Below, one piece after another: positions 1 through 64,000 of a stretch of DNA of 64,000 bases. Source of the stretch: an uncultured Halobacteriovorax sp. (GTDB taxonomy: Bacteria > Bdellovibrionota > Bacteriovoracia > Bacteriovoracales > Bacteriovoracaceae); the NCBI GenBank assembly GCA_913061265.1, contig CAJXVS010000002.1, forward strand, positions 186,001 to 250,000. Direction: 5' to 3'. The position numbers were made by a program, and so were the translations under genes. The first letter of the stretch is position 1; each line of letters begins with the position of its first letter. Below the pieces are notes generated by a model that was not told where the DNA came from, ran no database searches, and saw only the letters and a list, made by a program, of their open reading frames with translations.

Positions 1-1207
1 TTCCCATTGGGTTTATGGCCGAATTATATAAAAAGGCATCAGTTTCTGTTTGAGGCATATAGTAATAACTATTCACTTGAGAGTTACCACCATTAAAGTC
101 AAAAGGACTAGCTCCGCCCTGACGGCTCATATTCCCCATCATTGAAAGCATCATGTATTGGTCCCAATTCACCATACTAGAATCTGTAAGTGGGTTGTGA
201 TGGATCATAGGCATTTGTGGTTGAGGCTGTTGCCCCATTAGCGAAGCGTACATTGTAAATTGATTCATAAGTGCTTCAATTTCTTTCTTCTCTTTGGCTC
301 TTTCAAGAGCAGTTTCTTCTTTTTCTTTTTTAAGGGCTGCGAGAACTTCGTCCATTTCAGTCTTTTCAGTTTCAAAGGCTTCAACTTGTTTTGCGAGGTC
401 TTTTAATTGCTCTTGTTGATTACACTCAGCTTCTTTTAAGGCAGCTAGAGATTGTGATTGTTCGTTAATCTGAGTTTCTTGTTCGGTAAGTTTGAGGTTC
501 TGCTCTTCAATCTTAGTTTGCTTTCCTTCGAGTTCAGTACCCAAGGCAGCAACTCTATCGTTTAATTTAATAAGATCTTCTTTAGCAGTATTTAATTCTC
601 CGCTTGTTTCATTTAACTGGGTTTGAACAGTTAAGAAATTCTGGGATGCAGACTCAAGTTCAGCAAGGGCAGCAAGCTTAAGTTTCTTTTCAGAATCTTT
701 TTGCTCAGTCTCTGAAGCAATACTTTCTTTTAATTTAGAGATATCGTCATCAAGTTTTTGTTTTTCTTGTTGGTGAAGTCTTTTTGTAGCGATAAGCCTA
801 GACTCTAATTCTCCTCTTTCAGACTTCATAGTTTCAAGCTTACTAACAGCACTCTCGATAACATGAGAAGCGGTTTGATTCTTTGATCTAAGGTCTTTGA
901 TCTCGGCGATCTTTTTCTCAAGAGCAGCATCTTTTTGCTTAATTTCTTTAAGAAGCTTTTTATTGTCACTTACTTGAATACGAACTGATTCAGCATACTT
1001 TGTTCTTTTATAAATGATGCCAAAAGGAGTGACGATAAGAACTTCCTCGACAGCCGCTTTATCAATTGCGATCTTTACATCAGAAGCTAAGCCTCTTGAG
1101 GCTATCTTTCTTTTAGTAGGCGCTTTAACAGTCGCTACGTTTGAAGCTAAAAAAGTAGCCACTAAGCAGAAACAATAAAATCCTAATCTCCAATTTGTCA
1201 TTTTCAT
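1..1207 (-). CDS. secreted coiled-coil protein, paralog A (C-terminus cut by window edge)
   Basis: The reading frame is open from an ATG at 1207 to the window edge, giving at least 402 residues. A short basic start and hydrophobic stretch (residues 1-25) look like a signal peptide or anchor. About residues 85-315 are a long Lys/Glu/Gln-rich heptad region typical of coiled coil. A Met/Gln/Pro-rich tail follows, containing MMLSMMGNM and SQVNSYYYM. The next gene upstream (ends 1377) has the same layout and a matching SQVNTYYM motif, so the two are tandem paralogs. GGAGAG precedes the start, and a sigma-54-like promoter lies about 40 bases upstream. No known enzymatic motif is visible. The function is unknown; an envelope structural role is a guess. 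Confidence 0.8.
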   Translation of the reverse strand, partial: MKMTNWRLGFYCFCLVATFLASNVATVKAPTKRKIASRGLASDVKIAIDKAAVEEVLIVTPFGIIYKRTKYAESVRIQVSDNKKLLKEIKQKDAALEKKIAEIKDLRSKNQTASHVIESAVSKLETMKSERGELESRLIATKRLHQQEKQKLDDDISKLKESIASETEQKDSEKKLKLAALAELESASQNFLTVQTQLNETSGELNTAKEDLIKLNDRVAALGTELEGKQTKIEEQNLKLTEQETQINEQSQSLAALKEAECNQQEQLKDLAKQVEAFETEKTEMDEVLAALKKEKEETALERAKEKKEIEALMNQFTMYASLMGQQPQPQMPMIHHNPLTDSSMVNWDQYMMLSMMGNMSRQGGASPFDFNGGNSQVNSYYYMPQTETDAFLYNSAINPMG

Positions 1208-1247
1208 AACTCTCTCCGAATAATTGAAATCTTGTAGTTTTATAAGA

Positions 1248-1262
1248 GCAAGTCTTGTGCCA
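1248..1262 (-). promoter_or_regulatory. sigma-54 (RpoN) type -24/-12 promoter
   Basis: Read on the minus strand the site is TGGCACAAGACTTGC. It has the invariant GG and GC of the sigma-54 consensus at the required spacing; only the weakly conserved G after TGGCAC differs. It would start transcription near 1236, about 29 bases before the ATG of coiled-coil paralog A. No enhancer-binding protein gene is in the window. Confidence 0.7.
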
Positions 1263-1334
1263 GAAAAGAGGGGGGTAAGTAGCTGATTAGGGAGTGAAAA
1301 GTGGTAAAAATTATAGGACTGTCTAAATTATATA

Positions 1335-1368
1335 CACCCCCGCGCGCGCTGTTGGCAGCAGGGGGGTG
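1335..1368 (-). terminator. GC-rich stem-loop after coiled-coil paralog B
   Basis: CACCCCC (1335-1341) pairs with GGGGGTG at 1362-1368, and an inner GCTG/CAGC stem closes a TTGG loop. The element begins 9 bases past the stop of the gene ending at 1377. The downstream U-tract is poor (TATAATTT), so it may be a weak terminator or an RNA-stabilising 3' hairpin. The GCGCGCGC run is striking in this AT-rich context. Confidence 0.45.
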
Positions 1369-1376
1369 CAAAGATG

Positions 1377-2402
1377 TTATTTTAGTAAGATTGAACTTTG
1401 AAGACCATTTGCTCTCGCAGATGTTGGAATTGATCTTGTGTACTGAAGGCCATCAAAGCTAGGCATTAGCCTTGGCATGAAATTCTCTGCAGCTGGGGTT
1501 CTATTATCAAGTGAGAAGCCTCCAAAAGCTGGACTAGCCTGTACTCTTGCTCTTTGACTAAAGTCTGGGAGAGATGAGTTCATATAGTAAGTATTCACCT
1601 GCGATCTAGCACCTTGATTTTGATTCTTAAACATAGACATCATCATGAACATGGCCATTGGATTGCTTGTTGGGGCCATGAATGAAGGTGGGCTCATTTC
1701 AAAGAATGATCTTTGCTGAGCTTGGATATGTGAGAAGAAATCCGCATATGTTGATACGTCAGTGCTAAAGCCATTGGCGTTGTCTACTTCTTCAGTTTCT
1801 TCAACTTCCGCTACGACTTCTTCTTTATCTTTAAGAAGACCAGCGATCTGAGCCTTGATATCTTCTAATAAACCTTTGTTTTCGCATAGTTTTTCATTGG
1901 TAGAAGCGATTGCCGCTTTTTGCTCTAGAAGCTCTCTCTCTTGAACACGTGAGATCTTTTGATTTAATTTATATCCTAATTTTGATTTAAATAACTCGTC
2001 TACGGTTGGAGCGAGGGCCTCTACTTCACTAAAAAGAGCATGCTCCTTATCACCTTTTATAAAGTCCTTAAAGTCTTGGGCTCTATCAAAGGCATTGGCT
2101 GAATCTTCTTTAAATTCTTTCATTTCCTCATCTCGTGCTACTAAGAGCTCGGAGAGGCCAATTTCTTCATTATCTATCTTAGCCTGAAGCGCCACTTGGC
2201 TTTCTTGAGACTTAGTTATTTGTCCTTTTAACTTTTCAAATTCAGTAGTTAGGTTCTCTTCAGAGAGAGCTTCAACAGTTACAGCATTCGCTATGGTTCT
2301 AAAGATAGAAGGCTGCCATGAAGATTCGTAAACAATATTAGATCCAAAGGTAAATCCTAGGACTGAAAGGGCAACAGCACCTTTAATGATTGCAGACTTC
2401 AT
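1377..2402 (-). CDS. secreted coiled-coil protein, paralog B
   Basis: 341 residues. An N-terminal basic/hydrophobic segment (about 1-28) fits a signal peptide or anchor. Residues about 45-200 are rich in Glu, Lys and Gln with heptad character, ending in an acidic stretch (EEVVAEVEETEEV). The last 130 residues are Met-, Ser- and Pro-rich and include MFMMMSMF and SQVNTYYM, matching the tail of the gene downstream. Upstream are a GAGGAGAG ribosome-binding site and a sigma-54-like promoter at 2439-2453. The two genes therefore look like a tandem duplication in which each copy kept its own promoter. No catalytic motif or known domain is recognised, and the function is unknown. Confidence 0.85.
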   Translation of the reverse strand: MKSAIIKGAVALSVLGFTFGSNIVYESSWQPSIFRTIANAVTVEALSEENLTTEFEKLKGQITKSQESQVALQAKIDNEEIGLSELLVARDEEMKEFKEDSANAFDRAQDFKDFIKGDKEHALFSEVEALAPTVDELFKSKLGYKLNQKISRVQERELLEQKAAIASTNEKLCENKGLLEDIKAQIAGLLKDKEEVVAEVEETEEVDNANGFSTDVSTYADFFSHIQAQQRSFFEMSPPSFMAPTSNPMAMFMMMSMFKNQNQGARSQVNTYYMNSSLPDFSQRARVQASPAFGGFSLDNRTPAAENFMPRLMPSFDGLQYTRSIPTSARANGLQSSILLK

Positions 2403-2438
2403 AATTCTCTCCTCATAAGTTTATTTATAAGAATAGAT

Positions 2439-2453
2439 ACAAGAGTCGTGCCA
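2439..2453 (-). promoter_or_regulatory. sigma-54 (RpoN) type -24/-12 promoter
   Basis: The minus-strand sequence TGGCACGACTCTTGT matches the consensus TGGCACG-N4-TTGC at every position except the final base (T for C). It lies 37 bases before the ATG of coiled-coil paralog B, so the leader would be about 25 bases. The same motif precedes paralog A, which strengthens both calls. Confidence 0.65.
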
Positions 2454-2528
2454 AGGTCTTTTAATAGGATTTCGGGAGGATGCTAATATCGGATTGAAAA
2501 AATAACACTAGGCCGTCAGGAAATTAGA

Positions 2529-2548
2529 CAGTTTAAAGATTTAAACTG
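2529..2548 (-). terminator. perfect 9-bp inverted repeat after small secreted protein gene
   Basis: CAGTTTAAA and TTTAAACTG are separated by GA. The hairpin lies about 23 bases past the stop of the minus-strand gene ending at 2571. The following minus-strand sequence (TCTAATTTCC) is only a weak U-tract, so termination is plausible but not certain. Confidence 0.4.
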
Positions 2549-2570
2549 CCTTCTTAATAGAGCGTTTTAT

Positions 2571-2894
2571 TTAAAGAGCAGAAGAGTCTTCGTATTCATC
2601 TTCAGCAAAGGCTTGATCAAGTCTACTCATCTTTTCAGTAAAAGCTTTCTGAATCTTTTTAGAGAGTTCTAGCTCTTGTTGAAAACGGAGCTGTTCAATC
2701 TTCTTTTTAAGAACTTGTTCAGTTCTTTTCTCAAGCTTAGTTCTGAGGTTTCTCATTCTCTCTGATTGAGTCATCGTCTTTTGAGAGTAGGCTCCATCTA
2801 TAGAAATAGTGTCATTGCTAACACGCTGAACATTTGAAGCAGCCATTAAGCTCGCACTAGAAAAAAGAAGCACGGCTAATATTAATTTAGTCAT
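2571..2894 (-). CDS. small secreted charged protein
   Basis: 107 residues from the ATG at 2894. This start gives a clean signal peptide (MTKLILAVLLFSSASLMA) and follows GTGGGAT. An in-frame ATG nine codons upstream adds a non-signal-like extension and has no ribosome-binding site. The mature protein (about 88 residues) is almost entirely helical and rich in Lys, Arg, Gln and Glu, with repeated QxxRxR and KKIQ patterns suggesting a short coiled coil, and ends in an acidic tail (EDEYEDSSAL). No known family is recognised. It is transcribed in the same direction as the coiled-coil pair downstream. Confidence 0.7.
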   Translation of the reverse strand: MTKLILAVLLFSSASLMAASNVQRVSNDTISIDGAYSQKTMTQSERMRNLRTKLEKRTEQVLKKKIEQLRFQQELELSKKIQKAFTEKMSRLDQAFAEDEYEDSSAL

Positions 2895-2980
2895 TATGAT
2901 ATCCCACGTTATAATCATCAAGTCGCGTCATAATAGGAGAGCAATTTTGTTTTGTCGAGGAGCAAATGCTAGAAATATCG

Positions 2981-3379
2981 TCATTTTTTCTTGGGAGTAC
3001 TCTTTTGTATCTTCTCAATCTCTTTGAGGATTAGGTTGAAATTACCAGTATTTATGACAACTTCGTTCACTCCAGATTGAATAAGACCGCTGGCCTCTTC
3101 ATCGTCCTCTTCAGATAGGATGGCGAGGATAGGAAGTTCGGCCTTAGTATGGATATTACGAACGAGGAGAGTGACCTCTTCCGCTGGCATGTCCTCTAAC
3201 TCATCGCCCTGGATAATAAGCAGGTCAAATTTTTGCTTCTCAACCATATGAACGCAATGAAACCCACCTTGAGCGGTCTCAACTACAAAGTTTTGCATAC
3301 GGAGCCTAGAAGAGGTTTGCTTTTTTCTAGTGTCGTTACCGTCGATAAGGAGAATGCTATAAGGTTCATTTAGGGACAT
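2981..3379 (-). CDS. degenerate response-regulator receiver-domain protein
   Basis: 132 residues, a stand-alone CheY-like fold. Strand 1 and the acidic pocket are recognisable (YSILLIDGND, about residues 7-16). The segment that should carry the phosphorylated Asp reads FDLLIIQGD, so Gln occupies the usual Asp position. The conserved Lys near strand 5 is also missing (VVINTGN). No output domain follows; the chain ends in KSTPKKK. By family knowledge such pseudo-receivers act through protein contacts rather than phosphorylation. No histidine kinase is adjacent and the partner is unknown. Confidence 0.7.
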   Translation of the reverse strand: MSLNEPYSILLIDGNDTRKKQTSSRLRMQNFVVETAQGGFHCVHMVEKQKFDLLIIQGDELEDMPAEEVTLLVRNIHTKAELPILAILSEEDDEEASGLIQSGVNEVVINTGNFNLILKEIEKIQKSTPKKK

Positions 3380-3421
3380 GGATAAGATTATCGCGAAAAG
3401 TTGAATGGCAGTAAAGAGAAA

Positions 3422-3448
3422 CTTAAGGGGAGTATTTCTCCCCTTAGG
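3422..3448 (-). terminator. intrinsic terminator
   Basis: TAAGGGGAG and CTCCCCTTA form a 9-bp stem around a five-base loop, a few bases past the stop of the minus-strand gene ending at 3453. AGTTTCTCTTT follows on that strand, giving a reasonable U-tract. Confidence 0.7.
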
Positions 3449-3452
3449 GTAT

Positions 3453-3860
3453 TTAGAATTTCTGTAAACCCGAAGCTTTTAGTTCAGCTCCTGCTCCGCA
3501 AAAAGAAACACAGTTTCCATGACTAGAGAGGTTTAGTGTCTTTCCGAACTCTGTTGTTTTAAATTCTAAGATAACTCGGCAAGACTCACCATAAACTTTT
3601 TGCTCTTCTGTAGGACCGTAAATATTATTTTCAAGCTTTACGCCTTCAAAGAGGCAAGATGGACCACTCGTCATTTGAATATTCGCTTCAATCTTATCCC
3701 CTTCAAGGATTATTGTATTGCTTCCCATTGAAACGGATTGAGATTCTTCTTCATAAGAGTTACTTATAATTTCAAAGTCATTTCCGTAAACAACTCTTTC
3801 GCTTGCCCCTGCCGTTGAGAAAACTGATATTAGGCAAATTAAGAAAAATATATTTTTCAT
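3453..3860 (-). CDS. small secreted protein, unknown
   Basis: 135 residues from the ATG at 3860, which is preceded by GAGGATCGAA. An in-frame GTG four codons upstream would place this ribosome-binding site inside the gene. MKNIFFLICLISVFSTAGA is a signal peptide. The mature part (about 115 residues) looks beta-rich and has four cysteines (two in SCVSFC-like spacing near the end: NCVSFCGAG), which suggests disulfides in the periplasm. It is monocistronic, ending in an intrinsic terminator. No family recognised. Confidence 0.7.
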   Translation of the reverse strand: MKNIFFLICLISVFSTAGASERVVYGNDFEIISNSYEEESQSVSMGSNTIILEGDKIEANIQMTSGPSCLFEGVKLENNIYGPTEEQKVYGESCRVILEFKTTEFGKTLNLSSHGNCVSFCGAGAELKASGLQKF

Positions 3861-3968
3861 TTCGATCCTCACTGTAAATTGATTTCTTAGTTTTTACCTT
3901 GAAAATGAATTTAAAGGGGGTTGAGTGAAGTTTTTACTTTGGGTGTTCGTTTTTTAGACAGTTAAGAT

Positions 3969-3989
3969 AAAAGGGCAAGAAGCCCTTTT
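3969..3989 (-). terminator. intrinsic terminator
   Basis: AAAAGGGC and GCCCTTTT form an 8-bp stem with a five-base loop immediately after the stop codon of the minus-strand gene ending at 3991. The run of T on the 3' arm serves as the U-tract. Confidence 0.75.
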
Positions 3990-3990
3990 C

Positions 3991-4725
3991 CTAATAATTA
4001 TAAGTGACGATCTTTGGAGTGTAGATCCTTTTCCAGGTTCTATTCGCCTTTTCTTTAGCGTCAGCATAATTATTTAAAACATTATCTCTAAACGCCAACA
4101 CTTGATTGTATTCATTCCTGTCGCTTCCTATAATATTATGAGTAGAAGTGTAGTGCTTAACGATATCTGTAAGAAGGTCTCTAAGTTCTCTGCTTCTTGC
4201 AGATTCTTCTGAGAGGTAGCGATAGTACTTTGGATAAGCTCTTGGGTTTTGTACGGTGTATTTTATAACATCGATAGCTCCCATTTGAGTAATAGCTGAC
4301 CTTCTATCGATTGGTGCCGAGGAGGGAGATCGTGTGACTATGGTCTCTATTTTTGTATTGGTCTTTATCTCAGAAATCTTATTTAAAAGCTCATCTTTAA
4401 AGTTCTCAATCTTGCGATTGAAGTAATCAATTTCTAAAGTATTTGGATTAGACTTTTGATCAACGGTTACTAAAACCTCTTTATTAGAGTTTGAACTGAG
4501 TGCATGAATTTGCTCTCTCATAGAATTTACTTCTTTAATCATATAAAAATTGAAAACAAACATAGTGGCTAAAGATAAAAAGATGATGGCCTTCCAAGAG
4601 ATGCCTACTATCTTTTCAGGAAAAGTCGAAGCCCCTAGGCTTGGAGTCTTAGATGAGGCTGCTAATTGATTTTTGGGCCTATTTGGTTTTGTGTTTTGTC
4701 TTTTTTGAATGTTTTTTGAAGACAT
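3991..4725 (-). CDS. single-pass inner-membrane protein, unknown
   Basis: 244 residues. A basic, Asn/Lys/Gln-rich N-terminal tail (about 1-40) is followed by one hydrophobic segment (about 46-66, AIIFLSLATMFVFNFYM). A predicted coiled coil spans about 67-125, then a helical, charged C-terminal domain. This fits a type II membrane protein with its bulk in the periplasm. AGGAGG lies 7 bases upstream of the ATG. The leader falls in an unusually G-rich stretch. The topology resembles coiled-coil division or secretion accessory proteins, but no homology is recognised. Confidence 0.8.
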   Translation of the reverse strand: MSSKNIQKRQNTKPNRPKNQLAASSKTPSLGASTFPEKIVGISWKAIIFLSLATMFVFNFYMIKEVNSMREQIHALSSNSNKEVLVTVDQKSNPNTLEIDYFNRKIENFKDELLNKISEIKTNTKIETIVTRSPSSAPIDRRSAITQMGAIDVIKYTVQNPRAYPKYYRYLSEESARSRELRDLLTDIVKHYTSTHNIIGSDRNEYNQVLAFRDNVLNNYADAKEKANRTWKRIYTPKIVTYNY

Positions 4726-5036
4726 GAAAACCTCCTGATTCTCTTTCTTCTATTTTAACTTTGGTATTGAAGAGGTCCTAGTGATTGTGGGATTTCGGGG
4801 GGTTGCTTTGTGGGGAGGGGATTTTTGGGTGCCTTGTTTTGGGTGTATTGGTGCATGTGCATAAAATCGGGCTTCAGCAATCTCTTGGGGCGTGGGATGG
4901 TCTTTTTTGGGGGTTCCTTTCGGGGTAAAAAAGCTCATTGAGCTTTTTTTTGCTGAAGTCTGCATGGCTTTGCCATTTAAAGGTCCCCAGTGGGAGTCTT
5001 GGCGGACGGGCGAATTTTGGGAGAAAGATAAAACTG
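4726..5036. other. G-rich spacer, no convincing gene
   Basis: The plus strand from 4789 to 4925 carries about ten runs of three or more G, including GGGGGG at 4797-4802 and two GGGG runs at 4812-4820. Frames open here are Pro/Thr/Lys-rich, overlap the tRNA gene and use codons unlike the neighbours. The spacer holds the tRNA terminator (4927-4949) and the leader of the gene starting at 4725. The G-runs could form G-quadruplex structure on the plus strand. Confidence 0.6.
4927..4949 (-). terminator. intrinsic terminator of tRNA-Gly transcript
   Basis: AAAAAAGCTC and GAGCTTTTTT form a 10-bp stem around ATT. On the minus strand it lies about 88 bases past the tRNA 3' end and finishes in a T run, so it is well placed to end the tRNA transcript. 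Confidence 0.75.
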
Positions 5037-5111
5037 TGGAGCGGCGACCGAGGGTCGAACTCGGGACCTTCTGCATGGCAAGCAGACGCACTACCACTGT
5101 GCTACCGCCGC
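5037..5111 (-). tRNA. tRNA-Gly (GCC)
   Basis: The minus strand folds as a cloverleaf. The acceptor arm is GCGGCGG paired with TCGCCGC (one G-T pair). The D-arm contains AGTGGTAG, the anticodon stem-loop is CTGCTTGCCATGCAG with anticodon GCC, and the T-arm is CCGAG-TTCGACC-CTCGG. A discriminator T and a genome-encoded CCA end the gene. It stands alone behind a strong promoter and before an intrinsic terminator. Confidence 0.95.
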
Positions 5112-5122
5112 TCGATGGTTGA

Positions 5123-5151
5123 AATATAATTTCGGTGGGGTTTTATGTCAA
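5123..5151 (-). promoter_or_regulatory. sigma-70 promoter of tRNA-Gly
   Basis: On the minus strand TTGACA (5151-5146) is followed after exactly 17 bases by TATATT (5128-5123). Transcription would start a few bases before the tRNA 5' end at 5111. This is the best consensus promoter noted in the window. Confidence 0.8.
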
Positions 5152-5164
5152 TGATGTTGCGTAT

Positions 5165-5187
5165 GGCCAATTAGAAATTAATTGGCC
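5165..5187 (-). terminator. inverted repeat overlapping endonuclease I stop
   Basis: GGCCAATTA and TAATTGGCC are perfect 9-bp arms around a five-base loop. The stop codon of the endonuclease gene (5178-5180) lies inside. No U-tract follows on the minus strand, so this may protect the 3' end rather than terminate. Confidence 0.35.
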
Positions 5188-5984
5188 TTCCAGATCATAG
5201 TTACCCATTCTGGATGATCGATGAATGGATTTCTGTTTTTTTGAAAAGAATAGGCTTTATTATTTCTGTTAACTTCGTGCTCACTAACAGGGTCTTGCTT
5301 ATGCCATTTAAGAAGAAGTCTTTTGAACCATGGCTTATAAACTTGCTCTCTACTTCCGTCTAGCCACTCATGGCTAAAGCCAGTGATGTTGTTTTCGTAT
5401 CTAGTGGCAAAATAAAGAAGAGCTCTTGCGATATCGCCTTTAAATTCATCAATTGGCTCGAAGACCTTTGTCTTAACACCTTCAAATGTATTAGTTCCTA
5501 CTTTTGATCCATTTCTTGAAGTCCAATCAGCATTTGAAACTTCACCAAAAGCCAGACGTCCTCTTCTATTATTAACATATCCATCACTTGGGTAGACATG
5601 AAAGATATCTGATCTCATCGGGCTTCTCTTATTAAAAGAAGACTGAGGAAAGAGGTGTTCTCTATTATAGCAATCAGCTTCTTTCTTATAAGTTCCGCAT
5701 CTCTTTTGATTTGGCTTAAAAGTATAAGGGTCTGATGAAACTGCACGCTCAGAATACATATCCATGATCGAGCCATCTTTATCGTATGTAAGATCTGCAT
5801 CAGTCTCAGAGTAAACTCTAAAAAGAGCGCCGTATGATTGTGAACGATGAGTTGATTTAAGAAGCCGCGCGAGGGCTGACTTTAACTGATAACCAGTTTC
5901 GTTTGTGATCGAGTCATAATAATTAAGACCGGCCGAGGCACTTAACGATAAAAATATTGTAAAAATAAAGACTAATTTTTTCAA
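5178..5984 (-). CDS. secreted endonuclease I family nuclease (copy 1)
   Basis: 268 residues from a TTG at 5984. Endonuclease I enzymes are secreted, Mg-dependent, non-specific DNases. The family core NREHLFPQS carries the catalytic His, followed by DIFHVYPSDG, NNRRG and FGEVS, and near the end NRNPFIDHPEW. Start choice: an ATG at 6020 is in frame, but a TATAAT box sits 4 bases upstream of it and there is no ribosome-binding site. The TTG follows GGGGG at a good distance and gives a clean signal peptide (LKKLVFIFTIFLSLSASA). Four cysteines include a pair bracketing the segment before the core. A related nuclease is encoded at 12811-13647. Degradation of external or prey DNA is the inferred role. 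Confidence 0.9.
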   Translation of the reverse strand: MKKLVFIFTIFLSLSASAGLNYYDSITNETGYQLKSALARLLKSTHRSQSYGALFRVYSETDADLTYDKDGSIMDMYSERAVSSDPYTFKPNQKRCGTYKKEADCYNREHLFPQSSFNKRSPMRSDIFHVYPSDGYVNNRRGRLAFGEVSNADWTSRNGSKVGTNTFEGVKTKVFEPIDEFKGDIARALLYFATRYENNITGFSHEWLDGSREQVYKPWFKRLLLKWHKQDPVSEHEVNRNNKAYSFQKNRNPFIDHPEWVTMIWKAN

Positions 5985-6089
5985 AAGATGCCCCCAATTC
6001 AAGTAAGAGGTTAGACTCATGTTTATTATAAGGCAAATCTTTAGGACATCTAATGAAAACAGAACCTTAATTAAATAAAATCCAAATAT

Positions 6090-7184
6090 TTATTGTTGGA
6101 TAGGAGGGATAACAAGCTTTTCCCCGTCCTTTGAAATCAAATGACCACTGAAGTCAAAGTCTTCTGGGTTATAAGCAGGGGTTTTACCATGACCACCAGG
6201 AATATCGATGACGTACTGAGGAAGGCTCCAGCCAGGAAGAACATCTCTTAAAGCGTGATAGAGCATACGCCCTTCCGTGAGGCTTAAGGTGAAATGCATG
6301 CCGCCTTTAACCCTATCCGGGTGATGTAAGTAATAAGGTCTTACACCAAGATCAGAGAGTCCTATAAAGAGATCCATGAGAGATTGAACATCATCGTTAA
6401 TATCTTTTAAGAGAACAGATTGACTTAAAAGTTCCACCCGCGAATTCTTAAGTTTATCAATGGCCCTTTTAACTTCCTCGTCCACTTCGTCTATATGGTT
6501 TAAATGAAGGGCAACAATAAGCTTCTTAAAGACTTGGCCGTACTTATTTAAAAGATCACAAAAAGAATCTGTAACCCGGCTTGGAAGAACAATGGGAGTT
6601 CTTGAATGAAACCTTAAATACTTTATGGATCCAACTGAGGCGAAGGCCTTAAGGATTGATTCTAATTTTTCATCACTCATAATAAGAGGATCACCCCCTG
6701 AGAGGATGACTTCATTAACTTCAGGGTGCTTTTTTAAATAAGCGATTGTTTCTTTTAATTGTCCTTCAAATAATGAGTCTGGTTCTGCTAGTTCATTCTT
6801 TCTAAAGCAGTAACGGCAGATAACTGGACATAGGGGAGTCGGGAGAAAGAGCAGGCGGTTCTTATAACGGTGAATGATCCTGCCTTCTTTTGAATGCTTA
6901 TGATCACCAATAGGATCTTCCATTCCGAGGGGGGAGTTTTCATCTTGCCTTGGAACAAACTGTTTCCAGAGGATACTTTCACTTCCGGCTTTATATATCT
7001 TTAAGGCCAATCTTTTTGGAATAAAGATGGGGTAACTCGTTCTTGGGATTTTTACTTTTAGGATTTCTTCTAGGGCAGAGGAAGTTTTTATGGCCTCTCT
7101 AAGTTCTTTTTTCCAAGAGTCTTTAAGGCCTTGGGGAAGGGGATTGTTCTTCGAGTTTTTGCCAACCAGGTTAAGGTCGAACAT
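6090..7184 (-). CDS. KamA/EpmB-family radical SAM lysine aminomutase
   Basis: 364 residues. C119, C123 and C126 (CPVICRYC) form the CxxxCxxC site for the radical-SAM [4Fe-4S] cluster. EVILSGGDPL is the SAM-binding GGDP region. PGGHGK near residue 334 supplies the Lys expected to bind pyridoxal phosphate. Known members convert L-lysine to beta-lysine, either free (KamA) or for modifying elongation factor P (EpmB). The length and lack of a C-terminal oligomerisation tail are closer to EpmB. Neither efp nor epmA is in the window, so the substrate is not settled. It overlaps a small membrane-protein ORF upstream by 14 bases. Confidence 0.88.
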   Translation of the reverse strand: MFDLNLVGKNSKNNPLPQGLKDSWKKELREAIKTSSALEEILKVKIPRTSYPIFIPKRLALKIYKAGSESILWKQFVPRQDENSPLGMEDPIGDHKHSKEGRIIHRYKNRLLFLPTPLCPVICRYCFRKNELAEPDSLFEGQLKETIAYLKKHPEVNEVILSGGDPLIMSDEKLESILKAFASVGSIKYLRFHSRTPIVLPSRVTDSFCDLLNKYGQVFKKLIVALHLNHIDEVDEEVKRAIDKLKNSRVELLSQSVLLKDINDDVQSLMDLFIGLSDLGVRPYYLHHPDRVKGGMHFTLSLTEGRMLYHALRDVLPGWSLPQYVIDIPGGHGKTPAYNPEDFDFSGHLISKDGEKLVIPPIQQ

Positions 7185-7410
7185 GCCCGCCCTCTTTTAC
7201 ATAGAGTCTTCTGCCCCACCAAGCACAACCACGGATCAGAGCAGCACCATAAATGGCCATTCCAAAAAAGTGATACATGACTTCTTCGATAGTTCCCTGA
7301 CCAGTTTCTGTAAGGGCGTAATGAATCCATTTTAAAAGGATGAGATGCAGCACCAGGATGATGAGCTGTTGAAGTCTTAATCCCATATTTTGTTTATTAA
7401 TTAAATTCAT
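7171..7410 (-). CDS. possible small membrane protein upstream of radical SAM gene
   Basis: 79 residues with a hydrophobic helix (LQQLIILVLHLILLKWIHYA, about 13-32) and a second weaker one (FFGMAIYGAALIRGCAWW). A basic tail follows, which fits a small two-helix inner-membrane protein. It overlaps the start of the aminomutase gene by 14 bases, which would allow translational coupling. No strong ribosome-binding site is seen before the ATG at 7410 or the internal ATG at 7386. No family recognised; it could be a chance ORF. Confidence 0.5.
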   Translation of the reverse strand: MNLINKQNMGLRLQQLIILVLHLILLKWIHYALTETGQGTIEEVMYHFFGMAIYGAALIRGCAWWGRRLYVKEGGHVRP

Positions 7411-7434
7411 AGAAGTTAAGTATAACGTGTGAGG

Positions 7435-8334
7435 TCAATTGTTAAGTAAATTCAAAGATTCTAAGCGGTATTCCTTTTCTTCATCACTTAGCTCTCTAAA
7501 GTCTGAGATCTTCTTCACAGCAAAGGACTTATAGAGATCACTTGTCAGGCAGTGAGCGTAAAGGATCATGCCTTCAGGCATAGGAAGAAGGCTAATTGGC
7601 TTAACTGGCCTGAACTTTCCTTTCATGCTGCCGCCATTGTATTTGATATCAAAGACTTCTTGAGCAGGGACTAGGACTTCAAGCTTCTTAAGATGCTTTG
7701 GAATATTGAGTTCCTGATTCTCGCCATAACTATTGGTCTTAAAGAGAAAAGCGTCTTTGAGGATCTTCGTATTGTTTCTTTTCTTGTAATAACTAATAAG
7801 AGCTTTTGCGAAAACCTGAAGGCAGGCCCTAGCATCATCGAGGGCCCTGTGATGATTCTCTAGCGGTATCTCGAGCTTCTCTACAAGTGTGCCAAGCTTA
7901 TGATTAGGAAAGTCAGTGAAGACCCTTCTTGAAATGGCGCACGAGCAGTAAACCTTTGCTTCTTGAAGAGCGAGTTTATTTTGCAAAACATCATAAATAA
8001 TAAAGCCCACATCAAACTTGGCGTTATGAGCAATCAATGGATAGTTATCAATAAATTTCACGAAGTCAGGAAGGACCTCTGCCACTTTTGGGGAATCCTT
8101 CACCATGTCATCTGTAATATGATGAATATCAATGGTGAATTGTGGAATCTTAATCTCTGGATTAACTAACTGATCAAAGGTCTCAACCCCATCTTTGGTA
8201 ACCTTTACAGCTGAGATCTCAATGATCTTATCCACAAGGGGAGAGAGTCCTGTTGTTTCAAGGTCAAAGGCTACGACGCCTTGCGGGAAAAACTGGAGAA
8301 GAATTTTGATTTCGTCAGTACTAAGATGTTTCAA
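7435..8334 (-). CDS. DnaQ-like 3'-5' exonuclease with WYL-like C-terminal domain
   Basis: 299 residues. Residues about 18-180 are a DEDDh exonuclease: D24 and E26 in FDLETTGLSP, Asp in HNAKFD near 107, and His/Asp in HHRALDDARA. This is the fold of DNA polymerase III epsilon and related proofreading or repair exonucleases. The last 85 residues (FDIKYNGGSMKGKFRPVKP onward, ending in KSFAVKKISDF) follow the WYL pattern: short beta strands, a conserved Pro after the strand, and a closing aromatic-basic motif. By family knowledge WYL domains bind nucleic acid or nucleotides. It starts divergently from lpdA. A stand-alone repair or nucleotide-sensing exonuclease is more likely than the replicative epsilon subunit. 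Confidence 0.85.
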   Translation of the reverse strand: MKHLSTDEIKILLQFFPQGVVAFDLETTGLSPLVDKIIEISAVKVTKDGVETFDQLVNPEIKIPQFTIDIHHITDDMVKDSPKVAEVLPDFVKFIDNYPLIAHNAKFDVGFIIYDVLQNKLALQEAKVYCSCAISRRVFTDFPNHKLGTLVEKLEIPLENHHRALDDARACLQVFAKALISYYKKRNNTKILKDAFLFKTNSYGENQELNIPKHLKKLEVLVPAQEVFDIKYNGGSMKGKFRPVKPISLLPMPEGMILYAHCLTSDLYKSFAVKKISDFRELSDEEKEYRLESLNLLNN

Positions 8335-8373
8335 TATGTTCCCTATTTCAATGACCTAGAGGCTCTACTATCG

Positions 8374-8402
8374 TTGACAACGGGGCCTCCCCGTCTTAAA
8401 AA
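8374..8402 (+). promoter_or_regulatory. putative lpdA promoter with palindrome in the spacer
   Basis: TTGACA (8374-8379), 17 bases, then TAAAAA (8397-8402). The spacer contains the inverted repeat ACGGGG-CCT-CCCCGT (8380-8394). The -10 is a weak match. The palindrome position between the boxes is typical of an operator that blocks or remodels polymerase binding. Confidence 0.4.
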
Positions 8403-8462
8403 GTGATCTGATATTAAAGACATATAGCCCAAAACGATTAAAGGTACAAACCGGAGAAATCA

Positions 8463-9857
8463 ATGAAAAATTTCGACGTTATAGTTCTCGGGTCAGGACC
8501 CGGCGGATATATTGCGGCCATCAGAGCCTCTCAACTAGGTAAGAAAGTTGCCGTCATCGAAGCTGAAGAACTTGGTGGTGTTTGTTTGAACAAAGGTTGT
8601 ATTCCAACCAAGGCTGTTCTTAAGTCGGCCCATTCTGTTCACGAGCTTGATGACATGAAGTCCCTCGGAATTGATTTCGATATGAAATCAATAAAGCTAG
8701 ACGGCGCAGTTGCTGTTAAGCGTGCCAAGGGCATTAGTGATCGTATTTCAAAAGGCGTTGGCTTTTTGATGAAGAAAAACAAGATCGAAGTAATCTCTGG
8801 TCTTGGAATTCTCACTGGCGCTAATTCAGTTGAAGTAAAAAATAAGAAAGGTCATTCAGATACTTATAGTTTCAAAAACTTAATCATCGCCACTGGCGCT
8901 CACTATAGAACCTTTCCAGGTTTAGAGCATGATGGGAAAAGATTAATTGGTGCTTGGGAAGCGATTAAGATGGAAGAGCTTCCTAAGAGTATTGGGATAA
9001 TTGGAGCTGGCGCCATTGGTGTTGAGTTCGCTTATTTCTGGAATGCTTTTGGCGTTGATGTTCATATCTTTGAGCTTCAAAAGAACCTACTTCCTATCGA
9101 AGATACTGATTCTTCTAAAGCCGTTGAAAAGGCCTATAAGAAATACGGCATCAAGATGTCTTTAGGTGTTGAGAAAGTTGAAGCCAAAACAACTTCTAAA
9201 GAAGTTATCATCACTGCTGTCGAAGGCGGGAAGACAACTGAATACAAATTTGAAAAAGGTCTTATCGCAGTTGGTATGACTGGAAATATTGAAAATATTG
9301 GTCTTGAAAAACTGGGTATTAAAACTGATCGTGGTTTTATTCAAGTGAATGATATGCACCAAACAAACCTTCCTCATATCTACGCTATTGGTGATGTTAG
9401 TGGACCTCCACTCCTTGCCCATGCTGCTTCTCATGAGGGAGTTATCGCTGCTGAACATATGAGTGGTGGTCATCCTCACGCTATGGATAAGATGAATATT
9501 CCTGGCTGTACTTATTGTCAGCCTCAAGTGGCTTCGATTGGTTATACCGAGCGTGCCCTTAAGGAAAAAGGCATTGAGTACAAAGTAGGAAACGTTCCTT
9601 TTGTGGCCAATGGAAAAGCTGTGGCTTCCAATGAAAAAGATGGGTTTGTTAAAACTCTTATTGGAAAACACGGAGAGATGCTTGGGGCCCATATTGTAGG
9701 GACTCACGCTACTGAGTTGATTCACGAATACGCCCTTTTCAAAACAATGGAAGGGATTGATGAAGAAATATTTGCAACCGTTCACCCGCACCCAACTCTT
9801 GGAGAGTTTCTCGCGGAGTCTGTGTTAGCAGCAAAGGGACGTGCCCTTAATTACTAA
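8463..9857 (+). CDS. lpdA: dihydrolipoyl dehydrogenase (E3)
   Basis: 464 residues, the usual length. It reoxidises dihydrolipoamide of 2-oxoacid dehydrogenase complexes using FAD and NAD+. Seen in order: FAD-binding GSGPGGYIAA (about 10-19); the redox disulfide C41/C46 in GGVCLNKGCIPTK; the NAD-binding GAGAIGVEFA; the second FAD motif IYAIGDVSG; and the C-terminal dyad His443/Glu448 in HPHPTLGE. AAACCGGAGAAATCA provides the ribosome-binding site. The E2 gene follows after 21 bases, so they form an operon. No E1 gene is near. Confidence 0.96.
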   Translation: MKNFDVIVLGSGPGGYIAAIRASQLGKKVAVIEAEELGGVCLNKGCIPTKAVLKSAHSVHELDDMKSLGIDFDMKSIKLDGAVAVKRAKGISDRISKGVGFLMKKNKIEVISGLGILTGANSVEVKNKKGHSDTYSFKNLIIATGAHYRTFPGLEHDGKRLIGAWEAIKMEELPKSIGIIGAGAIGVEFAYFWNAFGVDVHIFELQKNLLPIEDTDSSKAVEKAYKKYGIKMSLGVEKVEAKTTSKEVIITAVEGGKTTEYKFEKGLIAVGMTGNIENIGLEKLGIKTDRGFIQVNDMHQTNLPHIYAIGDVSGPPLLAHAASHEGVIAAEHMSGGHPHAMDKMNIPGCTYCQPQVASIGYTERALKEKGIEYKVGNVPFVANGKAVASNEKDGFVKTLIGKHGEMLGAHIVGTHATELIHEYALFKTMEGIDEEIFATVHPHPTLGEFLAESVLAAKGRALNY

Positions 9858-9878
9858 AATAAAAAGAAGGAATAAATT

Positions 9879-11195
9879 ATGGCTAAGCATGAAATCGTAA
9901 TGCCTCAAATGGGCGAGTCTATTACAAATGGAACAATTACTACCTGGCATAAAAAGGCCGGCGACGAGATTGACCTCGATGAAATCCTCCTAGAGATCTC
10001 AACTGATAAAGTTGAATCAGAGATTCCTTCTCCAATGAAGGGACGTGTTTGGGAAATTCTTTTTCCTGAAGGGGAAACTGTAGACGTTGGAATTAAGATC
10101 GCTGTTATTGAAGATGATCTTTCAATTGCTTTTGATGGTTCAGCTAGTAGTTCTGACTCAGCTCCCGCAGCAGCTCCGGCTAAGGAAGAAGCTCCTGCAG
10201 CCGCCGCAACACCAGCTCCTACAGCGGCACCCGAAGCAGACCCTTCAGAGAGACGATTCTATACTCCACTAGTTAAGGCCATGGCAGAAGAAGCCGGAAT
10301 TGCTTTAAGCGAACTTGCTCATATAAAAGGAAGCGGAGCTGCAGGAAGAGTTAACAAAGATGACTTTATCAATTTTAAAAATAATAGAGGCGGAGCTACT
10401 CAGGCCGCAGCAGCTCCAGCTGCCGCAGCACCAAGTGCGCCAGCGAGTACAACTCTTCCTACAGGTGGTGTTGCTGAAGTAACAGCTACTGGGCAGAGAA
10501 TTGAAGTTATCCCAATGGATAATATGAGACGAGCCATCGCTAAGAACATGGTTGATTCAAAACTGACTTCACCACACGTGAACTCATTAGATGAAATTGA
10601 TATGTCGATGCTTGTTAAATTCAGAGAAGGGTTTAAGAACGAGTTTAAAAAACAAGAAGGCATCTCTCTAACTTATACCCATTTTATTTTATACGCTCTT
10701 ATTCAAGCACTAAGAGAGCATCCGTTAGTTAACTCTTCAGTAGATGGAAATAATATCATCGTTAAAAAAGATATTAATATCGGTTGCGCCGTAGCAGTTC
10801 CAGGAAATGGTCTTGTTGTTCCAAATATTAAGAGCGCAGATTCCTTGAACATTACAGGAATCGCAAGAAAGGTTAATGAGCTTGCTATGAAAGCGAGAAA
10901 TAAAAAGCTCTCTATGGATGATATTACCGGCGGAACATTTACTTTTACGAACGTTGGCTCTTTTGGAACGCTTATGGCGACTCCTGTTATTCTTCAACCA
11001 CAACTAGGTATCTTTGCTTCAGGTGTGATTAAGAAACGTCCTATCGTAACAGCTGATGATGCTATTGCTATCAAGTCTATGATGTATGGAACTCATACTT
11101 ATGATCATAGAGTGATTGATGGTCAGCTTGGAGGAATGTTCCTAAACAGTGTTAAGCATAACTTAGAAAATATGGACCCTAGTAGCCTATTCTAA
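9879..11195 (+). CDS. dihydrolipoamide acyltransferase, E2 of a 2-oxoacid dehydrogenase
   Basis: 438 residues with the canonical E2 layout. The lipoyl domain (about 1-80) has the lipoylated K44 in STDKVES. An Ala/Pro-rich linker (about 90-125) follows, then the E1/E3-binding domain (about 127-168, YTPLVKAMAEEAGI to AAGRVNKDDF). A second Ala/Pro linker leads to the catalytic domain, with His410 and Asp414 in TYDHRVIDG. It transfers acyl groups to CoA within the pyruvate, 2-oxoglutarate or branched-chain complex; sequence alone does not decide which, and the missing E1 gene leaves it open. It is cotranscribed with lpdA and ends in a clear terminator. Confidence 0.92.
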   Translation: MAKHEIVMPQMGESITNGTITTWHKKAGDEIDLDEILLEISTDKVESEIPSPMKGRVWEILFPEGETVDVGIKIAVIEDDLSIAFDGSASSSDSAPAAAPAKEEAPAAAATPAPTAAPEADPSERRFYTPLVKAMAEEAGIALSELAHIKGSGAAGRVNKDDFINFKNNRGGATQAAAAPAAAAPSAPASTTLPTGGVAEVTATGQRIEVIPMDNMRRAIAKNMVDSKLTSPHVNSLDEIDMSMLVKFREGFKNEFKKQEGISLTYTHFILYALIQALREHPLVNSSVDGNNIIVKKDINIGCAVAVPGNGLVVPNIKSADSLNITGIARKVNELAMKARNKKLSMDDITGGTFTFTNVGSFGTLMATPVILQPQLGIFASGVIKKRPIVTADDAIAIKSMMYGTHTYDHRVIDGQLGGMFLNSVKHNLENMDPSSLF

Positions 11196-11207
11196 ACAAT
11201 ATCTATG

Positions 11208-11234
11208 GCCCTCTGAAAAGAGGGCTTGTCTTTT
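11208..11234 (+). terminator. intrinsic terminator of the lpdA-E2 operon
   Basis: GCCCTCT and AGAGGGC form a 7-bp stem with a GAAA loop, 13 bases past the E2 stop, followed by TTGTCTTTT. Confidence 0.8.
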
Positions 11235-11335
11235 CAGGCACTTGAGGTTTTTACTTAAGTGTCTTTCCTAGAAAATTAAGAAAACTAACTCCCATTTAAC
11301 TACAGTCATTTACAGAAGTGTCCGATAAAGAAGGT

Positions 11336-11992
11336 ATGAAGATAGGAATTATTCTATTCACACTTTTACTTCTCAGCTCTTGCTCTTATCTTAGCAAGGA
11401 GGCTTATGAGGAGTCAGAACGCCAGGTTAAGAGTGAAAACACTGTGGATACAAATGCGTATTGGGAGTTCCAGTATGTAACCTTGGCCAAGTTCTATGAG
11501 GTTGAGTGTAAAGCGGGCGAAGAATCCTTTAAGAGTTACGCTTCTAATATGGGTTATGAGAAAGCTAAGAAAGAAATTCCTGGGATCTGCTCCCCTGTTA
11601 AAGGGTTAAAGGATCACTCCGGAAAATGCATGCCTGAACAGGGAAGTAGTACTTATAAGATTAAAAATATTAAAGGACAGACTGTTAGAGTTGATTTTAT
11701 CAAAGCAGGAAAACGCTGTTTTGCGGATGTTCATCTTTTAGCTAAGGTCGCTAAAAATAGAGCTAGTAGAACTATTTGTCATAAAGGACCTAGTACAGAA
11801 TGCAGTCTTTATCTTAAGAAGTTAGAGAGTAAGAATATAAGCTTAGTAAGAGATATCGGACGTGACGCTGATATTTACTTTAGAAGAACTGGCTTTAAGG
11901 GAAGGCTTTTTAATTTCTATCACTTTCAAACGACTCAGAATAACTTTGAAAAGAGCAACTCCTATCGCTCTTATAGCTCAAGTCCTTATTAA
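11336..11992 (+). CDS. lipoprotein of unknown function
   Basis: 218 residues from the ATG at 11336. A GTG six codons upstream is in frame but gives no better signal. MKIGIILFTLLLLSSC ends in a lipobox with the lipidated Cys at residue 16. AAGAAGG lies unusually close to the ATG. The mature protein has several further cysteines (VECKAGE, GICSP, KCMPE, RCFAD, TICHK, ECSLY), suggesting disulfides in the envelope, and ends in a Ser/Tyr-rich tail. No family recognised. Confidence 0.75.
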   Translation: MKIGIILFTLLLLSSCSYLSKEAYEESERQVKSENTVDTNAYWEFQYVTLAKFYEVECKAGEESFKSYASNMGYEKAKKEIPGICSPVKGLKDHSGKCMPEQGSSTYKIKNIKGQTVRVDFIKAGKRCFADVHLLAKVAKNRASRTICHKGPSTECSLYLKKLESKNISLVRDIGRDADIYFRRTGFKGRLFNFYHFQTTQNNFEKSNSYRSYSSSPY

Positions 11993-11996
11993 TCAT

Positions 11997-12011
11997 TGGC
12001 ACGGCCTGTGC
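11997..12011 (+). promoter_or_regulatory. sigma-54 (RpoN) type -24/-12 promoter
   Basis: TGGCACGGCCTGTGC matches TGGCACG-N4-TTGC except for G in place of the first T of the -12 element. It lies in the gap before the BamD-like gene, with a leader of about 87 bases. It shares the TGGCAC core and spacing with the two sites near the window start. Confidence 0.55.
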
Positions 12012-12110
12012 AACTAGAAACCATAGAAAGAACTTTTAAACCTTAAGACACTGGAAATTGGTAGGCCTTATTGCCTTTCTCTTAGTCCACTGTCTAGAGA
12101 TTAGGCAATT

Positions 12111-12809
12111 ATGATCTTAAAGCTAGTTTGTGCCATTTACTTAATCCTAAGCCTTCAAGGAGCTCATGCCTTCTTTGGTTTTGATGAAGCGGTCAATCCT
12201 GCAGCTTTGTATGACCAAGGGATGCAGCAGTTAGAAAAAGGTAAGTATTCAAAGGCCGTAAAAAGCTTTGATAAGATTGTAACAAAATTTCCAAACTTCA
12301 TTAATATGGCATTAGTAAAAGTACGTTTAGCAGATGCTTATTATGGAGATAAGAAGTACCACTACGCTTTAAAGCTCTACGAGAGGTTTCATTTAGAAAA
12401 CCCTTTTTCTGAAGATGGGGCCCATACCTTGTTTAGAATGGGACTTTGTAATCTTCAATTTATCTCTAAAAATAAAGGCCAGAAATATATCCCATATTCT
12501 ATAGCCGCCTTTGAGAGGTTTATTAATCTTTATCCTGAAAATATAAAGGTTCGTGAGGCTGAAAAGAATATTGCTTTCGCTAAGAAAGCTGAAGCTGAAT
12601 ATCAAATTGAAGTAGGAAACTATTACTACAAGCATAAAGACTTCTGCGCGGCTTTTAATCATTTTGATAAAGTATTTAAGTTAGAAGACTATGGAACTTT
12701 TAAGACTGTAGCGGGCTATATTTCGAGTTGTCAGAAAAATGAGAAATGTTTAGATGAAGTGGCAGCATGTGAATTCGAGTTAACCGAAGTTAACTCGAGG
12801 TTTAGATAA
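12111..12809 (+). CDS. periplasmic BamD/CpoB-like TPR protein
   Basis: 232 residues with a cleavable signal peptide (MILKLVCAIYLILSLQGAHA) and no lipobox. TPR-like pairs follow: LYDQGMQQLEKGKYSKAVKSF (about 33-53), then ADAYYGDKKYHYALKLYERF, and IAAFERFINLYPEN. The order and spacing resemble BamD, the TPR partner of the outer-membrane assembly complex, in particular the central MGLCNLQF and EVGNYYYKHKDFCAAFNHF parts. BamD is normally a lipoprotein, so this soluble version may be a paralog with another partner. Its stop lies 1 base from the convergent endonuclease stop. A sigma-54-like promoter precedes it. Confidence 0.7.
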   Translation: MILKLVCAIYLILSLQGAHAFFGFDEAVNPAALYDQGMQQLEKGKYSKAVKSFDKIVTKFPNFINMALVKVRLADAYYGDKKYHYALKLYERFHLENPFSEDGAHTLFRMGLCNLQFISKNKGQKYIPYSIAAFERFINLYPENIKVREAEKNIAFAKKAEAEYQIEVGNYYYKHKDFCAAFNHFDKVFKLEDYGTFKTVAGYISSCQKNEKCLDEVAACEFELTEVNSRFR

Positions 12810-12810
12810 A

Positions 12811-13647
12811 CTAGAAGTTCTGAATTCTATCGACTAGTTCCGGGTAATCAATAAAAGGGTTTCTGTTCTTTTGAATTTCAAATATTGTTTGATTTCTATC
12901 TCTTTCACTAGCGTCTACAGGGTCTTGAATATGCCATTCACGAAGGTAAGCTTCTTGTTGCTCTGAAATCTTGATTTGGTATCTTGTTGAGAAGTAGAAA
13001 AGTGCTCTAGCAACATTTCCTTTATGTTCTGTTGGTGGTTCAAACCTGTCACTACCACCCTTAGGTATTCCTGAACGAGATGAAGAACATTCATCTTCTA
13101 GAGGGTCACCCATAACATTTGCGAATTCATTATTTCCTCTAGTGCTATTGGCCCTTGAGTCAGTAGGGAAGAGGTGGTGAAGGTCAGACTTCTGCATTCC
13201 TTTTTGAAAACGACCGCTAAACTTAGACTGTGGCCAAGTATGCTCACAGTTAATAAGAGCGTGGTTAGGAATGATATTAGGACCGATTTGTGTTTGAGCG
13301 TTTGAGATCTTCTTTCTGCAATATACGTCTTTGATAAAGTAACCGTTTGAGTCTTCTTCTAAATGAAGCTTTCCGAAAAGAACTTTTCTTGCTCCTCTAT
13401 ATCCTAAGCTTATTTGACCGTAGCATTTACCGCTGGCTTCACCGCAGTTATTAACCACGACGTCAGCTTTATTTTTCTTACGAACATGTTTCTTAATAAG
13501 GACATCAAAGAGAACTGATTTTAGTTCGTCATCTTTAATATTCGAATCTTGAAATTTCGATTTTGTTGTATCGGGATAATAATGAGAAACCGCTTGGGCT
13601 TCAGTAACTACTAGAATAAAAAGACTTAGGGCAAGAAATAACTTCAA
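12811..13647 (-). CDS. secreted endonuclease I family nuclease (copy 2)
   Basis: 278 residues with signal peptide MKLFLALSLFILVVTEAQA. The nuclease core CEHTWPQSKF (catalytic His in EHTWPQS) is followed by DLHHLFPTDSRANSTRGN and, near the end, RNRNPFIDYPELV-like residues (QKNRNPFIDYPE). This matches E. coli endonuclease I more closely than copy 1 does (EHTWPQS against REHLFPQS). Extra cysteines (NNCGEASGKCYG, YCRKK, NCEHT, ECSSS) imply disulfides in the periplasm or outside. Function: non-specific DNA cleavage after secretion. It has its own promoter region and is not linked to copy 1. Confidence 0.92.
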   Translation of the reverse strand: MKLFLALSLFILVVTEAQAVSHYYPDTTKSKFQDSNIKDDELKSVLFDVLIKKHVRKKNKADVVVNNCGEASGKCYGQISLGYRGARKVLFGKLHLEEDSNGYFIKDVYCRKKISNAQTQIGPNIIPNHALINCEHTWPQSKFSGRFQKGMQKSDLHHLFPTDSRANSTRGNNEFANVMGDPLEDECSSSRSGIPKGGSDRFEPPTEHKGNVARALFYFSTRYQIKISEQQEAYLREWHIQDPVDASERDRNQTIFEIQKNRNPFIDYPELVDRIQNF

Positions 13648-13881
13648 ACTAACCTCTTTGTTTAGACGAGCCTAATATTCCACCTTGGTATCAGTTTGGC
13701 TAATAGTTTTTTTAAGTTTGGACTAAAAAAATAAATTCACCATTAATACTCTAAGTTTATGTTTTAATTGAGGTTTACTAAAACTTTTGCCTTATCGAAA
13801 TTCCGTCGGTATATCTACTAAATCCAAAAACTTGACTTATGCACTCGGTCGGAAGCGATCAGCAATTTGAGAGAACTAATT

Positions 13882-14283
13882 ATGATAAAAATCCTAGTCC
13901 CATTACTTTTAGCCTTAGCCCTAACTAGTGTAGCTCAAGCTTCACCTGAATCATGCTACGACGCTTTTACAGAAGGCCATACTCAAGACAGTAGAACTTT
14001 TTCTGTAAGCCTTACTGACTTAGATGGAATGAGAGATTACGGAAGAGATTATCAAGCGGAAGCAATTTACGTTATTAGAGAGCTCGCAAAAGAGCTTGGT
14101 TGTGCAAGAAAAGATCTAAACTTTGGAAAAGGTTCACACGGTAGAGCTAAGCACCGTTGTAAATTAATCCTTCCTGGTAGAGCTAATACAGCCGTTTGTT
14201 ATATCGAGACTAATCTAGGTTATTTCTTTATGACGAAAGATTATCTTGATAAGGCCAACGTAACTTATAATCGTTGGGACTAA
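13882..14283 (+). CDS. small secreted protein, unknown
   Basis: 133 residues from the ATG at 13882, preceded by GAGAGAAC. MIKILVPLLLALALTSVAQA is a signal peptide. The mature protein (113 residues) has four cysteines (ESCYD, LGCAR, HRCKL, AVCYI), which could form two disulfides. A region YQAEAIYVIRELAKELGC looks helical, and the C-terminal half looks like beta strands. No family is recognised. The double palindrome at 14280-14365 begins at its stop codon. Confidence 0.75.
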   Translation: MIKILVPLLLALALTSVAQASPESCYDAFTEGHTQDSRTFSVSLTDLDGMRDYGRDYQAEAIYVIRELAKELGCARKDLNFGKGSHGRAKHRCKLILPGRANTAVCYIETNLGYFFMTKDYLDKANVTYNRWD

Positions 14284-14365
14284 CTCGCAGTCAAATTGCG
14301 TAGCAATTTGATGCGAAGTTAGCATTGAAGCGTGTGCAACCGAAAGGGCGCACACAGCGGCAATG
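14280..14365. repeat. two adjacent imperfect palindromes (REP/BIME-like or structured RNA)
   Basis: Palindrome 1 (14280-14322) pairs CTAACT/AGTTAG, CGCA/TGCG and TCAAATTGC/GCAATTTGA around a GTA loop, 19 pairs with two single-base bulges. Palindrome 2 (14323-14365) pairs CATTG/CAATG, GC/GC, GTGTGC/GCACAC and CC/GG around a GAAA tetraloop. They abut exactly and fill the space between two convergent genes. No U-tract follows, so a simple terminator does not explain both. Confidence 0.7.
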
Positions 14366-14398
14366 GATAGTATCTTAATTTAAAAACCAAATTAATTC

Positions 14399-15679
14399 TT
14401 AGTTCCAATACCCATCAAGCCGATCCTTAATCCCCTTTTCAGCCCCACGATCAACAGGTTCATAAAAATCAGGAAGATCTTTTGTCGAGTATTTCTGTTT
14501 TACAAAACCCCCCTCAAATGAATGAGGATATTTATAGTTCTTAATATCAGCGTGATGATTACGAAGATGATTAGGAACTTCTATTGTAGAAGTTGATTCA
14601 ACATATTCTAAAGCTCTATTAATTCCATTATAAGCAGCGTTCGATTTTTCAGCAGCTGCTAGATAAGTGACTGCTTGGGCCAAGTTTATTCGAGCTTCTG
14701 GCATACCTATAGAAGAGACCGCCGTAAGAGTAGTAGTCGCTAGGACTAGGGCCATTGGGTCGGCATTTCCTATATCTTCACTAGCAAAAACAACCAGTCT
14801 TCTAGCGATAAAAACAGGGTCTTCTCCGCCGTCAATCATAACCGCAAGCCATAGTAGAGCAGCATCAGGATCTGAGCCTCTCATGCTTTTAACAAAAGCA
14901 GAGATAACATCATAGTGACGGTTTCTATCTTTATCGTAATCTCTTGAGTTCTCTAAGATGAGTTTTTGAATTTGATTAAAGTCGAGAGGCTTATCTCCAA
15001 GCTCATTATTTTGTCTTTGGATAAGGTCTAAGATATTGAGAGCGGTTCTGGCATCTCCTCTTGAATATTCGGCCACAAAATCTAGGGCCATAGGAGGAGT
15101 CTGGATCTTATACTTTTGAGATGTAGCCTCTAGAATTTTTAAGACTTCAGATGAACTTAGCCGTGTTAGTTGAACAACCTGTAGTCTTGAAAGAAGAGCA
15201 CGGTTCACCGAACTTCTAGGGTTTTCCGTTGTAGCGCCAATGAGTGTAAAGTCTCCCGCTTCAACATGGGGAAGAAGAGCATCTTGTTGGGCCTTATTGA
15301 AACGATGGATCTCATCAATAAAGATGACCGCTTCTTTACCAAACATCTTTCTCATCTCTGCTGCACTAGAGATTAACTTCTTGAGATCTGCTATTCCCCC
15401 AAGAACTGCATTGAACCTGTAAAATTCAAGGCCACTTCTTTTAGCCAGAATATGGGCAAGAGTTGTTTTCCCCGTTCCAGGTGGCCCCCAAAGAACGATA
15501 GAGGGCAGGGAGCTTCCCTTGAGAAAGGGGTATCTTTTAAAAAGGTGAGTTTGTCCCACGTAATCTTCGAGGTCGTCTGGGCGGGCCCTGAAGGCTAATG
15601 GACGCCTTGAGTCATTTACTGTCTGGACCGGATGATCGGAAGATTGTTCAAAAAGACCAGTTTGTTCATTTGTCACCAT
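14399..15679 (-). CDS. rarA: replication-associated recombination ATPase RarA
   Basis: 426 residues, matching RarA/MgsA. It is an AAA+ ATPase of the clamp-loader clade that acts at stalled replication forks. Walker A is GPPGTGKTT (about 65-73), Walker [21 protein letters not shown], and sensor 1 IGATTENP. The lid and tetramerisation region contains [20 protein letters not shown] and [17 protein letters not shown], both diagnostic of this family. It is transcribed divergently from rpsU. Confidence 0.95.
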
Positions 15680-15793
15680 AGGAAACTCCTTACTGCCATT
15701 GACTTAGAGCAGGGGCTATCTTAACTTAGGGAATCAATTTTTCAAGTGCCTCAGTAGAGGACGATAGTGCTATGGAAGAGGAGGTGATGACTG

Positions 15794-16021
15794 ATGGCGC
15801 CAAAGAACACTGCCTTAAAGGTAACAATAGATGAGAAGCTAGGTGTAGAGCGTTCGCTGAAGAAATTCAAGCGTATGTGCGAATCTTTTGGAGTTATTCG
15901 TGAGTATCGAAAACGTCAAGAGCATAGAAAACCTTCAGTTCAAAAGAAAGAAAAAACAGAAGCAGCTGAAAAACGCAGAAAGAAAACACAATTTAAGTTC
16001 GGTCGTGGTGGAAAGATCTAA
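15794..16021 (+). CDS. rpsU: 30S ribosomal protein bS21
   Basis: 75 residues, strongly basic. LGVERSLKKFKRMCESFGV and EYRKRQEHRKPS are the bS21 core, and a Lys/Arg-rich tail ends in KFGRGGKI. bS21 sits on the small subunit near the anti-Shine-Dalgarno sequence and helps initiation. GGAGG lies 10 bases before the ATG. It is monocistronic and ends at a strong terminator. Confidence 0.95.
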   Translation: MAPKNTALKVTIDEKLGVERSLKKFKRMCESFGVIREYRKRQEHRKPSVQKKEKTEAAEKRRKKTQFKFGRGGKI

Positions 16022-16033
16022 GACCATAATAGA

Positions 16034-16061
16034 AAGGCCCTCTTCGGAGGGCCTTTTTTTT
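16034..16061 (+). terminator. intrinsic terminator of rpsU
   Basis: AAGGCCCTC and GAGGGCCTT form a 9-bp stem capped by a TTCG tetraloop and followed by eight T. The convergent minus-strand gene ends inside the T run at 16060. Confidence 0.9.
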
Positions 16062-16899
16062 AATTATGCCGTAACACAATCTTTAAAATAGAATTCCAGC
16101 GATTGTGCATCAACTTAACAATATTAGAAACTTCAGGTGGAACTTTTAGATTCCCCTTAGTCATCTTCATAGAAAAAGAATTCCAGGCCATATTTAATTC
16201 CCCAAGCCTCTTGAGAAAATAGATTTGTCCTTTATGACTAAGAAGATGCTCTTCTATCGTCTTAAAGAAATGGTTCCAAACAAAATCAAACTCTTCTTGT
16301 ATCTCCGGGATGAGTTTTCCCGTCATCGCTAGTTCACAAGTTAAGTTCATGGCGTGAAGATTTTGACCTAAGTTCTTATGAATCTTGTTATAGGGAAATA
16401 GAGGAGTACCAAAAGTTATTAAGTATTCTTCCATAGCATGAAGGTTCTTATAGTTAAGATTGAAAAGCTTATCTAAAGAGCCATGTAGCTTTAAAGTCGA
16501 ATCAACCTTTTCGCTCTCTGTTGGAAAACTCATATCTTCATTTAAGTAAGTTGATAGGTTCTTATCTAGGCTTCTTGAAAGGTGATAGATTTCACGCAGA
16601 CCTTTTGTACATTCTTCAGAGATCTCTAAACAGAGCTCTTTGGTAACTTCCCAACGAGAGCGCATAGCGATGGTTTGTGCCTTGATCTTAAGGACTTCTT
16701 TTTGAAGAGGGTCAACTTTTTCTAAGATATGATAATACTCTTTTAATAAACTCTTAAGCTGAGGGATGATATAACGCCTGTAAGAGCTGTCACTTACTTT
16801 TACTTTTTGCACATCAAATTTGTAGTATTGGTAATTCGCTTTTGCTCCTACGGAGTAAAGAAATAACAATACAAACAGAAGTCTATTCATAGACTTCAA
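16060..16899 (-). CDS. secreted helical protein, unknown
   Basis: 279 residues with signal peptide MKSMNRLLFVLLFLYSVGAKA. The rest is predicted mostly helical and well charged, with three cysteines (CLEISEEC, LTCELA). Aromatic-rich YQYYKF lies at the mature N-terminus. No family is recognised. It is convergent with rpsU, and its stop codon lies within the rpsU terminator T run. The downstream gene in the same orientation starts elsewhere, so it appears monocistronic or second after the gene at 16929-17474 (gap 29 bases). Confidence 0.75.
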   Translation of the reverse strand: MKSMNRLLFVLLFLYSVGAKANYQYYKFDVQKVKVSDSSYRRYIIPQLKSLLKEYYHILEKVDPLQKEVLKIKAQTIAMRSRWEVTKELCLEISEECTKGLREIYHLSRSLDKNLSTYLNEDMSFPTESEKVDSTLKLHGSLDKLFNLNYKNLHAMEEYLITFGTPLFPYNKIHKNLGQNLHAMNLTCELAMTGKLIPEIQEEFDFVWNHFFKTIEEHLLSHKGQIYFLKRLGELNMAWNSFSMKMTKGNLKVPPEVSNIVKLMHNRWNSILKIVLRHN

Positions 16900-16928
16900 T
16901 ATTACTTTAAATGAGAGGCGTTACGCAA

Positions 16929-17474
16929 TTAGGCAGCTTTTAAAAATGAAGGCGCTGTCGTAAGAGTGCTGTAGGGCTCGAGCCAGTCTTTACCTGATTC
17001 GATAACTCTTAATTCAAACCCTGGTTTTCTCTTTTTAATGAACTTCTTAGGGAAAAGAGAAAGGGGAGAGTTTTCAATCTCGAAGCAGATATTGCTAGAT
17101 TTTGGCATATCTCCTGAGTGAAGAGCGGCCAAAACAATATAAGCTCCAAATCCTTCAGCTTTTATAGAACAATTCTTCTTTGAAATTCTTTTTTGAACTC
17201 TATCAACAAAACTCTGACCGTAGTCTTCTAGTTTTTCTTCAGCAAGTTTTAAGAAGTAGTAGATTCTCTCTCTATCACAAGCAGAGAGGCGTTGCTTTTC
17301 AGTGTTTGAAAGACCAAGATTTTGAAAGTGACACATTAGTGTATTTGAAAACTCAACATCATCTTTAGGGGATAAGTCATAGGCGAATAAGGTTTTAGTT
17401 TGACCATCGATCTCGAATTGAATCTTCCCTTTGAAAGGGTTGGCCTGCTTTAAAGTCTTTTTGATATTCGTCAT
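16929..17474 (-). CDS. cytoplasmic protein, unknown
   Basis: 181 residues, no signal peptide. The N-terminus is basic (MTNIKKTLKQANPFKGKIQF), and a helical middle part (RERIYYFLKLAEEKLEDYGQ) follows. A C-terminal stretch includes GAYIVLAALHSGDMP. GGGGCGAAAAC precedes the start. It probably forms an operon with the secreted helical protein gene, which starts 29 bases downstream. No family recognised. Confidence 0.75.
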   Translation of the reverse strand: MTNIKKTLKQANPFKGKIQFEIDGQTKTLFAYDLSPKDDVEFSNTLMCHFQNLGLSNTEKQRLSACDRERIYYFLKLAEEKLEDYGQSFVDRVQKRISKKNCSIKAEGFGAYIVLAALHSGDMPKSSNICFEIENSPLSLFPKKFIKKRKPGFELRVIESGKDWLEPYSTLTTAPSFLKAA

Positions 17475-17584
17475 GTTTTCGCCCCATAGATCAGTTCGTT
17501 AACTATATTCTAAGGGACTCATCGGCACAGACTAAGGGAGAAATAAGTTTTTTTATAACTCCCCGATATTATTGTTCAATTAAA

Positions 17585-20500
17585 CTAAACTCGTTGAATG
17601 CTCAATTTCAATTCATAGGCTTCGACTTTAAAGTCCACAGAATCCCCTGAGAGTCCTTTTTCAAGTTTTGCAGTGAGCGTTTCACGGCTGATGTACTCAG
17701 CATGCTTAGAGATGGCCTGAACCAGCTCAGGGTCACCTTCATAGCCGACGTTGATACGGTCATCTACATTGAAATCAAGGTCTTTTCTCGTCTTTTGAAT
17801 ACGATTGACCACTTCTCTTGCCAGTCCTTCATGAATAAGGTCCTCGTTGAGCTCACAGTCGAGGTCAATTGAGATGAATCTGTTTGATAGGGCCTGGGTT
17901 CCTTCTTTAGCTTCTCTGAAGACCAAGATATCATCGCTTTTGAAGGCTTCGCCTTCTAGAGTGATCTCACCTTTAGCTTCTAGTTCACCAAGTTCAGCAG
18001 CGCCTAAGGCCTCGATCTGTTTTCTAATCTTGCCAAAGTTCTTACCAAATCTCTTTCCTAAAACAGGAGAGTTCGGCTTACAGAAAAGACGGATGAACTT
18101 ATCTTCATCTTGTGAGTAAATAACGTTCTTTATATTGAGCTCAGTTTGAATATAGCCTTCTAGCTTTGAGATCTCATCAAGAGTGCTTTTTTCTTTATGA
18201 AGAACAGTAAGTGTAGAAAGAGGCGTCTTAACCTTTATCTGTACTTGATTTCTTTTTTGTCTTCCTAGAAGGATGATTTGTTGCATTCTATCTACGGCAT
18301 CCTCTAATTCAGGGATAATCATTGATTCATCTGCAACAGGGTAATCGCATAAATGAACTGATTCCGCTTCAACACTTCCAGGATTGAACTTCAAGAGTTC
18401 TTGGTAAACATACTCACTTAAAAATGGTGAGAATGGTGCCATGGCCGTGGAGAGTTCTTTGATACAAGTGTAGAGAGTTGAATATGCTGAGCATTTATCG
18501 TCGCTGAGTCCTTCTCCCCAAAACCGTGATCTATTGAGACGGATATACCAATTGGTAAGGTCTTCAATAAAAGTAAAGAGGGCGGGAACAACATTATAAA
18601 GTTTGTACTCTTCCATTTCTGTGGAAATATTTTTCTTTAGCGTTTGAAGATTTGAGAGAACCCAGCGGTCAGTAATATTATCACCGATCTTAAAGTTATC
18701 TTTTGAGTTCCAACCATCTACCGAGGCGTAGGTAGAGAAAAACTTAAATGAGTTAAACCAAGGAAGGAGAGCACGGCGAACCATGTCTTTTACTCCAGCG
18801 TCAGAGAATTTTTGATCCTCAGCTCTAACAAGTCCCGAATTGATGAGATAGAGTCTTAGAGCGTCAGCGCCAAAGTCTTCCATCAACTCATCTGGGGCTG
18901 TGTAGTTCTTTAAACGCTTACTCATCTTCTTACCGTCTTCGGCATTAACAATTCCGTTAACAATAACATTCTTAAAAGCAGGCTTATCAAAAAGGGCCGT
19001 GCTTAAAACGGTTAGAGTATAGAACCACCCTCTAGTTTGATCGAGTCCTTCAGCGATGAATTCTGCTGGAAAGCCTTGATCAAAGACTTCTTTGTTTTCA
19101 AAAGGGTAATGAAGTTGAGCGTATGGCATAGAACCAGATTCAAACCAGCAGTCGAGAACCTCAGTGATTCTTCTGTAGGTACCTTCTTCTCCTTCGACGG
19201 AGAATTCAATACCATCGACACTTTCTCTATGAAGGTCATCGACTTCAACACCTGAATGCTTCTTAAGATCTTCTATTGATCCGATACAAATAAAGTTATC
19301 GGTCTTATCATTCTTCCAAACAGGAAGCGGGGTTCCCCAAATTCTGTTCCTTGAGATAGACCAGTCTCTAGCGCCTTCTAGCCATTTACCAAAACGTCCT
19401 TCTTTTAAATGATCAGGTACCCAGCGTACTTGATCGTTTGATTTAAGAAGCTTGTCCTTAATAGACTCAACACTGACGTACCAAGACGGAATGACCTTAT
19501 TGATAAGAGGCGTGTCTGAGCGTGGGCAAAAAGGATAACTGTGAACTAGGACTGATTGTTCAAAAAGCTTATCTTCTTCTTTTAATTTCTTGATGATGTT
19601 TTTATCAGCGTCTTTTACGTATTGACCTACAAAGTCAGAGACCTCTTCAGTAAAGAGCCCGCTATCGTCAATAGGACATTCGATGGCATCAATTTTAGCT
19701 TCTTTCATGACTCTATTATCATCATCACCAAAAGCAGGAGCGATATGAACGATACCTGTACCTGCGTCTGTTGTTACGTAGTCGTCATTAAGGACTTGAA
19801 AGGCGCCGTCAGCTTCATACTTCTTAAAATAAGGAAGTAGGGGCTCGTACTTTATTCCTTTAAGTTTTGATCCTTTCATTTCTTCAAGAACTTCAAACTC
19901 TCGCTTCTTACTATAAGATTCAAGGCGTTCTTTAGCGAAGTAGATCTTCTTTCCGGAATCTTTTTCTTTTACTAAGACATAATCAATATCAGCCCCAACA
20001 CAGAGGCAAAGGTTAGATGGAAGAGTCCATGGAGTCGTTGTCCAAGCAGCTAAGTAAGTATCAGCTTCTTTGACTTTAAAAAGTACTGTTACGGCCGGGT
20101 CTTGAACATCTTGATAGTTTTGTCCTGCTTCAAAATTTGAAAGGACAGTTCCAAGAGCGGTTGAAAAAGGTACGACTCTAGTTCCTTGATAGATAAGCTT
20201 TTTATCCCAAAGTTGCTTGAAGACCCACCAGACTGATTCCATAAAGGTAACGTCCATAGTTTTATAATCATTTTCAAAATCTACCCAACGGCCAATTCTT
20301 GTAATGGTTTTTTCCCATTCACTTGTATAGCGTTGAACAATTCCTCGGCATTCGTCGTTATAGCCCTTGATGCCAAGTTTTTTGACAGCATCTTGAGCTG
20401 ACATTCCAAGCTTTTTATCAATCTCGTGCTCAACAGGGAGACCGTGGCAATCCCAACCAAAACGTCTTTCAACGTAACGGCCTTTCATGGTCCAGTATCT

Positions 20501-20713
20501 TGGTACAGCGTCTTTAAGAATTGATCCAACCAGGTGCCCATGATGAGGGAGACCCGTGGCAAAAGGAGGACCGTCGTAGAAGATATACGGAGCATTACCC
20601 TTAGTTTTATCCAGAGACTTTTGAAAAATATTTTTCTCTTTCCAGAACTCTAAAATGTCATGTTCAGTCTTAACAAAAGAAAAACTTTCAACTGATTTAT
20701 CTGATTCACTCAC
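17585..20713 (-). CDS. ileS: isoleucyl-tRNA synthetase, eukaryotic-like type
   Basis: 1042 residues. It charges tRNA-Ile with isoleucine. The class I signature is PHHGHLVG in GPPFATGLPHHGHL (about 49-62), and the second signature is KKMSKRLKNY. The editing domain includes YLAAWTTTPWTLPSNL, and the anticodon-binding region includes NWYIRLNRSRFWG. The GPPFATGLP start and a long C-terminal domain without the zinc cysteines of the E. coli type mark the eukaryotic-like class (IleS2). By family knowledge this class is often resistant to mupirocin. No T-box is visible in the short leader. Confidence 0.96.
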   Translation of the reverse strand: MSESDKSVESFSFVKTEHDILEFWKEKNIFQKSLDKTKGNAPYIFYDGPPFATGLPHHGHLVGSILKDAVPRYWTMKGRYVERRFGWDCHGLPVEHEIDKKLGMSAQDAVKKLGIKGYNDECRGIVQRYTSEWEKTITRIGRWVDFENDYKTMDVTFMESVWWVFKQLWDKKLIYQGTRVVPFSTALGTVLSNFEAGQNYQDVQDPAVTVLFKVKEADTYLAAWTTTPWTLPSNLCLCVGADIDYVLVKEKDSGKKIYFAKERLESYSKKREFEVLEEMKGSKLKGIKYEPLLPYFKKYEADGAFQVLNDDYVTTDAGTGIVHIAPAFGDDDNRVMKEAKIDAIECPIDDSGLFTEEVSDFVGQYVKDADKNIIKKLKEEDKLFEQSVLVHSYPFCPRSDTPLINKVIPSWYVSVESIKDKLLKSNDQVRWVPDHLKEGRFGKWLEGARDWSISRNRIWGTPLPVWKNDKTDNFICIGSIEDLKKHSGVEVDDLHRESVDGIEFSVEGEEGTYRRITEVLDCWFESGSMPYAQLHYPFENKEVFDQGFPAEFIAEGLDQTRGWFYTLTVLSTALFDKPAFKNVIVNGIVNAEDGKKMSKRLKNYTAPDELMEDFGADALRLYLINSGLVRAEDQKFSDAGVKDMVRRALLPWFNSFKFFSTYASVDGWNSKDNFKIGDNITDRWVLSNLQTLKKNISTEMEEYKLYNVVPALFTFIEDLTNWYIRLNRSRFWGEGLSDDKCSAYSTLYTCIKELSTAMAPFSPFLSEYVYQELLKFNPGSVEAESVHLCDYPVADESMIIPELEDAVDRMQQIILLGRQKRNQVQIKVKTPLSTLTVLHKEKSTLDEISKLEGYIQTELNIKNVIYSQDEDKFIRLFCKPNSPVLGKRFGKNFGKIRKQIEALGAAELGELEAKGEITLEGEAFKSDDILVFREAKEGTQALSNRFISIDLDCELNEDLIHEGLAREVVNRIQKTRKDLDFNVDDRINVGYEGDPELVQAISKHAEYISRETLTAKLEKGLSGDSVDFKVEAYELKLSIQRV

Positions 20714-20859
20714 GGCTGGTCTCCTACTCTATAGTGAAGCGGGTATAGTAACTTCTAAATGGTGCAATTTCAATTACTTACTAGCTATCGCGGAAGCCTT
20801 TGCCCTCGCTAGTTAATTAGCCGATTTTACTGGTTTTTGAGAATGTCTCAACCGAAAAG

Positions 20860-22389
20860 ATGAGTATGAAGTATATGATTCTCATCCTTTTTCTCTTCGG
20901 AGCAGTTCTTAGTGCCGGAGCCAATGACCTCGACGAGCTCGATGCCATGCTTGATATAGAAGAGGCGGCCTCTAAGAACTCAATAGAGGAAGCGACTGGG
21001 GATAGTTCTAATATTGATGAATTTAAGCTTTATAGAAAGAATCAAGGCGTTCAGTTTAACTTTAAAGGAGTTAAGAAGAGCTTGATTGAATGGAAACGGA
21101 TTAAGCCAGATAACTGGCTAAGCCTAGATCATTGGAAGAAATCCCGAGTCCGTAAGGATCAAGAGCCAGAGTGGAAACTAAACTTAACGGAAAGAAACTT
21201 AAAAGAGTTAGTAGGGCGTTTTTTAGAATGCGTAGGAGACTGCCGAATTTATAGAGGAGAAGGTTTTTCAACCTCTCAATATAAATCCTCAGTTAGAGAG
21301 CTAGATGAAATTATAACCCAGTCAGATAGTTATGCATGGATTGCTATGATGGATGGCACCCTCGTTAGGATCTCTCCTAATACCTCTTTAAGCTTTAAAG
21401 AAATAAATATCGGAAAGAGTGAGAACTTCATTCATCTAAGAATTAATTCAGGAAATATCTTAGTCCTTAATAGAGAGTCTCTACTTTATAAAGAAAGAAA
21501 TTTGAGAGAAACCGATAAGCTCTTCTTACCTCTTAGTAAAAACGAAGCCAATATTGAGGAAGTAAAGATTACTTTAGATGAAAAAGATCTTTCGAATTTT
21601 ATTGCTGAAGATACAAAAGTTTTAAAACATTATAAAAAACTAAATGCACTAATTAGCGAGAATAATGAATTTGTAAATAATAAACCTACCTATACTTTCG
21701 TCGTAATGCCCAATGGGACCGTTTACGGAAAGAATATGCAAACAGAGTTTGTGGTCCTCTTAGGCGGAGAATCTTTTGTTAAAAGAAGAACCTATGAGGA
21801 ACAAAAGCTAGTACTCAAAGAAGAAGTTAGTGAATCTCCTGTTGAATTCTTTTATCGTGGTTTTGAAAACATCGAGCGTTTTACTTTAGAACCAGGCGTC
21901 TGGTATCAAGTGGCCGCAAAAGGAAGAGAGATAGCTGCCCACGAAGATCCTCTTAAGTTTCAAATTGGTGAATATCTGACAAGTAATATCCCCTCGATCT
22001 TGATAGCTCGTGAACTTCTCTTAAAGAAGCATAGCCAGTTTCTTTTTACAGAAAACCCAAGCAGAAAAGATCTGGCTGAAAACTCAGGTTATAGACTCTG
22101 GGGAAAGATTGATGAACCAGGTGAAGACTTAAACCTTAGATTGAAATTCTTATTCGAATATACCAGAAGAATAGAGACAACAAACCTTGTTGTGGCCCAA
22201 CAGTTTAGACGAAAGGCCAGTGAACGAGGAGAGCTAACAAAAAGCATGGTCTACGATCAAAGCTTTTACCGCAAAGCCTTAGAAGATTATATTGTTAGCC
22301 GGCAATCTGAAATCATTGTTGATACGGACCGTGAAGTGCTAAACTCAACCAGAAAACCTTTCTGGAAGATCATCAATGGAAAAAAATAA
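20860..22389 (+). CDS. secreted FecR-domain-like protein
   Basis: 509 residues with signal peptide MSMKYMILILFLFGAVLSAGA. An acidic segment follows. Residues about 140-215 (RELDEIITQSDSYAWIAMMDGTLVRISPNT, then HLRINSGNILV) follow the FecR domain pattern: a step in which the environment tests positive, a dGs-type turn, and a Gly-rich turn before a final strand. The rest is unrecognised but contains further beta segments. A FecR/TonB iron-sensing role is not supported here because no FecI or TonB-dependent receptor is nearby. It overlaps maf by 14 bases, so it is translationally coupled. Confidence 0.7.
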   Translation: MSMKYMILILFLFGAVLSAGANDLDELDAMLDIEEAASKNSIEEATGDSSNIDEFKLYRKNQGVQFNFKGVKKSLIEWKRIKPDNWLSLDHWKKSRVRKDQEPEWKLNLTERNLKELVGRFLECVGDCRIYRGEGFSTSQYKSSVRELDEIITQSDSYAWIAMMDGTLVRISPNTSLSFKEINIGKSENFIHLRINSGNILVLNRESLLYKERNLRETDKLFLPLSKNEANIEEVKITLDEKDLSNFIAEDTKVLKHYKKLNALISENNEFVNNKPTYTFVVMPNGTVYGKNMQTEFVVLLGGESFVKRRTYEEQKLVLKEEVSESPVEFFYRGFENIERFTLEPGVWYQVAAKGREIAAHEDPLKFQIGEYLTSNIPSILIARELLLKKHSQFLFTENPSRKDLAENSGYRLWGKIDEPGEDLNLRLKFLFEYTRRIETTNLVVAQQFRRKASERGELTKSMVYDQSFYRKALEDYIVSRQSEIIVDTDREVLNSTRKPFWKIINGKK

Positions 22390-22978
22390 AGAAGAAAAGA
22401 TTAAACTTATCCTAGGGAGCGGATCTCCTAGAAGAAAAGAACTCTTAGGTTATTTAAACATCCCCTTTACTATTGTGACTGCAGATCTTGAAGAGCATTC
22501 AGACTCTAAAGTTCCTTCGACCTTCGCTATCGATATCTCTGAACAAAAAGGATCGGCTGTTTTTGAGTCTCTTGAAGATAAAGAAAATGTTCTGGTCATC
22601 TCCTCTGATACCATTGTCGTGCTTGGGGATAAAATCTACGGAAAGCCCTATAATCGAGAAAAGGCTTCAGAGATGTTACTAGAACTCTCAAATCAGACCC
22701 ACGAAGTCATAACGGCCGTTAGCTTTTTTACAAAAAAGGCTAAGCACAGCTTCTTTGAGTCAACTAAAGTAACATTTGAAAAGATTGATCCTGAATTATT
22801 AGAGAAATACCTCGATACAGGTGAGAGCCTTGATAAGGCCGGCGCTTACGGAATTCAAGGATCAAGCCTCTTTTTTATCTCAAGACTTGAGGGATCTTAC
22901 TCAAACGTCGTTGGTTTTCCCTTAGATAAAGTGCTTCATGAATTAAAAGATAAGGGTTATTGGACTAAACTAAATTAG
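22376..22978 (+). CDS. maf: Maf-family nucleoside triphosphate pyrophosphatase
   Basis: 200 residues, the family length. LILGSGSPRRKELL (about 11-24) is the Maf signature that binds phosphate. SSDTIVVLGDKIYGKP and GKPYNREKASEML supply the conserved Asp and Lys, and AGAYGIQG and EGSYSNVVGFPL complete the active site. Maf enzymes hydrolyse dTTP, UTP or modified pyrimidine and guanosine triphosphates to monophosphates, cleaning the pool. The start overlaps the end of the FecR-like gene by 14 bases. Confidence 0.93.
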   Translation: MEKNKEEKIKLILGSGSPRRKELLGYLNIPFTIVTADLEEHSDSKVPSTFAIDISEQKGSAVFESLEDKENVLVISSDTIVVLGDKIYGKPYNREKASEMLLELSNQTHEVITAVSFFTKKAKHSFFESTKVTFEKIDPELLEKYLDTGESLDKAGAYGIQGSSLFFISRLEGSYSNVVGFPLDKVLHELKDKGYWTKLN

Positions 22979-22994
22979 AGACCTATTATAGATT

Positions 22995-23456
22995 ATGAGA
23001 TTTTTAATCATCCTTCTTTTTCCCTTTGTTCTTTCTGCACAAGTAGAAGCAATCAAGGCGACCGCTCCAAAAACGGCTTCTTCCGTTATTCATGCTAGCT
23101 TAATTGAATTAAAGAATTTAAAAGCTGAAGACTTTGATAAAAAGATTGATGACTATAGAAATGGAATCGAAAAATATATTGAAAAAAAGAAAAGGGTTTG
23201 CAATGGAGAATTCACAACAATTATCTTAAGTGATTCCTTAGCTAAGCCTGATCAAGAGGCTAAGAAGCTGACTAAAGAAGAAAAGCAACTTTGTTTCAAT
23301 GAACTTAAGGCCATATATAAGACTTATATCAACCATCTCTTTTTAGTAAGGACTCGATTTGTAGAGTACCTCAACGAAAAAAGGATTAAAGAGTTGGCGC
23401 TCATCAGAGATGCCACTCTAAAATCCATCGATTCAACTTTTAACAGAAAGCGCTAA
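22995..23456 (+). CDS. small secreted protein, unknown
   Basis: 153 residues. MRFLIILLFPFVLSAQVEA is a signal peptide. The mature protein is Lys-rich and largely helical (KNLKAEDFDKKIDDYRNGIEKYI), with two cysteines (RVCNGEF, QLCFNEL) that may pair. It starts 16 bases after maf and is probably the last gene of the FecR-like / maf operon. Its stop is only 6 bases from the end of the convergent 57-residue ORF. No family recognised. Confidence 0.75.
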   Translation: MRFLIILLFPFVLSAQVEAIKATAPKTASSVIHASLIELKNLKAEDFDKKIDDYRNGIEKYIEKKKRVCNGEFTTIILSDSLAKPDQEAKKLTKEEKQLCFNELKAIYKTYINHLFLVRTRFVEYLNEKRIKELALIRDATLKSIDSTFNRKR

Positions 23457-23462
23457 ATCTGA

Positions 23463-23636
23463 TTACTCAGACTTCTCTTCTTCTAAGACAACTCTCATAA
23501 GAGGGCGAACGCTTTTACTTCTTGTCATACTTTTCTTTGGTCTGAGGCTAAGACGCTTGCTCGTTAACTTGGTTAAACGATCAAGTTCAGATGGGCTTAT
23601 CCGACCCAACTTGTCTGCTTTAAATGTCGGTTTCAT
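23463..23636 (-). CDS. small basic protein of 57 residues
   Basis: An ATG at 23636 is preceded by TTAGGAGATCTAAA, a strong ribosome-binding site 8 bases away. The 57 codons read MKPTFKADKLGRISPSELD, then a Lys/Arg/Ser-rich middle (KLTSKRLSLRPKK) and an acidic end (LEEEKSE). About 16 residues are Lys or Arg. It lacks a signal peptide and a membrane helix, and has no cysteine. The charge suggests nucleic-acid or ribosome binding, but no family is recognised. It is convergent with the gene ending at 23456 and has a leader of up to about 320 bases without genes. Confidence 0.6.
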   Translation of the reverse strand: MKPTFKADKLGRISPSELDRLTKLTSKRLSLRPKKSMTRSKSVRPLMRVVLEEEKSE

Positions 23637-23956
23637 TTTAGATCTCCTAATTGGTTAAAGTGCTAATGGCCTTTCTGAACGAAATACCGGCAGCACTACC
23701 CAACTAGGCTTAGATTAAGCGTTTGTTGAAGTGGCCAGCTCGCTTACATACTCGGAAGTTCTCAAATAGACTCCTTTGCTAAAAACGAATGAGAGCTAAC
23801 TCATCTATTATCGATATTTTACCATAGTACGGAGTTTTTCTCTAAACGGAGCCCCGGCACGACTTTCCTGTGCTCCAAATCATTGTAAATACTTGATATC
23901 TAGGACAACATAGAGGGTGTTAATATTTAAAAACTTAAAAAAAAGGCATTTTTTAA
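23637..23956. other. 320-base gap with possible structured leader, no gene seen
   Basis: The gap lies between two divergent genes. No open frame with a ribosome-binding site is visible. On the minus strand, about 240 bases upstream of the 57-residue ORF, GGAGCACAGGAAAGTCGTGC can fold as GCAC/GTGC, and GGAGC can instead pair with GCTCC at 23852-23856. This could be a leader structure or chance. Confidence 0.4.
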
Positions 23957-24919
23957 ATGAAGAGTCAGATATTCATCCTCGCCCTATTATTCATTTTTTC
24001 AAGCTGTGGAACCTTTAGAACCATGGCCATCGGGACCACTTCAGGCATGCTTTATAAAGCAACTGAAGAAATGGAAACAGATGGAAACTGGGAAAACTTT
24101 AAACGCGGAGCCATGGGAAATATTAAACTTATAGAAGGGTTGCATTACTTAGCTCCAAATGATGATGATCTTTTGGCAAGTTTAACCAAAGCTTATGCCG
24201 GCTACGCTTTTGGTGTTTATGAAACTGAATACCTTGCAGATAAGCTGGCAGAAAATGATAAAGAAGAAAACTTAAATCAGGCAATTTATAATTATTCAAA
24301 GGCCCTTGATTACGGATTGAAATATTTAAAAGAGCAGGGCATCTCTTGGAAAGATCTAAAACAAAATATTGGAGATGTTAAGGCTCTTCTTAAAGATGAA
24401 CTTGGAACGGGGAAGCAAGATCTAGAGACGGTCTTTTTCACAGGACAGGCCTTAGGCTCTCTAGTTAACTTACAAAAAACTAATATGACACTTATTACTT
24501 TGGTACCAATGGCCAAAGGGATGTTTGATTATGTTTGCGAGATTGATCCAAACTTTAATCATGGCGCATGTGGAGTCTTTTATGGTTCTTACGAGGCAAG
24601 TCGTCCCAAAATGTTAGGCGGGAATCCTGCTAAGGGGAAAGAGATCTTTCTAAAGACCATTAAAGAAAACCCACATAACTGGTTCGCAAGAGCAGCGTTT
24701 ATTGAACATTATATTGTTCCAATGGTGGATGAAAAAGAATACGAGATTCAAAAAGAGTTCTTAGAAGAAGCGGCAGAGAAATTTGAAGCTGAAATGAAGT
24801 GGAATCCATTTAAGAAGAAATTAGATGAAGCTTTTGAAAAAAGAAACCTAAGAGTCTTTCAGGCCCTTGGTTTAAAACGATTTGAAATCATTGATAGATT
24901 TGAAAAAGAAATATTTTAA
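23957..24919 (+). CDS. TatT-type TRAP-associated lipoprotein
   Basis: 320 residues. MKSQIFILALLFIFSSC is a lipoprotein signal with the Cys at residue 17. Residues about 45-300 are helical repeats (LAPNDDDLLASLTKAYAGYAFGVYE, then GSYEASRPKMLGGNPAKG and AEKFEAEMKWNP), the pattern of the TatT family. The best known member, Treponema TatT, is a TPR-like trimer that cups the substrate-binding TatP protein. The next gene is a DctP-type binding protein 15 bases downstream. The inferred role is to hold or hand over ligand at the envelope. Confidence 0.85.
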   Translation: MKSQIFILALLFIFSSCGTFRTMAIGTTSGMLYKATEEMETDGNWENFKRGAMGNIKLIEGLHYLAPNDDDLLASLTKAYAGYAFGVYETEYLADKLAENDKEENLNQAIYNYSKALDYGLKYLKEQGISWKDLKQNIGDVKALLKDELGTGKQDLETVFFTGQALGSLVNLQKTNMTLITLVPMAKGMFDYVCEIDPNFNHGACGVFYGSYEASRPKMLGGNPAKGKEIFLKTIKENPHNWFARAAFIEHYIVPMVDEKEYEIQKEFLEEAAEKFEAEMKWNPFKKKLDEAFEKRNLRVFQALGLKRFEIIDRFEKEIF

Positions 24920-24934
24920 TTAAAGGAATGAATT

Positions 24935-25903
24935 ATGTTTAAATCACTATTTGTTTTAGGAGCTTTTCTTTTTACGACTCAGCTCTTTGCCGTAACCTTA
25001 AAATTTGGTGTCCTAGCTCCTGAGGGAACTAACTGGGCTAAACAAATGAAGAAAATGGCCAAAGAAGTTAAAAAAGCTACTGATGGTAAGGTTAAATATA
25101 AAATCTATTTTGGTGGTTCTCAAGGTGATGAACATGACGTCTTAAGAAAGATCAGGGTTGGTCAACTTCATGGCGGAATGTTTACAGGAAAAACCCTTGG
25201 AGATATTAATGGCGATGTTAGGGTTGTAGAGCTTCCTTTTACTTTTTTGCATGATAGAGCGAAAGCTTGGTCAACGGTTCAAAAGATGGCAGGCTTTTTT
25301 AATAAAGGTTTTCTTAAAAATGAATTCACGAATCTTGGCTTTAGTGAGTTAGGTCTTGTTTACTTTGTAAGTCAAAAAGAAACACCGAATATTAAGTCTC
25401 TCAATGGAGTTAAAATCTGGTCTTGGGAAGGTGATAAACTTGTTTCTTCAATGATTGAAGAGATGAAACTTGTTTCAATTCCACTTCCCCTTCCGGATGT
25501 ATTGAGTTCTCTTTCAACAGGTATCATCGAAGCAGCATACGCTCCTCCATTAGGAATTGTTTCTCTTCAGTGGAATACAAAAATTAAGTACCTAGTTGAC
25601 TTTCCTATCGCTTATTCTGTGGGGGCCTTTCTCCTAAGTAATAAGGGCTGGAAAAAAATCCCAGCTAAGTATCAAGATGTTGTTAAAAAGATCTCAGAAA
25701 AATATATCGCAAAAGTATCTGAAGCGAATATCTCTGATAATGAAGCAGCATTAGAGAGCATGAAACAGCTTGGTGTTAAATTCTCAAAATTTCCTGATTC
25801 AGATGTTCAAACGGGAAAAGCGCTTAGAGAAAAGATAATAAAGAGACTTGAAGGAAAACTATTTTCTTCAGAAGCATTGAAGTTATTAAAGACTCATCTC
25901 TAG
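24935..25903 (+). CDS. dctP: TRAP transporter solute-binding protein
   Basis: 322 residues. MFKSLFVLGAFLFTTQLFA is the signal peptide. LKFGVLAPEGTNWAKQMKKMAKEV (about 22-45) and GGSQGDEHDVLRKIRVGQLHGG match the N-terminal half of DctP proteins. LNGVKIWSWEGD and SLSTGIIEAAYAPP cover the hinge and ligand region. The usual Arg that binds the substrate carboxylate may be the Arg in KIRVGQ or a later one; the substrate cannot be named. It is the second gene of the TatT-P-Q-M operon. Confidence 0.9.
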   Translation: MFKSLFVLGAFLFTTQLFAVTLKFGVLAPEGTNWAKQMKKMAKEVKKATDGKVKYKIYFGGSQGDEHDVLRKIRVGQLHGGMFTGKTLGDINGDVRVVELPFTFLHDRAKAWSTVQKMAGFFNKGFLKNEFTNLGFSELGLVYFVSQKETPNIKSLNGVKIWSWEGDKLVSSMIEEMKLVSIPLPLPDVLSSLSTGIIEAAYAPPLGIVSLQWNTKIKYLVDFPIAYSVGAFLLSNKGWKKIPAKYQDVVKKISEKYIAKVSEANISDNEAALESMKQLGVKFSKFPDSDVQTGKALREKIIKRLEGKLFSSEALKLLKTHL

Positions 25904-25912
25904 GAGAAACAA

Positions 25913-26425
25913 TTGGGATTTTTTAGGGCAATTGATAAAGGTGTAGAGAAGTTCGCCAGTGTTGGACTTGTCATTTGTGTACTCACCATGCTTTTTTTAA
26001 GCACGACAGTGATCATCATGAGGTGGTTCGATGTCACCTTCTTATGGTTTGACCCTTTTATTAGGCATATTGTATTTGTCAGCACCTTTCTTGGTGGCGT
26101 CATTGCTACGGGAAGGGGAACTCATATCGGAATTGATATCCTTGGAAAGTACTTAGAAAGTAAGAATAAGCTTGGAGCTCAGGTTTGGATTGAAAGGCTA
26201 ATAGCAATAGTCTCAACTGGAACATTAGTTTGGTTGATCTCAGCATCATGGGATTTTATGTTGAGCGAACTCAAATATGGAAAGCCTGTCTTCTTCGGAA
26301 TTCATAGTGGATTTCTAACAGGGATCATTCCTATTGGATTCGGTCTCATTGCCTATCGGTTCTTTTTTCTCTTCTTAAAAAGTTTTGAAGAAAAAGAAGA
26401 GGGTGAAGGAGCTAGTCATGCTTGA
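25913..26425 (+). CDS. dctQ: TRAP transporter small membrane subunit
   Basis: 170 residues, starting at a TTG 8 bases after AGGAGA. Four hydrophobic segments are seen (about 17-38, 50-66, 94-110 and 129-152). The motif RHIVFVSTFLGGVIATGRGTHIGIDIL is characteristic of DctQ subunits. It pairs with DctM to form the Na+-coupled permease. The last 8 bases overlap the dctM start (ATGCTTGA), so translation is coupled. Confidence 0.88.
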   Translation: MGFFRAIDKGVEKFASVGLVICVLTMLFLSTTVIIMRWFDVTFLWFDPFIRHIVFVSTFLGGVIATGRGTHIGIDILGKYLESKNKLGAQVWIERLIAIVSTGTLVWLISASWDFMLSELKYGKPVFFGIHSGFLTGIIPIGFGLIAYRFFFLFLKSFEEKEEGEGASHA

Positions 26426-27680
26426 AACCCTTAGTTTTGTCTCTATTCTTGTTTTAGCAGGTTTTGGCGTTCCTCTTTTTATCATCATGTCTCTCTTTGC
26501 TTTAACGGCCTTTAGTTTTACTGATGTAGAACTCTCAGCTGTGGCCATCGAGATCTATAGAATATCTTCTCAGGCTTCTATTTTAACAATTCCGCTTTTT
26601 ACTTTTGCTGGTTATATGATGGCAGAAAGTAAGTCGCCTCAAAGGCTTCTTCGCTTTGCCGAAGCGGCTCTTGGTTGGTTACCCGGTGGCGTAGCGATTG
26701 TTTCGTTAGTTATCTGCGCCTTCTTTACAGCATTCACAGGAGCTAGTGGGGTTACGATAATTGCCCTCGGTGGACTTCTTTACCCAATCTTAAAAAATGA
26801 AGACTATTCTGAAGAGTTCAGTTTAGGGTTGATCACCACTTCTGGCTCACTTGGTTTATTATTTCCACCTAGCTTGCCTATCATTCTTTATGGACTTGTT
26901 GCCAAGGTCGATATTGATAAGCTTTTTCTTGCAGGAATTATCCCTGGAATTTTACTCATTGTTATTCTTTCAGCTTGGTCTATTAAAAATGGAAACATGG
27001 CCAAACGAAAGACTAAGTTCAATAAAGAAGAACTTCTAGCCGCTTTTAAAGGGTCCTTCTTAGAACTACTCTTACCTGTTGGTGTTCTTGTTGGTATCTA
27101 TGGTGGGTTCACAACAGCTACTGAAGCGGCAGCCCTTACAGCCTTTTATATCTTTGTTATTGAGTGCTTTGTTTATAGAGACTTAAATATCTTTAAGGAT
27201 ATACCTAGCGTCATCTTGGACTCTATGAGTTTAGTTGGTGGAATCTTATTAATCCTATGTTGCGCTTTAGGGTTAACTAACTACTTAGTCGATGAAGAAG
27301 TCCCCATGCAGATCTTAGATCTCATGAGAGAATACTTAACCAATAAATATAGCTTTCTTTTATTTTTAAACGTGTTCCTGCTTATTGTTGGATCACTTAT
27401 GGATATCTTCTCTGCCATTATTGTTGTGGTTCCATTGATTACACCAATCGCAGCAGAATTCGGAGTTGACCCCATTCACTTGGCCATCATCTTTCTAACT
27501 AATTTGGAGATTGGATATATTACTCCTCCTGTAGGTATTAATTTATTTATCTCTAGCTTTAGATTTAATAAGCCTGTAACCGAACTTTATAAAGCCTCTT
27601 TTCCGTTTCTTATCTTGTTATTGATAGCATTAGTGATAATCACTTATGTACCGGCATTGAGTCTTTATTTAGTTGAATAG
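26418..27680 (+). CDS. dctM: TRAP transporter large membrane subunit
   Basis: 420 residues from the ATG at 26418, preceded by GAAGGAGC; earlier in-frame starts would run into the hydrophilic end of dctQ. About 12 hydrophobic segments cover nearly the whole protein. DctM signatures are visible: GGVAIVSLVICAFFTAFTGASGVT, GSLGLLFPPSLPII and IGYITPPVGINLF. It carries the Na+ and solute sites of the transporter. It is the last gene of the transporter set; the next gene starts 2 bases after its stop. Confidence 0.93.
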   Translation: MLETLSFVSILVLAGFGVPLFIIMSLFALTAFSFTDVELSAVAIEIYRISSQASILTIPLFTFAGYMMAESKSPQRLLRFAEAALGWLPGGVAIVSLVICAFFTAFTGASGVTIIALGGLLYPILKNEDYSEEFSLGLITTSGSLGLLFPPSLPIILYGLVAKVDIDKLFLAGIIPGILLIVILSAWSIKNGNMAKRKTKFNKEELLAAFKGSFLELLLPVGVLVGIYGGFTTATEAAALTAFYIFVIECFVYRDLNIFKDIPSVILDSMSLVGGILLILCCALGLTNYLVDEEVPMQILDLMREYLTNKYSFLLFLNVFLLIVGSLMDIFSAIIVVVPLITPIAAEFGVDPIHLAIIFLTNLEIGYITPPVGINLFISSFRFNKPVTELYKASFPFLILLLIALVIITYVPALSLYLVE

Positions 27681-27682
27681 GA

Positions 27683-29272
27683 GTGTTTATAAAATTATTT
27701 TTTACCATATTATTGCTGGTAAAATCTTTGGCGGCTTTCGGATCTAACGGAAGCAACGCCTTTTATGACCAGGTCTTTCTGGGAGAGAAAAACTTCGACC
27801 AGTTTTACGGACCAATACATCCAGATTACGAATTAAATAAAAACAATAGGGAACTCGAGTTTAAAGATGAGGTCTTTTTAAATAAGTACTTTGATAAGCT
27901 CGTCTCTCCTGAGTCCCTAGAGTGGAATAATAGATGGACCGAAGAGCTTCCTCTTCAGAGTTCATGTCCCAATTATTTCTTAAGTCAGAATATTGATTAT
28001 ATTAGGTACCTTTACCGCTTACTCACCATAAGCTATGCCTACGAAGCTATTAAGAATTACAATATTATGCTTTATAGACTTGGAATGGATGACTCAGCTT
28101 GTTCAATTAAATGGAAGAATAACTTTAAGTCTTGTAAGCCTCAAAATATTGAAATGAAGAAGTTTCTCAGACGGGCAAAGTATAAATACATCTCTGGAGA
28201 TGAGGAAAAACTATATATTCTTCAAACCAAACAACAAAGAGGAAAGTGGCTAGGTAGTTTTAGAAGAAACTTAAGTAAGCCTGATCGATTAGATATCACT
28301 CAAGGTCGTCTGGCTTATCTTTGTAAGGAAGAGGGGTCAAATTGTGGGCTCCTTTCAATGAAAGAAATTGAAGAGAAGATTATCCTTTCATGTAAAAGAG
28401 AAAAAGACTTGATCCAAACTGTTTGTAGTGAAGATGATAGTCTGTATGGGATTAGCTACGCGAAAGAGCCACTTGAATTACTTAAGAGCGCTAATACTTT
28501 GGCTGTGATTAATAGCGGAGGCTATGGGGAACAATGCTTAGCCCGTTTCTCCAAGATTTTCAAAAATAGAGAACTTAAAATCGGTCACTTAAAGAATCTT
28601 TTTAGCGTCGTTCAGAATAACCTTTCTAAAAAGAAGAAAGGATATTTGCAAGGTTCAATCTTTTTACCAGGTGCTTTAAAAGAGTTTGATGACAAAGGTT
28701 TAGGAGACTTTATCTTTGCGGCTCCAACGCCGAAACCAACTCCTAGGGCAACGCCAGCTCCAACGCCAAAGCCAACTCCTAAGCCTACGCCAAAACCAAT
28801 TATCGTGGCTAAGCCTGTACCTACGCCTATGGCGACTCCAACTCCTAGACCTACGCCGATTCCTAAAAAGGTATCTCAGTTTGAACTTGCTAGATTAGTA
28901 AGAGTAAAGCAGCAAGCTGATGAGGTGGGAGTTAATATGGAGGCTTTTACAAATGACTTTATCTTCACAGATAAGATGCTCGAGCTTTTAGAGGAGCCTC
29001 TTAAAGATTATCAAACCCGCCAAGCGCTTCAAGACATGAAGACCTTTGATAAGTTAGGAACGACTCAGGAACCAGTTAGGCTTACCTTTTTAAAATATTT
29101 TATTGATAAGAATAGCCATCAAGGTCTCTTTAATATTACGGCGATCTTAGGTAGCAGTTTCTGGGTTCAGAATGATATTGATAATATTCCTGGAGCTGTC
29201 TTTGTAGAGATTCGAAATGATAAGTCCACGGGTAATGTTTGGCAGATCATTGTGAAGAAAGCCCCTCAGTAG
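27683..29272 (+). CDS. secreted protein with Pro/Thr-rich repeat linker, unknown
   Basis: 529 residues from a GTG at 27683, directly after dctM. MFIKLFFTILLLVKSLAAFG is a signal peptide. The first 345 residues contain at least eight cysteines. Residues about 348-396 are a Pro-rich linker of PTPK, PTPR and PTPM units. A 130-residue C-terminal domain follows with no cysteine. This two-domain layout with an extended linker resembles envelope proteins that span the periplasm or display a domain outside the cell. The ribosome-binding site (AGGAG) overlaps the start. No family recognised. Confidence 0.75.
   Translation: MFIKLFFTILLLVKSLAAFGSNGSNAFYDQVFLGEKNFDQFYGPIHPDYELNKNNRELEFKDEVFLNKYFDKLVSPESLEWNNRWTEELPLQSSCPNYFLSQNIDYIRYLYRLLTISYAYEAIKNYNIMLYRLGMDDSACSIKWKNNFKSCKPQNIEMKKFLRRAKYKYISGDEEKLYILQTKQQRGKWLGSFRRNLSKPDRLDITQGRLAYLCKEEGSNCGLLSMKEIEEKIILSCKREKDLIQTVCSEDDSLYGISYAKEPLELLKSANTLAVINSGGYGEQCLARFSKIFKNRELKIGHLKNLFSVVQNNLSKKKKGYLQGSIFLPGALKEFDDKGLGDFIFAAPTPKPTPRATPAPTPKPTPKPTPKPIIVAKPVPTPMATPTPRPTPIPKKVSQFELARLVRVKQQADEVGVNMEAFTNDFIFTDKMLELLEEPLKDYQTRQALQDMKTFDKLGTTQEPVRLTFLKYFIDKNSHQGLFNITAILGSSFWVQNDIDNIPGAVFVEIRNDKSTGNVWQIIVKKAPQ
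28724..28870 (+). repeat. PTPK/PTPR repeat-encoding tract
   Basis: About 49 codons encode repeated PTPK, PTPR, PTPM and PTPI units with ACGCCG/ACTCCT alternation. The tract encodes the linker of the secreted protein at 27683-29272. Confidence 0.8.
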
Positions 29273-29315
29273 AACCCTGCTGGAGCAGGAACTGAGAGGC
29301 TCTTTTATATTTTTG
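29264..29315 (+). terminator. intrinsic terminator overlapping the stop codon
   Basis: An outer stem CCTCAGT/ACTGAG-A-GG and an inner stem CCTGCT/AGCAGG (loop GG) include the TAG stop at 29270-29272. TCTTTTATATTTTT follows. Confidence 0.7.
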
Positions 29316-29321
29316 AATTAA

Positions 29322-29978
29322 TTAATCAAATTTCTTAGCAACTTTCTTAAGCTTTTTCGTAGTACTTGATCCCATGTCTAACATAAGAAGAAGCCCAGAG
29401 TTTTCGCCATTATTATCTTCACCAACTAGTGAGATATTACCAGTTCTAGTTTTACCTGTGTAAAATCTAGCTGTAACAATTGATCCACCGATGTTTAATC
29501 CTTTAACAGGAACAAACATACCAAAGACTTTTGGTCCTAAGTAGAAACTCATATTCTTGAATTTCTCAATTGTAAAAGCAACTGCTGGAAGTCTTCCGCT
29601 AGCAACACCTGGAAGGGGACGACCACCTGGAAGAGCCTGTGGATCAAGTTGATCTAAACCACCACCAAAGACATCTTGTAAACTAACTGAAACGGCCATT
29701 AATGTTCCGTCTGATTGAAGATCTGGGGAGATCTCAATATAGGAGTTGTTGTACTTCGGAATGTTATAACGAAGTCCTCCTTGGATATGAATGTTTTCAA
29801 AAACCATAGAGATAAGGACGTTGTCTTGTAACAGAGTTACTTTTGGTCCAATGACTCCGGGAATTTGAATGTTCTTTGCGCTTCCGCCATCTCCACATGA
29901 GGTTGAGAAGATAGTGAAACTAGTAAATAGTAGGGCAATCGTTAATGTTCTAACTCTTTTAGGTAATAAATTTTTCAT
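29322..29978 (-). CDS. lipoprotein of unknown function
   Basis: 218 residues. MKNLLPKRVRTLTIALLFTSFTIFSTSC is a long lipoprotein signal with Cys at residue 28. The mature part is rich in Gly, Ser, Leu and Val with alternating patterns typical of beta sheet (LLQDNVLISMVFENIHI; MSFYLGPKVFGMFV) and a Gly/Pro-rich middle (LDPQALPGGRPLPG). No catalytic motif is seen. GAGAGAG precedes the start, and a perfect 11-bp inverted repeat lies just upstream. A role at the outer membrane is inferred from the lipoprotein signal. Confidence 0.75.
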   Translation of the reverse strand: MKNLLPKRVRTLTIALLFTSFTIFSTSCGDGGSAKNIQIPGVIGPKVTLLQDNVLISMVFENIHIQGGLRYNIPKYNNSYIEISPDLQSDGTLMAVSVSLQDVFGGGLDQLDPQALPGGRPLPGVASGRLPAVAFTIEKFKNMSFYLGPKVFGMFVPVKGLNIGGSIVTARFYTGKTRTGNISLVGEDNNGENSGLLLMLDMGSSTTKKLKKVAKKFD

Positions 29979-29988
29979 GGCGCTCTCT

Positions 29989-30011
29989 CAAAAGAAACGT
30001 CGTTTCTTTTG
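29989..30011 (-). promoter_or_regulatory. 23-base palindrome in leader of lipoprotein gene
   Basis: CAAAAGAAACG and CGTTTCTTTTG are perfect 11-bp arms around one T. The repeat ends 11 bases before the ATG and overlaps the region just upstream of GAGAGAG. It could be an operator or an RNA hairpin that hides the ribosome-binding site. Confidence 0.5.
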
Positions 30012-30219
30012 AATGTTGGTTCCGTTGTAAAACACGTACAGGTAGAGAAAACGAACAGCAGGTGAACCAAAATTATAAATATCAAATCCTTTTGATCCCT
30101 TTAAGATGAACTAAAAAGCTCAGCCATAACTTAACAGTTTAGTTATTAGGGTCAAGGTAAGGATCGGTTGAAAAATTTTCCTCTTTAGGAATTGACACAA
30201 AATTGACTAAAAACAATTA

Positions 30220-30243
30220 CTTGATCTAACTTTTTTGATCAAG
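30220..30243 (-). terminator. possible terminator of the HAD phosphatase gene
   Basis: CTTGATC and GATCAAG form 7-bp arms around a T-rich loop, 33 bases past the stop at 30276. The minus-strand sequence that follows (TAATTGTTTTT) offers a U-rich tail. Confidence 0.35.
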
Positions 30244-30275
30244 AAATGAGTTTAATCGATATTCATTTAGTTCTC

Positions 30276-30950
30276 TTAAAAGAGCCAAGAATAATTGCCA
30301 TTAGTCTGTAACTGTTGATTTTCAACACTCTGGAAAGCTTGCTTGTCATTTAAACTGAAGTCCATTGTGAAAACTTTTGCGCCAGTTCCAAGTGCACTTA
30401 ATACTCCGTGGTGGGAGTCTTCAAAGATAATAGTCTCGCTACTCTTGGCCTCGAGAAATCGCATCGCCTCTAAGTAGCATCCGGGGGAAGGCTTTGTTTT
30501 AAAGACTTCATCGCGAGTTAAGCTAAACTCAAACTTATCGAAGATGCCGGCTTTTTTTAAGAAGAGATCTACCGTCATCCTCTCACTTGCAGAGACTAGT
30601 GAGGTCTTGATCTCACTTTCATTTAGATAATCTAGAAATTTAAAGAAGTCCTTAGCAAAAAGGGATTTAAAGTCAGTTTCAGTCATCTCACCTACAAGTT
30701 CCTCAATGATCTTATCTTTTTTTCCAATGAACTCGCTTCTTGAAATCTTTGGATGAAGTTCGGGCTTGTCCTTGTAGACGTTGTTATCTCCCCAGCCGAC
30801 ATAGCGGTTCATAATTTCGGTAACGGACATTTCAATTCCAAACTCTTTAAAGACTGATTGAATTGCTCGGGCATGCAGCGGTTCGCTATCAAGGATCGTT
30901 CCATCCATATCAAAAATCACTAACTTAGCAGTTTTTAAATTCTCGTTCAT
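30276..30950 (-). CDS. HAD-superfamily phosphatase (beta-phosphoglucomutase-like)
   Basis: 224 residues. Motif I is FDMDGTILDSEP (Asp nucleophile and general acid), motif II TSLVSASER, motif III Lys in FKTKPSPGCY, and motif IV IFEDSHHGV. A helical cap follows motif I (HARAIQSVFKEFGIEM). This is the HAD subfamily I layout of phosphoglycolate phosphatase and beta-phosphoglucomutase. The substrate cannot be read from the sequence. It lies alone, with its own promoter region. Confidence 0.9.
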   Translation of the reverse strand: MNENLKTAKLVIFDMDGTILDSEPLHARAIQSVFKEFGIEMSVTEIMNRYVGWGDNNVYKDKPELHPKISRSEFIGKKDKIIEELVGEMTETDFKSLFAKDFFKFLDYLNESEIKTSLVSASERMTVDLFLKKAGIFDKFEFSLTRDEVFKTKPSPGCYLEAMRFLEAKSSETIIFEDSHHGVLSALGTGAKVFTMDFSLNDKQAFQSVENQQLQTNGNYSWLF

Positions 30951-31123
30951 GTTAATCCTTTCCGTAGAGAGAGATAGATCCTATTTTACGATAAAATAAG
31001 GGAGTAGGGTACTTTAACAAAGGATTTACCCTGAAAGTATTCTCTGTTATCGATTCTCCGCCGCAGAAAAAAACTTCTCCTAATGGAGTTAAGAAGAGTG
31101 CTTCTAAGAAAAAGAAGATCACC

Positions 31124-31504
31124 ATGCTTAAGCGTGAGAGTTTATCTCCAGCTCAAATCAGGGCTAAAGTAGAGAAGCACACTGCAAAAATAAATCAAAA
31201 CCATGAAACGACTAAAGCTAGGATGGCAAAATTCAAAGCAGAAAAGTTGCCGGACTTAGACGAAGCAGCAAAAGATGCGTTAGCTGGAAAGACGGCAAAG
31301 ATCAGAAAGCCAACCCCAGCTTCAGTTTCAGGACTAGAAGAAGAAAAGATGGATCAGGCAGAAGAGAAAGTTGTGGGGGATGTAGGCCTTAATAATCCGA
31401 ATGATCCTGCCACCCACGGTAAGTTAAAAAGTGTTCTCTCTATGGGAGGTTTTAACTTCAGTGATAAAGAGCGAGCTGCTTTAGAGAATATTCTCAAGGA
31501 TTAG
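31124..31504 (+). CDS. small charged protein, unknown; possible upstream CTG start
   Basis: 126 residues from the ATG at 31124: a Lys/Ala-rich, helical and probably disordered N-terminal half, then LSMGGFNFSDKERAALENILKD. The same frame stays open for 40 codons upstream, from an in-frame TAA near 31000, with no ATG, GTG or TTG. A CTG at 31031 has AAAGGA six bases before it and begins with a plausible KVFSVIDSPPQKK. The ATG itself has only a weak ribosome-binding site. If the CTG is used the protein is 157 residues. The 3' end overlaps the nrnA stop by four bases (convergent). Confidence 0.6.
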   Translation: MLKRESLSPAQIRAKVEKHTAKINQNHETTKARMAKFKAEKLPDLDEAAKDALAGKTAKIRKPTPASVSGLEEEKMDQAEEKVVGDVGLNNPNDPATHGKLKSVLSMGGFNFSDKERAALENILKD

Positions 31505-32487
31505 CAATCAATTCGGCTTAACATTAATTGAAGCTTCTTAATAGTATCTCTAATAACATTATCAATTGAACCATCAATAATAGTTGCTGCTGAATGATCA
31601 TGACCGCCACCACCAAGGGCATTCGCCATGATACCAACATCAATCTCACCAGTAGACCTTAAGCTTACTTTTACTCTGCGGCCAATCTGCCGAAACATAC
31701 AGGCTACTTTGATATTATCTAAGATTAATAAGTGATTGATAAACCCGTGAGTGTCTTCAGGGTCCGTTGCGAACTTACTTAATGTTTCTTCAGTTAGTTT
31801 TAGCCAAGCAATCTTTTTATCATCAGTGGCTTGAGCTTTTGAAAGAACTGTTCCAAGCATCTGCATATAAGAAATTTCTTTTGCTCCATAGATTTGATTA
31901 TAAGCGCTAGGGGGTTTAATCCCAGTGTCCAAAAGTTTTCCAATAAGACGATGAGTGTCTCCAGTGACTGTTGGGTACCTAAATGAGCTCGTATCAATTA
32001 AAACTGAAGTGTATAAAGAAAGAGCAATCTCTTCGTTAAATTTTACTTTTAAACTTTCGATCAACTTTCCAACTAGCTCACCAGTAGCTGCCATAGATGT
32101 ATCAATACAGTGAATGGCCATTAGCTCAGGCGCGCAGGGATGATGATCGATAAAGAGGAGGTTCTTTGATCTTTGAACGAGATCAGATACCTTTCCAATT
32201 CTCGCAAGAGAGTTAGTATCGGCCACGATAAAGAGGTCGATTTCATCATCGGCGTGGTTTTTCTCATATTCTTCATAACCAATGATTGTATTGTGAGGGT
32301 CTAAGTACTTGTAGCGCTCAAGTAGAGGCTCTTCGTTAACGCAAATAGCTTCTTTACCAATGCTTCTAAAAGCGATGGCCAGAGCGATCTGTGAGCCAAT
32401 GCCGTCTGCATCGGGGTGAAGGTGGGTAGAGATCACAATCTTTTTAGCGATCTTGGTTAAAGTCTTAAACAATTGAATATGTTCCAT
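31501..32487 (-). CDS. nrnA: NrnA-type DHH-family oligoribonuclease / pAp phosphatase
   Basis: 328 residues. The DHH domain shows HLHPDADGIGS (about 22-32), FIVADTNS, FIDHHPCAP and the following Asp-rich motifs. The C-terminal DHHA1 domain has LGGGGHDHSAATI. NrnA degrades short RNA fragments to mononucleotides and dephosphorylates pAp. All the metal-binding residues appear intact. It starts divergently from the ABC cluster. Confidence 0.93.
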   Translation of the reverse strand: MEHIQLFKTLTKIAKKIVISTHLHPDADGIGSQIALAIAFRSIGKEAICVNEEPLLERYKYLDPHNTIIGYEEYEKNHADDEIDLFIVADTNSLARIGKVSDLVQRSKNLLFIDHHPCAPELMAIHCIDTSMAATGELVGKLIESLKVKFNEEIALSLYTSVLIDTSSFRYPTVTGDTHRLIGKLLDTGIKPPSAYNQIYGAKEISYMQMLGTVLSKAQATDDKKIAWLKLTEETLSKFATDPEDTHGFINHLLILDNIKVACMFRQIGRRVKVSLRSTGEIDVGIMANALGGGGHDHSAATIIDGSIDNVIRDTIKKLQLMLSRIDC

Positions 32488-32542
32488 AATTCCTTTTCGA
32501 CCTATTGTACTTCGGCCTTAAGAAATTAGGTATTTAAATAAC

Positions 32543-32565
32543 CCGAGGGAAAAGCTCGGCTTTTC
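32543..32565. promoter_or_regulatory. overlapping, mutually exclusive hairpins between nrnA and ABC cluster
   Basis: CCGAG (32543-32547) can pair with CTCGG (32555-32559), and GAAAAGC (32549-32555) with GCTTTTC (32559-32565). The two hairpins share bases. In this divergent gap they could be an operator or a leader attenuator. Confidence 0.3.
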
Positions 32566-32635
32566 AAAAGGTTGCTTAATTTGGTAGGATTCTCTGTAAT
32601 CACAATGTTTTTGAAAAGGATTTCAATAACTGCCA

Positions 32636-33553
32636 ATGAGCGAAATACACGCAATCGAGCTTACTCAGGTTTCTAAAGAGTACCCTGGAGTTAAGGCCGT
32701 CGATAATATTAGTTTTAATGTAGGCCTTGGAGAAGTTCATGGTTTCCTTGGGCCTAATGGTGCGGGGAAATCTACCACCATGAGAATGATCACGGGTCTT
32801 ATTCCACAAAGCACTGGTGAGATAAAGATCTTTGGAAAAGAAACCCTCTCTCATAAAGAAGTCCAAAACCATGTAGGCTTTCTTCCGGAACAACCTCCCT
32901 TATATTTAAATATGAAGGTCATAGACTATTTAAACTTTGTCTTAGAGCTGCATGGTTTTAAAGAAACGAAGTTCCGCGACTTAGCTATAGAGCGCTGTGG
33001 TCTTGAAAAGAACTTAGGTCGTTTAATAGGGAATTTATCAAAAGGCTTTAAACAGCGAGTGGGGATTGCCGCGACTCTCGTGCATAATCCAAAACTTGTT
33101 ATCTTAGACGAGCCAACGGTTGGGCTTGACCCAGCTGCTATTGATGAAATTCGAAACTTAATCCTCTCTTTAAAAGAGAGTCATACTATCTTTTTATCGA
33201 CTCATCATCTTCATGAAGTAGAACTTCTTTGTTCTCATATAACTGTTATTAACCAAGGGAAGATTATTCGCTCTGGAACATTAGAGCAAATCAAAGATGA
33301 GTTTAACCCTAGGCAAACTATCTTAATGGAAATTCCTAATTGGGATGATAAATGGAAATCAAACTTTAATTATCCAGAGCTCGTTATTGAAAGGATTTCA
33401 GGAGTCGTTACTTTTTCAACGACAGAAAAGAATGATATCAGAGCAGACCTTTGCAGAATATTAATTGAATCTGGTGCAGATCTTTTATCTCTAAAAAAAG
33501 AGAAAGCTCATGTTGAAGATATCTTTAGAAGTTTAACCGAGGAAGCTCGATGA
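32636..33553 (+). CDS. ABC-2 transporter ATP-binding protein (GldA-like)
   Basis: 305 residues. Walker A FLGPNGAGKSTTM (about 38-50), Q-loop FLPEQPPLYL, signature LSKGFKQRVG, Walker B LVILDEPTVGLDP, and switch His in LSTHHLHE. The family includes GldA, NatA and other ABC-2 export ATPases. It begins a run of five genes in the same direction. By family knowledge GldA works with GldF and GldG in Bacteroidota gliding; here the export substrate is unknown. No close ribosome-binding site is visible before the ATG. Confidence 0.93.
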   Translation: MSEIHAIELTQVSKEYPGVKAVDNISFNVGLGEVHGFLGPNGAGKSTTMRMITGLIPQSTGEIKIFGKETLSHKEVQNHVGFLPEQPPLYLNMKVIDYLNFVLELHGFKETKFRDLAIERCGLEKNLGRLIGNLSKGFKQRVGIAATLVHNPKLVILDEPTVGLDPAAIDEIRNLILSLKESHTIFLSTHHLHEVELLCSHITVINQGKIIRSGTLEQIKDEFNPRQTILMEIPNWDDKWKSNFNYPELVIERISGVVTFSTTEKNDIRADLCRILIESGADLLSLKKEKAHVEDIFRSLTEEAR

Positions 33554-34296
33554 AATACTTAGGTGGTATCTGGATTCTTTATAAAAAAGAAGTAAAGGAC
33601 TCATTCTTCTCTCCCATGCTTTATATCTTAACAGCTCTTTTTTGCGTTATTATAGGCTGGCTCTTCTTTAATTACTTAGTGCTCTCTAAAGATGCCACAG
33701 CAGCAGCGAGTCTTACTCAGTCTGTGATTCTTCCTATCTTTGGGAATATTAATTTCATTTTTCTTTTTATGGCGCCTTTGTTAACTATGCGCTGCTTTGC
33801 TGAAGAGAAGAAGTTAAACACTTTAGATCTACTCTTTCATTCTCGCTTACAAAATATTCAAATCATCTTAGGGAAACTTTTCGCAAGTGCCACTTCAGCC
33901 TTCTTTATGCTGTCCTTCACTTTGGTCTTTCCCGTAGTGCTTGCCGTTAGCGGGTATTCAGATTGGGCCATTGTAGCAAGTGGGTATCTAGGAATTTTTC
34001 TTAGTGTTCTAAGTTATTTAGCAGTAGGGATCTTTGCTTCAAGTCTTACGGAAAACCAAGTGGTGGCGGCTCTCGTTGGCTTTTGTCTTCTTCTGGGCTC
34101 AATGCTTTTGGTCATGTCAGCTAATGCTTCACAAAACTATATTGTAGGTCAGATTCTAAGTTACTTATCTATTCCCTTTCACTTTGAGGCCTTTGTAAGA
34201 GGAGCTATGAAGTCTTATAGCTTTATCTACTTTGCAAGCTTTCTAAGCTTCTTCATCTTTTTAACAAGAGAATCTCTTGATTCGAGGAACTGGTAA
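33550..34296 (+). CDS. ABC-2 transporter permease (GldF-like)
   Basis: 248 residues and about six hydrophobic segments (about 20-48, 63-78, 105-132, 138-160, 168-190 and 223-239). APLLTMRCFAEEKKLNTLDLLFHSRL is the conserved cytoplasmic segment between helices 2 and 3 in this family. It overlaps the ATPase gene by 4 bases (ATGA) and shares a base with the next gene. Confidence 0.9.
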   Translation: MKYLGGIWILYKKEVKDSFFSPMLYILTALFCVIIGWLFFNYLVLSKDATAAASLTQSVILPIFGNINFIFLFMAPLLTMRCFAEEKKLNTLDLLFHSRLQNIQIILGKLFASATSAFFMLSFTLVFPVVLAVSGYSDWAIVASGYLGIFLSVLSYLAVGIFASSLTENQVVAALVGFCLLLGSMLLVMSANASQNYIVGQILSYLSIPFHFEAFVRGAMKSYSFIYFASFLSFFIFLTRESLDSRNW

Positions 34297-35822
34297 TGGG
34301 TTCCTGGTATAAACAACTCTTTATCATCTTAAACGGGCTACTCTATCTTGTTTCTATAGCTCTATGGATTGCGATACCAGAGGAACTTGTTTTAAACCTA
34401 AGTGCAACTTCGCTAGCTCTAATCATTACTTTAGTCATGCTGGTTGTTTATAGAAAAGAATTCTATCAGTTTTATATGAGTAGCTTCTTCAGAGGGATGA
34501 GTAAGTCTTTTGTTACAATCGTTCTTCTTTTTGGAATATTAGGTTTTATCAATTATATCTCTTTTAAAAACCCTAAGCAGTGGGATGTCACTGCGAATAA
34601 GAAGAACTCTTTAACAGATCAATCAACTCGCATCCTAAAGACATTAGGTAAAGGGTTAAGGCTGACCATCTTCTCATCTAAGAGTGAACAAGGAACGATA
34701 AGAGCCTTGCTTGATCTCTATCTTTTAGACAATGCTTCTATTGAAATTAATTTTATCGATATTCAAGTCAGGCCAGAACTTGTTAGTAAGTACGGAATTG
34801 AAAAATCTGGAACAGTTCTCGTTCAATTCTCTGGTAAAGAAGAGAAGGTAACAAACCTCTCTGAACTAGCTATAACGAACGCCATTATTAAAGTAAGCCG
34901 AGAAAAGGATCCTATCGTTTTCTATAGTACGGGCCATGGTGAATTAAACTTAAGCGCTAAAGAGAATGAGGGAGGAAGCTATCTTAATCAGCTTCTTGCC
35001 CAGGGAAGTTATGATCTTAGAGCTGTAAAGCTCTCAGCCTATTCAGAACTTCCAAGCTTTGTGGCGGCGCTTATTATATGGGGTCCAAAGCAAGGTTTTC
35101 ATCCTATTGAATTAGAAGTTATCAAGAATTACTTAAAGCGCGGTGGCCGCCTGATGGTGGCCTTAGACCCTAACGTTGATGATGATAAGGTTGCGGATCT
35201 TAGGGAACTGTTAAGCAGTTATGGGGTTGTTATTGGAAATAATCTTGTCGTTGATAGGTTAAAACATATCAATGGAAGTAATGGCTCTGTTCCTATGCTT
35301 GATCGATATCACTCTGAACACGCCATAACTAAAGAATTTAAAGGACAAGTCTTCTTTCCTCTTGTCTCTTCAATCCAAAAGATAGAAGGAAGCAAAGGTA
35401 AGCTCTCCGTACTTGCCCAGAGTTCACCTTTTCCAGCGAGTTGGGCAGAGCTTAGTTTAAAAGAGTTCGTATCAGGAGTGATTACTTACAATCAAGAGGA
35501 AGATACAAAAGGTCCCCTTGGTCTTTACGCCGCATGGGAAGCAAAAGGTACGGCCACAAGGATGATCCTTTCTGGAAACTCAACCTTTGTTATCAATAGT
35601 TATCAAAAGTTCTCCAAAAACTTCTCACTCTTTCTTAACTCTTTAAGTTGGCTAGTGAACGAAGATAGACTGATTTCTTTTAATTTACCAGTCGTCAATG
35701 ACGAGCCGGTCTTTATCAGCGCTCCTCAATTGGGAATCATCTTTTACTTTTCTGTTCTCTTTGCTCCCTTGAGCCTCATCATTATTGCCATTGTTATCTA
35801 TCGGCGAAGGATAAGGTTGTAG
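34296..35822 (+). CDS. GldG-like ABC transport auxiliary protein
   Basis: 508 residues. Three hydrophobic segments near the N-terminus (about 8-27, 32-52 and 67-88) and one at the C-terminus (about 478-500) bracket a 390-residue periplasmic part. It contains KNSLTDQSTRILKTL, VLVQFSGKEEKVTNLSE, PIVFYSTGHGE and GGRLMVALDPN, matching the GldG/ABC_transp_aux pattern. By family knowledge it associates with the permease. It overlaps the permease gene by one base. Confidence 0.85.
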   Translation: MGSWYKQLFIILNGLLYLVSIALWIAIPEELVLNLSATSLALIITLVMLVVYRKEFYQFYMSSFFRGMSKSFVTIVLLFGILGFINYISFKNPKQWDVTANKKNSLTDQSTRILKTLGKGLRLTIFSSKSEQGTIRALLDLYLLDNASIEINFIDIQVRPELVSKYGIEKSGTVLVQFSGKEEKVTNLSELAITNAIIKVSREKDPIVFYSTGHGELNLSAKENEGGSYLNQLLAQGSYDLRAVKLSAYSELPSFVAALIIWGPKQGFHPIELEVIKNYLKRGGRLMVALDPNVDDDKVADLRELLSSYGVVIGNNLVVDRLKHINGSNGSVPMLDRYHSEHAITKEFKGQVFFPLVSSIQKIEGSKGKLSVLAQSSPFPASWAELSLKEFVSGVITYNQEEDTKGPLGLYAAWEAKGTATRMILSGNSTFVINSYQKFSKNFSLFLNSLSWLVNEDRLISFNLPVVNDEPVFISAPQLGIIFYFSVLFAPLSLIIIAIVIYRRRIRL

Positions 35823-37196
35823 ATGAAGAGGATTCTCTTTTTGACACTTATCTTTGCGGGGCTGGCCTTTTATACCTACCAATCTGAGGAGCTAGGCGGA
35901 ATAGCGGAGAAAGAATCAGAATTAAAGAAGCATAAGATGATCGATGCTGAGAACTTAGGTGATATGAGAAAGATATCAACAACAAGCTTTAAGCTGATTC
36001 GTGAAGATGAGTTCTTTATGACAGGTTCTGGAGAACTTGTGGATGGCTTTCGTTTACAAAAATTCTTAGATATCTTAGGCCGGATGCGAGTCAGAAGGTA
36101 CTTAGGTCCTGAGGAATACAACTTAGAAAAAAGAAAATATTTTTTTGATAAAGAGGCTCTTACTTTAACTTTCGAGTTTGATAAAGGTGAGATCGTTTTT
36201 CGTTTAGGAAGAAAACTTGATTTTGATCAAAGCTTTTACATGGAAGTGACTCAAGACGGGCAAACGAAACAAATGGTGGCTTTTGATTCTTCTCCAAACG
36301 AAGGAACTTACGATAAGAAAAATTTTCATAAAAATCCTGAAAAGTATTTGAGATTTAAAACGATGCTCTCTTTAAAAGAGAACTTCTTTATCGATACACA
36401 CCTTTTTAGAAATGAGTTTAAAACCAAGAAGATAGCTTGGAAGAGCTTGAGCCTTAATAATTTAAGAAATAGGGCCTTCTCAATTGATCTTATTGCTCAA
36501 GCAACAACGCCTAAAGCACCAAATGGAATGATGGTTAAGAACGAAGCTATCAATAACTATCTTCAAGAGCTGATCAACTTCAGTGGGCAGTCTTGGTTAA
36601 AAAATGGAGAGCTTGAAGACGAGGTCGCAAGCCTCACCATAGAGAGACAAGATGGAAGCTCTTCTCATATAAAGGTCTTTAAAAAATATAATACACAGCC
36701 TGGTAGTTATATTCACTTAGTTGAAGAAAATAAGATCCTTGCCATTAATCCTAAATCTATAAAGCTGTTCTTTAAAAAGGCTCAAGATTTTTGGGACCTA
36801 AGAGCGATTCCTACGAAGAGACCAAAAGCTATGAAGCTTAGTTTTCCTGAAGAAAAGGAAATAGATGTTGAGTTCAATTACGCTAAGGCTTTTAAAGCTC
36901 TTTCTCCAACTAAAATAGCTGGAGAGGCAGTTAATCTTGCTTTTAAAAACTTAGTAGACCTCTTCTCCGTGGAAGCTGATCAGATATCTGATTTAGATCA
37001 AGCAAGTGATCTAAGTGCTAGCTCTTATGTCGTCAATTGGGGTGGCAATAAGATGATTGAAGGAAGAGAATTTCATGTTATTCTTAAGGAGCAGGAAGTT
37101 ATTTTGGCCAATAAGAAACTTGGTTATAAGCTGCATTATCGGCTCGATAACTTAAATGGTATAGGTTCTAAGCTAAAGGATTTTTTCTTAAAATAA
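35823..37196 (+). CDS. DUF4340-type periplasmic protein
   Basis: 457 residues. A single hydrophobic N-terminal helix (ILFLTLIFAGLAFYTY) acts as signal or anchor. The rest is beta-rich with repeated units (EVTQDGQTKQMVAF; FRLGRKLDFDQSFYMEV) and ends with YKLHYRLDNLNGIG. This layout and the position after a GldG-like gene match the DUF4340 family, which is usually found with GldA/F/G-type ABC systems. The start codon directly follows the GldG stop. Function unknown. Confidence 0.75.
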   Translation: MKRILFLTLIFAGLAFYTYQSEELGGIAEKESELKKHKMIDAENLGDMRKISTTSFKLIREDEFFMTGSGELVDGFRLQKFLDILGRMRVRRYLGPEEYNLEKRKYFFDKEALTLTFEFDKGEIVFRLGRKLDFDQSFYMEVTQDGQTKQMVAFDSSPNEGTYDKKNFHKNPEKYLRFKTMLSLKENFFIDTHLFRNEFKTKKIAWKSLSLNNLRNRAFSIDLIAQATTPKAPNGMMVKNEAINNYLQELINFSGQSWLKNGELEDEVASLTIERQDGSSSHIKVFKKYNTQPGSYIHLVEENKILAINPKSIKLFFKKAQDFWDLRAIPTKRPKAMKLSFPEEKEIDVEFNYAKAFKALSPTKIAGEAVNLAFKNLVDLFSVEADQISDLDQASDLSASSYVVNWGGNKMIEGREFHVILKEQEVILANKKLGYKLHYRLDNLNGIGSKLKDFFLK

Positions 37197-37894
37197 TGAT
37201 CAACTTACTTTCAAACTATATTTACGCTTTTCTGCATCCGTTTAAGACACATACGCTTTTAAATGCCGTGTCTGATCATCAAGTTGATATTAAGGAAAAC
37301 CGTCACTTTCAATTAGTAGAAGATACTCCCACTGGAATGAACGAAGCTGATGATACTGAACTTCATTTTGTAGAGGCCATGAGTATTTCTTGGATCTTTA
37401 TTGTGATTCAAGGCATCTATTCACTATTTGCAATACACTTAGGTTATCAAGCTTTCTCAATGGTTCACGGCGAAGAAGAGGGTTTAACCGCCTTATTGAT
37501 TCCTAATTTTCATAGCCAAGGGAAGAGTCTCGTTTTTTGGGGCATCCTTTTACAGATTGTTTTCTTTCCTCTTTTTATTTGGTTCTATACAAGGCTTTGG
37601 GGCAGCTTCATCAAATTCTTTGCGGACCTCTTTGAAGTTGAAGGAAGAGTAGAGGAAAAGACGAACCAGGTCATCAATCACTCTTTAGTTAGTTATACTT
37701 TTCTTGTTCTACCGGTCTTTGGATCAATGGCCCAAGGGATAGGGATGCTTTTTTATCTGTATGCAGGACTTAAGAACAATTTTAAGTTCTCACATATTCA
37801 AAGCCTCGTAATCCTAGTCTCACCAGTGATATTCCTAGGTTTTACGTTTATACTGCTTCTTGTCATGATCTTGATGGTCGTCATCTCTTTATAA
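37196..37894 (+). CDS. Yip1-like membrane protein
   Basis: 232 residues, about five hydrophobic segments from 60 onward (for example SWIFIVIQGIYSLFAIHLGYQAF and FTFILLLVMILMVVI). The Yip1-like core helices are recognisable only at the fold level. A first hydrophilic part (residues 10-55) lies in the cytoplasm. It overlaps the DUF4340 gene by one base, so it is the last gene of the five-gene cluster. Function unknown. Confidence 0.65.
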   Translation: MINLLSNYIYAFLHPFKTHTLLNAVSDHQVDIKENRHFQLVEDTPTGMNEADDTELHFVEAMSISWIFIVIQGIYSLFAIHLGYQAFSMVHGEEEGLTALLIPNFHSQGKSLVFWGILLQIVFFPLFIWFYTRLWGSFIKFFADLFEVEGRVEEKTNQVINHSLVSYTFLVLPVFGSMAQGIGMLFYLYAGLKNNFKFSHIQSLVILVSPVIFLGFTFILLLVMILMVVISL

Positions 37895-38051
37895 AGTCAG
37901 AAAATATTAAGATTTTTAAAATCCTTAAGTTAATGAAATCAGGAAAGTTTTCCGGCGGCCAGCATTTACTATAGGCCCCTAAGCGGCCAAACTGCCAAGA
38001 CACACATAAAAAAATTTCGGACACTAATATAATATTTTACGAGGGGGTAAC

Positions 38052-38681
38052 GTGTCTCCATTTGCCTTAGCACCAAGTCTTTATGGACATATAGAAGTCG
38101 TTTGCGGACCAATGTTTTCTGGAAAAACAGAAGAGTTGATTCGTAGAGTAAAGCGAGCTCAAATCGCAAGACAGAGAGTTCAGATCTTCAAGCCAATGAT
38201 TGATAATCGTTACCATGATGAAAATGTTGTAAGTCATTCTGCTCAAAGTATTGAGGCTCAGCCTATTGAATGTTCTTCAGATATCCTTGAGCATCTTTAT
38301 GATTCAACAAGAGTAGTGGCCATTGATGAGGTTCAATTCTTCAATGAAGATATTATTCCTATCGTTAAGAAATTAGTTCGAAGAGGAATTAGAGTTATCT
38401 TAGCCGGACTTGATCAAGACTATAGGGGCGTTCCTTTTGGTCCTATCCCTCACTTAATGGCCGTGGCCGATAGAGTGGATAAGGTGCAAGCTATTTGTAC
38501 TGTTTGTGGTGCCCCTGCAACTAAAACCTTTAGAAAGAATGTTGAAGACGACGCTCAAGTTCTCGTTGGTGAAACTGATCTTTATGAAGCTAGATGTGGA
38601 AATCACTTTGAGTATCATGAAGAAGAAGAGCTTATTAGCTATAGAAAAGCTGCTCCTGAGCCCACTGAAACTTCTATTTAG
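38052..38681 (+). CDS. tdk: thymidine kinase
   Basis: 209 residues from a GTG preceded by GAGGGGG. The P-loop GPMFSGKTEELI (about 18-29), the catalytic-region AIDEVQFF, and the zinc ligands CTVCGAPATKT ... RCGNHFE identify type II thymidine kinase. It phosphorylates thymidine with ATP in the salvage pathway. A predator or scavenger might use it to take up host nucleosides (inference). Its stop overlaps the promoter region of hpt. Confidence 0.95.
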   Translation: MSPFALAPSLYGHIEVVCGPMFSGKTEELIRRVKRAQIARQRVQIFKPMIDNRYHDENVVSHSAQSIEAQPIECSSDILEHLYDSTRVVAIDEVQFFNEDIIPIVKKLVRRGIRVILAGLDQDYRGVPFGPIPHLMAVADRVDKVQAICTVCGAPATKTFRKNVEDDAQVLVGETDLYEARCGNHFEYHEEEELISYRKAAPEPTETSI

Positions 38682-38690
38682 AGACTAACC

Positions 38691-38717
38691 TTGAAAATCA
38701 GTCTCTTATGCTATAAT
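38691..38717 (+). promoter_or_regulatory. extended -10 promoter upstream of hpt
   Basis: TTGAAA (38691-38696), 15 bases, then TGCTATAAT at 38709-38717. The TG extension makes the short spacer tolerable. It lies 41 bases before the hpt ATG and overlaps a GAGACT/AGTCTC hairpin (38681-38705) that begins at the tdk stop, so a terminator and promoter may share this stretch. Confidence 0.55.
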
Positions 38718-38757
38718 TCTAACAGTCTCAATTAAGGACAAAATCCGGGAGGCTGTT

Positions 38758-39285
38758 ATGGCCATTGATGTATACCTATCTGAAGAAAAAATCCAAAAAA
38801 GAATTGCTGAACTTGGGGCAGAGATCTCAAAAGATTATGCGGGAGAAGAGGAAGTCATCGTTGTTGGTGTCTTAAACGGCTCCTTTATCTTTATGGCCGA
38901 TCTAGTAAGAAAGTTAGATCTTCCAGTTCAGATGGAGTTCCTTGGAGCTTCTTCATATGGCGATGAAACAGAATCATCAGGAAATGTTAAGATTCATTTA
39001 GATCTTAGAAAAGATATCTCAGGTAAGCATGTCCTTCTCGTTGAAGATATTGTCGATACCGGAAATACAATTAAAGCGCTTCAAGAATTACTCTCAGGAA
39101 GAAATGCTAAGTCTGTTAAGGTTTGTTCATTTCTCTTTAAGCCAGCTAGGCTAGTTCATAAAGTTAAAATAGATTACTTAGCTTTTGAAATAGAAGATCA
39201 CTTCGTTATTGGTTATGGTCTTGATTATGCTGGTCGATACAGAGAGCTTCCTTATGTTGGAATTTGGTCAGAAGAGGAAAAGTAG
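38758..39285 (+). CDS. hpt: hypoxanthine phosphoribosyltransferase
   Basis: 175 residues, starting after GGGAGG. The PRPP-binding motif VLLVEDIVDTGNT (about 92-104) and GVLNGSFIFMADL identify a type I phosphoribosyltransferase of the hypoxanthine/guanine class. FVIGYGLDYAGRYRELPYVG is the purine-binding end typical of Hpt. It salvages hypoxanthine or guanine to IMP or GMP. The stop overlaps the GTG of the next gene by one base. Confidence 0.94.
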   Translation: MAIDVYLSEEKIQKRIAELGAEISKDYAGEEEVIVVGVLNGSFIFMADLVRKLDLPVQMEFLGASSYGDETESSGNVKIHLDLRKDISGKHVLLVEDIVDTGNTIKALQELLSGRNAKSVKVCSFLFKPARLVHKVKIDYLAFEIEDHFVIGYGLDYAGRYRELPYVGIWSEEEK

Positions 39286-40295
39286 TGACTATTGAAGTTA
39301 ATGGCTCTGTAAGAGTCGACTTAGTAGGGGGAACCCTCGATTTAAGCCCAATAAATTTAATCTTAAAAGACGTTGTAACAATGAACGTTGCTACTTCGCT
39401 TATGGCGAATGTAAAACTGACTAAGATTAAAGAAGACCATATCCATTTTATTTCTAAAGATTACGAGAGTGAGAATAAATTCTCTCTCTCTTCTTTTACA
39501 GAAGAGAATTTAAATGGGGATACCTTTGGACCTTTGAAGTTTCTTTGCCAGGTTTTAGCCTATTTTAAAATTAAAACAGGAATTAAGATTGAATTAGAAT
39601 CCGGTTCTCCGGCAGGAGCTGGGCTCGGTGGATCATCTGCCATGGGTGTAAGTTTCTATTCAGCACTTTGTGAATTCTTTGATAGGGAACTTGATAAAGA
39701 CCAGGCGATTAAAGTTGTTAATGGAATTGAATCTAGAATCTTAGATAGCGGGCCTGCTGGTTATCAAGATTATTACCCCGCTCTTCATGGGGGAGTCCTG
39801 GCCCTTCATCCTAGTGTTGATTCAATCAAGGTAGAGCAGCTTTTTTCAAAAGAACTTAAAAAGGCTCTCGAAGAGTCGATCACTCTCGTTTACAGTGGTG
39901 AGCAGCGCCACTCAGGAATGAATAATTGGGAAGTTTATAAAGGCTTCTTTGATAAAAATTATGAAATGCGTTCTGGGTTGCAAGAAATATCTAAGATAAG
40001 CCAACAAGCTTATCAGGCTTTAAAAGCAGGTGATTATGCACTTCTTCTAAAAAAAATCAGTGAAGAAGGGGAAATTAGAAAGAATCAATTCCCAGGAATT
40101 GTGACTCCTTCTATGAAATCACTGTATAATAATCTTAAGGAGACGGTTCCAAATCTCGGTATGAAGATTTGTGGTGCCGGAGGTGGTGGATGCTTTTTAT
40201 TAATCCATGATCCTGCTAGTTCAGACTTAGTATCTAAATCTATTTTAGAAGCAGGTATGAAGAAGCTAGAGTTTCATATCGAATCCCCCCTTTAG
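39285..40295 (+). CDS. GHMP-family small-molecule kinase
   Basis: 336 residues from a GTG at 39285, directly coupled to hpt (TAGTG). An upstream TTG would extend into hpt. The GHMP ATP-binding motif PAGAGLGGSSAMG (about 110-122) is clear, and GMKICGAGGGGCFL near the end is the second glycine loop. The N-terminal VRVDLVGGTLDL resembles sugar kinases such as HddA/FkpA-type heptose or fucose kinases, with GPAGYQDYY at the middle. The phosphate acceptor is not certain; it could be a heptose-7-phosphate or another sugar. Confidence 0.85.
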   Translation: MTIEVNGSVRVDLVGGTLDLSPINLILKDVVTMNVATSLMANVKLTKIKEDHIHFISKDYESENKFSLSSFTEENLNGDTFGPLKFLCQVLAYFKIKTGIKIELESGSPAGAGLGGSSAMGVSFYSALCEFFDRELDKDQAIKVVNGIESRILDSGPAGYQDYYPALHGGVLALHPSVDSIKVEQLFSKELKKALEESITLVYSGEQRHSGMNNWEVYKGFFDKNYEMRSGLQEISKISQQAYQALKAGDYALLLKKISEEGEIRKNQFPGIVTPSMKSLYNNLKETVPNLGMKICGAGGGGCFLLIHDPASSDLVSKSILEAGMKKLEFHIESPL

Positions 40296-40313
40296 CGAAC
40301 CTATTTAAAATCT

Positions 40314-41279
40314 ATGGCAAATCAAAAGATTGCTGGCATGAGTATGAAAGGTGGTAGAAAAGATAAGTTCTTTTTCTGCCTCTTAGAATATTTTCCCGAG
40401 CATGAAAGATGGGCCTTGAAATCTCTTCTTCAATTAAAAGACGAATCTGGAATTGACCGAGAAGATATTGTTCGAAACTGGATTGAAAAATTTGAAGTCA
40501 AAGACCTCGTCGTTGATTTCCCTCTAAGCGAACCTGCCTGCCATCCTTGCTCTCTTGATTGTCCAGGAATCACAAACTGCGAAGTTGAAGAAGTTAAGAA
40601 TATTAACGACCTTATTACTGAGCTGATTAAAGAAGACCAGAGATTAGCGGATGAGAATCCAAAGAGGTATGAGCAAAAAAGAAATAGCCACGATGAAATA
40701 GATTATTCCCGAGACGTCTTTCATAAAGAATCTCATGAGCATATTCTAAGTAGGTCTTTTAAAAGAAGGCTCAAAAAAGGCTACCTTCCTTACTGGAACC
40801 GACCTATTGATCTTTGGGTATGGAATTTTTATTACGATCAACTTCTTGACCTCTTTAATTCAAGCTATGATTCTTTTGGTAATACTAGTCTTATGATCCT
40901 CTCTAGGTTTAGTTACCTAAGAAGACATTTCCCAAGTGATTTAAAATTATATGAATCCTTTGGCCCTATTATTTTAATAGAGCTTCTAAGATCAGGAATC
41001 ATTAAGAAAAAACATATTCAAAACTTTAATGATATCGAATTAGGTATCGAAACAAGAATTGATCTTGTTCAAAAGATAGAGAAAGAGGCGAATCTATTTA
41101 TCTATGATCATGACTTTGAAGTCTTAATTAAGAACCCGCACGCCTTTGATTCTTTTATGTTGGCCCTCTCTGGTATGCAGTCTCTAAGTGGAATGGCGAG
41201 AGACTTACCTATCTGGACTAGGCCTAAAGAGACTAGCTTTCTTGTTCCTAACTTTTCTCTTGATAAGGATAAACCCTAA
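40314..41279 (+). CDS. cytoplasmic protein with a CxxC-CxxxxxC cluster, unknown
   Basis: 321 residues, no signal peptide. ACHPCSLDCPGITNC (about 75-89) holds four cysteines in the spacing CxxC-x3-C-x5-C, a plausible zinc or Fe-S site. The preceding VKDLVVDFPLSEP resembles the DxPL segment of some RNase H-fold (DUF429-like) proteins, but I cannot confirm this. The gene begins 19 bases after the kinase gene. Its end overlaps the convergent gene at 41248 by 32 bases. Confidence 0.7.
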   Translation: MANQKIAGMSMKGGRKDKFFFCLLEYFPEHERWALKSLLQLKDESGIDREDIVRNWIEKFEVKDLVVDFPLSEPACHPCSLDCPGITNCEVEEVKNINDLITELIKEDQRLADENPKRYEQKRNSHDEIDYSRDVFHKESHEHILSRSFKRRLKKGYLPYWNRPIDLWVWNFYYDQLLDLFNSSYDSFGNTSLMILSRFSYLRRHFPSDLKLYESFGPIILIELLRSGIIKKKHIQNFNDIELGIETRIDLVQKIEKEANLFIYDHDFEVLIKNPHAFDSFMLALSGMQSLSGMARDLPIWTRPKETSFLVPNFSLDKDKP

Positions 41280-41706
41280 GTCCGAATGCATTGAAGGCCA
41301 TAAGCCCTCCTAGTGCTACGAATATGATGGCGGCAGGGGGAGAATCAGCAAAGACAGAGAATCCCCATAGTGGAAAAAGTAGAGCAGCAGACCAAGCGTA
41401 AAGCTTAAGGTAGGCGATGGCAGCTTTCTTATTTTTATTATAAAGAACATAATTAACAATATGAATGAGGGCGGCTAAGCCCAAGAGCATGATTAAGCTT
41501 TGGGTCATAAGCGTGTAAAGACCTTCTAAATGAGCGCTATCAAGACCTTGCCCTTTTGCAGCAATTTCAATGAGTTGATCAATATTCTCTTTGTTCGTAA
41601 ATTTTTTATAGATATAGTAAAAAGTCCAAATATCAGCGAATATAAAGAAAACAGTACTGTTATTTCTAAACTTGGATAAACCCATTTTGTCGAAGAACTT
41701 TCTCAT
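41248..41706 (-). CDS. small polytopic membrane protein, unknown
   Basis: 152 residues. Four hydrophobic segments (about 19-33, 66-87, 98-117 and 124-142) fit a small polytopic inner-membrane protein. The N-terminus is basic. The end overlaps the convergent unknown gene by 32 bases, so one of the two stops may differ, or the overlap is real. Divergent from the antiporter gene (51 bases). No family recognised. Confidence 0.75.
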   Translation of the reverse strand: MRKFFDKMGLSKFRNNSTVFFIFADIWTFYYIYKKFTNKENIDQLIEIAAKGQGLDSAHLEGLYTLMTQSLIMLLGLAALIHIVNYVLYNKNKKAAIAYLKLYAWSAALLFPLWGFSVFADSPPAAIIFVALGGLMAFNAFGLRVYPYQEKS

Positions 41707-41757
41707 TTATTGCCTTTAAGCTAAGATTAGATACCTCTAATTATATGGTTTAAAATT

Positions 41758-42687
41758 ATGCTCGCACAAGTACTGCTTTTGGTTCTCGCTATTGGAATCC
41801 TCTATTTCGGAGCTGAGTTTGCTTTAGATAGTGCTGAGAAGATTGGCTTCTACTTTGGTCTATCTCCTTTAGTCATTGGTCTTCTCATTGTAGGCTTTGG
41901 AACTTCTCTACCTGAGTTCTTTGTTAGCCAGCTCGCCAGTTATCGTGGCCACCCCGAAATCGCTCTTGGAAATATTGTAGGCTCTAATATTGCTAACCTC
42001 TTTTTAATTCTCGGGGTTTCAGGAATCATTACGACCCTAGTGGTACAGAAAAGAGAAATTAAAATTCAATTCTTTATTCATATAATTCTTACCTTGGCTT
42101 TGATCGGAGTTCTAACTTACGGGAAGCTTAACTTCTTGACGCTTGGAGTATTTAGTCTTTTCTTCCTTCTCTATCTTTTTCAAACCTTCCAAGAGATGAA
42201 GAAGGGGAGGATCGAAGCTTCTCCAGATGACGAGAGCCCTGAAAAGATTGGTCTTATGACGACTGGGAAACTTATCCTAGGCTTTGCTTTGCTTTACGCA
42301 GGAGGAGAGCTCTTAGTCTTAAGCGGTACCAAGATAGGAGAACTTTTAGGAGTTAGCTCTTATATTATCTCGGCCATCTTCATCGCTTTTGGGACTAGTT
42401 TTCCAGAGCTTGTAACGGCCCTGATCGCATGCATCAAAAAGAAGGATACTGAACTGATAACTGGGAATATCATCGGCTCGAATATCTTTAATGTTGCCTT
42501 TGTTCTGGGCTCATTAGGGTTCTACGATATTGAGATCAAACAGAGCTTTCACGTAGAGCTCTGTCTTATTGGCGGGGCTGCTCTTTATCTAATGCTCCTA
42601 CCATTGATCAAAAAGAACTTCGGGAAGCTCTCGGGGCTAATCTTCCTCAGTGGCTATGGTTACGCTGTCTTTCATTGGGTTTCTTGA
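41758..42687 (+). CDS. YrbG-type calcium/sodium antiporter
   Basis: 309 residues and about ten hydrophobic segments. Two internally repeated alpha motifs mark the CaCA superfamily: GFGTSLPEFFVS ... ALGNIVGSNIANLFL (about 46-83) and AFGTSFPELVTAL ... ITGNIIGSNIFNVAFV (about 215-252). The acidic residues that bind cations (PE in both repeats) are intact. The family exchanges Ca2+ for Na+ or K+ across the inner membrane. Confidence 0.92.
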   Translation: MLAQVLLLVLAIGILYFGAEFALDSAEKIGFYFGLSPLVIGLLIVGFGTSLPEFFVSQLASYRGHPEIALGNIVGSNIANLFLILGVSGIITTLVVQKREIKIQFFIHIILTLALIGVLTYGKLNFLTLGVFSLFFLLYLFQTFQEMKKGRIEASPDDESPEKIGLMTTGKLILGFALLYAGGELLVLSGTKIGELLGVSSYIISAIFIAFGTSFPELVTALIACIKKKDTELITGNIIGSNIFNVAFVLGSLGFYDIEIKQSFHVELCLIGGAALYLMLLPLIKKNFGKLSGLIFLSGYGYAVFHWVS

Positions 42688-42847
42688 TTTTAAGATCTTT
42701 TTATTTAAATAATTGCCTCTTTCTAGGTATTTACGAATAATTACATAGGTGATTTGTAGACTCTTGGCGTTATTTGCGTGAATTCAGTAAGTTAACATAG
42801 GTAACTATCTATTTATGTTATGGATATTACTAAGGAAGCTCCAATCT

Positions 42848-42877
42848 TTGACCCAAATTAACATTTCTAGATATGAT
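42848..42877 (+). promoter_or_regulatory. sigma-70 promoter of small lipoprotein gene
   Basis: TTGACC (42848-42853), 18 bases, then TATGAT (42872-42877), about 38 bases before the ATG at 42915. Confidence 0.6.
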
Positions 42878-42914
42878 TTTCTTGTGGGGTTTTAAAGGAA
42901 CGAGGAGGTTTCTT

Positions 42915-43112
42915 ATGAACGCAGCAGTTATGAAAATATTAATCTTAGTGGGAATCTTATTTGTGGGGACTAGTTGTTCTAGCAGTGAGTCACTTCGGGA
43001 GAAATATATTTCTTCGGATCTTAGAAAAGCTCGCGAGCTTGCTCTCAAAAAAGAGAAGTTAAACAGAAAGGTTTCATCACATTATTTTATTAAAGGCTCC
43101 CTACCTTTGTAG
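42915..43112 (+). CDS. small lipoprotein, unknown
   Basis: 65 residues from the ATG at 42915, which follows CGAGGAGG. Earlier in-frame starts lack a ribosome-binding site and overlap the promoter. MNAAVMKILILVGILFVGTSC ends in a lipobox-like GTSC, giving a mature peptide of 45 residues with many Lys, Arg and Ser. Its stop codon lies inside the terminator. No family recognised; size and type recall small envelope lipoproteins. Confidence 0.6.
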   Translation: MNAAVMKILILVGILFVGTSCSSSESLREKYISSDLRKARELALKKEKLNRKVSSHYFIKGSLPL

Positions 43113-43121
43113 GGAGTTTAG
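43097..43121 (+). terminator. intrinsic terminator overlapping stop codon
   Basis: CTCCCTAC and GTAGGGAG form an 8-bp stem around CTTT. The stop codon of the small lipoprotein is part of the 3' arm. A short T run follows. The convergent smpB gene ends at 43135, so the hairpin may serve both. Confidence 0.65.
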
Positions 43122-43134
43122 TAAGACTAAAGGC

Positions 43135-43584
43135 CTAGCTATAGTCCCGCTGTTGCAGTTTTCTTTCGACGTCTTTTTTGGCCTTATCAGCTCTCTTATC
43201 AAAATCTTTCTTTCCACGACCAAGAGCAATTTCCATCTTAACTAAACTACCTGTGAAATAAATGATCGTAGGAACGATGGTCATCTTTTGCGCTTTTACT
43301 TGATGAAGTAGTTTCTCGATTTCTTTTTTATTTAAGAGAAGCTTTCTTTTTCTCGTTTCTTGATGATTATTAATATTTCCAAATTCGTAATGAGGAATGG
43401 TCATGTTTTGAATCCAAGCCTCTCCATTCTTATCAATATCTACCCAGGCTTCAGCGATGCTAACCTTTCCAGCACGAAGGCTTTTAACCTCAGTACCAAC
43501 CAGAGATAATCCAGCTTCGAACTTTTCTTCTAAAAAGTAGTCGTAACTGGCACGTTTATGTTTTGCGATGATTTTTTTTCCCAT
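43135..43584 (-). CDS. smpB: SsrA-binding protein SmpB
   Basis: 149 residues. KHKRASYDYFLEEKFEAGLSLVGTEVKSLRAGKVSIAEA (read in segments) is the SmpB OB-fold start; IHYEFGN-type and HQETRKRKLLLNKKEI follow, and the basic tail DFDKRADKAKKDVERKLQQ completes it. SmpB carries tmRNA to stalled ribosomes for trans-translation. It is the last gene of tsaD-rsmA-omp-smpB, starting one base after the omp stop. No tmRNA gene was seen in the window. Confidence 0.96.
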   Translation of the reverse strand: MGKKIIAKHKRASYDYFLEEKFEAGLSLVGTEVKSLRAGKVSIAEAWVDIDKNGEAWIQNMTIPHYEFGNINNHQETRKRKLLLNKKEIEKLLHQVKAQKMTIVPTIIYFTGSLVKMEIALGRGKKDFDKRADKAKKDVERKLQQRDYS

Positions 43585-43585
43585 A

Positions 43586-44896
43586 TTAAAACTTTAAACG
43601 AAGTCCTCCGCTTGCTGCGATGACACTACCACCTACTTTGTATCCAGGGGCACCGATCTTACTTCCTGCAGAACCATCTTCCTGATTCGGGGTCTTTGTA
43701 ACATTGAGTTCTTCAAGCTTGTGGTATTGGGCACCGGCACTTAAATCCAAGTCTTTTCCGAAGAACTTCATTGAGATAGTTCCACCACCAGTAATGATAA
43801 GGCTATTACTATCAACTGAGTTTCCTGATCCAGAGAAGTTTCCTTTCAAAGGAGTAGGCTTATAAGAGAGCCCGGCCATGAGGGAGAGGTTATCATTTAT
43901 TTTAAAAGTCGTTCCGATCTTTGGAACCGGAATATTTCTCAATTGAATTTTTTCGAAGTCATCACTTGCTATGATAACGCCGCCACGATCTTTAACTCTT
44001 ATAACGGGGGTTTTGTAGTTTTCCCAAAGTTGGTATTCAAGAGTTCCTAAAAAAGTAAAATTCCCAACTTGATAAGCTCCTCCAAAACGAAAGATATGTG
44101 GATCATAATAGATCATTGATTCAATAGTGATTTGAAAGAGAGCGGAGGTCGGGTCATTGATGACACCATTAGCCTGAGTCTCTAAGTTACTTTTCATTTC
44201 TTGTTGATAGGTAAAGGCAGCGGACCAATTATTTTTTCTATAAACTGTAGAAAGAATAGCCGCGAGGGAAGGCTTTACTTCAGTCTTTAATCCTGCGCTC
44301 GTGCCAAAACTTGTCCCGTTTAGTGAAACATTATTCGTTGTATTGGCGCCTGCTTGAAAACCAATATGAGCTCCAAGGGAGAAGGCAAAGTTATCATTAA
44401 GCTTATGAGCATAATTTAAATGCATCATGGTTCTTCTATAACGAGAACGGTACATAACATATTCTGGCAAGATGGCATCACCGGAGTTAGTCTCCATTGT
44501 TTTTCCAAGAGGCATGAAGAGTGAGAACGAAACTGTTCCTGCTCCTTCGACTGCAATAGGAAGAGTGACGTGAAGAGTAGTGCCTAGATAGTTTGGGTAA
44601 TCAGTAGAAACGGCGCTATTTTCAGTTCCTGTCGTTGAGTTTGTGCTGTTTTTAATAACAATATTTGAAATAGGCTCAAAGTCGGTGCTAACTGATGCGA
44701 TTGAGGTAGAAAAAGTTAAAGTATCACTAAAGGCCATTAGGGCCGGGATATAATAATTATTTGCAGGGTCAAACTCATCTGAGTTAGCTTGATTTCCAAC
44801 TGAACTTGTTGATGGAGCCGTTCCAAAGAATTCAGCATAGTTGGCCTGGGCCTGAAGGCTAAGGAAGGCGACAAGGATGACGGCAATTATTCTCAT
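43586..44896 (-). CDS. FadL-like outer-membrane beta-barrel protein
   Basis: 436 residues with signal peptide MRIIAVILVAFLSLQAQA. SVGNQANSDEFDPANNYYIPAL (residues about 34-55) recalls the FadL-type N-terminal plug start (dasA..NPA). Many alternating beta strands follow, and the chain ends in GLRLKF, a C-terminal Phe typical of outer-membrane barrels. FadL-family channels take up hydrophobic compounds; the substrate here is not known. The gene is inserted between rsmA and smpB in the same operon. Confidence 0.75.
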   Translation of the reverse strand: MRIIAVILVAFLSLQAQANYAEFFGTAPSTSSVGNQANSDEFDPANNYYIPALMAFSDTLTFSTSIASVSTDFEPISNIVIKNSTNSTTGTENSAVSTDYPNYLGTTLHVTLPIAVEGAGTVSFSLFMPLGKTMETNSGDAILPEYVMYRSRYRRTMMHLNYAHKLNDNFAFSLGAHIGFQAGANTTNNVSLNGTSFGTSAGLKTEVKPSLAAILSTVYRKNNWSAAFTYQQEMKSNLETQANGVINDPTSALFQITIESMIYYDPHIFRFGGAYQVGNFTFLGTLEYQLWENYKTPVIRVKDRGGVIIASDDFEKIQLRNIPVPKIGTTFKINDNLSLMAGLSYKPTPLKGNFSGSGNSVDSNSLIITGGGTISMKFFGKDLDLSAGAQYHKLEELNVTKTPNQEDGSAGSKIGAPGYKVGGSVIAASGGLRLKF

Positions 44897-44912
44897 GAAA
44901 ATTCCAGAAAAA

Positions 44913-45713
44913 TTAACTAGTTAAAAAAGAATAGAGTAGCTGAATCTCAGCTCTTTTGAAAGTCTCTGCCCTTGCTGTGCGAGGGATGTCGCACCTTGTA
45001 AAGGCAAGGTCTAGTTTCTCTAGATCGTATTGAGATTTCAAAACGTTATAAACTTGTTTACGTCTAAACCTGAAGAGGGACCTTAAGAATTTTTCAAATT
45101 TTCTAAATTCTTCTGGTTCAATTTCCGGGATTTCTCTTCTTTTAAATGAAACCACCATTGAATCTACTTTTGGCGGCGGAAGAAAGGCTTCCGGAGGAAC
45201 TTTGCAAAGCTCACTAACTTCAAAGAAAACAGAGCATAGAGCGTGCAAAGAATTCATATCATCTTTGCCTTTTGCGCTTTTTCCTATGATCTTTAGGCCA
45301 ACTTCTTTTTGAACCATCAAGGTCATCTGATCTATTGATTTCCATTGCAGGAAATTGACGATTAAGGGAGAGGCTATATTGTAAGGCAAGTTACTAACGA
45401 GCCAAACTCTTCTCTCACTCCAACTAAGGTCACTTAGAAGTTCTTCTTCGTTTAATTTGAGTGCGTCCATAAAGAAGATATTCTTTTCTTCAACATGCTC
45501 ACTGATATATTCAACCATTCGCCTGTCTTTCTCTACGACAGCAAGTGGTTTATCTAGTTTTGCTAAAACCTTTGTTAAGACAGCTGGCCCTGGTCCAACT
45601 TCGAGGATGACATCAGCAACCTCTGAGAAATCTGAAGTAATCGTCTCGATGATAGCGTCGTCATTTAAGAAATGTTGACCTAAGTCTTTATTGGCAAAAG
45701 GAAGTTTACTCAA
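44913..45713 (-). CDS. rsmA: 16S rRNA dimethyladenosine transferase RsmA
   Basis: 266 residues. DLGQHFLNDDAIIETI (about 11-26), the SAM-binding EVGPGPAVLT, and the catalytic NLPYNIASPLI (NLPY) identify KsgA/RsmA. It dimethylates two adjacent adenines near the 3' end of 16S rRNA. The start overlaps the end of tsaD by eight bases. Usual length. Confidence 0.96.
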   Translation of the reverse strand: MSKLPFANKDLGQHFLNDDAIIETITSDFSEVADVILEVGPGPAVLTKVLAKLDKPLAVVEKDRRMVEYISEHVEEKNIFFMDALKLNEEELLSDLSWSERRVWLVSNLPYNIASPLIVNFLQWKSIDQMTLMVQKEVGLKIIGKSAKGKDDMNSLHALCSVFFEVSELCKVPPEAFLPPPKVDSMVVSFKRREIPEIEPEEFRKFEKFLRSLFRFRRKQVYNVLKSQYDLEKLDLAFTRCDIPRTARAETFKRAEIQLLYSFLTS

Positions 45714-46791
45714 GAGAAGGGCCTTTTTTTGAGAATGCTTTTTTATCTTCTTTGCTTAAGAATCTTCCAAAAGCATCAATCAATAGGCAGTCAGGGTAAG
45801 CAATAGCTTTTTCATTCATTGTTCTTAGTGCGTAGTTGGCAATCATCCCGCCGTTATCTGTGCAGTACTTTGGGGCCACAATATGGACTTGTTCATGCTC
45901 ATTTTTCATGACTTCTCGAAGGTGGCTATTGCAAGCAACTCCTCCGCCGATGACTAAGGGAAGATTTCTTCCAAATCTTTCAAAGGCCACGTCTCTAGCA
46001 AAGGTGCTTTTTAATCTGAGGGCATCAACGATAGCAAACTGATAAGAAGCACAAAGGTCATCCCACTTATCAAAGCCAGGATTCTTCTCTAGGAAGAATC
46101 TTAAAGAAGTCTTAGTTCCTGAATAACTCAAGTTACAATTCTTTGAAGTCTTTAATCCAACGGGAAAAGGATAGGCCTTAGGATTTCCCTTTTTAGCCTT
46201 TTCATCAATGATTCGTCCGGCAGGATAGTCTAGGCCCATAAGCTTTCCGCCTTTATCAAAGGCTTCTCCAGCGGCATCATCGATGGTTGTTCCAATCATT
46301 TCAAATTGAGTTGGGCCAGTCGCTATGACAAACATGCTATGCCCACCACTGACAATTAGGCCAAGGTAGGGATAGCTTACTTTTTCAGTGAGGTGTATTG
46401 CCTCAAGGTGAGCGTAGAGGTGATTGACTGGATTAAGAGGAATCTTATGAAGGAGGCTTAGAGTCTTTCCAGCATTTAGGCCAGTGAGAAGCGGTCCTAA
46501 AAGTCCCGGGTGTGTTGTAATCCCGATCAAGTCAATTTGGTCAGCTTCAACTTTGGCCTCTTTAAAGATCCATTCTAAAACAGGGGCAAGCTTGGCTAAA
46601 TGGTTCCGTGCAGCAAGTTCAGGAACAACTCCGCCCCATTCTCCAAGGAATTCGTCTTGGTCAAAGGACTTCATGGCAATGACTTCTGGTAATTCCCAGT
46701 TATCAAGGTCGCTAGTTCCTTTGAGAATACAGACAGATGTGTCATCACAGCTGGTCTCTATTCCTAGAATGAGTTTGTCGTTATTGGCCAT
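45706..46791 (-). CDS. tsaD: tRNA threonylcarbamoyladenosine synthase subunit TsaD
   Basis: 361 residues. GIETSCDDTSVCIL (about 10-23) opens the ASKHA fold, HLYAH (His-x3-His) binds iron or zinc, and GLIVSGGHSMFV, GTTIDDAAGEAFDKGGKLMGL and CTDNGGMIA complete the active site. It transfers the threonylcarbamoyl group to A37 of tRNAs reading ANN codons. It is first in the tsaD-rsmA-omp-smpB operon. TsaB and TsaE are not in the window. Confidence 0.95.
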   Translation of the reverse strand: MANNDKLILGIETSCDDTSVCILKGTSDLDNWELPEVIAMKSFDQDEFLGEWGGVVPELAARNHLAKLAPVLEWIFKEAKVEADQIDLIGITTHPGLLGPLLTGLNAGKTLSLLHKIPLNPVNHLYAHLEAIHLTEKVSYPYLGLIVSGGHSMFVIATGPTQFEMIGTTIDDAAGEAFDKGGKLMGLDYPAGRIIDEKAKKGNPKAYPFPVGLKTSKNCNLSYSGTKTSLRFFLEKNPGFDKWDDLCASYQFAIVDALRLKSTFARDVAFERFGRNLPLVIGGGVACNSHLREVMKNEHEQVHIVAPKYCTDNGGMIANYALRTMNEKAIAYPDCLLIDAFGRFLSKEDKKAFSKKGPSLE

Positions 46792-46850
46792 TAGAATGGA
46801 ATCCTAGCATAATGGCGCCTAAAAAAGAATAGAAGAAGGGAAGGCGCTCT

Positions 46851-47693
46851 ATGGCCAAGAAGCTGATTTTATTTATTTCTCTAATCCTGATGTCCAGTTG
46901 TAGTTTTGTTTTCTATCAGCCGGATCGGTTTCTTCACGCTCTTCCAGAAAAATATAAAACTGAATACGAGCAGCGCTGGTTCGAGGCTTCTGATGGGACT
47001 AAGCTTCATGCTTGGTTCTTACTGAACTCTGAAAAACTCAAAAAACCAAAAGGCCTCTTTATCTTCTTTCATGGAAATGCTCAAAATCTTTCGAGCCATT
47101 TTGCTAACCTAGTTTGGCTTACCAAGCATGGTTATGATGTCTTTATCTTTGACTATAGAGGCTATGGACTTGTAGATGGTCAGCCTAATCAACAAGGGGT
47201 TAATAAGGATGGGTTAGCAGCTCTTAACTACGGTCATGATCTCTTTAAGTCTGGGGGTTATAAGAAATTTATTGTTTATGGTCAGAGTCTTGGTGGGAAT
47301 ATTATGGCTCGCTCCTTTACTGAGTTTAAGCATAAAAAAGATGTGGATCTATTGGTCTTTGATTCAACTTTTAGTTCTTATCAAAGGATTGCATTTAATA
47401 AGTTAAAAAGAATCCCTATTACTTATGTTCTAAGTCCTCTTGCCTTTATCTTAGTAGATGACCGCTTCGCCTCTTATAAACATTTAAAAGATATTAAAAC
47501 CCCTAGTCTTATTATTCATGGACAAAAAGATATTGTTGTTGAGCCCGAGCATGGCAAATATATCTATGACAATATTGGTAGTGAGAAGAAATGGTTTTGG
47601 CCTATTCCTGGGGGACATCATATAGATGTCTATTTTCGGCATGACCACCGTTATAGGAAAAAGCTTTTAGATTTTATTGAAAAAGAAATCTAA
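46851..47693 (+). CDS. alpha/beta-hydrolase lipoprotein
   Basis: 280 residues. MAKKLILFISLILMSSC is a lipoprotein signal with Cys17. The hydrolase core shows FFHGNAQN (oxyanion region), VYGQSLGGNI (Ser nucleophile in GxSxG), LIIHGQKDIVV (Asp) and PGGHHIDVY (His), all in the correct order. This resembles the Bem46/YsgA-type family. It is divergent from tsaD and convergent with the tetraheme gene, whose stop overlaps by four bases. The substrate is unknown; an envelope esterase is likely. Confidence 0.88.
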   Translation: MAKKLILFISLILMSSCSFVFYQPDRFLHALPEKYKTEYEQRWFEASDGTKLHAWFLLNSEKLKKPKGLFIFFHGNAQNLSSHFANLVWLTKHGYDVFIFDYRGYGLVDGQPNQQGVNKDGLAALNYGHDLFKSGGYKKFIVYGQSLGGNIMARSFTEFKHKKDVDLLVFDSTFSSYQRIAFNKLKRIPITYVLSPLAFILVDDRFASYKHLKDIKTPSLIIHGQKDIVVEPEHGKYIYDNIGSEKKWFWPIPGGHHIDVYFRHDHRYRKKLLDFIEKEI

Positions 47694-49363
47694 GATTCAT
47701 TCTTAGGGCATGCAAGCATATCCATTTTCTTCTTAACTAAATCATGCTTAGGCGCCCCTGGTTTTCCATTTTCTTGAACGTCATACCACTCAGGTGATTG
47801 ATCAGGTACATGACAATTTAGGCATTTTTCCTTCATGTTCTCAACCTTCGCTTGAGGCGTGATTTCTGAAGAAATGGAAAAGGGATGTTCGTTATGGAGT
47901 TGGTGGCAGTTCATACATTGAACATTAGCGAAGTTATGAGTGACCCCTGCTTTCTCGTCTCTTTTAAGCCAAGCTTTTGAAAGCTTTTGAACCTTCTTTT
48001 TCGGAAGCTCTCTAATTGAATCGATTCCTTTAAAAGCCCTACCCACTTCTTGCCAGTAAGTCTTTTTTATCTCTTTGAGTTTGGCCTCTTCTGATTCTCT
48101 CTTCTTTGAGTACTTCATCTTATCTGTTTTTGTAATCTTGTATTTTTCCTTGTCGATATGAATCAATTCGTCAGGGAAAGCAAACCCATCAACTTCAGAA
48201 AAGCCTAAAGAGTGACAGCCAATACAAGTTAAGTTCTTATCTTCATTGGCATTTATTAAAGTAGCATAGGCAATTGAATGGGGGGTTTGACTCCAAAATT
48301 CAACTTGAGGCTCGTGACACTCAACACAGGAATTAGCAGTAGCTTTTTTTGTGACCTGACCTTTTGTATGATTGGCCATTTGGCTTTGCTCTTGGATCTG
48401 AATGACTTTTACTTTCTCTTTATGCTCATCGATAAAAGTTGAAAATGCATTTGGCCGTAACTTGTCCTTAAGTTCGTCACGAATCTCATGAAGAACCCAT
48501 GCATCTTTGGTTTTATCACCAGAGAAATCAACTTCAATTGAGCCTAGATAATGATTTCTTGAAAGGACCTGAGCTAGTTTTGTTGTCTTTTCTTCATATG
48601 GAATTTTTGTAAAACTTTGAGTATGCGCCCCTAAAACCCAATCGATAAAGGGAAAATCTTTGACTAGCTTTTGATCGTTTGGCATTCCTGAGTGAGAAAG
48701 AAGAATGAATCTATGCTTCTTATTATCCTTTGAATAACCCGCCTTCTGAAGTTCTGGCATAAAAGCCTTAAGCGCCGTACTTGGTGTTGTGAATAGTCCT
48801 TGAAACTTTGGAGGGAGAATATCTGGATCAACAATACCTGTCATAAAGAACTTATGTTCTCCCTTTTCAATAATAACGAGTTTCTTATGAGGAAGTTCTG
48901 CTTCGTTAGCAAAGTTCATAACTAAGTATTGGAACTTTGATTTCTCTAATAACTTCTTTAAAAATGGAGTTCCTAAGGCCAAATCCTGATCTCCAGGAAC
49001 TGCATAGTTTAAACCAATAAGGTCCATTCCAACGGCGAGGTTTTCGGCACCAAAAGTAAAGCTGTCTTTCATTGTTGGTGGAAGGTTTGGAGAAGGAAAA
49101 AGCATATCCCCAGTATCTAATAGGATCACTGATCCTGTAGTTTTCAACTCATGAAGTTTTCCTGCAACTTGAGGAAGGCCTCCAAGCGGGAAGTGCCTAC
49201 AACCGCAAGGGTGTGTTTCTCCATTTATATTATGACTAAAAACAAGGGAGAGTTTATCTTCTTTGATTTGAACAACTTCATGAAAAGGATTGGTAGGCTT
49301 AGATTTAGTGCAGGAGAAAAGAAATAGCCCTAGAAGTGCTAAATAGGAAAAAGTCATTTTCAT
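47690..49363 (-). CDS. lipoprotein: nucleotidase-like domain fused to four-heme cytochrome c domain
   Basis: 557 residues; Cys18 in LLGLFLFSC is the lipidation site. Residues about 38-300 follow the 5'-nucleotidase metallophosphatase fold: FSHNINGETHPCGC, LLDTGD, VPGDQD in place of GNHE, and LGAHTQ. Several metal ligands of the classic enzymes differ (Asn for the first Asp; Gln/Asp for NHE), so catalysis is uncertain. The last third has four CxxCH heme sites: CVECH, CIGCH, CMNCH and CLNCH. The gene lies in the Pal operon, 8 bases after the CpoB-like gene. An electron-transfer or redox-sensing role at the envelope is inferred. Confidence 0.85.
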   Translation of the reverse strand: MKMTFSYLALLGLFLFSCTKSKPTNPFHEVVQIKEDKLSLVFSHNINGETHPCGCRHFPLGGLPQVAGKLHELKTTGSVILLDTGDMLFPSPNLPPTMKDSFTFGAENLAVGMDLIGLNYAVPGDQDLALGTPFLKKLLEKSKFQYLVMNFANEAELPHKKLVIIEKGEHKFFMTGIVDPDILPPKFQGLFTTPSTALKAFMPELQKAGYSKDNKKHRFILLSHSGMPNDQKLVKDFPFIDWVLGAHTQSFTKIPYEEKTTKLAQVLSRNHYLGSIEVDFSGDKTKDAWVLHEIRDELKDKLRPNAFSTFIDEHKEKVKVIQIQEQSQMANHTKGQVTKKATANSCVECHEPQVEFWSQTPHSIAYATLINANEDKNLTCIGCHSLGFSEVDGFAFPDELIHIDKEKYKITKTDKMKYSKKRESEEAKLKEIKKTYWQEVGRAFKGIDSIRELPKKKVQKLSKAWLKRDEKAGVTHNFANVQCMNCHQLHNEHPFSISSEITPQAKVENMKEKCLNCHVPDQSPEWYDVQENGKPGAPKHDLVKKKMDMLACPKNES

Positions 49364-49371
49364 TTCTATCC

Positions 49372-50133
49372 TCAGATTTTAGCTAATAACTTCTTAGCCT
49401 CACCAGATTGTTTTGCCTTTGGAAAGCGTGTTAACAATTCATTAAAAGTTTGTTTTGCTTCTTCTTTTTTATTCATTCTTTGAAATGATTTACCAAGAAA
49501 GAGGAGGCCGTTCTTATTATAACCGCTTTTGGGAAAATCCGTAAAAAGTTTTGAAAAGTAGATAAGAACTTGATCATCTTGCTTTAAGATAAAAGAACAC
49601 ATACCAAGATTATGAAGGACCCTTGAACGCTGAGATCCACTAAGCTTTTTCTTAAGCAGGTCTTGAAGGAGGTTTTTAGCCTCTTTATATTTACCTTTCT
49701 TATAAGTGGCCATGGCCTTGTCATAAGCTGAAACCTTTTTACTTGATTTAGTTTTTGTAGCTGTCATTTTTGTTAGGCTGCTTAAAACTTTATCAAGATA
49801 GATCTTTTGATCAGCCACTTCAGCCTTCAAACTAGCGACTTCAGTGTTAAGGCTTTTATTATTCTCTTCAACGACAGTTAACTTATCTTTGAGTTCTTTG
49901 ATTTGATTTTGAACAGTAGTCTTTTGTTGATGACCACTCTCTTCAACTTGCCCTGTAATATTATTCATTCTTTCTTCGAGTTGCTGCATCCTTACAGTGG
50001 CTTCAGCAGTGATCTTTTGAGACTCAGAGACTTGTAGGTTTAAGGTCTCTACCATTTGTCCCTGTGCAATTTCTTCTTGAGTTTTACAGCTATTAAGAGA
50101 AATGATGAAAAGAAGTAATATTGTCCATTTCAT
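49372..50133 (-). CDS. cpoB: CpoB/YbgF-like coiled-coil TPR lipoprotein
   Basis: 253 residues. MKWTILLLFIISLNSC is a lipoprotein signal with Cys16; canonical CpoB is soluble, so this is a variant. A coiled coil (about 25-115) precedes TPR repeats: KAMATYKKGKYKEAKNLLQDLL, VLIYFSKLFTDFPKSGYNKNGL and EAKQTFNELLTRFPKAKQS, as in YbgF. By family knowledge CpoB links cell-wall synthesis and outer-membrane constriction with Tol-Pal. It follows the DUF4398 gene by 18 bases. Confidence 0.85.
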   Translation of the reverse strand: MKWTILLLFIISLNSCKTQEEIAQGQMVETLNLQVSESQKITAEATVRMQQLEERMNNITGQVEESGHQQKTTVQNQIKELKDKLTVVEENNKSLNTEVASLKAEVADQKIYLDKVLSSLTKMTATKTKSSKKVSAYDKAMATYKKGKYKEAKNLLQDLLKKKLSGSQRSRVLHNLGMCSFILKQDDQVLIYFSKLFTDFPKSGYNKNGLLFLGKSFQRMNKKEEAKQTFNELLTRFPKAKQSGEAKKLLAKI

Positions 50134-50151
50134 GGGACCATCCTTGAAGAA

Positions 50152-50469
50152 TTATTGAGGTATTGTGGTGACTTCGAGAGCTGCCTTTCGGCGAGAGATA
50201 AACTCAGCCTTCTCAGAAAATTTTTGAGAGATGACGGCATATTGCTTGGCTTTATTAAAATACTTTCTTTTATAAGAAGATTTTGCTTTTAGATAATAGA
50301 ACTCTGCTTTTCTAAAGAGTCCTGGAGCTAAAGTTTGAGACTTCGCTTCTTTAGCTGCGAGAAAAGCTGTTTGAGCTAGTCTCATTTCAAGCTTGGGGCG
50401 TGTCGTCGCTAGACCACAGCCCCCTAATGATAATGCAATAAATGCAAATATTATTGATCGCTTGAACAT
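50152..50469 (-). CDS. DUF4398-like small lipoprotein
   Basis: 105 residues. The lipobox is LSLGGC with Cys18. A helical mature part (about 85 residues) repeats an A-x6-A pattern (AQTAFLAAKEAKSQTLAPGLFRKAEFYY), typical of DUF4398 proteins. It lies between pal and the CpoB-like gene, with 7- and 18-base gaps. Members of this family often occur beside OmpA-like lipoproteins. Function unknown. Confidence 0.75.
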   Translation of the reverse strand: MFKRSIIFAFIALSLGGCGLATTRPKLEMRLAQTAFLAAKEAKSQTLAPGLFRKAEFYYLKAKSSYKRKYFNKAKQYAVISQKFSEKAEFISRRKAALEVTTIPQ

Positions 50470-50476
50470 GTCTTAA

Positions 50477-50998
50477 TTACTTTGCAGTAATGACGAAGTT
50501 TCCTCTTCGGTTTTGACCCCAAGCTGATTCATCATGACCAAAAGAAACTGGACGTTCTTTTCCAAAACTAATAGTTGAAACTCTTGATCCAGATACACCA
50601 AGTGCTACTAGGTAATTACGAACAGCTTTAGCTCTTCTCTCTCCTAGGGCAAGGTTGTACTGAACACCACCACGCTCGTCGCAATGACCTTCAACTTGAA
50701 CATCAACTGATGTCGCTGTTTTTAGGAAAGTGGCAGCAGCGCGAAGTTTATCTTTAGTGTCTGAAGATAAGCTTGCAGAATTGTAACCAAAGTAAATAGT
50801 CTTTAGAGGACCTGTCTTACCCGAATCACTATCGGCATTTAATTCAAGATCAACGTCACTTGAATCCATGTCATCAGTTGAAGAAACAGAAACGTCATCT
50901 CCAGCAGCTGTTTTCTTGTTTGAAGAACCACAGCTTGAAACCACTAAAGATAAGGCTAACGTCAATACGAGAGTTAAGCCTTTTAGAGGATGTGTCAT
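50477..50998 (-). CDS. pal: peptidoglycan-associated lipoprotein Pal
   Basis: 173 residues. MTHPLKGLTLVLTLALSLVVSSC has the lipidated Cys23. An acidic Asp/Ser-rich linker (about 25-60) leads to an OmpA-type domain: FGYNSASLSSDTKDKLRAAA, VQVEGHCDERGGVQYNLALGERRA (Asp and Arg that bind diaminopimelate are present), and ISFGKERPV. Pal tethers the outer membrane to the wall. It heads an operon of four lipoproteins. No TolA, TolQ, TolR or TolB gene is present here. Confidence 0.93.
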   Translation of the reverse strand: MTHPLKGLTLVLTLALSLVVSSCGSSNKKTAAGDDVSVSSTDDMDSSDVDLELNADSDSGKTGPLKTIYFGYNSASLSSDTKDKLRAAATFLKTATSVDVQVEGHCDERGGVQYNLALGERRAKAVRNYLVALGVSGSRVSTISFGKERPVSFGHDESAWGQNRRGNFVITAK

Positions 50999-51093
50999 TT
51001 AAAACTCCTTAAGTTATAGATTTATTGTTTTCTTAATCATTAAGATAGGTAGAATTATAGAGGAAATTAAAGACCCTTTAAAGGTACAACGTC

Positions 51094-53937
51094 GTGAAAT
51101 CTTTTTATTATTTATTCTTACCCATTGCGCTAAATTTTATCCTTAACTGTTTTACTCCAGTAATGGCTGAGACAATCTATAAAAAGAAGTCAGCTTCTGA
51201 GTTAACAGACGAGAAATTCACATATGCTCTTAGCGTTGAAACCGCCTTCGGTACCATGGACATTGAGGTTCACGCCACGGAGAAGAATGAGGCCTATGTT
51301 AAACGCGTAGCTCAAATCCTCTCTGAAGATGGAAAGAAAGTAATTGAATATTTTGGTTATGTACCTTTCAACACTCTACATATTTTAGTTGATCGCTTTG
51401 TGTCGGACCGGGTTTCTGATCGAGCCAATGGGGCAGCAACTGTCCGTCCTAGGCCCTGGATCCAACTTAACACGGCACCCCCACACGGAATTGAGCATTT
51501 AGTAACTCGAGGAGATTGGGTTAAAACCTTAGTTCTCCACGAATTGATTCATATTTTACACTTAGATCAAACCTCAGGTTTTATGAAGTTCTTACGTTAC
51601 TTCATGGGCTCAGATGGAAAACTAAACGGAGTTACACCTAGATGGTTCTCTGAAGGTATCGCCACTTGGGGAGAAGCTAAGTTTACTAATGGAGGAAGAC
51701 TAACAAGAGGGCTCTTCCATTTTGATTTTAAAAACAGAATGATCTCAAAGAACTTTTGTAAGACTTCTGTTTGTATTGATGATCCTGGAGTCTACCCATT
51801 TGGCAGTAGTGCTTATTGGGTTGGTTCTCATTTTTCTAAGTGGATTGAAGACAGAAAGCCAGGCTCTATTGCCTGTTTAGTTCGAGAAAATTCAAATAAT
51901 ATCCCGGGTTTTCTTTCTTGGTCCTTTAAAGATTGCTTAGGCGTTGATTATCAAACACTCTTTTCAATCTTTAGAAGTGAAGTTGTAAAATCAATTGATT
52001 TCGATATGAAAAACTTTCGAAAAACTTCCTTGGCCAAAAGCTTTAACCAAATAAAATTACGAAAGACAGAGCATCCTATTTTTTCTTCAGGTGTTCAGTT
52101 GGTAAAAGATAAAATCTATGTCAATCAAGTAAATGATCTGAGAGAAGATTACCTAAAGGTGATTGATCTCTCTAAGAAAAGCAAAGAGTCCCTTAGGCTT
52201 CCTGATGTTATTGAAAGCATCTTACCTAATACTCATGATGATTATCTTATTTTAAGAAGCTATAGGGAATTTAGCTCTCAAAACCCTATCAACTGGCTTC
52301 TCTTTTCAAGTAAGAAATCAAAAGTGGTTGAGAGGATCTCTTGGCCAAAAGCAAAATACCTCTTTCGTTTTAAAGATGGATCTTATCTTGGAATTCTCTT
52401 TAATAATAATACTTGGGAGATCTGGGAGCGAAGAGATGGTAAGGATGAGTTGATCTTTGATCTACCTCCCATGGCCACCTTGTATAACCCTGAAGTTGTT
52501 GAAAGAGATGGCAAAAGGTTTGTTAGCTTTAGATTCTTTGACTTTAAGGCGAAGCCTAACCATGAATACTTAAGAGTGGATTTAGACACAGCTAAAGACG
52601 AGGTTCTCTTTCAAAGCGATGACTCTTTGGAAGTTGTCGGATCTTGTGGGACCCACCGATTGTTGAAAACATCGGAAAATATTTATTCAGTCAATATTAG
52701 AAATGGCTATGTTTCAAACCTCAAAGATGAGTTAAAAGGGATTGTTCACCTAAAAGGAAACAAGCAAAATACAATGGTGCTCTTTGAAAAAGATCCTGAG
52801 AGGATCTATACAGCGAGGGGTAACTGTGAAAAATGGCTTGATGATAATTCAGGAATCGAATTAAAAAAAGATGAGACTTCAATCCCTACAACTGAAATTG
52901 ATTATATAGAAGATAAGAGTTCATATCCCGAATGGGACCACTTCCTCCCACATAGATGGGGCATTGGATACTCAGGAGGAGACTCCACGGCCGGTTGGGT
53001 CTTCTCGACAAGTATCAATGATCCTGGAAATGTTCATAATATCTCAGGAAGCTATAAGATCTATTCAAATAATGATGAGACAGGAGGGAGCGCTAGTTAC
53101 CTCTATAATAATCACTACTTTAATTTATCAGGGAGTTATTATAAAGAATTCTTAACTTCTAATACTAAGCCGACTCCTGATTCTATTGAAGCCGTAAGAG
53201 CTGTCATTCAAAAAGATTATTACTTTGGCTGGTTAAGGTTGATCCCCTCCCTCGCATACTCAAAAGGCAGGACTATAGATTTTATCTCAAATAGAAAGTA
53301 TCAAAAATACTTAGCGGGCTTAAATTTTACCACGGAAAATATCCACTCCGATGATCTCTTGAGAAGCGCAAGTCTTGATTTAAGCGTTGCTCAAACAGAT
53401 ACTATTGGGCGCCTTGATTACCTAAGTTATAGAGGGAGAGCTCGCTTTCAGTTACACCCTCATTATAAGTTTGATATCCTCACTCAAGCCACTTATGAAA
53501 AATTAGATAAGAGTGATCTCTCTAGTGGTGTTGCCTATGCTGGAGGTGCCAATGATTTTTCCGGTTACTCCTTTCATGAATTCTATGGCATTCAATCTAA
53601 TGACGCTTTTGGAAACGAAGTTTATACTGGAAAGTTAGAATTTAACTATCTTATCCATGATATTTACTCAGGACCTAAATTTATTCCTCTTTTTATCCGC
53701 AGAATAAAAGGGATTTTTGGAACAGGCCTCTTAAAGACTGACTTTGTTTTTATCGATGCTGATAAAAGATTCCTGCGCGATAAAATGCTTAGCAATCTCT
53801 ATATAGGTTTTGGTACTGAATTTACTATTCTTTATGGTGGAAGATTAAGGCTAGATATTATCTTAACAAAGATCATGAGCGATTCAATTATCAATGATCA
53901 GATTCAACAGTTAGCTTTAATTAAGGGGAGCTTCTAA
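51094..53937 (+). CDS. secreted gluzincin metalloprotease with C-terminal barrel-like region
   Basis: 947 residues from a GTG preceded by AAAGG. A signal peptide (about 1-25) is followed by a peptidase MA-like domain: H149-E150-x-x-H153 (HELIH) and E187 in WFSEGIA supply the zinc ligands and catalytic Glu. Residues about 300-600 carry repeated short strands resembling a beta-propeller (DRYL-type, EDYLKVIDLS, DYLILRSYR). The last 300 residues (GIGYSGGDSTAG to end) show many aromatic-ended alternating strands, such as LSGSYYKEF and DYYFGWLRLIPSLAYS, as in outer-membrane barrels. This would place the peptidase at the cell surface. The barrel call is from pattern only. Confidence 0.8.
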   Translation: MKSFYYLFLPIALNFILNCFTPVMAETIYKKKSASELTDEKFTYALSVETAFGTMDIEVHATEKNEAYVKRVAQILSEDGKKVIEYFGYVPFNTLHILVDRFVSDRVSDRANGAATVRPRPWIQLNTAPPHGIEHLVTRGDWVKTLVLHELIHILHLDQTSGFMKFLRYFMGSDGKLNGVTPRWFSEGIATWGEAKFTNGGRLTRGLFHFDFKNRMISKNFCKTSVCIDDPGVYPFGSSAYWVGSHFSKWIEDRKPGSIACLVRENSNNIPGFLSWSFKDCLGVDYQTLFSIFRSEVVKSIDFDMKNFRKTSLAKSFNQIKLRKTEHPIFSSGVQLVKDKIYVNQVNDLREDYLKVIDLSKKSKESLRLPDVIESILPNTHDDYLILRSYREFSSQNPINWLLFSSKKSKVVERISWPKAKYLFRFKDGSYLGILFNNNTWEIWERRDGKDELIFDLPPMATLYNPEVVERDGKRFVSFRFFDFKAKPNHEYLRVDLDTAKDEVLFQSDDSLEVVGSCGTHRLLKTSENIYSVNIRNGYVSNLKDELKGIVHLKGNKQNTMVLFEKDPERIYTARGNCEKWLDDNSGIELKKDETSIPTTEIDYIEDKSSYPEWDHFLPHRWGIGYSGGDSTAGWVFSTSINDPGNVHNISGSYKIYSNNDETGGSASYLYNNHYFNLSGSYYKEFLTSNTKPTPDSIEAVRAVIQKDYYFGWLRLIPSLAYSKGRTIDFISNRKYQKYLAGLNFTTENIHSDDLLRSASLDLSVAQTDTIGRLDYLSYRGRARFQLHPHYKFDILTQATYEKLDKSDLSSGVAYAGGANDFSGYSFHEFYGIQSNDAFGNEVYTGKLEFNYLIHDIYSGPKFIPLFIRRIKGIFGTGLLKTDFVFIDADKRFLRDKMLSNLYIGFGTEFTILYGGRLRLDIILTKIMSDSIINDQIQQLALIKGSF

Positions 53938-53939
53938 AA

Positions 53940-53973
53940 AAAAAAGGGCCCGCCTTAGCGAGCTCTTTTTTTG
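53940..53973. terminator. bidirectional intrinsic terminator
   Basis: A stem of AAAAGGGC-C-CGC paired with GCG-A-GCTCTTTT is flanked by a run of ten A on the left and seven T on the right. It lies between the convergent metalloprotease and lipoprotein genes, so it can serve both strands. Confidence 0.75.
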
Positions 53974-54005
53974 GATTGGAGAGAGTTTTTACACCTGCGT
54001 GTAAC

Positions 54006-54776
54006 TTAATTTATAAATTCAAATTCTTTTTCTAGATCGTTTTCTGTGCCTTCAGGTAATGATTTTCCTAGTCGCTCATTGATCTTTTCAAGCACTACTT
54101 TAGCAACTTCAATCTTACCGGCTTCTAATATACTGTATTCAACATTGGCTTCGAGTAAGAGGTCTTCGCCATCAGCTATATAAAGCTTAAGTTGGTCTCT
54201 TAGGGCCTTTGCTTTTTTCTTACGCCTTCCTATTTTTATAACTGGTTCAATGGAGTCTTCCGTTACCTCAAAGTTCATCCCTTTTTCAGAGAGGGCTAAA
54301 TCCATGTCTTCAAAAATCTTTTGTAGCATCTGGTAGCGTGAAAGTTCTAAATCGGCATTATTAAGTTTTTCAATACCTTTTTCTAGTTCTTGCTTTAAAA
54401 CAAGAGATGATTGCAGCTTTGTTATAAACTCTTCGTGAACACCTAGGTAATAGAATTGTTCTACTGGGTAGAGCTCTAGAAAGTCTTGAAGGTTAATAAT
54501 ATACTCGACTAAATAAGAGTGAGCGCGAGAGATCTCAGACCTTGTACTTTTCCCAGAGTAGCTAACCTTCCACTTTATAGGAGGAAGTCCTGGAGCAGGC
54601 TTATGCTCTATTTTTTCAAAATTAATGAGCACTTCCTTATTAAGAAGAGCTTCACTAGATCTAACCTCAAATGAGTTGGTCTCTAAATTATCAGCAGAAG
54701 CTGGCTCAAGGCTCTGTTTTTTACAGGAGAGGCCAAGAAGGGCGATAATCGCTAAGGGTAAGAGCAGTTTTTTCAT
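54006..54776 (-). CDS. lipoprotein of unknown function
   Basis: 256 residues. MKKLLLPLAIIALLGLSC ends in Cys18. The mature part is mainly helical and charged (ELEKGIEKLNNADLELSRYQML; LEKINERLGKSLPEG), with a basic stretch GRRKKKAKALRD. It contains no cysteine beyond the lipidated one. No family is recognised. It starts about 200 bases from the divergent giant paralog 1 gene, and its end faces the metalloprotease gene across a bidirectional terminator. Confidence 0.75.
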   Translation of the reverse strand: MKKLLLPLAIIALLGLSCKKQSLEPASADNLETNSFEVRSSEALLNKEVLINFEKIEHKPAPGLPPIKWKVSYSGKSTRSEISRAHSYLVEYIINLQDFLELYPVEQFYYLGVHEEFITKLQSSLVLKQELEKGIEKLNNADLELSRYQMLQKIFEDMDLALSEKGMNFEVTEDSIEPVIKIGRRKKKAKALRDQLKLYIADGEDLLLEANVEYSILEAGKIEVAKVVLEKINERLGKSLPEGTENDLEKEFEFIN

Positions 54777-54975
54777 GGATTAATTATGTCAAAAAGAGCT
54801 GTTTTTAGGGCGCTTTCTGAAAAGCTTTCATGGGGTGTTAGAGTTTTTGACAGTTATAGTGGGCAGGCCTAGTACCCTTGTTTAGGCGCATCGAGTCCAT
54901 CTAAGTATCCGAAACTATAATGACTCTTACATTCCTGAGTTAAGTAATCCATTAAACTAGCCGATAATAGAGTCA

Positions 54976-57900
54976 ATGAAACGAAGCCTAATCTTTATTC
55001 TTTTTACTTTTTACTGCGCAAATCTTTTTGCTTTTCCGTGGGTACCCTCAGAATTCTTAGTTGAAGAAAATGGTGTAACGTTAAAGATCACTTGCTCTCA
55101 AAAACAAGATCCGATTGCAGACCTAGGTCATATTGAAAAGATTGAGAATTTTTTAGATTGTAATAATCAGCCGATAGAATCTTATTGTGACTGTATTGCT
55201 AATAAGTATGAAAGCAAGCCTGCTCTATCTCCAGATCAGATTAGAACCTTAGAGACAGAGTTTGGTTTTTTCGGTAATTCTAACTTTCAACATCTTTCGC
55301 AAAAAGTTCAAGACATTGCTTTAAATCAACAAGTTCTTAGTATGTATGGTGACGATGAAAACGAAGCCTGCCTTGATATCAATAGTGGTGGTCCTCACGC
55401 AAGAGCTTATCAGAGGGTTCTAAATTCAACGAAAAGTGCCTTCGAAGAGGCAAAAACTAAAAACGATGATATTCCAGCTTATGTTAACTCAAAGTATATT
55501 GATGAAGCTCTAGTCTCTCAAGGCATGATTATGTCAGCGAAGTCAGAGAACTTTGATAATGAAAAAAATCAGGATTATGAATTTTTAAAAGAAGTAGCTA
55601 AGAGTATTGCTAAGGTGGATCCTGATATCTTATTAAAGGGAAAGACTCATAGAGACTTGATTATGAATTTTGGAACGGATGGAGTTCAGATTGATCCAGC
55701 CCTTAGAGCTCAATATGCTGACAATAAAGCCTTAGTGCCTTGGCAAAAGGGGATTAAGGAATTTGTTGTTAAGGGTGATAACAACTCAAACTATGCCAAT
55801 TCTCCTATCTATCAATCAATGAAGAGAACCTTTGAAAGCTTTGGTCCTTATGAAAAGGGAAAGTACATTGGACGTAAACAGATATTTTTTGAAAAGATGA
55901 TTCAAGCAGTTAAGAAAGTTGGCTTTAAAGAAAGTGATCTTAAGAAACTAGCTAATGATGAAAACCCCGTGATTGATGATTCTAAGTTCAAGAAGCAACT
56001 AAGCACAGATAAATTTAAAAACTCCATGAAACCTTTCGCTAAAGAGCTATGTGCAAACTCTGGATCAATCCTTCTCCAGGATGTTCGAACAAATGTTCTT
56101 GGTGGAAAAAATATGAACGCTTTTAATGAAGGTTTGTACCGGCATCAGGGCAGAAGTCTAATGTCTCAGCTATTGAATATAGACCCTAAAAAAGTTGACG
56201 GAGTAAAAGAGCTTATGAGGTTTTCCTCTATTCAAAAAAGGCTTTTCAGTCAAATGGCACAACAGTTTGATCATCTTGAAAATAAAACTGAGAAAGATAA
56301 AGAAGAGATCTCCAATTACATCCTTGAAAGAAAGGATCAAATGGGGCGCCTTTGGTGTGGAGCTAGTTATGTTTCAACTCAAATTAAAGAATGGAAAAAT
56401 CATGTTTTAAATGATGAAGAAGATAAAAGAAGATTGGTGCTTGCAAAACTTAGTACCTCTGAGCTTGAGGTTCAAGTCGGAAAAGTTCATGAAGACCTTC
56501 GAAATTTAGAGAATGAGTTTTATCAATTAGAGGCGATAACCGATGATATGAGTACCCGGATTATTTTGGCTGAAAATGATATTGAGCAGACACAAAACGA
56601 GATCAATGGGTTAAGTGATAGCCGAGCAGATCAAAAGAAAAAAGAAAAATTAGAAGAAAAATTAACAAATTTAGATTCACTCATCAATAGTTTAGTAAAG
56701 ACTGAAAAAGAAGAAAGTGAAAAAGCCTCTGACCTTTTAAAAGTCATCGATACCAAAGAAGCCTTAGCCGGTAAGATTATATCGGCTATTGATAATCTCA
56801 AGGAGGCATCGGTTAGAAATTATAATCTCAAGCCCGCCTCTACGATAAGCAGTCAAGTTTCAGGAGTTGAGCGTAGCAATAGCCCGATTAAAGCTAATAT
56901 GGGAGCTCACGTAGGAATGACTCAAGGATACTTAAACCATCAACTTTCTGATCAAGTTAAAGCTTTTACAAATGGAAAACCTTCCTTATTAGATGAAGAT
57001 CTTAGACTAGGGATGGAGTTCTTTAATGATGTAGGAGATGTCGAAAAATTCTTAAGTATTAAAAATAGAAAAAACGATCTTCCTTTTACAGTCACAAGTC
57101 TAGTTGATCAAACAATCGCAGATACTCCAATGCTAACCACTGATATTTCTGGTGCCGTTAAATTTTCGACTGAAAATATTGAAGCTATAAAAACAGCTAA
57201 GGTTACAGAGGAAACTCTTGGTATCCTTACTTCATCTACGGCCCTAGGTCTTAAAGAAGGCCTCGATCCAACTTTAACTGAAGAAGTAGGCTCGACTCTT
57301 GTCGCCATGGTTAACAATAGTACTGATAATATTGAAGGAAGTAATGCACCTGATGCAGTCAAAGCAGAACATAAGAATAATGTTACAAACTTCGACAAGG
57401 CCATGGAACCAGTTCTAGGTGAAATGAATTTTAGGGCCCGCGGAGAAAATGGAACACCCAAAGATATAAGAAGCATTATTGAAGAATCAATAGGGACAAA
57501 TCAAAAAGTAAGAAAGATAGCAAGCATGGGTAAAAAACCGAAGAGTTCAAATAGGTTGATTCCTCGAGAATTTTCAACTGAATTTGCTCCTACTCCAATT
57601 GCTAGTCCAGCTCCTGTTAAATTGCCGGCGCAGATCTTAGCTAATTCTAAAAAAATTCTTGGCCCACCACTCTCTCCTTCGTCAGTGGTCAAAGAAGTTC
57701 CCTTTGAGAGAAAAAGTTTTGTCACCAGTTCAGTTTCAGGGCCAAAGGCGGCAAAGAAGCTCGATACTTTAAGTTCTGCTGATGTAAAGGCGATCTTAAG
57801 TAAGAGGATGAGGAGTAATGCAAAAACTAAAAAGACCAGTATTGTTAAGCCGAAGAGAATAGTTGTTGATCCAAAGGTTCAAAAATTAAGAGATGAAATT

Positions 57901-58566
57901 GAAAAGAATAGGCTTATAAGTCAAAAGCTTGATTCTCAAATTAAAGAAACAACTGATCAGACTACGGCCTTAAAGAAGCGAGTTGACCCGATAGCAGTTG
58001 AAGATAAAAAAGCTAGGGTTGTTGCTACTCCAGTTGTTAAGGCTCCAAAGGCCAAGGTAATTGCCGCAAAGAAAAAAGTATCTTCGAGTACTAGAACTCC
58101 AGCAAGATCTAAGTCTTTTGGAGGCGGGTCACTAGGTGGCTCAGGTGGTGGCGGAGGATCAGCTGCTGCTACTTCGGCGATAGAAGGAAGAGTCTCTGGC
58201 GGAGTTGTAGTGAACGGGGAATTTATTCCAAGTGCTCTTTTAGCAAGAAGTATTGACCTTGATGGAGTAAAGCCTATCTCATCGGAATCAATAGTCTTAG
58301 GCTCTAAGAGCTCTTATGAAGCAAAAACCTCAACTAATAAAGCCGTTTCAAAAGGGAAACCTAGAGTGAAAAGTGCTTCATTCTCTTCATTATCAGTCGA
58401 TAAGAAAGAAGAATTTATACAAAAACAGTTTATTAAACTAAAAACAAATAGCCTCGTTATCGAAAATAGCGATGGATCAGAAGTAGTTGTTAAGTCAAAA
58501 GTAAGATTAAGAACCAGAATGAAAGTAGCAGATTTAAACGCTCTCTTCGAGAAGGTAGATGAATAA
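54976..58566 (+). CDS. giant secreted coiled-coil protein, paralog 1
   Basis: 1196 residues. A signal peptide (MKRSLIFILFTFYCANLFA) is followed by a domain of about 440 residues with all seven mature cysteines: C40, C62, C71, C73, C132, C359 and C461. Residues about 490-600 are coiled coil. The long cysteine-free rest is Ser/Thr/Lys-rich, with a Gly-rich stretch (GGGSLGGSGGGGGS) near 1045 and a C-terminal motif KKEEFIQKQF followed by a beta hairpin. The next gene shows the same cysteines in order, the CxCI...KP.LS and ..GFF.. motifs, and a matching C-terminal motif, so they are paralogs. The two overlap by 8 bases. No known enzyme motif; function unknown. Confidence 0.85.
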   Translation: MKRSLIFILFTFYCANLFAFPWVPSEFLVEENGVTLKITCSQKQDPIADLGHIEKIENFLDCNNQPIESYCDCIANKYESKPALSPDQIRTLETEFGFFGNSNFQHLSQKVQDIALNQQVLSMYGDDENEACLDINSGGPHARAYQRVLNSTKSAFEEAKTKNDDIPAYVNSKYIDEALVSQGMIMSAKSENFDNEKNQDYEFLKEVAKSIAKVDPDILLKGKTHRDLIMNFGTDGVQIDPALRAQYADNKALVPWQKGIKEFVVKGDNNSNYANSPIYQSMKRTFESFGPYEKGKYIGRKQIFFEKMIQAVKKVGFKESDLKKLANDENPVIDDSKFKKQLSTDKFKNSMKPFAKELCANSGSILLQDVRTNVLGGKNMNAFNEGLYRHQGRSLMSQLLNIDPKKVDGVKELMRFSSIQKRLFSQMAQQFDHLENKTEKDKEEISNYILERKDQMGRLWCGASYVSTQIKEWKNHVLNDEEDKRRLVLAKLSTSELEVQVGKVHEDLRNLENEFYQLEAITDDMSTRIILAENDIEQTQNEINGLSDSRADQKKKEKLEEKLTNLDSLINSLVKTEKEESEKASDLLKVIDTKEALAGKIISAIDNLKEASVRNYNLKPASTISSQVSGVERSNSPIKANMGAHVGMTQGYLNHQLSDQVKAFTNGKPSLLDEDLRLGMEFFNDVGDVEKFLSIKNRKNDLPFTVTSLVDQTIADTPMLTTDISGAVKFSTENIEAIKTAKVTEETLGILTSSTALGLKEGLDPTLTEEVGSTLVAMVNNSTDNIEGSNAPDAVKAEHKNNVTNFDKAMEPVLGEMNFRARGENGTPKDIRSIIEESIGTNQKVRKIASMGKKPKSSNRLIPREFSTEFAPTPIASPAPVKLPAQILANSKKILGPPLSPSSVVKEVPFERKSFVTSSVSGPKAAKKLDTLSSADVKAILSKRMRSNAKTKKTSIVKPKRIVVDPKVQKLRDEIEKNRLISQKLDSQIKETTDQTTALKKRVDPIAVEDKKARVVATPVVKAPKAKVIAAKKKVSSSTRTPARSKSFGGGSLGGSGGGGGSAAATSAIEGRVSGGVVVNGEFIPSALLARSIDLDGVKPISSESIVLGSKSSYEAKTSTNKAVSKGKPRVKSASFSSLSVDKKEEFIQKQFIKLKTNSLVIENSDGSEVVVKSKVRLRTRMKVADLNALFEKVDE

Positions 58567-61500
58567 GCTAAAGACTTATTTCGCAGTTATTCTTTATTTA
58601 GCAACTAATTCTGTTTATGCAGATAGGGGATTCGAGTCGACTGTTTCTCATATGCTAGGCCCTCTATCCACGATTGTTTGCGGCTTTGTAGAACCTAAAA
58701 AATCTGAATTAGAAAAATTTATAGAAGTTTCTGGAGAGCTAGATTGCTCTAACGAGAAGGATGTTAATAAGCATTGCGCGTGTATAAAAAAAGTTGAGCC
58801 TAAGCCACTTTCAACTCCCATGGAAAATAAATTTTTAGCAGAGCTAGGTTTCTTTCCTCCATTTGGAGATCCAAGTAGTACAAAGCTATTGAGAGATTTG
58901 AGTAACTATAACTCGCTTCTTGGGGCTTATAGTTCTGATCCAGCAGTTAAGCTCCCTCTTAGTGCAAACTTCTTTTCTTGTTTAAACCCAGAAGAACTAG
59001 ATCAGATTGAAAAAACTATGAAAGATAACTTTCTAAATAGTGCTGACACAAAAATAGGTGTTCCTGCATTATACGACTCTGAATTGCTAAAGAAAGTTCG
59101 CTCCACTAATAATATAAAACTGATGGATCTTGACTCGAAAGTTGCGGACGCTGAATTCATAAGGGACATTGCTTCCTTTATAGCTAAAAATGAAGGAGAA
59201 AGTTCCGAAGCAGGAATTCTTTTGAGAAACTCTGATGGAGCAGATGTCTTAGCTAAGAGGGAGACTTTTTGGAAAAAAGAACCAGGTGATTATTCCCATT
59301 TCTCTAATGCTTTAAATGTAAATACGAGCACTGTCACTGATTCTCAAAGAGCTAGTATGGTTTCTGACTTTTTATCAAATAACTCTGAACTTGGTCTTAA
59401 ATATTCAAAGTCGCCTCTTTATAAGGTTTATACCCAAACCTATGAAAGGTCTCAATTAGATATTAGTGACTATCTCGGAAGAGTCGCTACAAAGTCTGGT
59501 ATGGTCAATAATGCTAAATCAAAAATTACTCAGAGTATTCATGAAGATCAAGAGGCCATTGAAAAAGCGGCTTATAAATTACCAACTTCAGTTTTTTTAA
59601 GAGGAGAGTGTGAAAGGTTAAAATCCGAGCTAAAAAGAAATGTCTCATCAAGTTTTAGGGCAGCCCTACCTGACTCTATGGTTACAGTCGAAGGTTACAC
59701 AACTACGATGAGTTATGAAAAGATGCTCCTATCACAGCAAAATGGAAGGTATATCTTAACCGGACTCGGTCCATTTGATCCAAATACAATGGAGGGAAGG
59801 ACTAATACTGAGAGCTTAAGCTTTTACCGTCAACGATTCATAGAGCAATACCGAAAAAACCTTGAGGTTTTTGATGATGAAAAGGCTGAGTACCTACTGA
59901 AAGTAAAGGACTTCAATTTTTCTCAACTGATATGTTCGAAAATAGAGGTTGATGAAGAGGTAGAGAAGGTTGTATTTGAAATTGGAAAGGATAAGAATAG
60001 TTCTGGAATACTTGAGAAAATCCTAGAGACAAAAGAAAAGGTGGCAGAGATTGATGAGAAAATTGTTCTTAATCAATTAAGAGCTGTGAGTCTTAATTCA
60101 GAGAAATCGAATTTAATCGCCGATAACTCAGCCTTGGAAAGCCGGAAGGCTGAGGCTAGTAAAAAGGTAGAGAAAGCCACGCAGTCCAAGGGGCGATACG
60201 CAAAAAGCACTAGCATTATTGCTAAAGGGACAATTGAATCAACAACAAAAGCCATAGAACTTAACAATTCTAGAATCGCTGAAATCGACCTCGAAAGTAA
60301 AAAGAAAGAAGAGGTCATCACGAATTTGGAGTTTCAAAAAGATCTTCTTACGAGTTCCTTTGAACTTCCCTCTCTAAAACTTGAGCCTTTAAACTTTGAT
60401 TTAGTTAAGTCAACAGCTAAAGACCCTTATACAGACTCTGCTTTTCGTAAAAGGATTAATGAGACTTTTCTTGGTTTAGAAATTGATGAATTTGTTGAGG
60501 AGTCAAGTGATGGAATCATAGCTCCTAAGAGAAAGACAATGTTAACTGGCAATAAAGATATACCAAAAGCTCAAATAATTTCTGAAAATATAGAAACAGG
60601 GGAATTTGAATTAATAACAAAATCTGAAGAAATTAAGAGAATCGCCAAAGCGGATGCAGATTTATTAAGCACTCAATCATTATCAATTCTTGATAATAAA
60701 GGAAAGATTACCGCTTCTGAGGCACAAGCTTTTACGGAAATAGTAAGACACCAGAGTAAAAAAACAATCAATATTCTTAAAGAATCTCAGATCAAAAAGA
60801 CAGAGACAAGAGAGCCTATAGTAGAAAAAGTTACTCCTGCATTGAAAAAATTAGTCGACGTTAACTCAAGCGCTGAAACAGTCGCTAAGGGTAGTGAAAT
60901 TCTAAAACTTGCAAGCAAAGGAGCTGTAGAACTTGTAAATAAAAGTGCCGCTAATGAAGATCTGGATCATGTAAAACTATCTTCAGTTAATGAGCAAGTT
61001 GGAGAGAATGGTCCCGAATCATCAAAGTCCGTTGGGGTAAACCTTGCTGAGTATATGAAGAACAACCCGATAAAAGGAATTAATCAGGGAGTAAGTCTTG
61101 TTCATGCGGACATAGGTAATATCGGGACTGCGGCAGTAAAGGATTATTCAACACTGAGGGAAGTCTTTAACTCTTCTAGAGATGATCATGTCGAATCGGC
61201 GAAGGCAAAAGTAAATAATGGAGTAAGCAAGATAGCAAAAGCCTTTACGACCGGAGGGATTTTTTCAGAAGCCCCAATTGATAGTCTTGAGGATATAGAA
61301 CAACTAGGAGAAGGATTAGCTGAGGCGACGAGAAAGAAACTCGAAGAAAGAGGAATAGATATCTCTGGCATCTCTTCTAAAGGGAGTTCTTCATCGGGCT
61401 TTTACGAAAACACCAAAGAAGCAAATGAATTAGAGCAAAAGAGTAGGTTGATGCGAAGAGAAGTAGCAAGTAAGAAAGGCAAATTAAAAGGAATGCAAAT

Positions 61501-62260
61501 TGGTAACATCGGACTTTCTAAGGATTTAGCTAGTCAAAAGCGAGTTGTTAGTAAAATGAAAGATTATAGTTCAAATATTAATCAATTTGATAATACAAAT
61601 TATCTGAGCAAAAATAAAAAAAATGAAAATAAAGAAGATAAAGAAATTACTATAAAAAATGAAGAAAAAGAAAATAAGGAATACACAGAAATCGGTCGTA
61701 GTAAACCTGCACTTTTTCCTGAAAGACAAAATATAGATCAGCCTGCTCTCAGCGGCTTAGAACCGGAGTCGAAAAGGATAGCCAAAGAAATAACTAGAGA
61801 AGTTCAAAAAGCAGGTCAAATAAGACAGGCAATACCTCGAAGTATTGGAAAGAGTAGTTCTAGCCCTAGAAAAGTTGGTTCAGCCGTTAGTCAGGGAGGA
61901 AGTAGCGGGGCATCTTCAAGCACTTCAGCAGGAACTGTTTCAAAAGATCCTTCTTCGCCAGCAGCAACAGGACGTTCTATAGCTAGTGTGAAAACCCCTA
62001 GGAAAGAAAATAATTTAAATTTTGATAATAAGGTATTGGCCTTAAATGAAAAAAGCTATGCAGTGACTCCAGTTCTCGAAGGTGTAGATAGTGACCTTTA
62101 CCTTAGGCTTCCAAGCTTTGACACACCGGAAAACTTCCTCGATTATTCAGCCGAGAATCGAAATAAATGGATTGCAGAGCAGTTTAAAAGCTCCAAGGCC
62201 CTAGAGGCCATTATTGTGCTCCCTAGTGGTCAGAAGGTCCTTGTTAAAAAGAAGGACTAA
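58559..62260 (+). CDS. giant secreted coiled-coil protein, paralog 2
   Basis: 1233 residues. A signal peptide (about 1-21) precedes a domain with C41, C63, C73, C75, C141, C351 and C459. Against paralog 1 the first two cysteines are both 22 residues apart, GFF is at 97-99 in both, and SPLYKVYTQTYE matches SPIYQSMKRTFE. Long coiled coils (about 480-610) and a Lys/Glu/Ser-rich low-complexity region (about 1020-1180) follow. The chain ends in NKWIAEQF and VLPSGQKVLVKKKD, like the end of paralog 1. Translation is probably coupled: it starts 8 bases before the stop of paralog 1. Function unknown. Confidence 0.85.
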   Translation: MNKLKTYFAVILYLATNSVYADRGFESTVSHMLGPLSTIVCGFVEPKKSELEKFIEVSGELDCSNEKDVNKHCACIKKVEPKPLSTPMENKFLAELGFFPPFGDPSSTKLLRDLSNYNSLLGAYSSDPAVKLPLSANFFSCLNPEELDQIEKTMKDNFLNSADTKIGVPALYDSELLKKVRSTNNIKLMDLDSKVADAEFIRDIASFIAKNEGESSEAGILLRNSDGADVLAKRETFWKKEPGDYSHFSNALNVNTSTVTDSQRASMVSDFLSNNSELGLKYSKSPLYKVYTQTYERSQLDISDYLGRVATKSGMVNNAKSKITQSIHEDQEAIEKAAYKLPTSVFLRGECERLKSELKRNVSSSFRAALPDSMVTVEGYTTTMSYEKMLLSQQNGRYILTGLGPFDPNTMEGRTNTESLSFYRQRFIEQYRKNLEVFDDEKAEYLLKVKDFNFSQLICSKIEVDEEVEKVVFEIGKDKNSSGILEKILETKEKVAEIDEKIVLNQLRAVSLNSEKSNLIADNSALESRKAEASKKVEKATQSKGRYAKSTSIIAKGTIESTTKAIELNNSRIAEIDLESKKKEEVITNLEFQKDLLTSSFELPSLKLEPLNFDLVKSTAKDPYTDSAFRKRINETFLGLEIDEFVEESSDGIIAPKRKTMLTGNKDIPKAQIISENIETGEFELITKSEEIKRIAKADADLLSTQSLSILDNKGKITASEAQAFTEIVRHQSKKTINILKESQIKKTETREPIVEKVTPALKKLVDVNSSAETVAKGSEILKLASKGAVELVNKSAANEDLDHVKLSSVNEQVGENGPESSKSVGVNLAEYMKNNPIKGINQGVSLVHADIGNIGTAAVKDYSTLREVFNSSRDDHVESAKAKVNNGVSKIAKAFTTGGIFSEAPIDSLEDIEQLGEGLAEATRKKLEERGIDISGISSKGSSSSGFYENTKEANELEQKSRLMRREVASKKGKLKGMQIGNIGLSKDLASQKRVVSKMKDYSSNINQFDNTNYLSKNKKNENKEDKEITIKNEEKENKEYTEIGRSKPALFPERQNIDQPALSGLEPESKRIAKEITREVQKAGQIRQAIPRSIGKSSSSPRKVGSAVSQGGSSGASSSTSAGTVSKDPSSPAATGRSIASVKTPRKENNLNFDNKVLALNEKSYAVTPVLEGVDSDLYLRLPSFDTPENFLDYSAENRNKWIAEQFKSSKALEAIIVLPSGQKVLVKKKD

Positions 62261-62286
62261 GCCTTAAAATACCCTCATAAGTATTG

Positions 62287-62321
62287 ATAATCAGGATCTA
62301 TTTTTGATAGATAAAACCTAT
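62287..62321 (+). promoter_or_regulatory. tandem OxyR-type dyads upstream of redox operon
   Basis: Site 1 (62287-62301) is ATAATCAGGATCTAT and site 2 (62307-62321) is ATAGATAAAACCTAT. Site 2 matches the OxyR half-site ATAG-N-T-N3-A-N-CTAT at every defined base; site 1 matches all but two. They are 5 bases apart, against 7 in the E. coli consensus. A TATATT -10 lies at 62349-62354 without a good -35, so an activator bound just upstream is plausible. Confidence 0.5.
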
Positions 62322-62395
62322 CGTAACATTTAGACAATCGATTTCACTTATATTCAATAATAGACGAAACTAACTAAGTAAGAAGCTGAGGTTTT

Positions 62396-63397
62396 ATGAA
62401 AACAAAAGATGATTTAAAGACAATAGTAATTGGTGGCGGCGCAGCCGGTATAATGGCGGCCTTAAGAGGTGTCTTAAATAATGAAAGAGTTATTCTTTAT
62501 TTAGGCTCAGGAAAGGCCAGAAAGAAGAGCCGCGAGATGTGGGTCTCTAAAGTCGAAAACATGCCAGGCTATGAGCATTATAAAAAGGGGATTGTTAACC
62601 CTAATAAAGACACACTTACTTGGATAAAAGAAAGTAAGTTTGCTGAGAACTTAGAAGTCATCAGAACTTCAGTCAAAGAAATCAAGAAGCTTGATGATGG
62701 TAGCTTTGAAGTTATTGATGAAAAAGAGAATACTCAAAAGGCTTTTGCCGTTGTATTGGCCACGGGAGTGATGGACGTTCAACCTCATATTCAAGGTAGC
62801 ATCGAACCAGTTCTTCCTTACGCTAATGTTCAATTGATTGATTATTGTATTCGTTGTGATGGGCATCATGTTCATGGCAAAAGAACCTCGATCATAGGGC
62901 ATGGAAACGTAGCAGGGTGGATTGCGATTCTTTTAAAAGAGCGTTACGACGTTAAAGATATGGTTGTTCTCACAAATGGTGAAGAGCCTGAGTTTGATGA
63001 TGAAGTTAAAAAGCTTCATGAGGCTTATGGGGTGACTATAGAGAAATCACCTATTAAAGATATCAACGGTAATGCTAAAGAGCTCATCCTTGAAGGATAT
63101 GTTCTTGAAGATGGAACAGAGATCAAGAGTGATATCTCTTTCGTCTCTTTAGGCATGCTTGTTTATAATGAACTCGCCACTGCTATAGGAGCTGAGGTTG
63201 ACGGTAGGGGCTTTGTTAAAACGAATAGTAAAGGTGAAACAAATATTGAAGGACTTTACGCAATTGGGGATCTTCAAGCAGATACAAAGAAACAAATCTA
63301 TACGAGTTGGGATATGGCAGTAGATGCACTAGATGATATCGACAACAAAATTAGAAGAATATTAAGACAACAAACACTAGATAATTTTGGAGGATAA
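62396..63397 (+). CDS. thioredoxin-reductase-like flavoprotein
   Basis: 333 residues. FAD-binding [10 protein letters not shown] (about 13-22), the redox pair C151/C154 in YCIRCDGH, the NAD(P)-binding GHGNVAGW (about 168-175) and GLYAIGDLQ near 288 follow the TrxR order. The CIRC pair corresponds to CATC of E. coli TrxR. It probably reduces a thioredoxin or glutaredoxin-like partner. The adjacent gene, starting 1 base after its stop with a GGAGG site, is a peroxiredoxin-glutaredoxin hybrid, so it may be its electron donor (inference). Confidence 0.88.
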
Positions 63398-63398
63398 A

Positions 63399-64000
63399 AT
63401 GAATTTAGAAAACAAAGAGGGACAAAAGGTTCCAGAAGTAATTTTTAAAACAAGAAAAGATGGTGACTGGTTAGATGTATCGACTAAAGATCTTTTCGCA
63501 GGAAAAAAAGTAGTCGTCTTTTCATTGCCTGGCGCTTTTACGCCAACTTGTTCATCAACTCACTTACCGCGCTATAACGACCTAGCTCCAATCTTTAAAG
63601 AAAATGGAGTGGATAGTGTTATCTGCCTTTCAGTAAACGATGGTTTTGTTATGGAAGCTTGGGGCGTTGATCAAGAAGCAGAGAATATTCAATTGATTCC
63701 TGATGGAAACGGAGAATTCTCTGAAGGCATGGGGATGCTTGTTGATAAATCGGCCATTGGTTTTGGAAAAAGATCATGGCGCTATTCAATGCTGGTTAAT
63801 GATGGAGTGGTTGAAAAGCAATTCATCGAACCAGATAAGCCAGGAGATCCTTTTGAAGTAAGTGATGCTGATACAATGCTTAACTTCATCAATAAAGATG
63901 CCGTCGTAAGCGACGGGGCAACTGTCTTTACTAAAGTTGGGTGTCCTCACTGTAAAGCTGCTAAAGAGTTACTAACCGCCAAAGGAATTAAGATCACTGA
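63399..64000 (+). CDS. hybrid peroxiredoxin-glutaredoxin, cut by window end
   Basis: At least 200 residues; the C-terminus lies beyond the window. Residues about 1-165 are a Prx5-type peroxiredoxin with the peroxidatic Cys in [18 protein letters not shown]. After a short linker a glutaredoxin domain begins (about 170 on) with the active site GCPHC in [16 protein letters not shown]. The fusion is known from hyPrx5 proteins, which reduce peroxides using glutathione. A GGAGG ribosome-binding site precedes the ATG. It probably shares a transcript with the flavoprotein gene. Confidence 0.92.

Follow-up and report, generated by a model that had tools for sequence, protein, structure and literature searches.

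Two adjacent genes of the window, the 64,000-nucleotide stretch of DNA analysed here, encode exported giant proteins, A and B, that belong to a real and new protein family, without a described relative in anything searched; among the genomes searched, a single bacterial family carries these giant genes. The homology of A and B resides at their two ends, in a cysteine-containing N-terminal head and a C-terminal tail, and we favor the reading, with a probability of about 0.4, that proteins of this type may act as exported two-ended scaffolds or tethers of the cell envelope.

The gene pair and its two conserved ends

The initial annotation had described A and B as neighboring paralogs sharing an N-terminal cysteine domain and a C-terminal motif. 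Its coordinates and lengths (1196 and 1233 residues) were reproduced exactly; the two genes are direct neighbors with an overlap of 8 nt (Table 1), and a Shine-Dalgarno-like GAGAAGG lies inside gene A ahead of the ATG of gene B. The mature cysteines of A and B correspond exactly in the pairs 40/41, 62/63, 71/73, 73/75, 132/141, 359/351 and 461/459, an additional Cys 14 of A falling within the signal peptide, and the short motifs CxCI, GFF, SPxY and FIQKQF/WIAEQF are present. A direct blastp comparison aligned residues 38–461 with an E value of 7e-8. The N-terminal local alignment score (residues 21–480) reached 155 versus 42.8 ± 6.3 in 200 shuffles (maximum 73), about 17 standard deviations above, and the last 80 residues scored 52 versus 25.3 ± 4.5 (maximum 45), whereas the alignment score of the middles did not rise above that of the shuffles. 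The homology is therefore real and located at both ends, in keeping with the paralogy proposed before.

Table 1. Features of genes A and B (window positions; residue numbers refer to the respective protein)
Feature	Position	Strand	Basis
Gene A, exported giant protein, 1196 aa, first of the pair	54976..58566	+	ORF; orthologs in G001 and G002
Gene B, second paralog, 1233 aa	58559..62260	+	ORF; orthologs in G001 and G002
Overlap of genes A and B, 8 nt	58559..58566	+	
A, signal peptide, residues 1–19, ending LFA before FP	54976..55032	+	12-residue hydrophobicity peak 2.21 versus ≤1.47 in the rest of A; cleavage site judged by eye
B, signal peptide, residues 1–21, ending VYA before DR	58559..58621	+	Hydrophobicity
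A, five-cysteine module, C40–C132 including C71-x-C73	55093..55371	+	Five cysteines invariant in 34/34 aligned sequences
A, C359 to C461, sixth and seventh cysteines	56050..56358	+	Kept in 27/29 members
A, all-helical N-terminal domain, about residues 50–479	55123..56412	+	AlphaFold model
A, coiled-coil hairpin, about residues 483–614	56422..56817	+	Model helices 468–530 and 535–599 (model numbering); heptad score
A, small helical domain, about residues 717–815	57124..57420	+	Block pLDDT 66–91; 71.7% identity G001 versus G002
A, basic Lys/Pro/Ser/Gly-rich linker, about residues 818–1075, mostly disordered, one predicted helix	57427..58200	+	pLDDT mostly <50; composition
A, C-terminal alpha/beta module, residues 1113–1195	58312..58560	+	Core block pLDDT about 83–86; own profile matches family ORFs only; held-out test
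B, five-cysteine module, C41–C141	58679..58981	+	Cysteine pattern as in the family
B, C351 to C459	59609..59935	+	Cysteine positions
B, C-terminal module, without the last helix of A	62039..62257	+	Tail profile

The hallmark of the head is a set of five cysteines, which superpose without exception in the 34 aligned sequences at identities down to about 10%. In A, B and all 29 measured members a signal peptide is followed by this C1–C5 pattern with its CxC element, the spacings in the 29 being 19–24 (C1–C2), 9–12 (C2–C3) and 57–70 (C4–C5) residues; none of the 29 has a strongly hydrophobic stretch beyond the signal peptide, and no lipobox was seen in the signal peptide of A. Across 27 full-length members, the first 480 residues contain all 202 cysteines counted past residue 20. 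One exception to this N-terminal restriction was found later in genus g37 (L162:3995-7315), where cysteines occur near the C-terminus (1005, 1018, 1037, possibly more).

The sixth and seventh cysteines are both absent in L120 and L121 (genus g8), and the middle of L120 matches HEAT_2 at 27.9 bits (cut-off 27.7 bits) while head and tail remain. From their joint loss, C6 and C7 are probably bonded to each other, and the replaced middle suggests that head and tail are the constant parts of the protein. Leaving out signal-peptide cysteines, 19 of the 27 full-length members contain seven cysteines, one contains nine, three contain eleven, two contain five and two contain eight, the genes at the sdh locus having four extra cysteines. 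The number is odd in 25 of the 27, A and B included, and even in B of G001, which has eight. In members with an odd count, at least one thiol cannot take part in an intramolecular disulfide; the five-cysteine module probably has one cysteine to spare, which could form an intermolecular bond, in a homo- or hetero-oligomer, or stay a free thiol. The head disulfides themselves are putative, and the C40 region is of low confidence in the model.

AlphaFold predicted the head of A (29 sequences) with a pLDDT of 79.5 and a pTM of 0.76 as all helical except for a weak N-terminal hairpin. In the full-length model of A (pLDDT 62.1) the head is followed by a helical hairpin (about residues 483–614), disorder, the small helical domain, disorder with one helix, and a beta/alpha tail. 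According to this layout the middle is coiled coil only in part: the long cysteine-free middles described for A and B stand as far as cysteines are concerned, with no mature cysteine past residue 461, but the coiled coil shrinks in the model of A to one hairpin, the remainder up to the tail being mostly disorder and a small helical domain (about 717–815).

Foldseek found no match at E ≤ 0.001 for the head of A in the PDB and BFVD, nor for full-length A in the PDB. With VIA-align, the best partners of the head were vinculin/talin bundles (Z 5.5, 104–117 residues), within the range of the tool for common helical arrangements, and the full model of A returned generic coiled-coil hairpins only (best Z 11.2, rmsd 4.6, 140 residues). 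The geometry of such hairpins is common. The solved antiparallel hairpins of IpaB, Smc and PspA/Vipp1 resemble A in its coil hairpin alone (model residues about 460–606), and no common head, tail or sequence family was found with them.

At the other end of the protein, a tail profile trained on g1 and the main g3 sequences gave L118, L113, L123 and L121, all held out from training, higher scores than any of 1160 shuffled proteins; no other held-out member was reported above threshold. In 129 genomes of the class, a tail-only profile built from 12 sequences gave 24 matches at E <1e-5, every one at the end of a family ORF and half of them (12) from outside the training set, with the next match at E 0.016; A and B, both in the training set, scored 4.2e-19 and 8.6e-17. 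It follows that head and tail travel together, though the profile misses the tail in the most divergent groups (the sdh-locus genes, L116/L117 and L119). Library matches of the tail to pyrrolysyl-tRNA ligase (E 0.0088), uL6 (0.011) and small heat shock proteins (0.04–0.08) were taken as chance. Between G001 and G002, protein A retains 60% identity in the cysteine module, 23.8% in the coil, 71.7% in the small domain and 74% in the tail; the neighboring reductase retains 95%.

Extent of the family and its genomic setting

A profile search, as the initial annotation had suggested, placed A and B in a lineage-specific family with no fewer than 35 members, so that they are not a lone pair. The final head profile recovered 35 loci at E <1e-6 from 18 genomes in seven genera, all from one family of Bacteriovoracales, and a wide gap separates them from the next matches at 0.002. 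The count is a lower bound, and genera without matches may hold members too divergent for detection; convincing matches occurred in 7 of the 48 genera of the class. With an earlier head profile, no convincing match from beyond this bacterial family emerged among 369 genomes of the phylum (best outside match E 0.0018, a frame of 51 aa). Two weak search matches, L037 and L038, were dropped as long coiled-coil proteins without the cysteine head.

Full-length members (n = 27) measure 841–1233 aa, and identity between groups is only about 10–20%. Because members of different groups thus differ in 80–90% of their residues, their absence from every curated library searched can be rationalized. A and B had no significant whole-protein match in Pfam, NCBIfam (both at curated cut-offs) or PHROGs, and nothing in these libraries or among PDB sequences explains the family, in agreement with the view that the pair fits no known family. 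No match to the head was found in phages, and no paper describing the giant-protein family was found in the literature.

The number of copies per genome varies from one to five (15 carriers scanned again). In genus g3 (Halobacteriovorax-like) all five genomes have 3–5 copies at conserved chromosomal places, and genome G004 has three. The A/B pair itself is present in both other genomes of the window genus examined, intact in G001 with the same upstream and downstream genes as in the window genome (G000), and split over contigs C39 and C141 in G002. A third, unpaired copy resides in the window genome (C2:288956-292222, i.e. L015:6957-10223) and another in G002 (L018). In the tree, the deep branches of which are long and poorly supported, the window genus forms one clade (98/98) with A and A2 versus B. 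Outside this genus the genes mostly occur singly; a single further tandem pair is present, in G079, and falls among the g3 genes, apart from the window genus.

Family loci lie between hemF-like and nifU/sufS-like genes in g3 and g10, and in g3 also beside mdh-like and U32-peptidase-like genes or opposite sdhCAB-like genes, all names coming from reading the sequence and not from database matches. That positions are shared between genera suggests that the genes were inherited vertically from early on. The loci differ between groups, and no neighboring gene accompanies the family throughout. At the hemF-like locus of g3, the giant gene is directly preceded by tandem exported paralogs of about 400 aa with a QENFGIKEKV-like start and four C-terminal cysteines (L035:3187-5692, L036:3256-5777, L111:2827-5313); three of these proteins were scanned and had no Pfam match. 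Beside the giant gene locus of G050, an 876-aa ORF resembles an RHS/YD-repeat protein (L035:8-2638).

Upstream of A, a 947-aa protein (window 51094-53937) carries the motif LHELIH (HExxH) and a C-terminus that resembles an outer-membrane barrel and ends in F. It has no Pfam match at E ≤ 1 and is a candidate for an undescribed, class-wide exported metallopeptidase. Its synteny in G000 and G001 made this gene a potential functional partner. However, homologs occur in 110 of the 129 class genomes, many of which lack giant genes, and in G004 the gene is remote from the giant genes; it is therefore treated as a neighbor only. On the other side, directly downstream of the pair, a pyridine-nucleotide-disulphide oxidoreductase is followed by a peroxiredoxin-glutaredoxin fusion (window 62396-63998), conserved in G001 and G002; these redox genes are possibly coincidental neighbors. 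Farther upstream, on the minus strand (window 47690-50998), an OmpA/Pal-like gene and a CpoB-like TPR gene adjoin a 557-aa protein with multihaem cytochrome motifs.

Possible roles in the envelope

If the giant protein is a scaffold or tether, it would be exported by Sec by means of its predicted signal peptide, and its head would be locked by disulfides. Head and tail would each bind their own partner in the envelope; coil and linkers, to the extent that the predicted disorder is real, would serve as spacer, and the protein would be a long scaffold or tether, located either in the periplasm or at the cell surface. The extra cysteine of the five-cysteine module may link such proteins into homo- or hetero-oligomers, or stay a free thiol, and A and B could be two specialised subunits of the scaffold, duplicated within the window genus. 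Exported coiled-coil scaffold proteins are, in the broad sense, a known kind.

The main alternative is a surface-exposed predation factor, namely a long fibre or adhesin whose tail would anchor it to the cell and whose disulfide head would be brought to the prey. The lineage of carriers includes a MAG named Halobacteriovorax sp., a genus of obligate predators (PMC11656739), the very fast divergence between groups would suit a contact surface, and the protein is large, flexible and predicted to be exported. However, we saw neither a known surface anchor nor an autotransporter barrel, lipobox or secretion signal, and the restriction of convincing matches to so few genera of the class argues that the giant family is no general predation part. 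We regard this role as possible, though doubtful.

A disulfide-locked heterodimer, in which A and B would be joined through the extra cysteine of each head, appears unlikely. The adjacent, overlapping genes stay paired throughout the three genomes of the genus, and the odd number of mature cysteines in both proteins is compatible with such a bond. On the other hand, the single genes outside the genus and the grouping of the G079 pair with g3 genes mean that a fixed A–B partnership cannot be general; the unpaired third copies in G000 and G002 and the even cysteine number in B of G001 point in the same direction.

Even less likely, and by analogy only, A and B might polymerize in the periplasm into a periskeleton that gives the cell its shape, like CrvA and CrvB of Vibrio cholerae. 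The latter two are exported, work as a pair and build periplasmic polymers that shape Vibrio (PMC8938487). The resemblance lies in two paralogs side by side that encode exported coiled-coil proteins; by description, A and B, which have no known relation to CrvA and CrvB, differ in their helical cysteine head, disordered linkers, alpha/beta tail and lineage, and in the model of A the coiled coil covers only about 130 residues, most of the rest being globular or disordered. In this context one may consider Ccrp of Bdellovibrio bacteriovorus, a coiled-coil-repeat protein from a predatory bacterium of the same phylum, cited in PMC8938487 and described there as coiled-coil-rich and intermediate-filament-like; nothing in that description connects Ccrp with the cysteine head or tail of the giant proteins. 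Secreted effectors delivered into prey, with the tail as export or delivery signal, are very improbable: the common tail behind a Ser/Ala/Gly-rich linker and the variable middles resemble delivery-tag designs, but the 28 members scanned contained no convincing toxin or enzyme domain (one weak Tox-REase-2 match, E 0.046), and no immunity gene or secretion operon was noticed beside the loci read.

A more specific version of the scaffold reading, which we consider a long shot, is that the Halobacteriovorax lineage possesses a new envelope machine, a set of exported two-ended giant scaffolds whose head would adopt a fold not seen in any solved structure. The unpaired head cysteine would cross-link them into oligomers, and prey contact, or life within the periplasm of the prey, would depend on them. 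Be that as it may, genes of about 1000 codons at one to five copies per genome must earn their cost. The head domain without a recognised fold is a target for structure determination, and the g3 copies, by virtue of their number, their conserved places and their presence in all five genomes, are tangible candidates for functions in the envelope or in predation that are specific to this lineage.

Follow-up and report, generated by a model that had tools for sequence, protein, structure and literature searches.

The operon and its surroundings

Near the end of the window, by which we mean the whole 64,000-base stretch analysed here (G000:C2:186001-250000, from a genome of 3.97 Mb in 12 contigs that is 99.75% complete), lie two adjoining genes on the forward strand. 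The first (62396-63397) encodes a flavoprotein of 333 residues with a C-I-R-C-D-G centre and a Pyr_redox_2 match of 100.9 bits. The second begins a single base after its stop codon and runs from 63399 to the window end at 64000 and on to 64121 (L012:3399-4121). It encodes a protein of 240 residues in which a Redoxin domain (residues 6-161, 110.6 bits; cysteine motif PTCSSTH) is followed by a Glutaredoxin domain (residues 175-229, 40.4 bits; CPHC), so that both parts of a peroxiredoxin-glutaredoxin fusion (Prx-Grx) are present. A first-pass annotation had read the pair as a thioredoxin reductase (TrxR)-like flavoprotein and a peroxiredoxin-glutaredoxin, and the domain matches bear this out.

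The solved structures nearest to the flavoprotein are a thioredoxin reductase (3cty) and Gll2934 of Gloeobacter (5n0j), but its score against the thioredoxin reductase (TrxB) model TIGR01292 is 105.7 bits, far under the cut-off of 343.45, and for this reason it is called TrxR-like only. It has in common with Gll2934 and other TrxR-like flavoproteins the fold family, the CxxCDG centre and an ATG-x-MDV-x-P stretch, although the likeness to Gll2934, which we take to be a DDOR-type enzyme, amounts to only 55.9 bits. The NADPH motif of TrxB proteins is HRRxxxR; here CxxCDG is kept but TNGEEPEFD stands at the place of that motif, and the electron donor of the flavoprotein may be other than NADPH. 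The same TNGxEPE stretch is found in the TrxR-like protein of a relative (L148). Upstream of the operon lie two long frames (54976-58566, 1196 residues, and 58559-62260, 1233 residues) that overlap by 8 bases, have similar, cysteine-containing N-termini and gave no Pfam match at 0.001; they are possibly paralogues.

Dyads in front of the operon and their conservation

The region before the operon contains the dyad ATAGATAAAACCTAT (62307-62321), in which all eight bases of ATAG-N7-CTAT are matched and which also fits the inner t and a of the consensus ATAGntnnnanCTAT. Five bases upstream is a near copy, ATAATCAGGATCTAT (62287-62301), with seven of the eight dyad bases, and downstream a TATATT (62349-62354) that fits TATAAT in five of six positions. 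The letters thus agree with the two dyads, the 5-base interval and the hexamer of the first-pass annotation. Its further statement that the match extends to the defined inner bases holds for ATAGATAAAACCTAT.

On sequence alone, neither dyad exceeds chance. ATAG-N7-CTAT with at most one mismatch occurs 35 times in the window against 32.3 expected, a density at which a second 7/8 dyad at any of 14 nearby offsets has a chance of about 1%, and the exact 10-letter motif occurs at 7 places in the genome as compared with 11 for its reversed control. As a regulon finder this motif was rejected, its places being mostly within genes or near unrelated ones, as was a double-dyad pattern with a gap of 4-8 bases, for which the genome search returned 0 places. 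A search for a terminator at the site found none. With the dyads so unremarkable by themselves, only comparison can decide.

A search of 59 genomes gave a full-length Prx-Grx match in 11, and for each of these orthologous genes or operons the 200 bases that precede its first gene were scored. The TrxR-like gene stands just before Prx-Grx in six genomes and is missing from that position in the other five. The best ATAG-N7-CTAT, with a gap of 7, matches at least seven of eight bases in 11/11 regions and all eight in 7/11, whereas the corresponding means over 1000 dinucleotide shuffles were 2.1 and 0.1, with maxima of 6 and 3. Three of the 11 regions come from one genus; four of the remaining eight are 8/8. 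Other gap lengths and 12 other dyads reached no comparable count, save for shifted readings of the same site. Two further relatives may be set beside these: in L160, which has the operon, the 200 bases ahead of the TrxR-like match contain no dyad that reaches 7/8, and L161 has an 8/8 dyad. Neither congener (G001, G002) has the 62287 copy, its CTAT half being absent there. It is this difference in conservation that tells the two dyads apart: judged by the orthologues, the 62307 dyad is real and the 62287 copy lies outside the conserved site. The search of orthologous upstream regions that the first-pass annotation had proposed upholds its double dyad in one half only.

Register of the downstream dyads and predicted promoter

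For a finer view, 24 sites were aligned on the dyad, namely 11 operon sites and 13 beside oxyR genes; eight of the 24 go beyond a sampling of one operon site per genome, and do so only in that some genomes give both kinds. When second dyads were scored at 22 of these (leaving out the window site and that of G011, which is anchored on a weaker dyad), mean scores peaked at +21 (4.86 of 8) and +30 (4.73), above the maximum of 3.68 in 2000 shuffles of the flanks. Offset -20 scored 2.5 of 8, which is background, as were the offsets from -20 to -22. Hexamers were scored at 21 sites, with both own-genome sites and G011 left out. The best mean fit to TTGACA fell at +36 (3.15, null maximum 2.73) and that to TATAAT at +59 (3.70, null maximum 3.30), which leaves 17 bases between the two. 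With TATAAT reversed as a control, the value was 3.40, which is also above its shuffle maximum of 3.25, so that the -10 alone is weaker evidence.

Carried over to the window, these peaks mark a degenerate dyad ATTTAGACAATCGAT at 62328-62342 (+21), the putative IR2 or activation dyad, and an IR3-like dyad ATCGATTTCACTTAT at 62337-62351 (+30), which overlaps both IR2 and the -35 and would be the site of reduced OxyR; the 62307 dyad would then be IR1, the recognition dyad and primary OxyR site. The predicted -35 is TTCACT (62343-62348) and the predicted -10 is GAAACT (62366-62371), both on the forward strand; the latter is weak, with 3/6 matches, and is identical in this genome, G001 and G002. 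Transcription would start near 62378, which places the centres of the three dyads at about -64, -43 and -34. At many sites of this kind (L143, L147, L139, L149 and others) a CG recurs just before the -10 (CGATAAT-like), between +57 and +64, and may be a feature of promoters in this lineage.

The first-pass annotation had drawn the site differently, with an OxyR tetrad on 62287-62301 and 62307-62321 at a 20-base spacing and TATATT at 62349 as the -10. Both dyads are present, the hexamer is close to consensus and the footprint would stop upstream of the -35. However, the upstream copy, tried as a conserved part of the site, was rejected on its absence from both congeners and on the background score at -20; conserved partners lie downstream at +21 and +30, and the sites of E. 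coli and other bacteria likewise extend downstream from IR1. TATATT has no -35 at a matching distance and falls within the spacer of the better-supported promoter at 62343-62371. We regard this arrangement as highly improbable; the site was drawn one dyad too far upstream.

The probable regulator

The genome has 11 LysR-type genes, one of which (C2:30392-31324, on the same contig and about 217 kb from the Prx-Grx gene) encodes an OxyR-like protein, a gene whose presence the first-pass annotation had asked to be checked. The protein has an HTH_1 match of 62.9 bits and carries GHCFRSQVLKVC, a GHC-X8-C stretch that matches the OxyR pair C199-X8-C208; among NCBIfam models OxyR fits it best (E 1.4e-66), and OxyR proteins are also its top hits among solved structures. 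Its 224.9 bits lie under the curated cut-off of 329 for NF008361, and for this reason the name OxyR-like is given here on sequence, its chief support being the cysteines. Each of the 11 genomes that encode a full-length Prx-Grx also has an OxyR-like match, at 50-85% identity in eight others, at 41% in G014 and, in G002, as a fragment of 69 residues where a contig ends. GHC-X8-C is present at 23 of 30 OxyR-like loci; the expression failed to match the other seven, in L091 through a misread frame. Divergent from oxyR in this genome (L009:884-1480, G000:C2) is a frame of 43 residues with no Pfam match and a similar form in G001, and after it a glyoxalase-family gene, which recurs beside oxyR in several relatives (L075, L080, L081, L100).

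T-N11-A dyads are common to the LysR family, and the ten further LysR-type genes of the genome offer other candidates for a regulator that uses the dyad. Yet GHC-X8-C was found in none of these proteins that were read (all but L010), and a composite pattern of the whole site, described below, reappears in the intergenic region at oxyR, both here and in relatives, and precedes peroxide-defence genes. A LysR-type regulator other than OxyR is thus a poor candidate, with about as little in its favour as the 20-base arrangement.

The composite site and a probable peroxide regulon

The composite pattern was written from the aligned sites, those of the present genome included. Its best match in this genome is the window site, from 62307, with one mismatch; the two next-best places, with two mismatches, are the oxyR intergenic and one inside an open frame. 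The composite also stands in the oxyR intergenics of relatives. In 59 family genomes there are 152 places with at most two mismatches, whereas the reversed control has 67; many of the two-mismatch places fall within genes.

At least 11 places match without mismatch, eight of which were given loci. The next gene is rubrerythrin-like at L129 and L151, ferritin-like/Dps at L130, Prx-Grx at L147, TrxR-like at L148, AhpC-like at L154 and L156 and a cytochrome c at L155; Pfam was run for L129, L130, L147 and L155, and the others were assigned by reading their sequences. Peroxide defence fits seven of the eight, or four of five when the contributors to the pattern (L148, L154 and L156) are set aside. 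In relatives, genes of AhpC-like, rubrerythrin-like or Dps-like type adjoin oxyR itself, and the composite is found ahead of such genes.

In the present genome, no composite with fewer than six mismatches stands in front of any of 15 AhpC-TSA loci or of one catalase-like locus. At one locus, L246, an 8/8 dyad runs over the start codon region, probably by chance. Neither PF00141 (KatG) nor PF02915 (rubrerythrin) has a match in this genome, and PF00199 has a single marginal catalase-like one (L243, G000:C2:363881-364132, 24.8 bits). Given this inventory, inducible defence against peroxide may depend chiefly on the operon. The L243 match sits in a frame of 386 residues with a lipoprotein-like start.

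A model for the promoter

Collectively, these comparisons suggest, with a probability that we put at about 0.84, that 62307-62371 is the OxyR-controlled promoter of a two-gene operon for the TrxR-like flavoprotein and Prx-Grx. Support comes from the conserved dyad, the weaker dyads at +21 and +30, the fixed-distance hexamers at +36 and +59 and the composite in the oxyR intergenic. The peroxide and OxyR reading of function given in the first-pass annotation is very likely right, a peroxide-linked activator site of OxyR type being well supported by the oxyR gene and the conserved dyads. These were two of the three points on which that annotation had said it could fail, and neither came out against it. 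It is far less probable, and the weakest of the readings considered, that OxyR mainly represses a promoter upstream of the dyads: a promoter-like pair TTAAAA-16-GATAAT does lie at 62264-62291 and IR3 does overlap a -35, but two such pairs were found where shuffles lead one to expect 0.8, GATAAT is absent from that place in G001 and G002, and the conserved hexamers sit downstream.

Under OxyR activation from the 62307 dyad, OxyR would occupy that dyad in both redox states, and peroxide would lead to a CX8C disulphide in the regulator. On oxidation a second dimer would leave the +30 dyad, which covers the -35, for the +21 dyad, where it would contact RNA polymerase and turn the operon on; this sliding from IR3 to IR2 is carried over from the model published for oxyS (PMC5002191). 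The peroxiredoxin would then clear the peroxide; resetting OxyR may be the task of the glutaredoxin part, by analogy with the proposal for PgdX of Haemophilus influenzae. The reading amounts to a prediction of how a marine predatory bacterium responds to peroxide and, layout apart, extends a known regulon in an ordinary way.

A layout shorter by one base

Judged by the alignment, the site behaves like an OxyR tetrad minus one base. Where the E. coli layout has its second dyad at +22, the one here is at +21, and the shorter offset scores better than +22 at 22 of 24 Bdellovibrionota anchors. The two exceptions are L077 and the first L086 site, neither with a target read in that direction; with these and G011 removed, +21 is better at 21 of 21. 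For an outgroup, 76 Prx-Grx loci of other bacteria (L162-L237) were examined and 47 kept, these having a 7/8 dyad in range and being thinned to less than 70% identity; the other 29 were removed for lack of a dyad, lack of a flank or redundancy. Here +22 is better in 42, +21 in two (L166 from Myxococcales and L184 from Deltaproteobacteria) and three are tied. The hexamers of a like outgroup set (48 loci, still including L161) peak at +37 and +60, shifted by one. In E. coli MG1655, likewise, the scores at +22 are 7 for oxyS, 6 for ahpC and grxA, 5 for katG and 4 for dps, as against 1-2 at +21, and IR3 of oxyS scores 6/8 at +31 from IR1.

We lean, if by a modest margin, towards the view that OxyR promoters throughout Bdellovibrionota are, as a whole, more compact by one base than those of E. 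coli and other bacteria, with IR1 closer to IR2, IR3, the -35 and the -10, and these four keeping their mutual distances. The shorter layout may extend beyond Bdellovibrionota, since the Prx-Grx locus L166 has it at 7/8; an OxyR-like gene is adjacent to that locus. Should both layouts turn out to work, the tetramer of OxyR, or its DNA bend, must differ by about one tenth of a turn between lineages, which would make a natural experiment on the sliding of LysR-type dimers.

Comparison with known systems

OxyR control of a peroxiredoxin-glutaredoxin is already known from pgdX of Haemophilus influenzae, a fusion enzyme of the same class as that described here, for which the published account gives oxyR-dependent induction by H2O2 and proposes that PgdX reduces and so resets OxyR as feedback (PMC3511568). 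There pgdX is divergent from oxyR, whereas the Prx-Grx gene of the window lies far from oxyR and behind a TrxR-like gene (PMC3511568). The kind of system is known, and the one-base-shorter layout is a variant of it: among the published titles listed on OxyR, Bdellovibrionota and oxidative stress in Halobacteriovorax, in a search that took in few subscription journals, none describes the site or the shorter layout.

The closest likeness in arrangement is to the oxyR-oxyS region of E. coli, although the target in the window is an enzyme operon away from oxyR. Both have three dyads of ATAG-N7-CTAT type with the strongest farthest upstream, IR2 and IR3 overlap near the -35, and a second dimer in the oxyS model slides from IR3 to IR2 upon oxidation (PMC5002191). 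The dyads of oxyS are centred at -66, -44 and -35 (PMC5002191), and those of the window at about -64, -43 and -34, so that the offsets from IR1 are +22 and +31 in E. coli and +21 and +30 here. How an OxyR tetramer recognises its DNA is a question that this difference of one base brings into sharp form.
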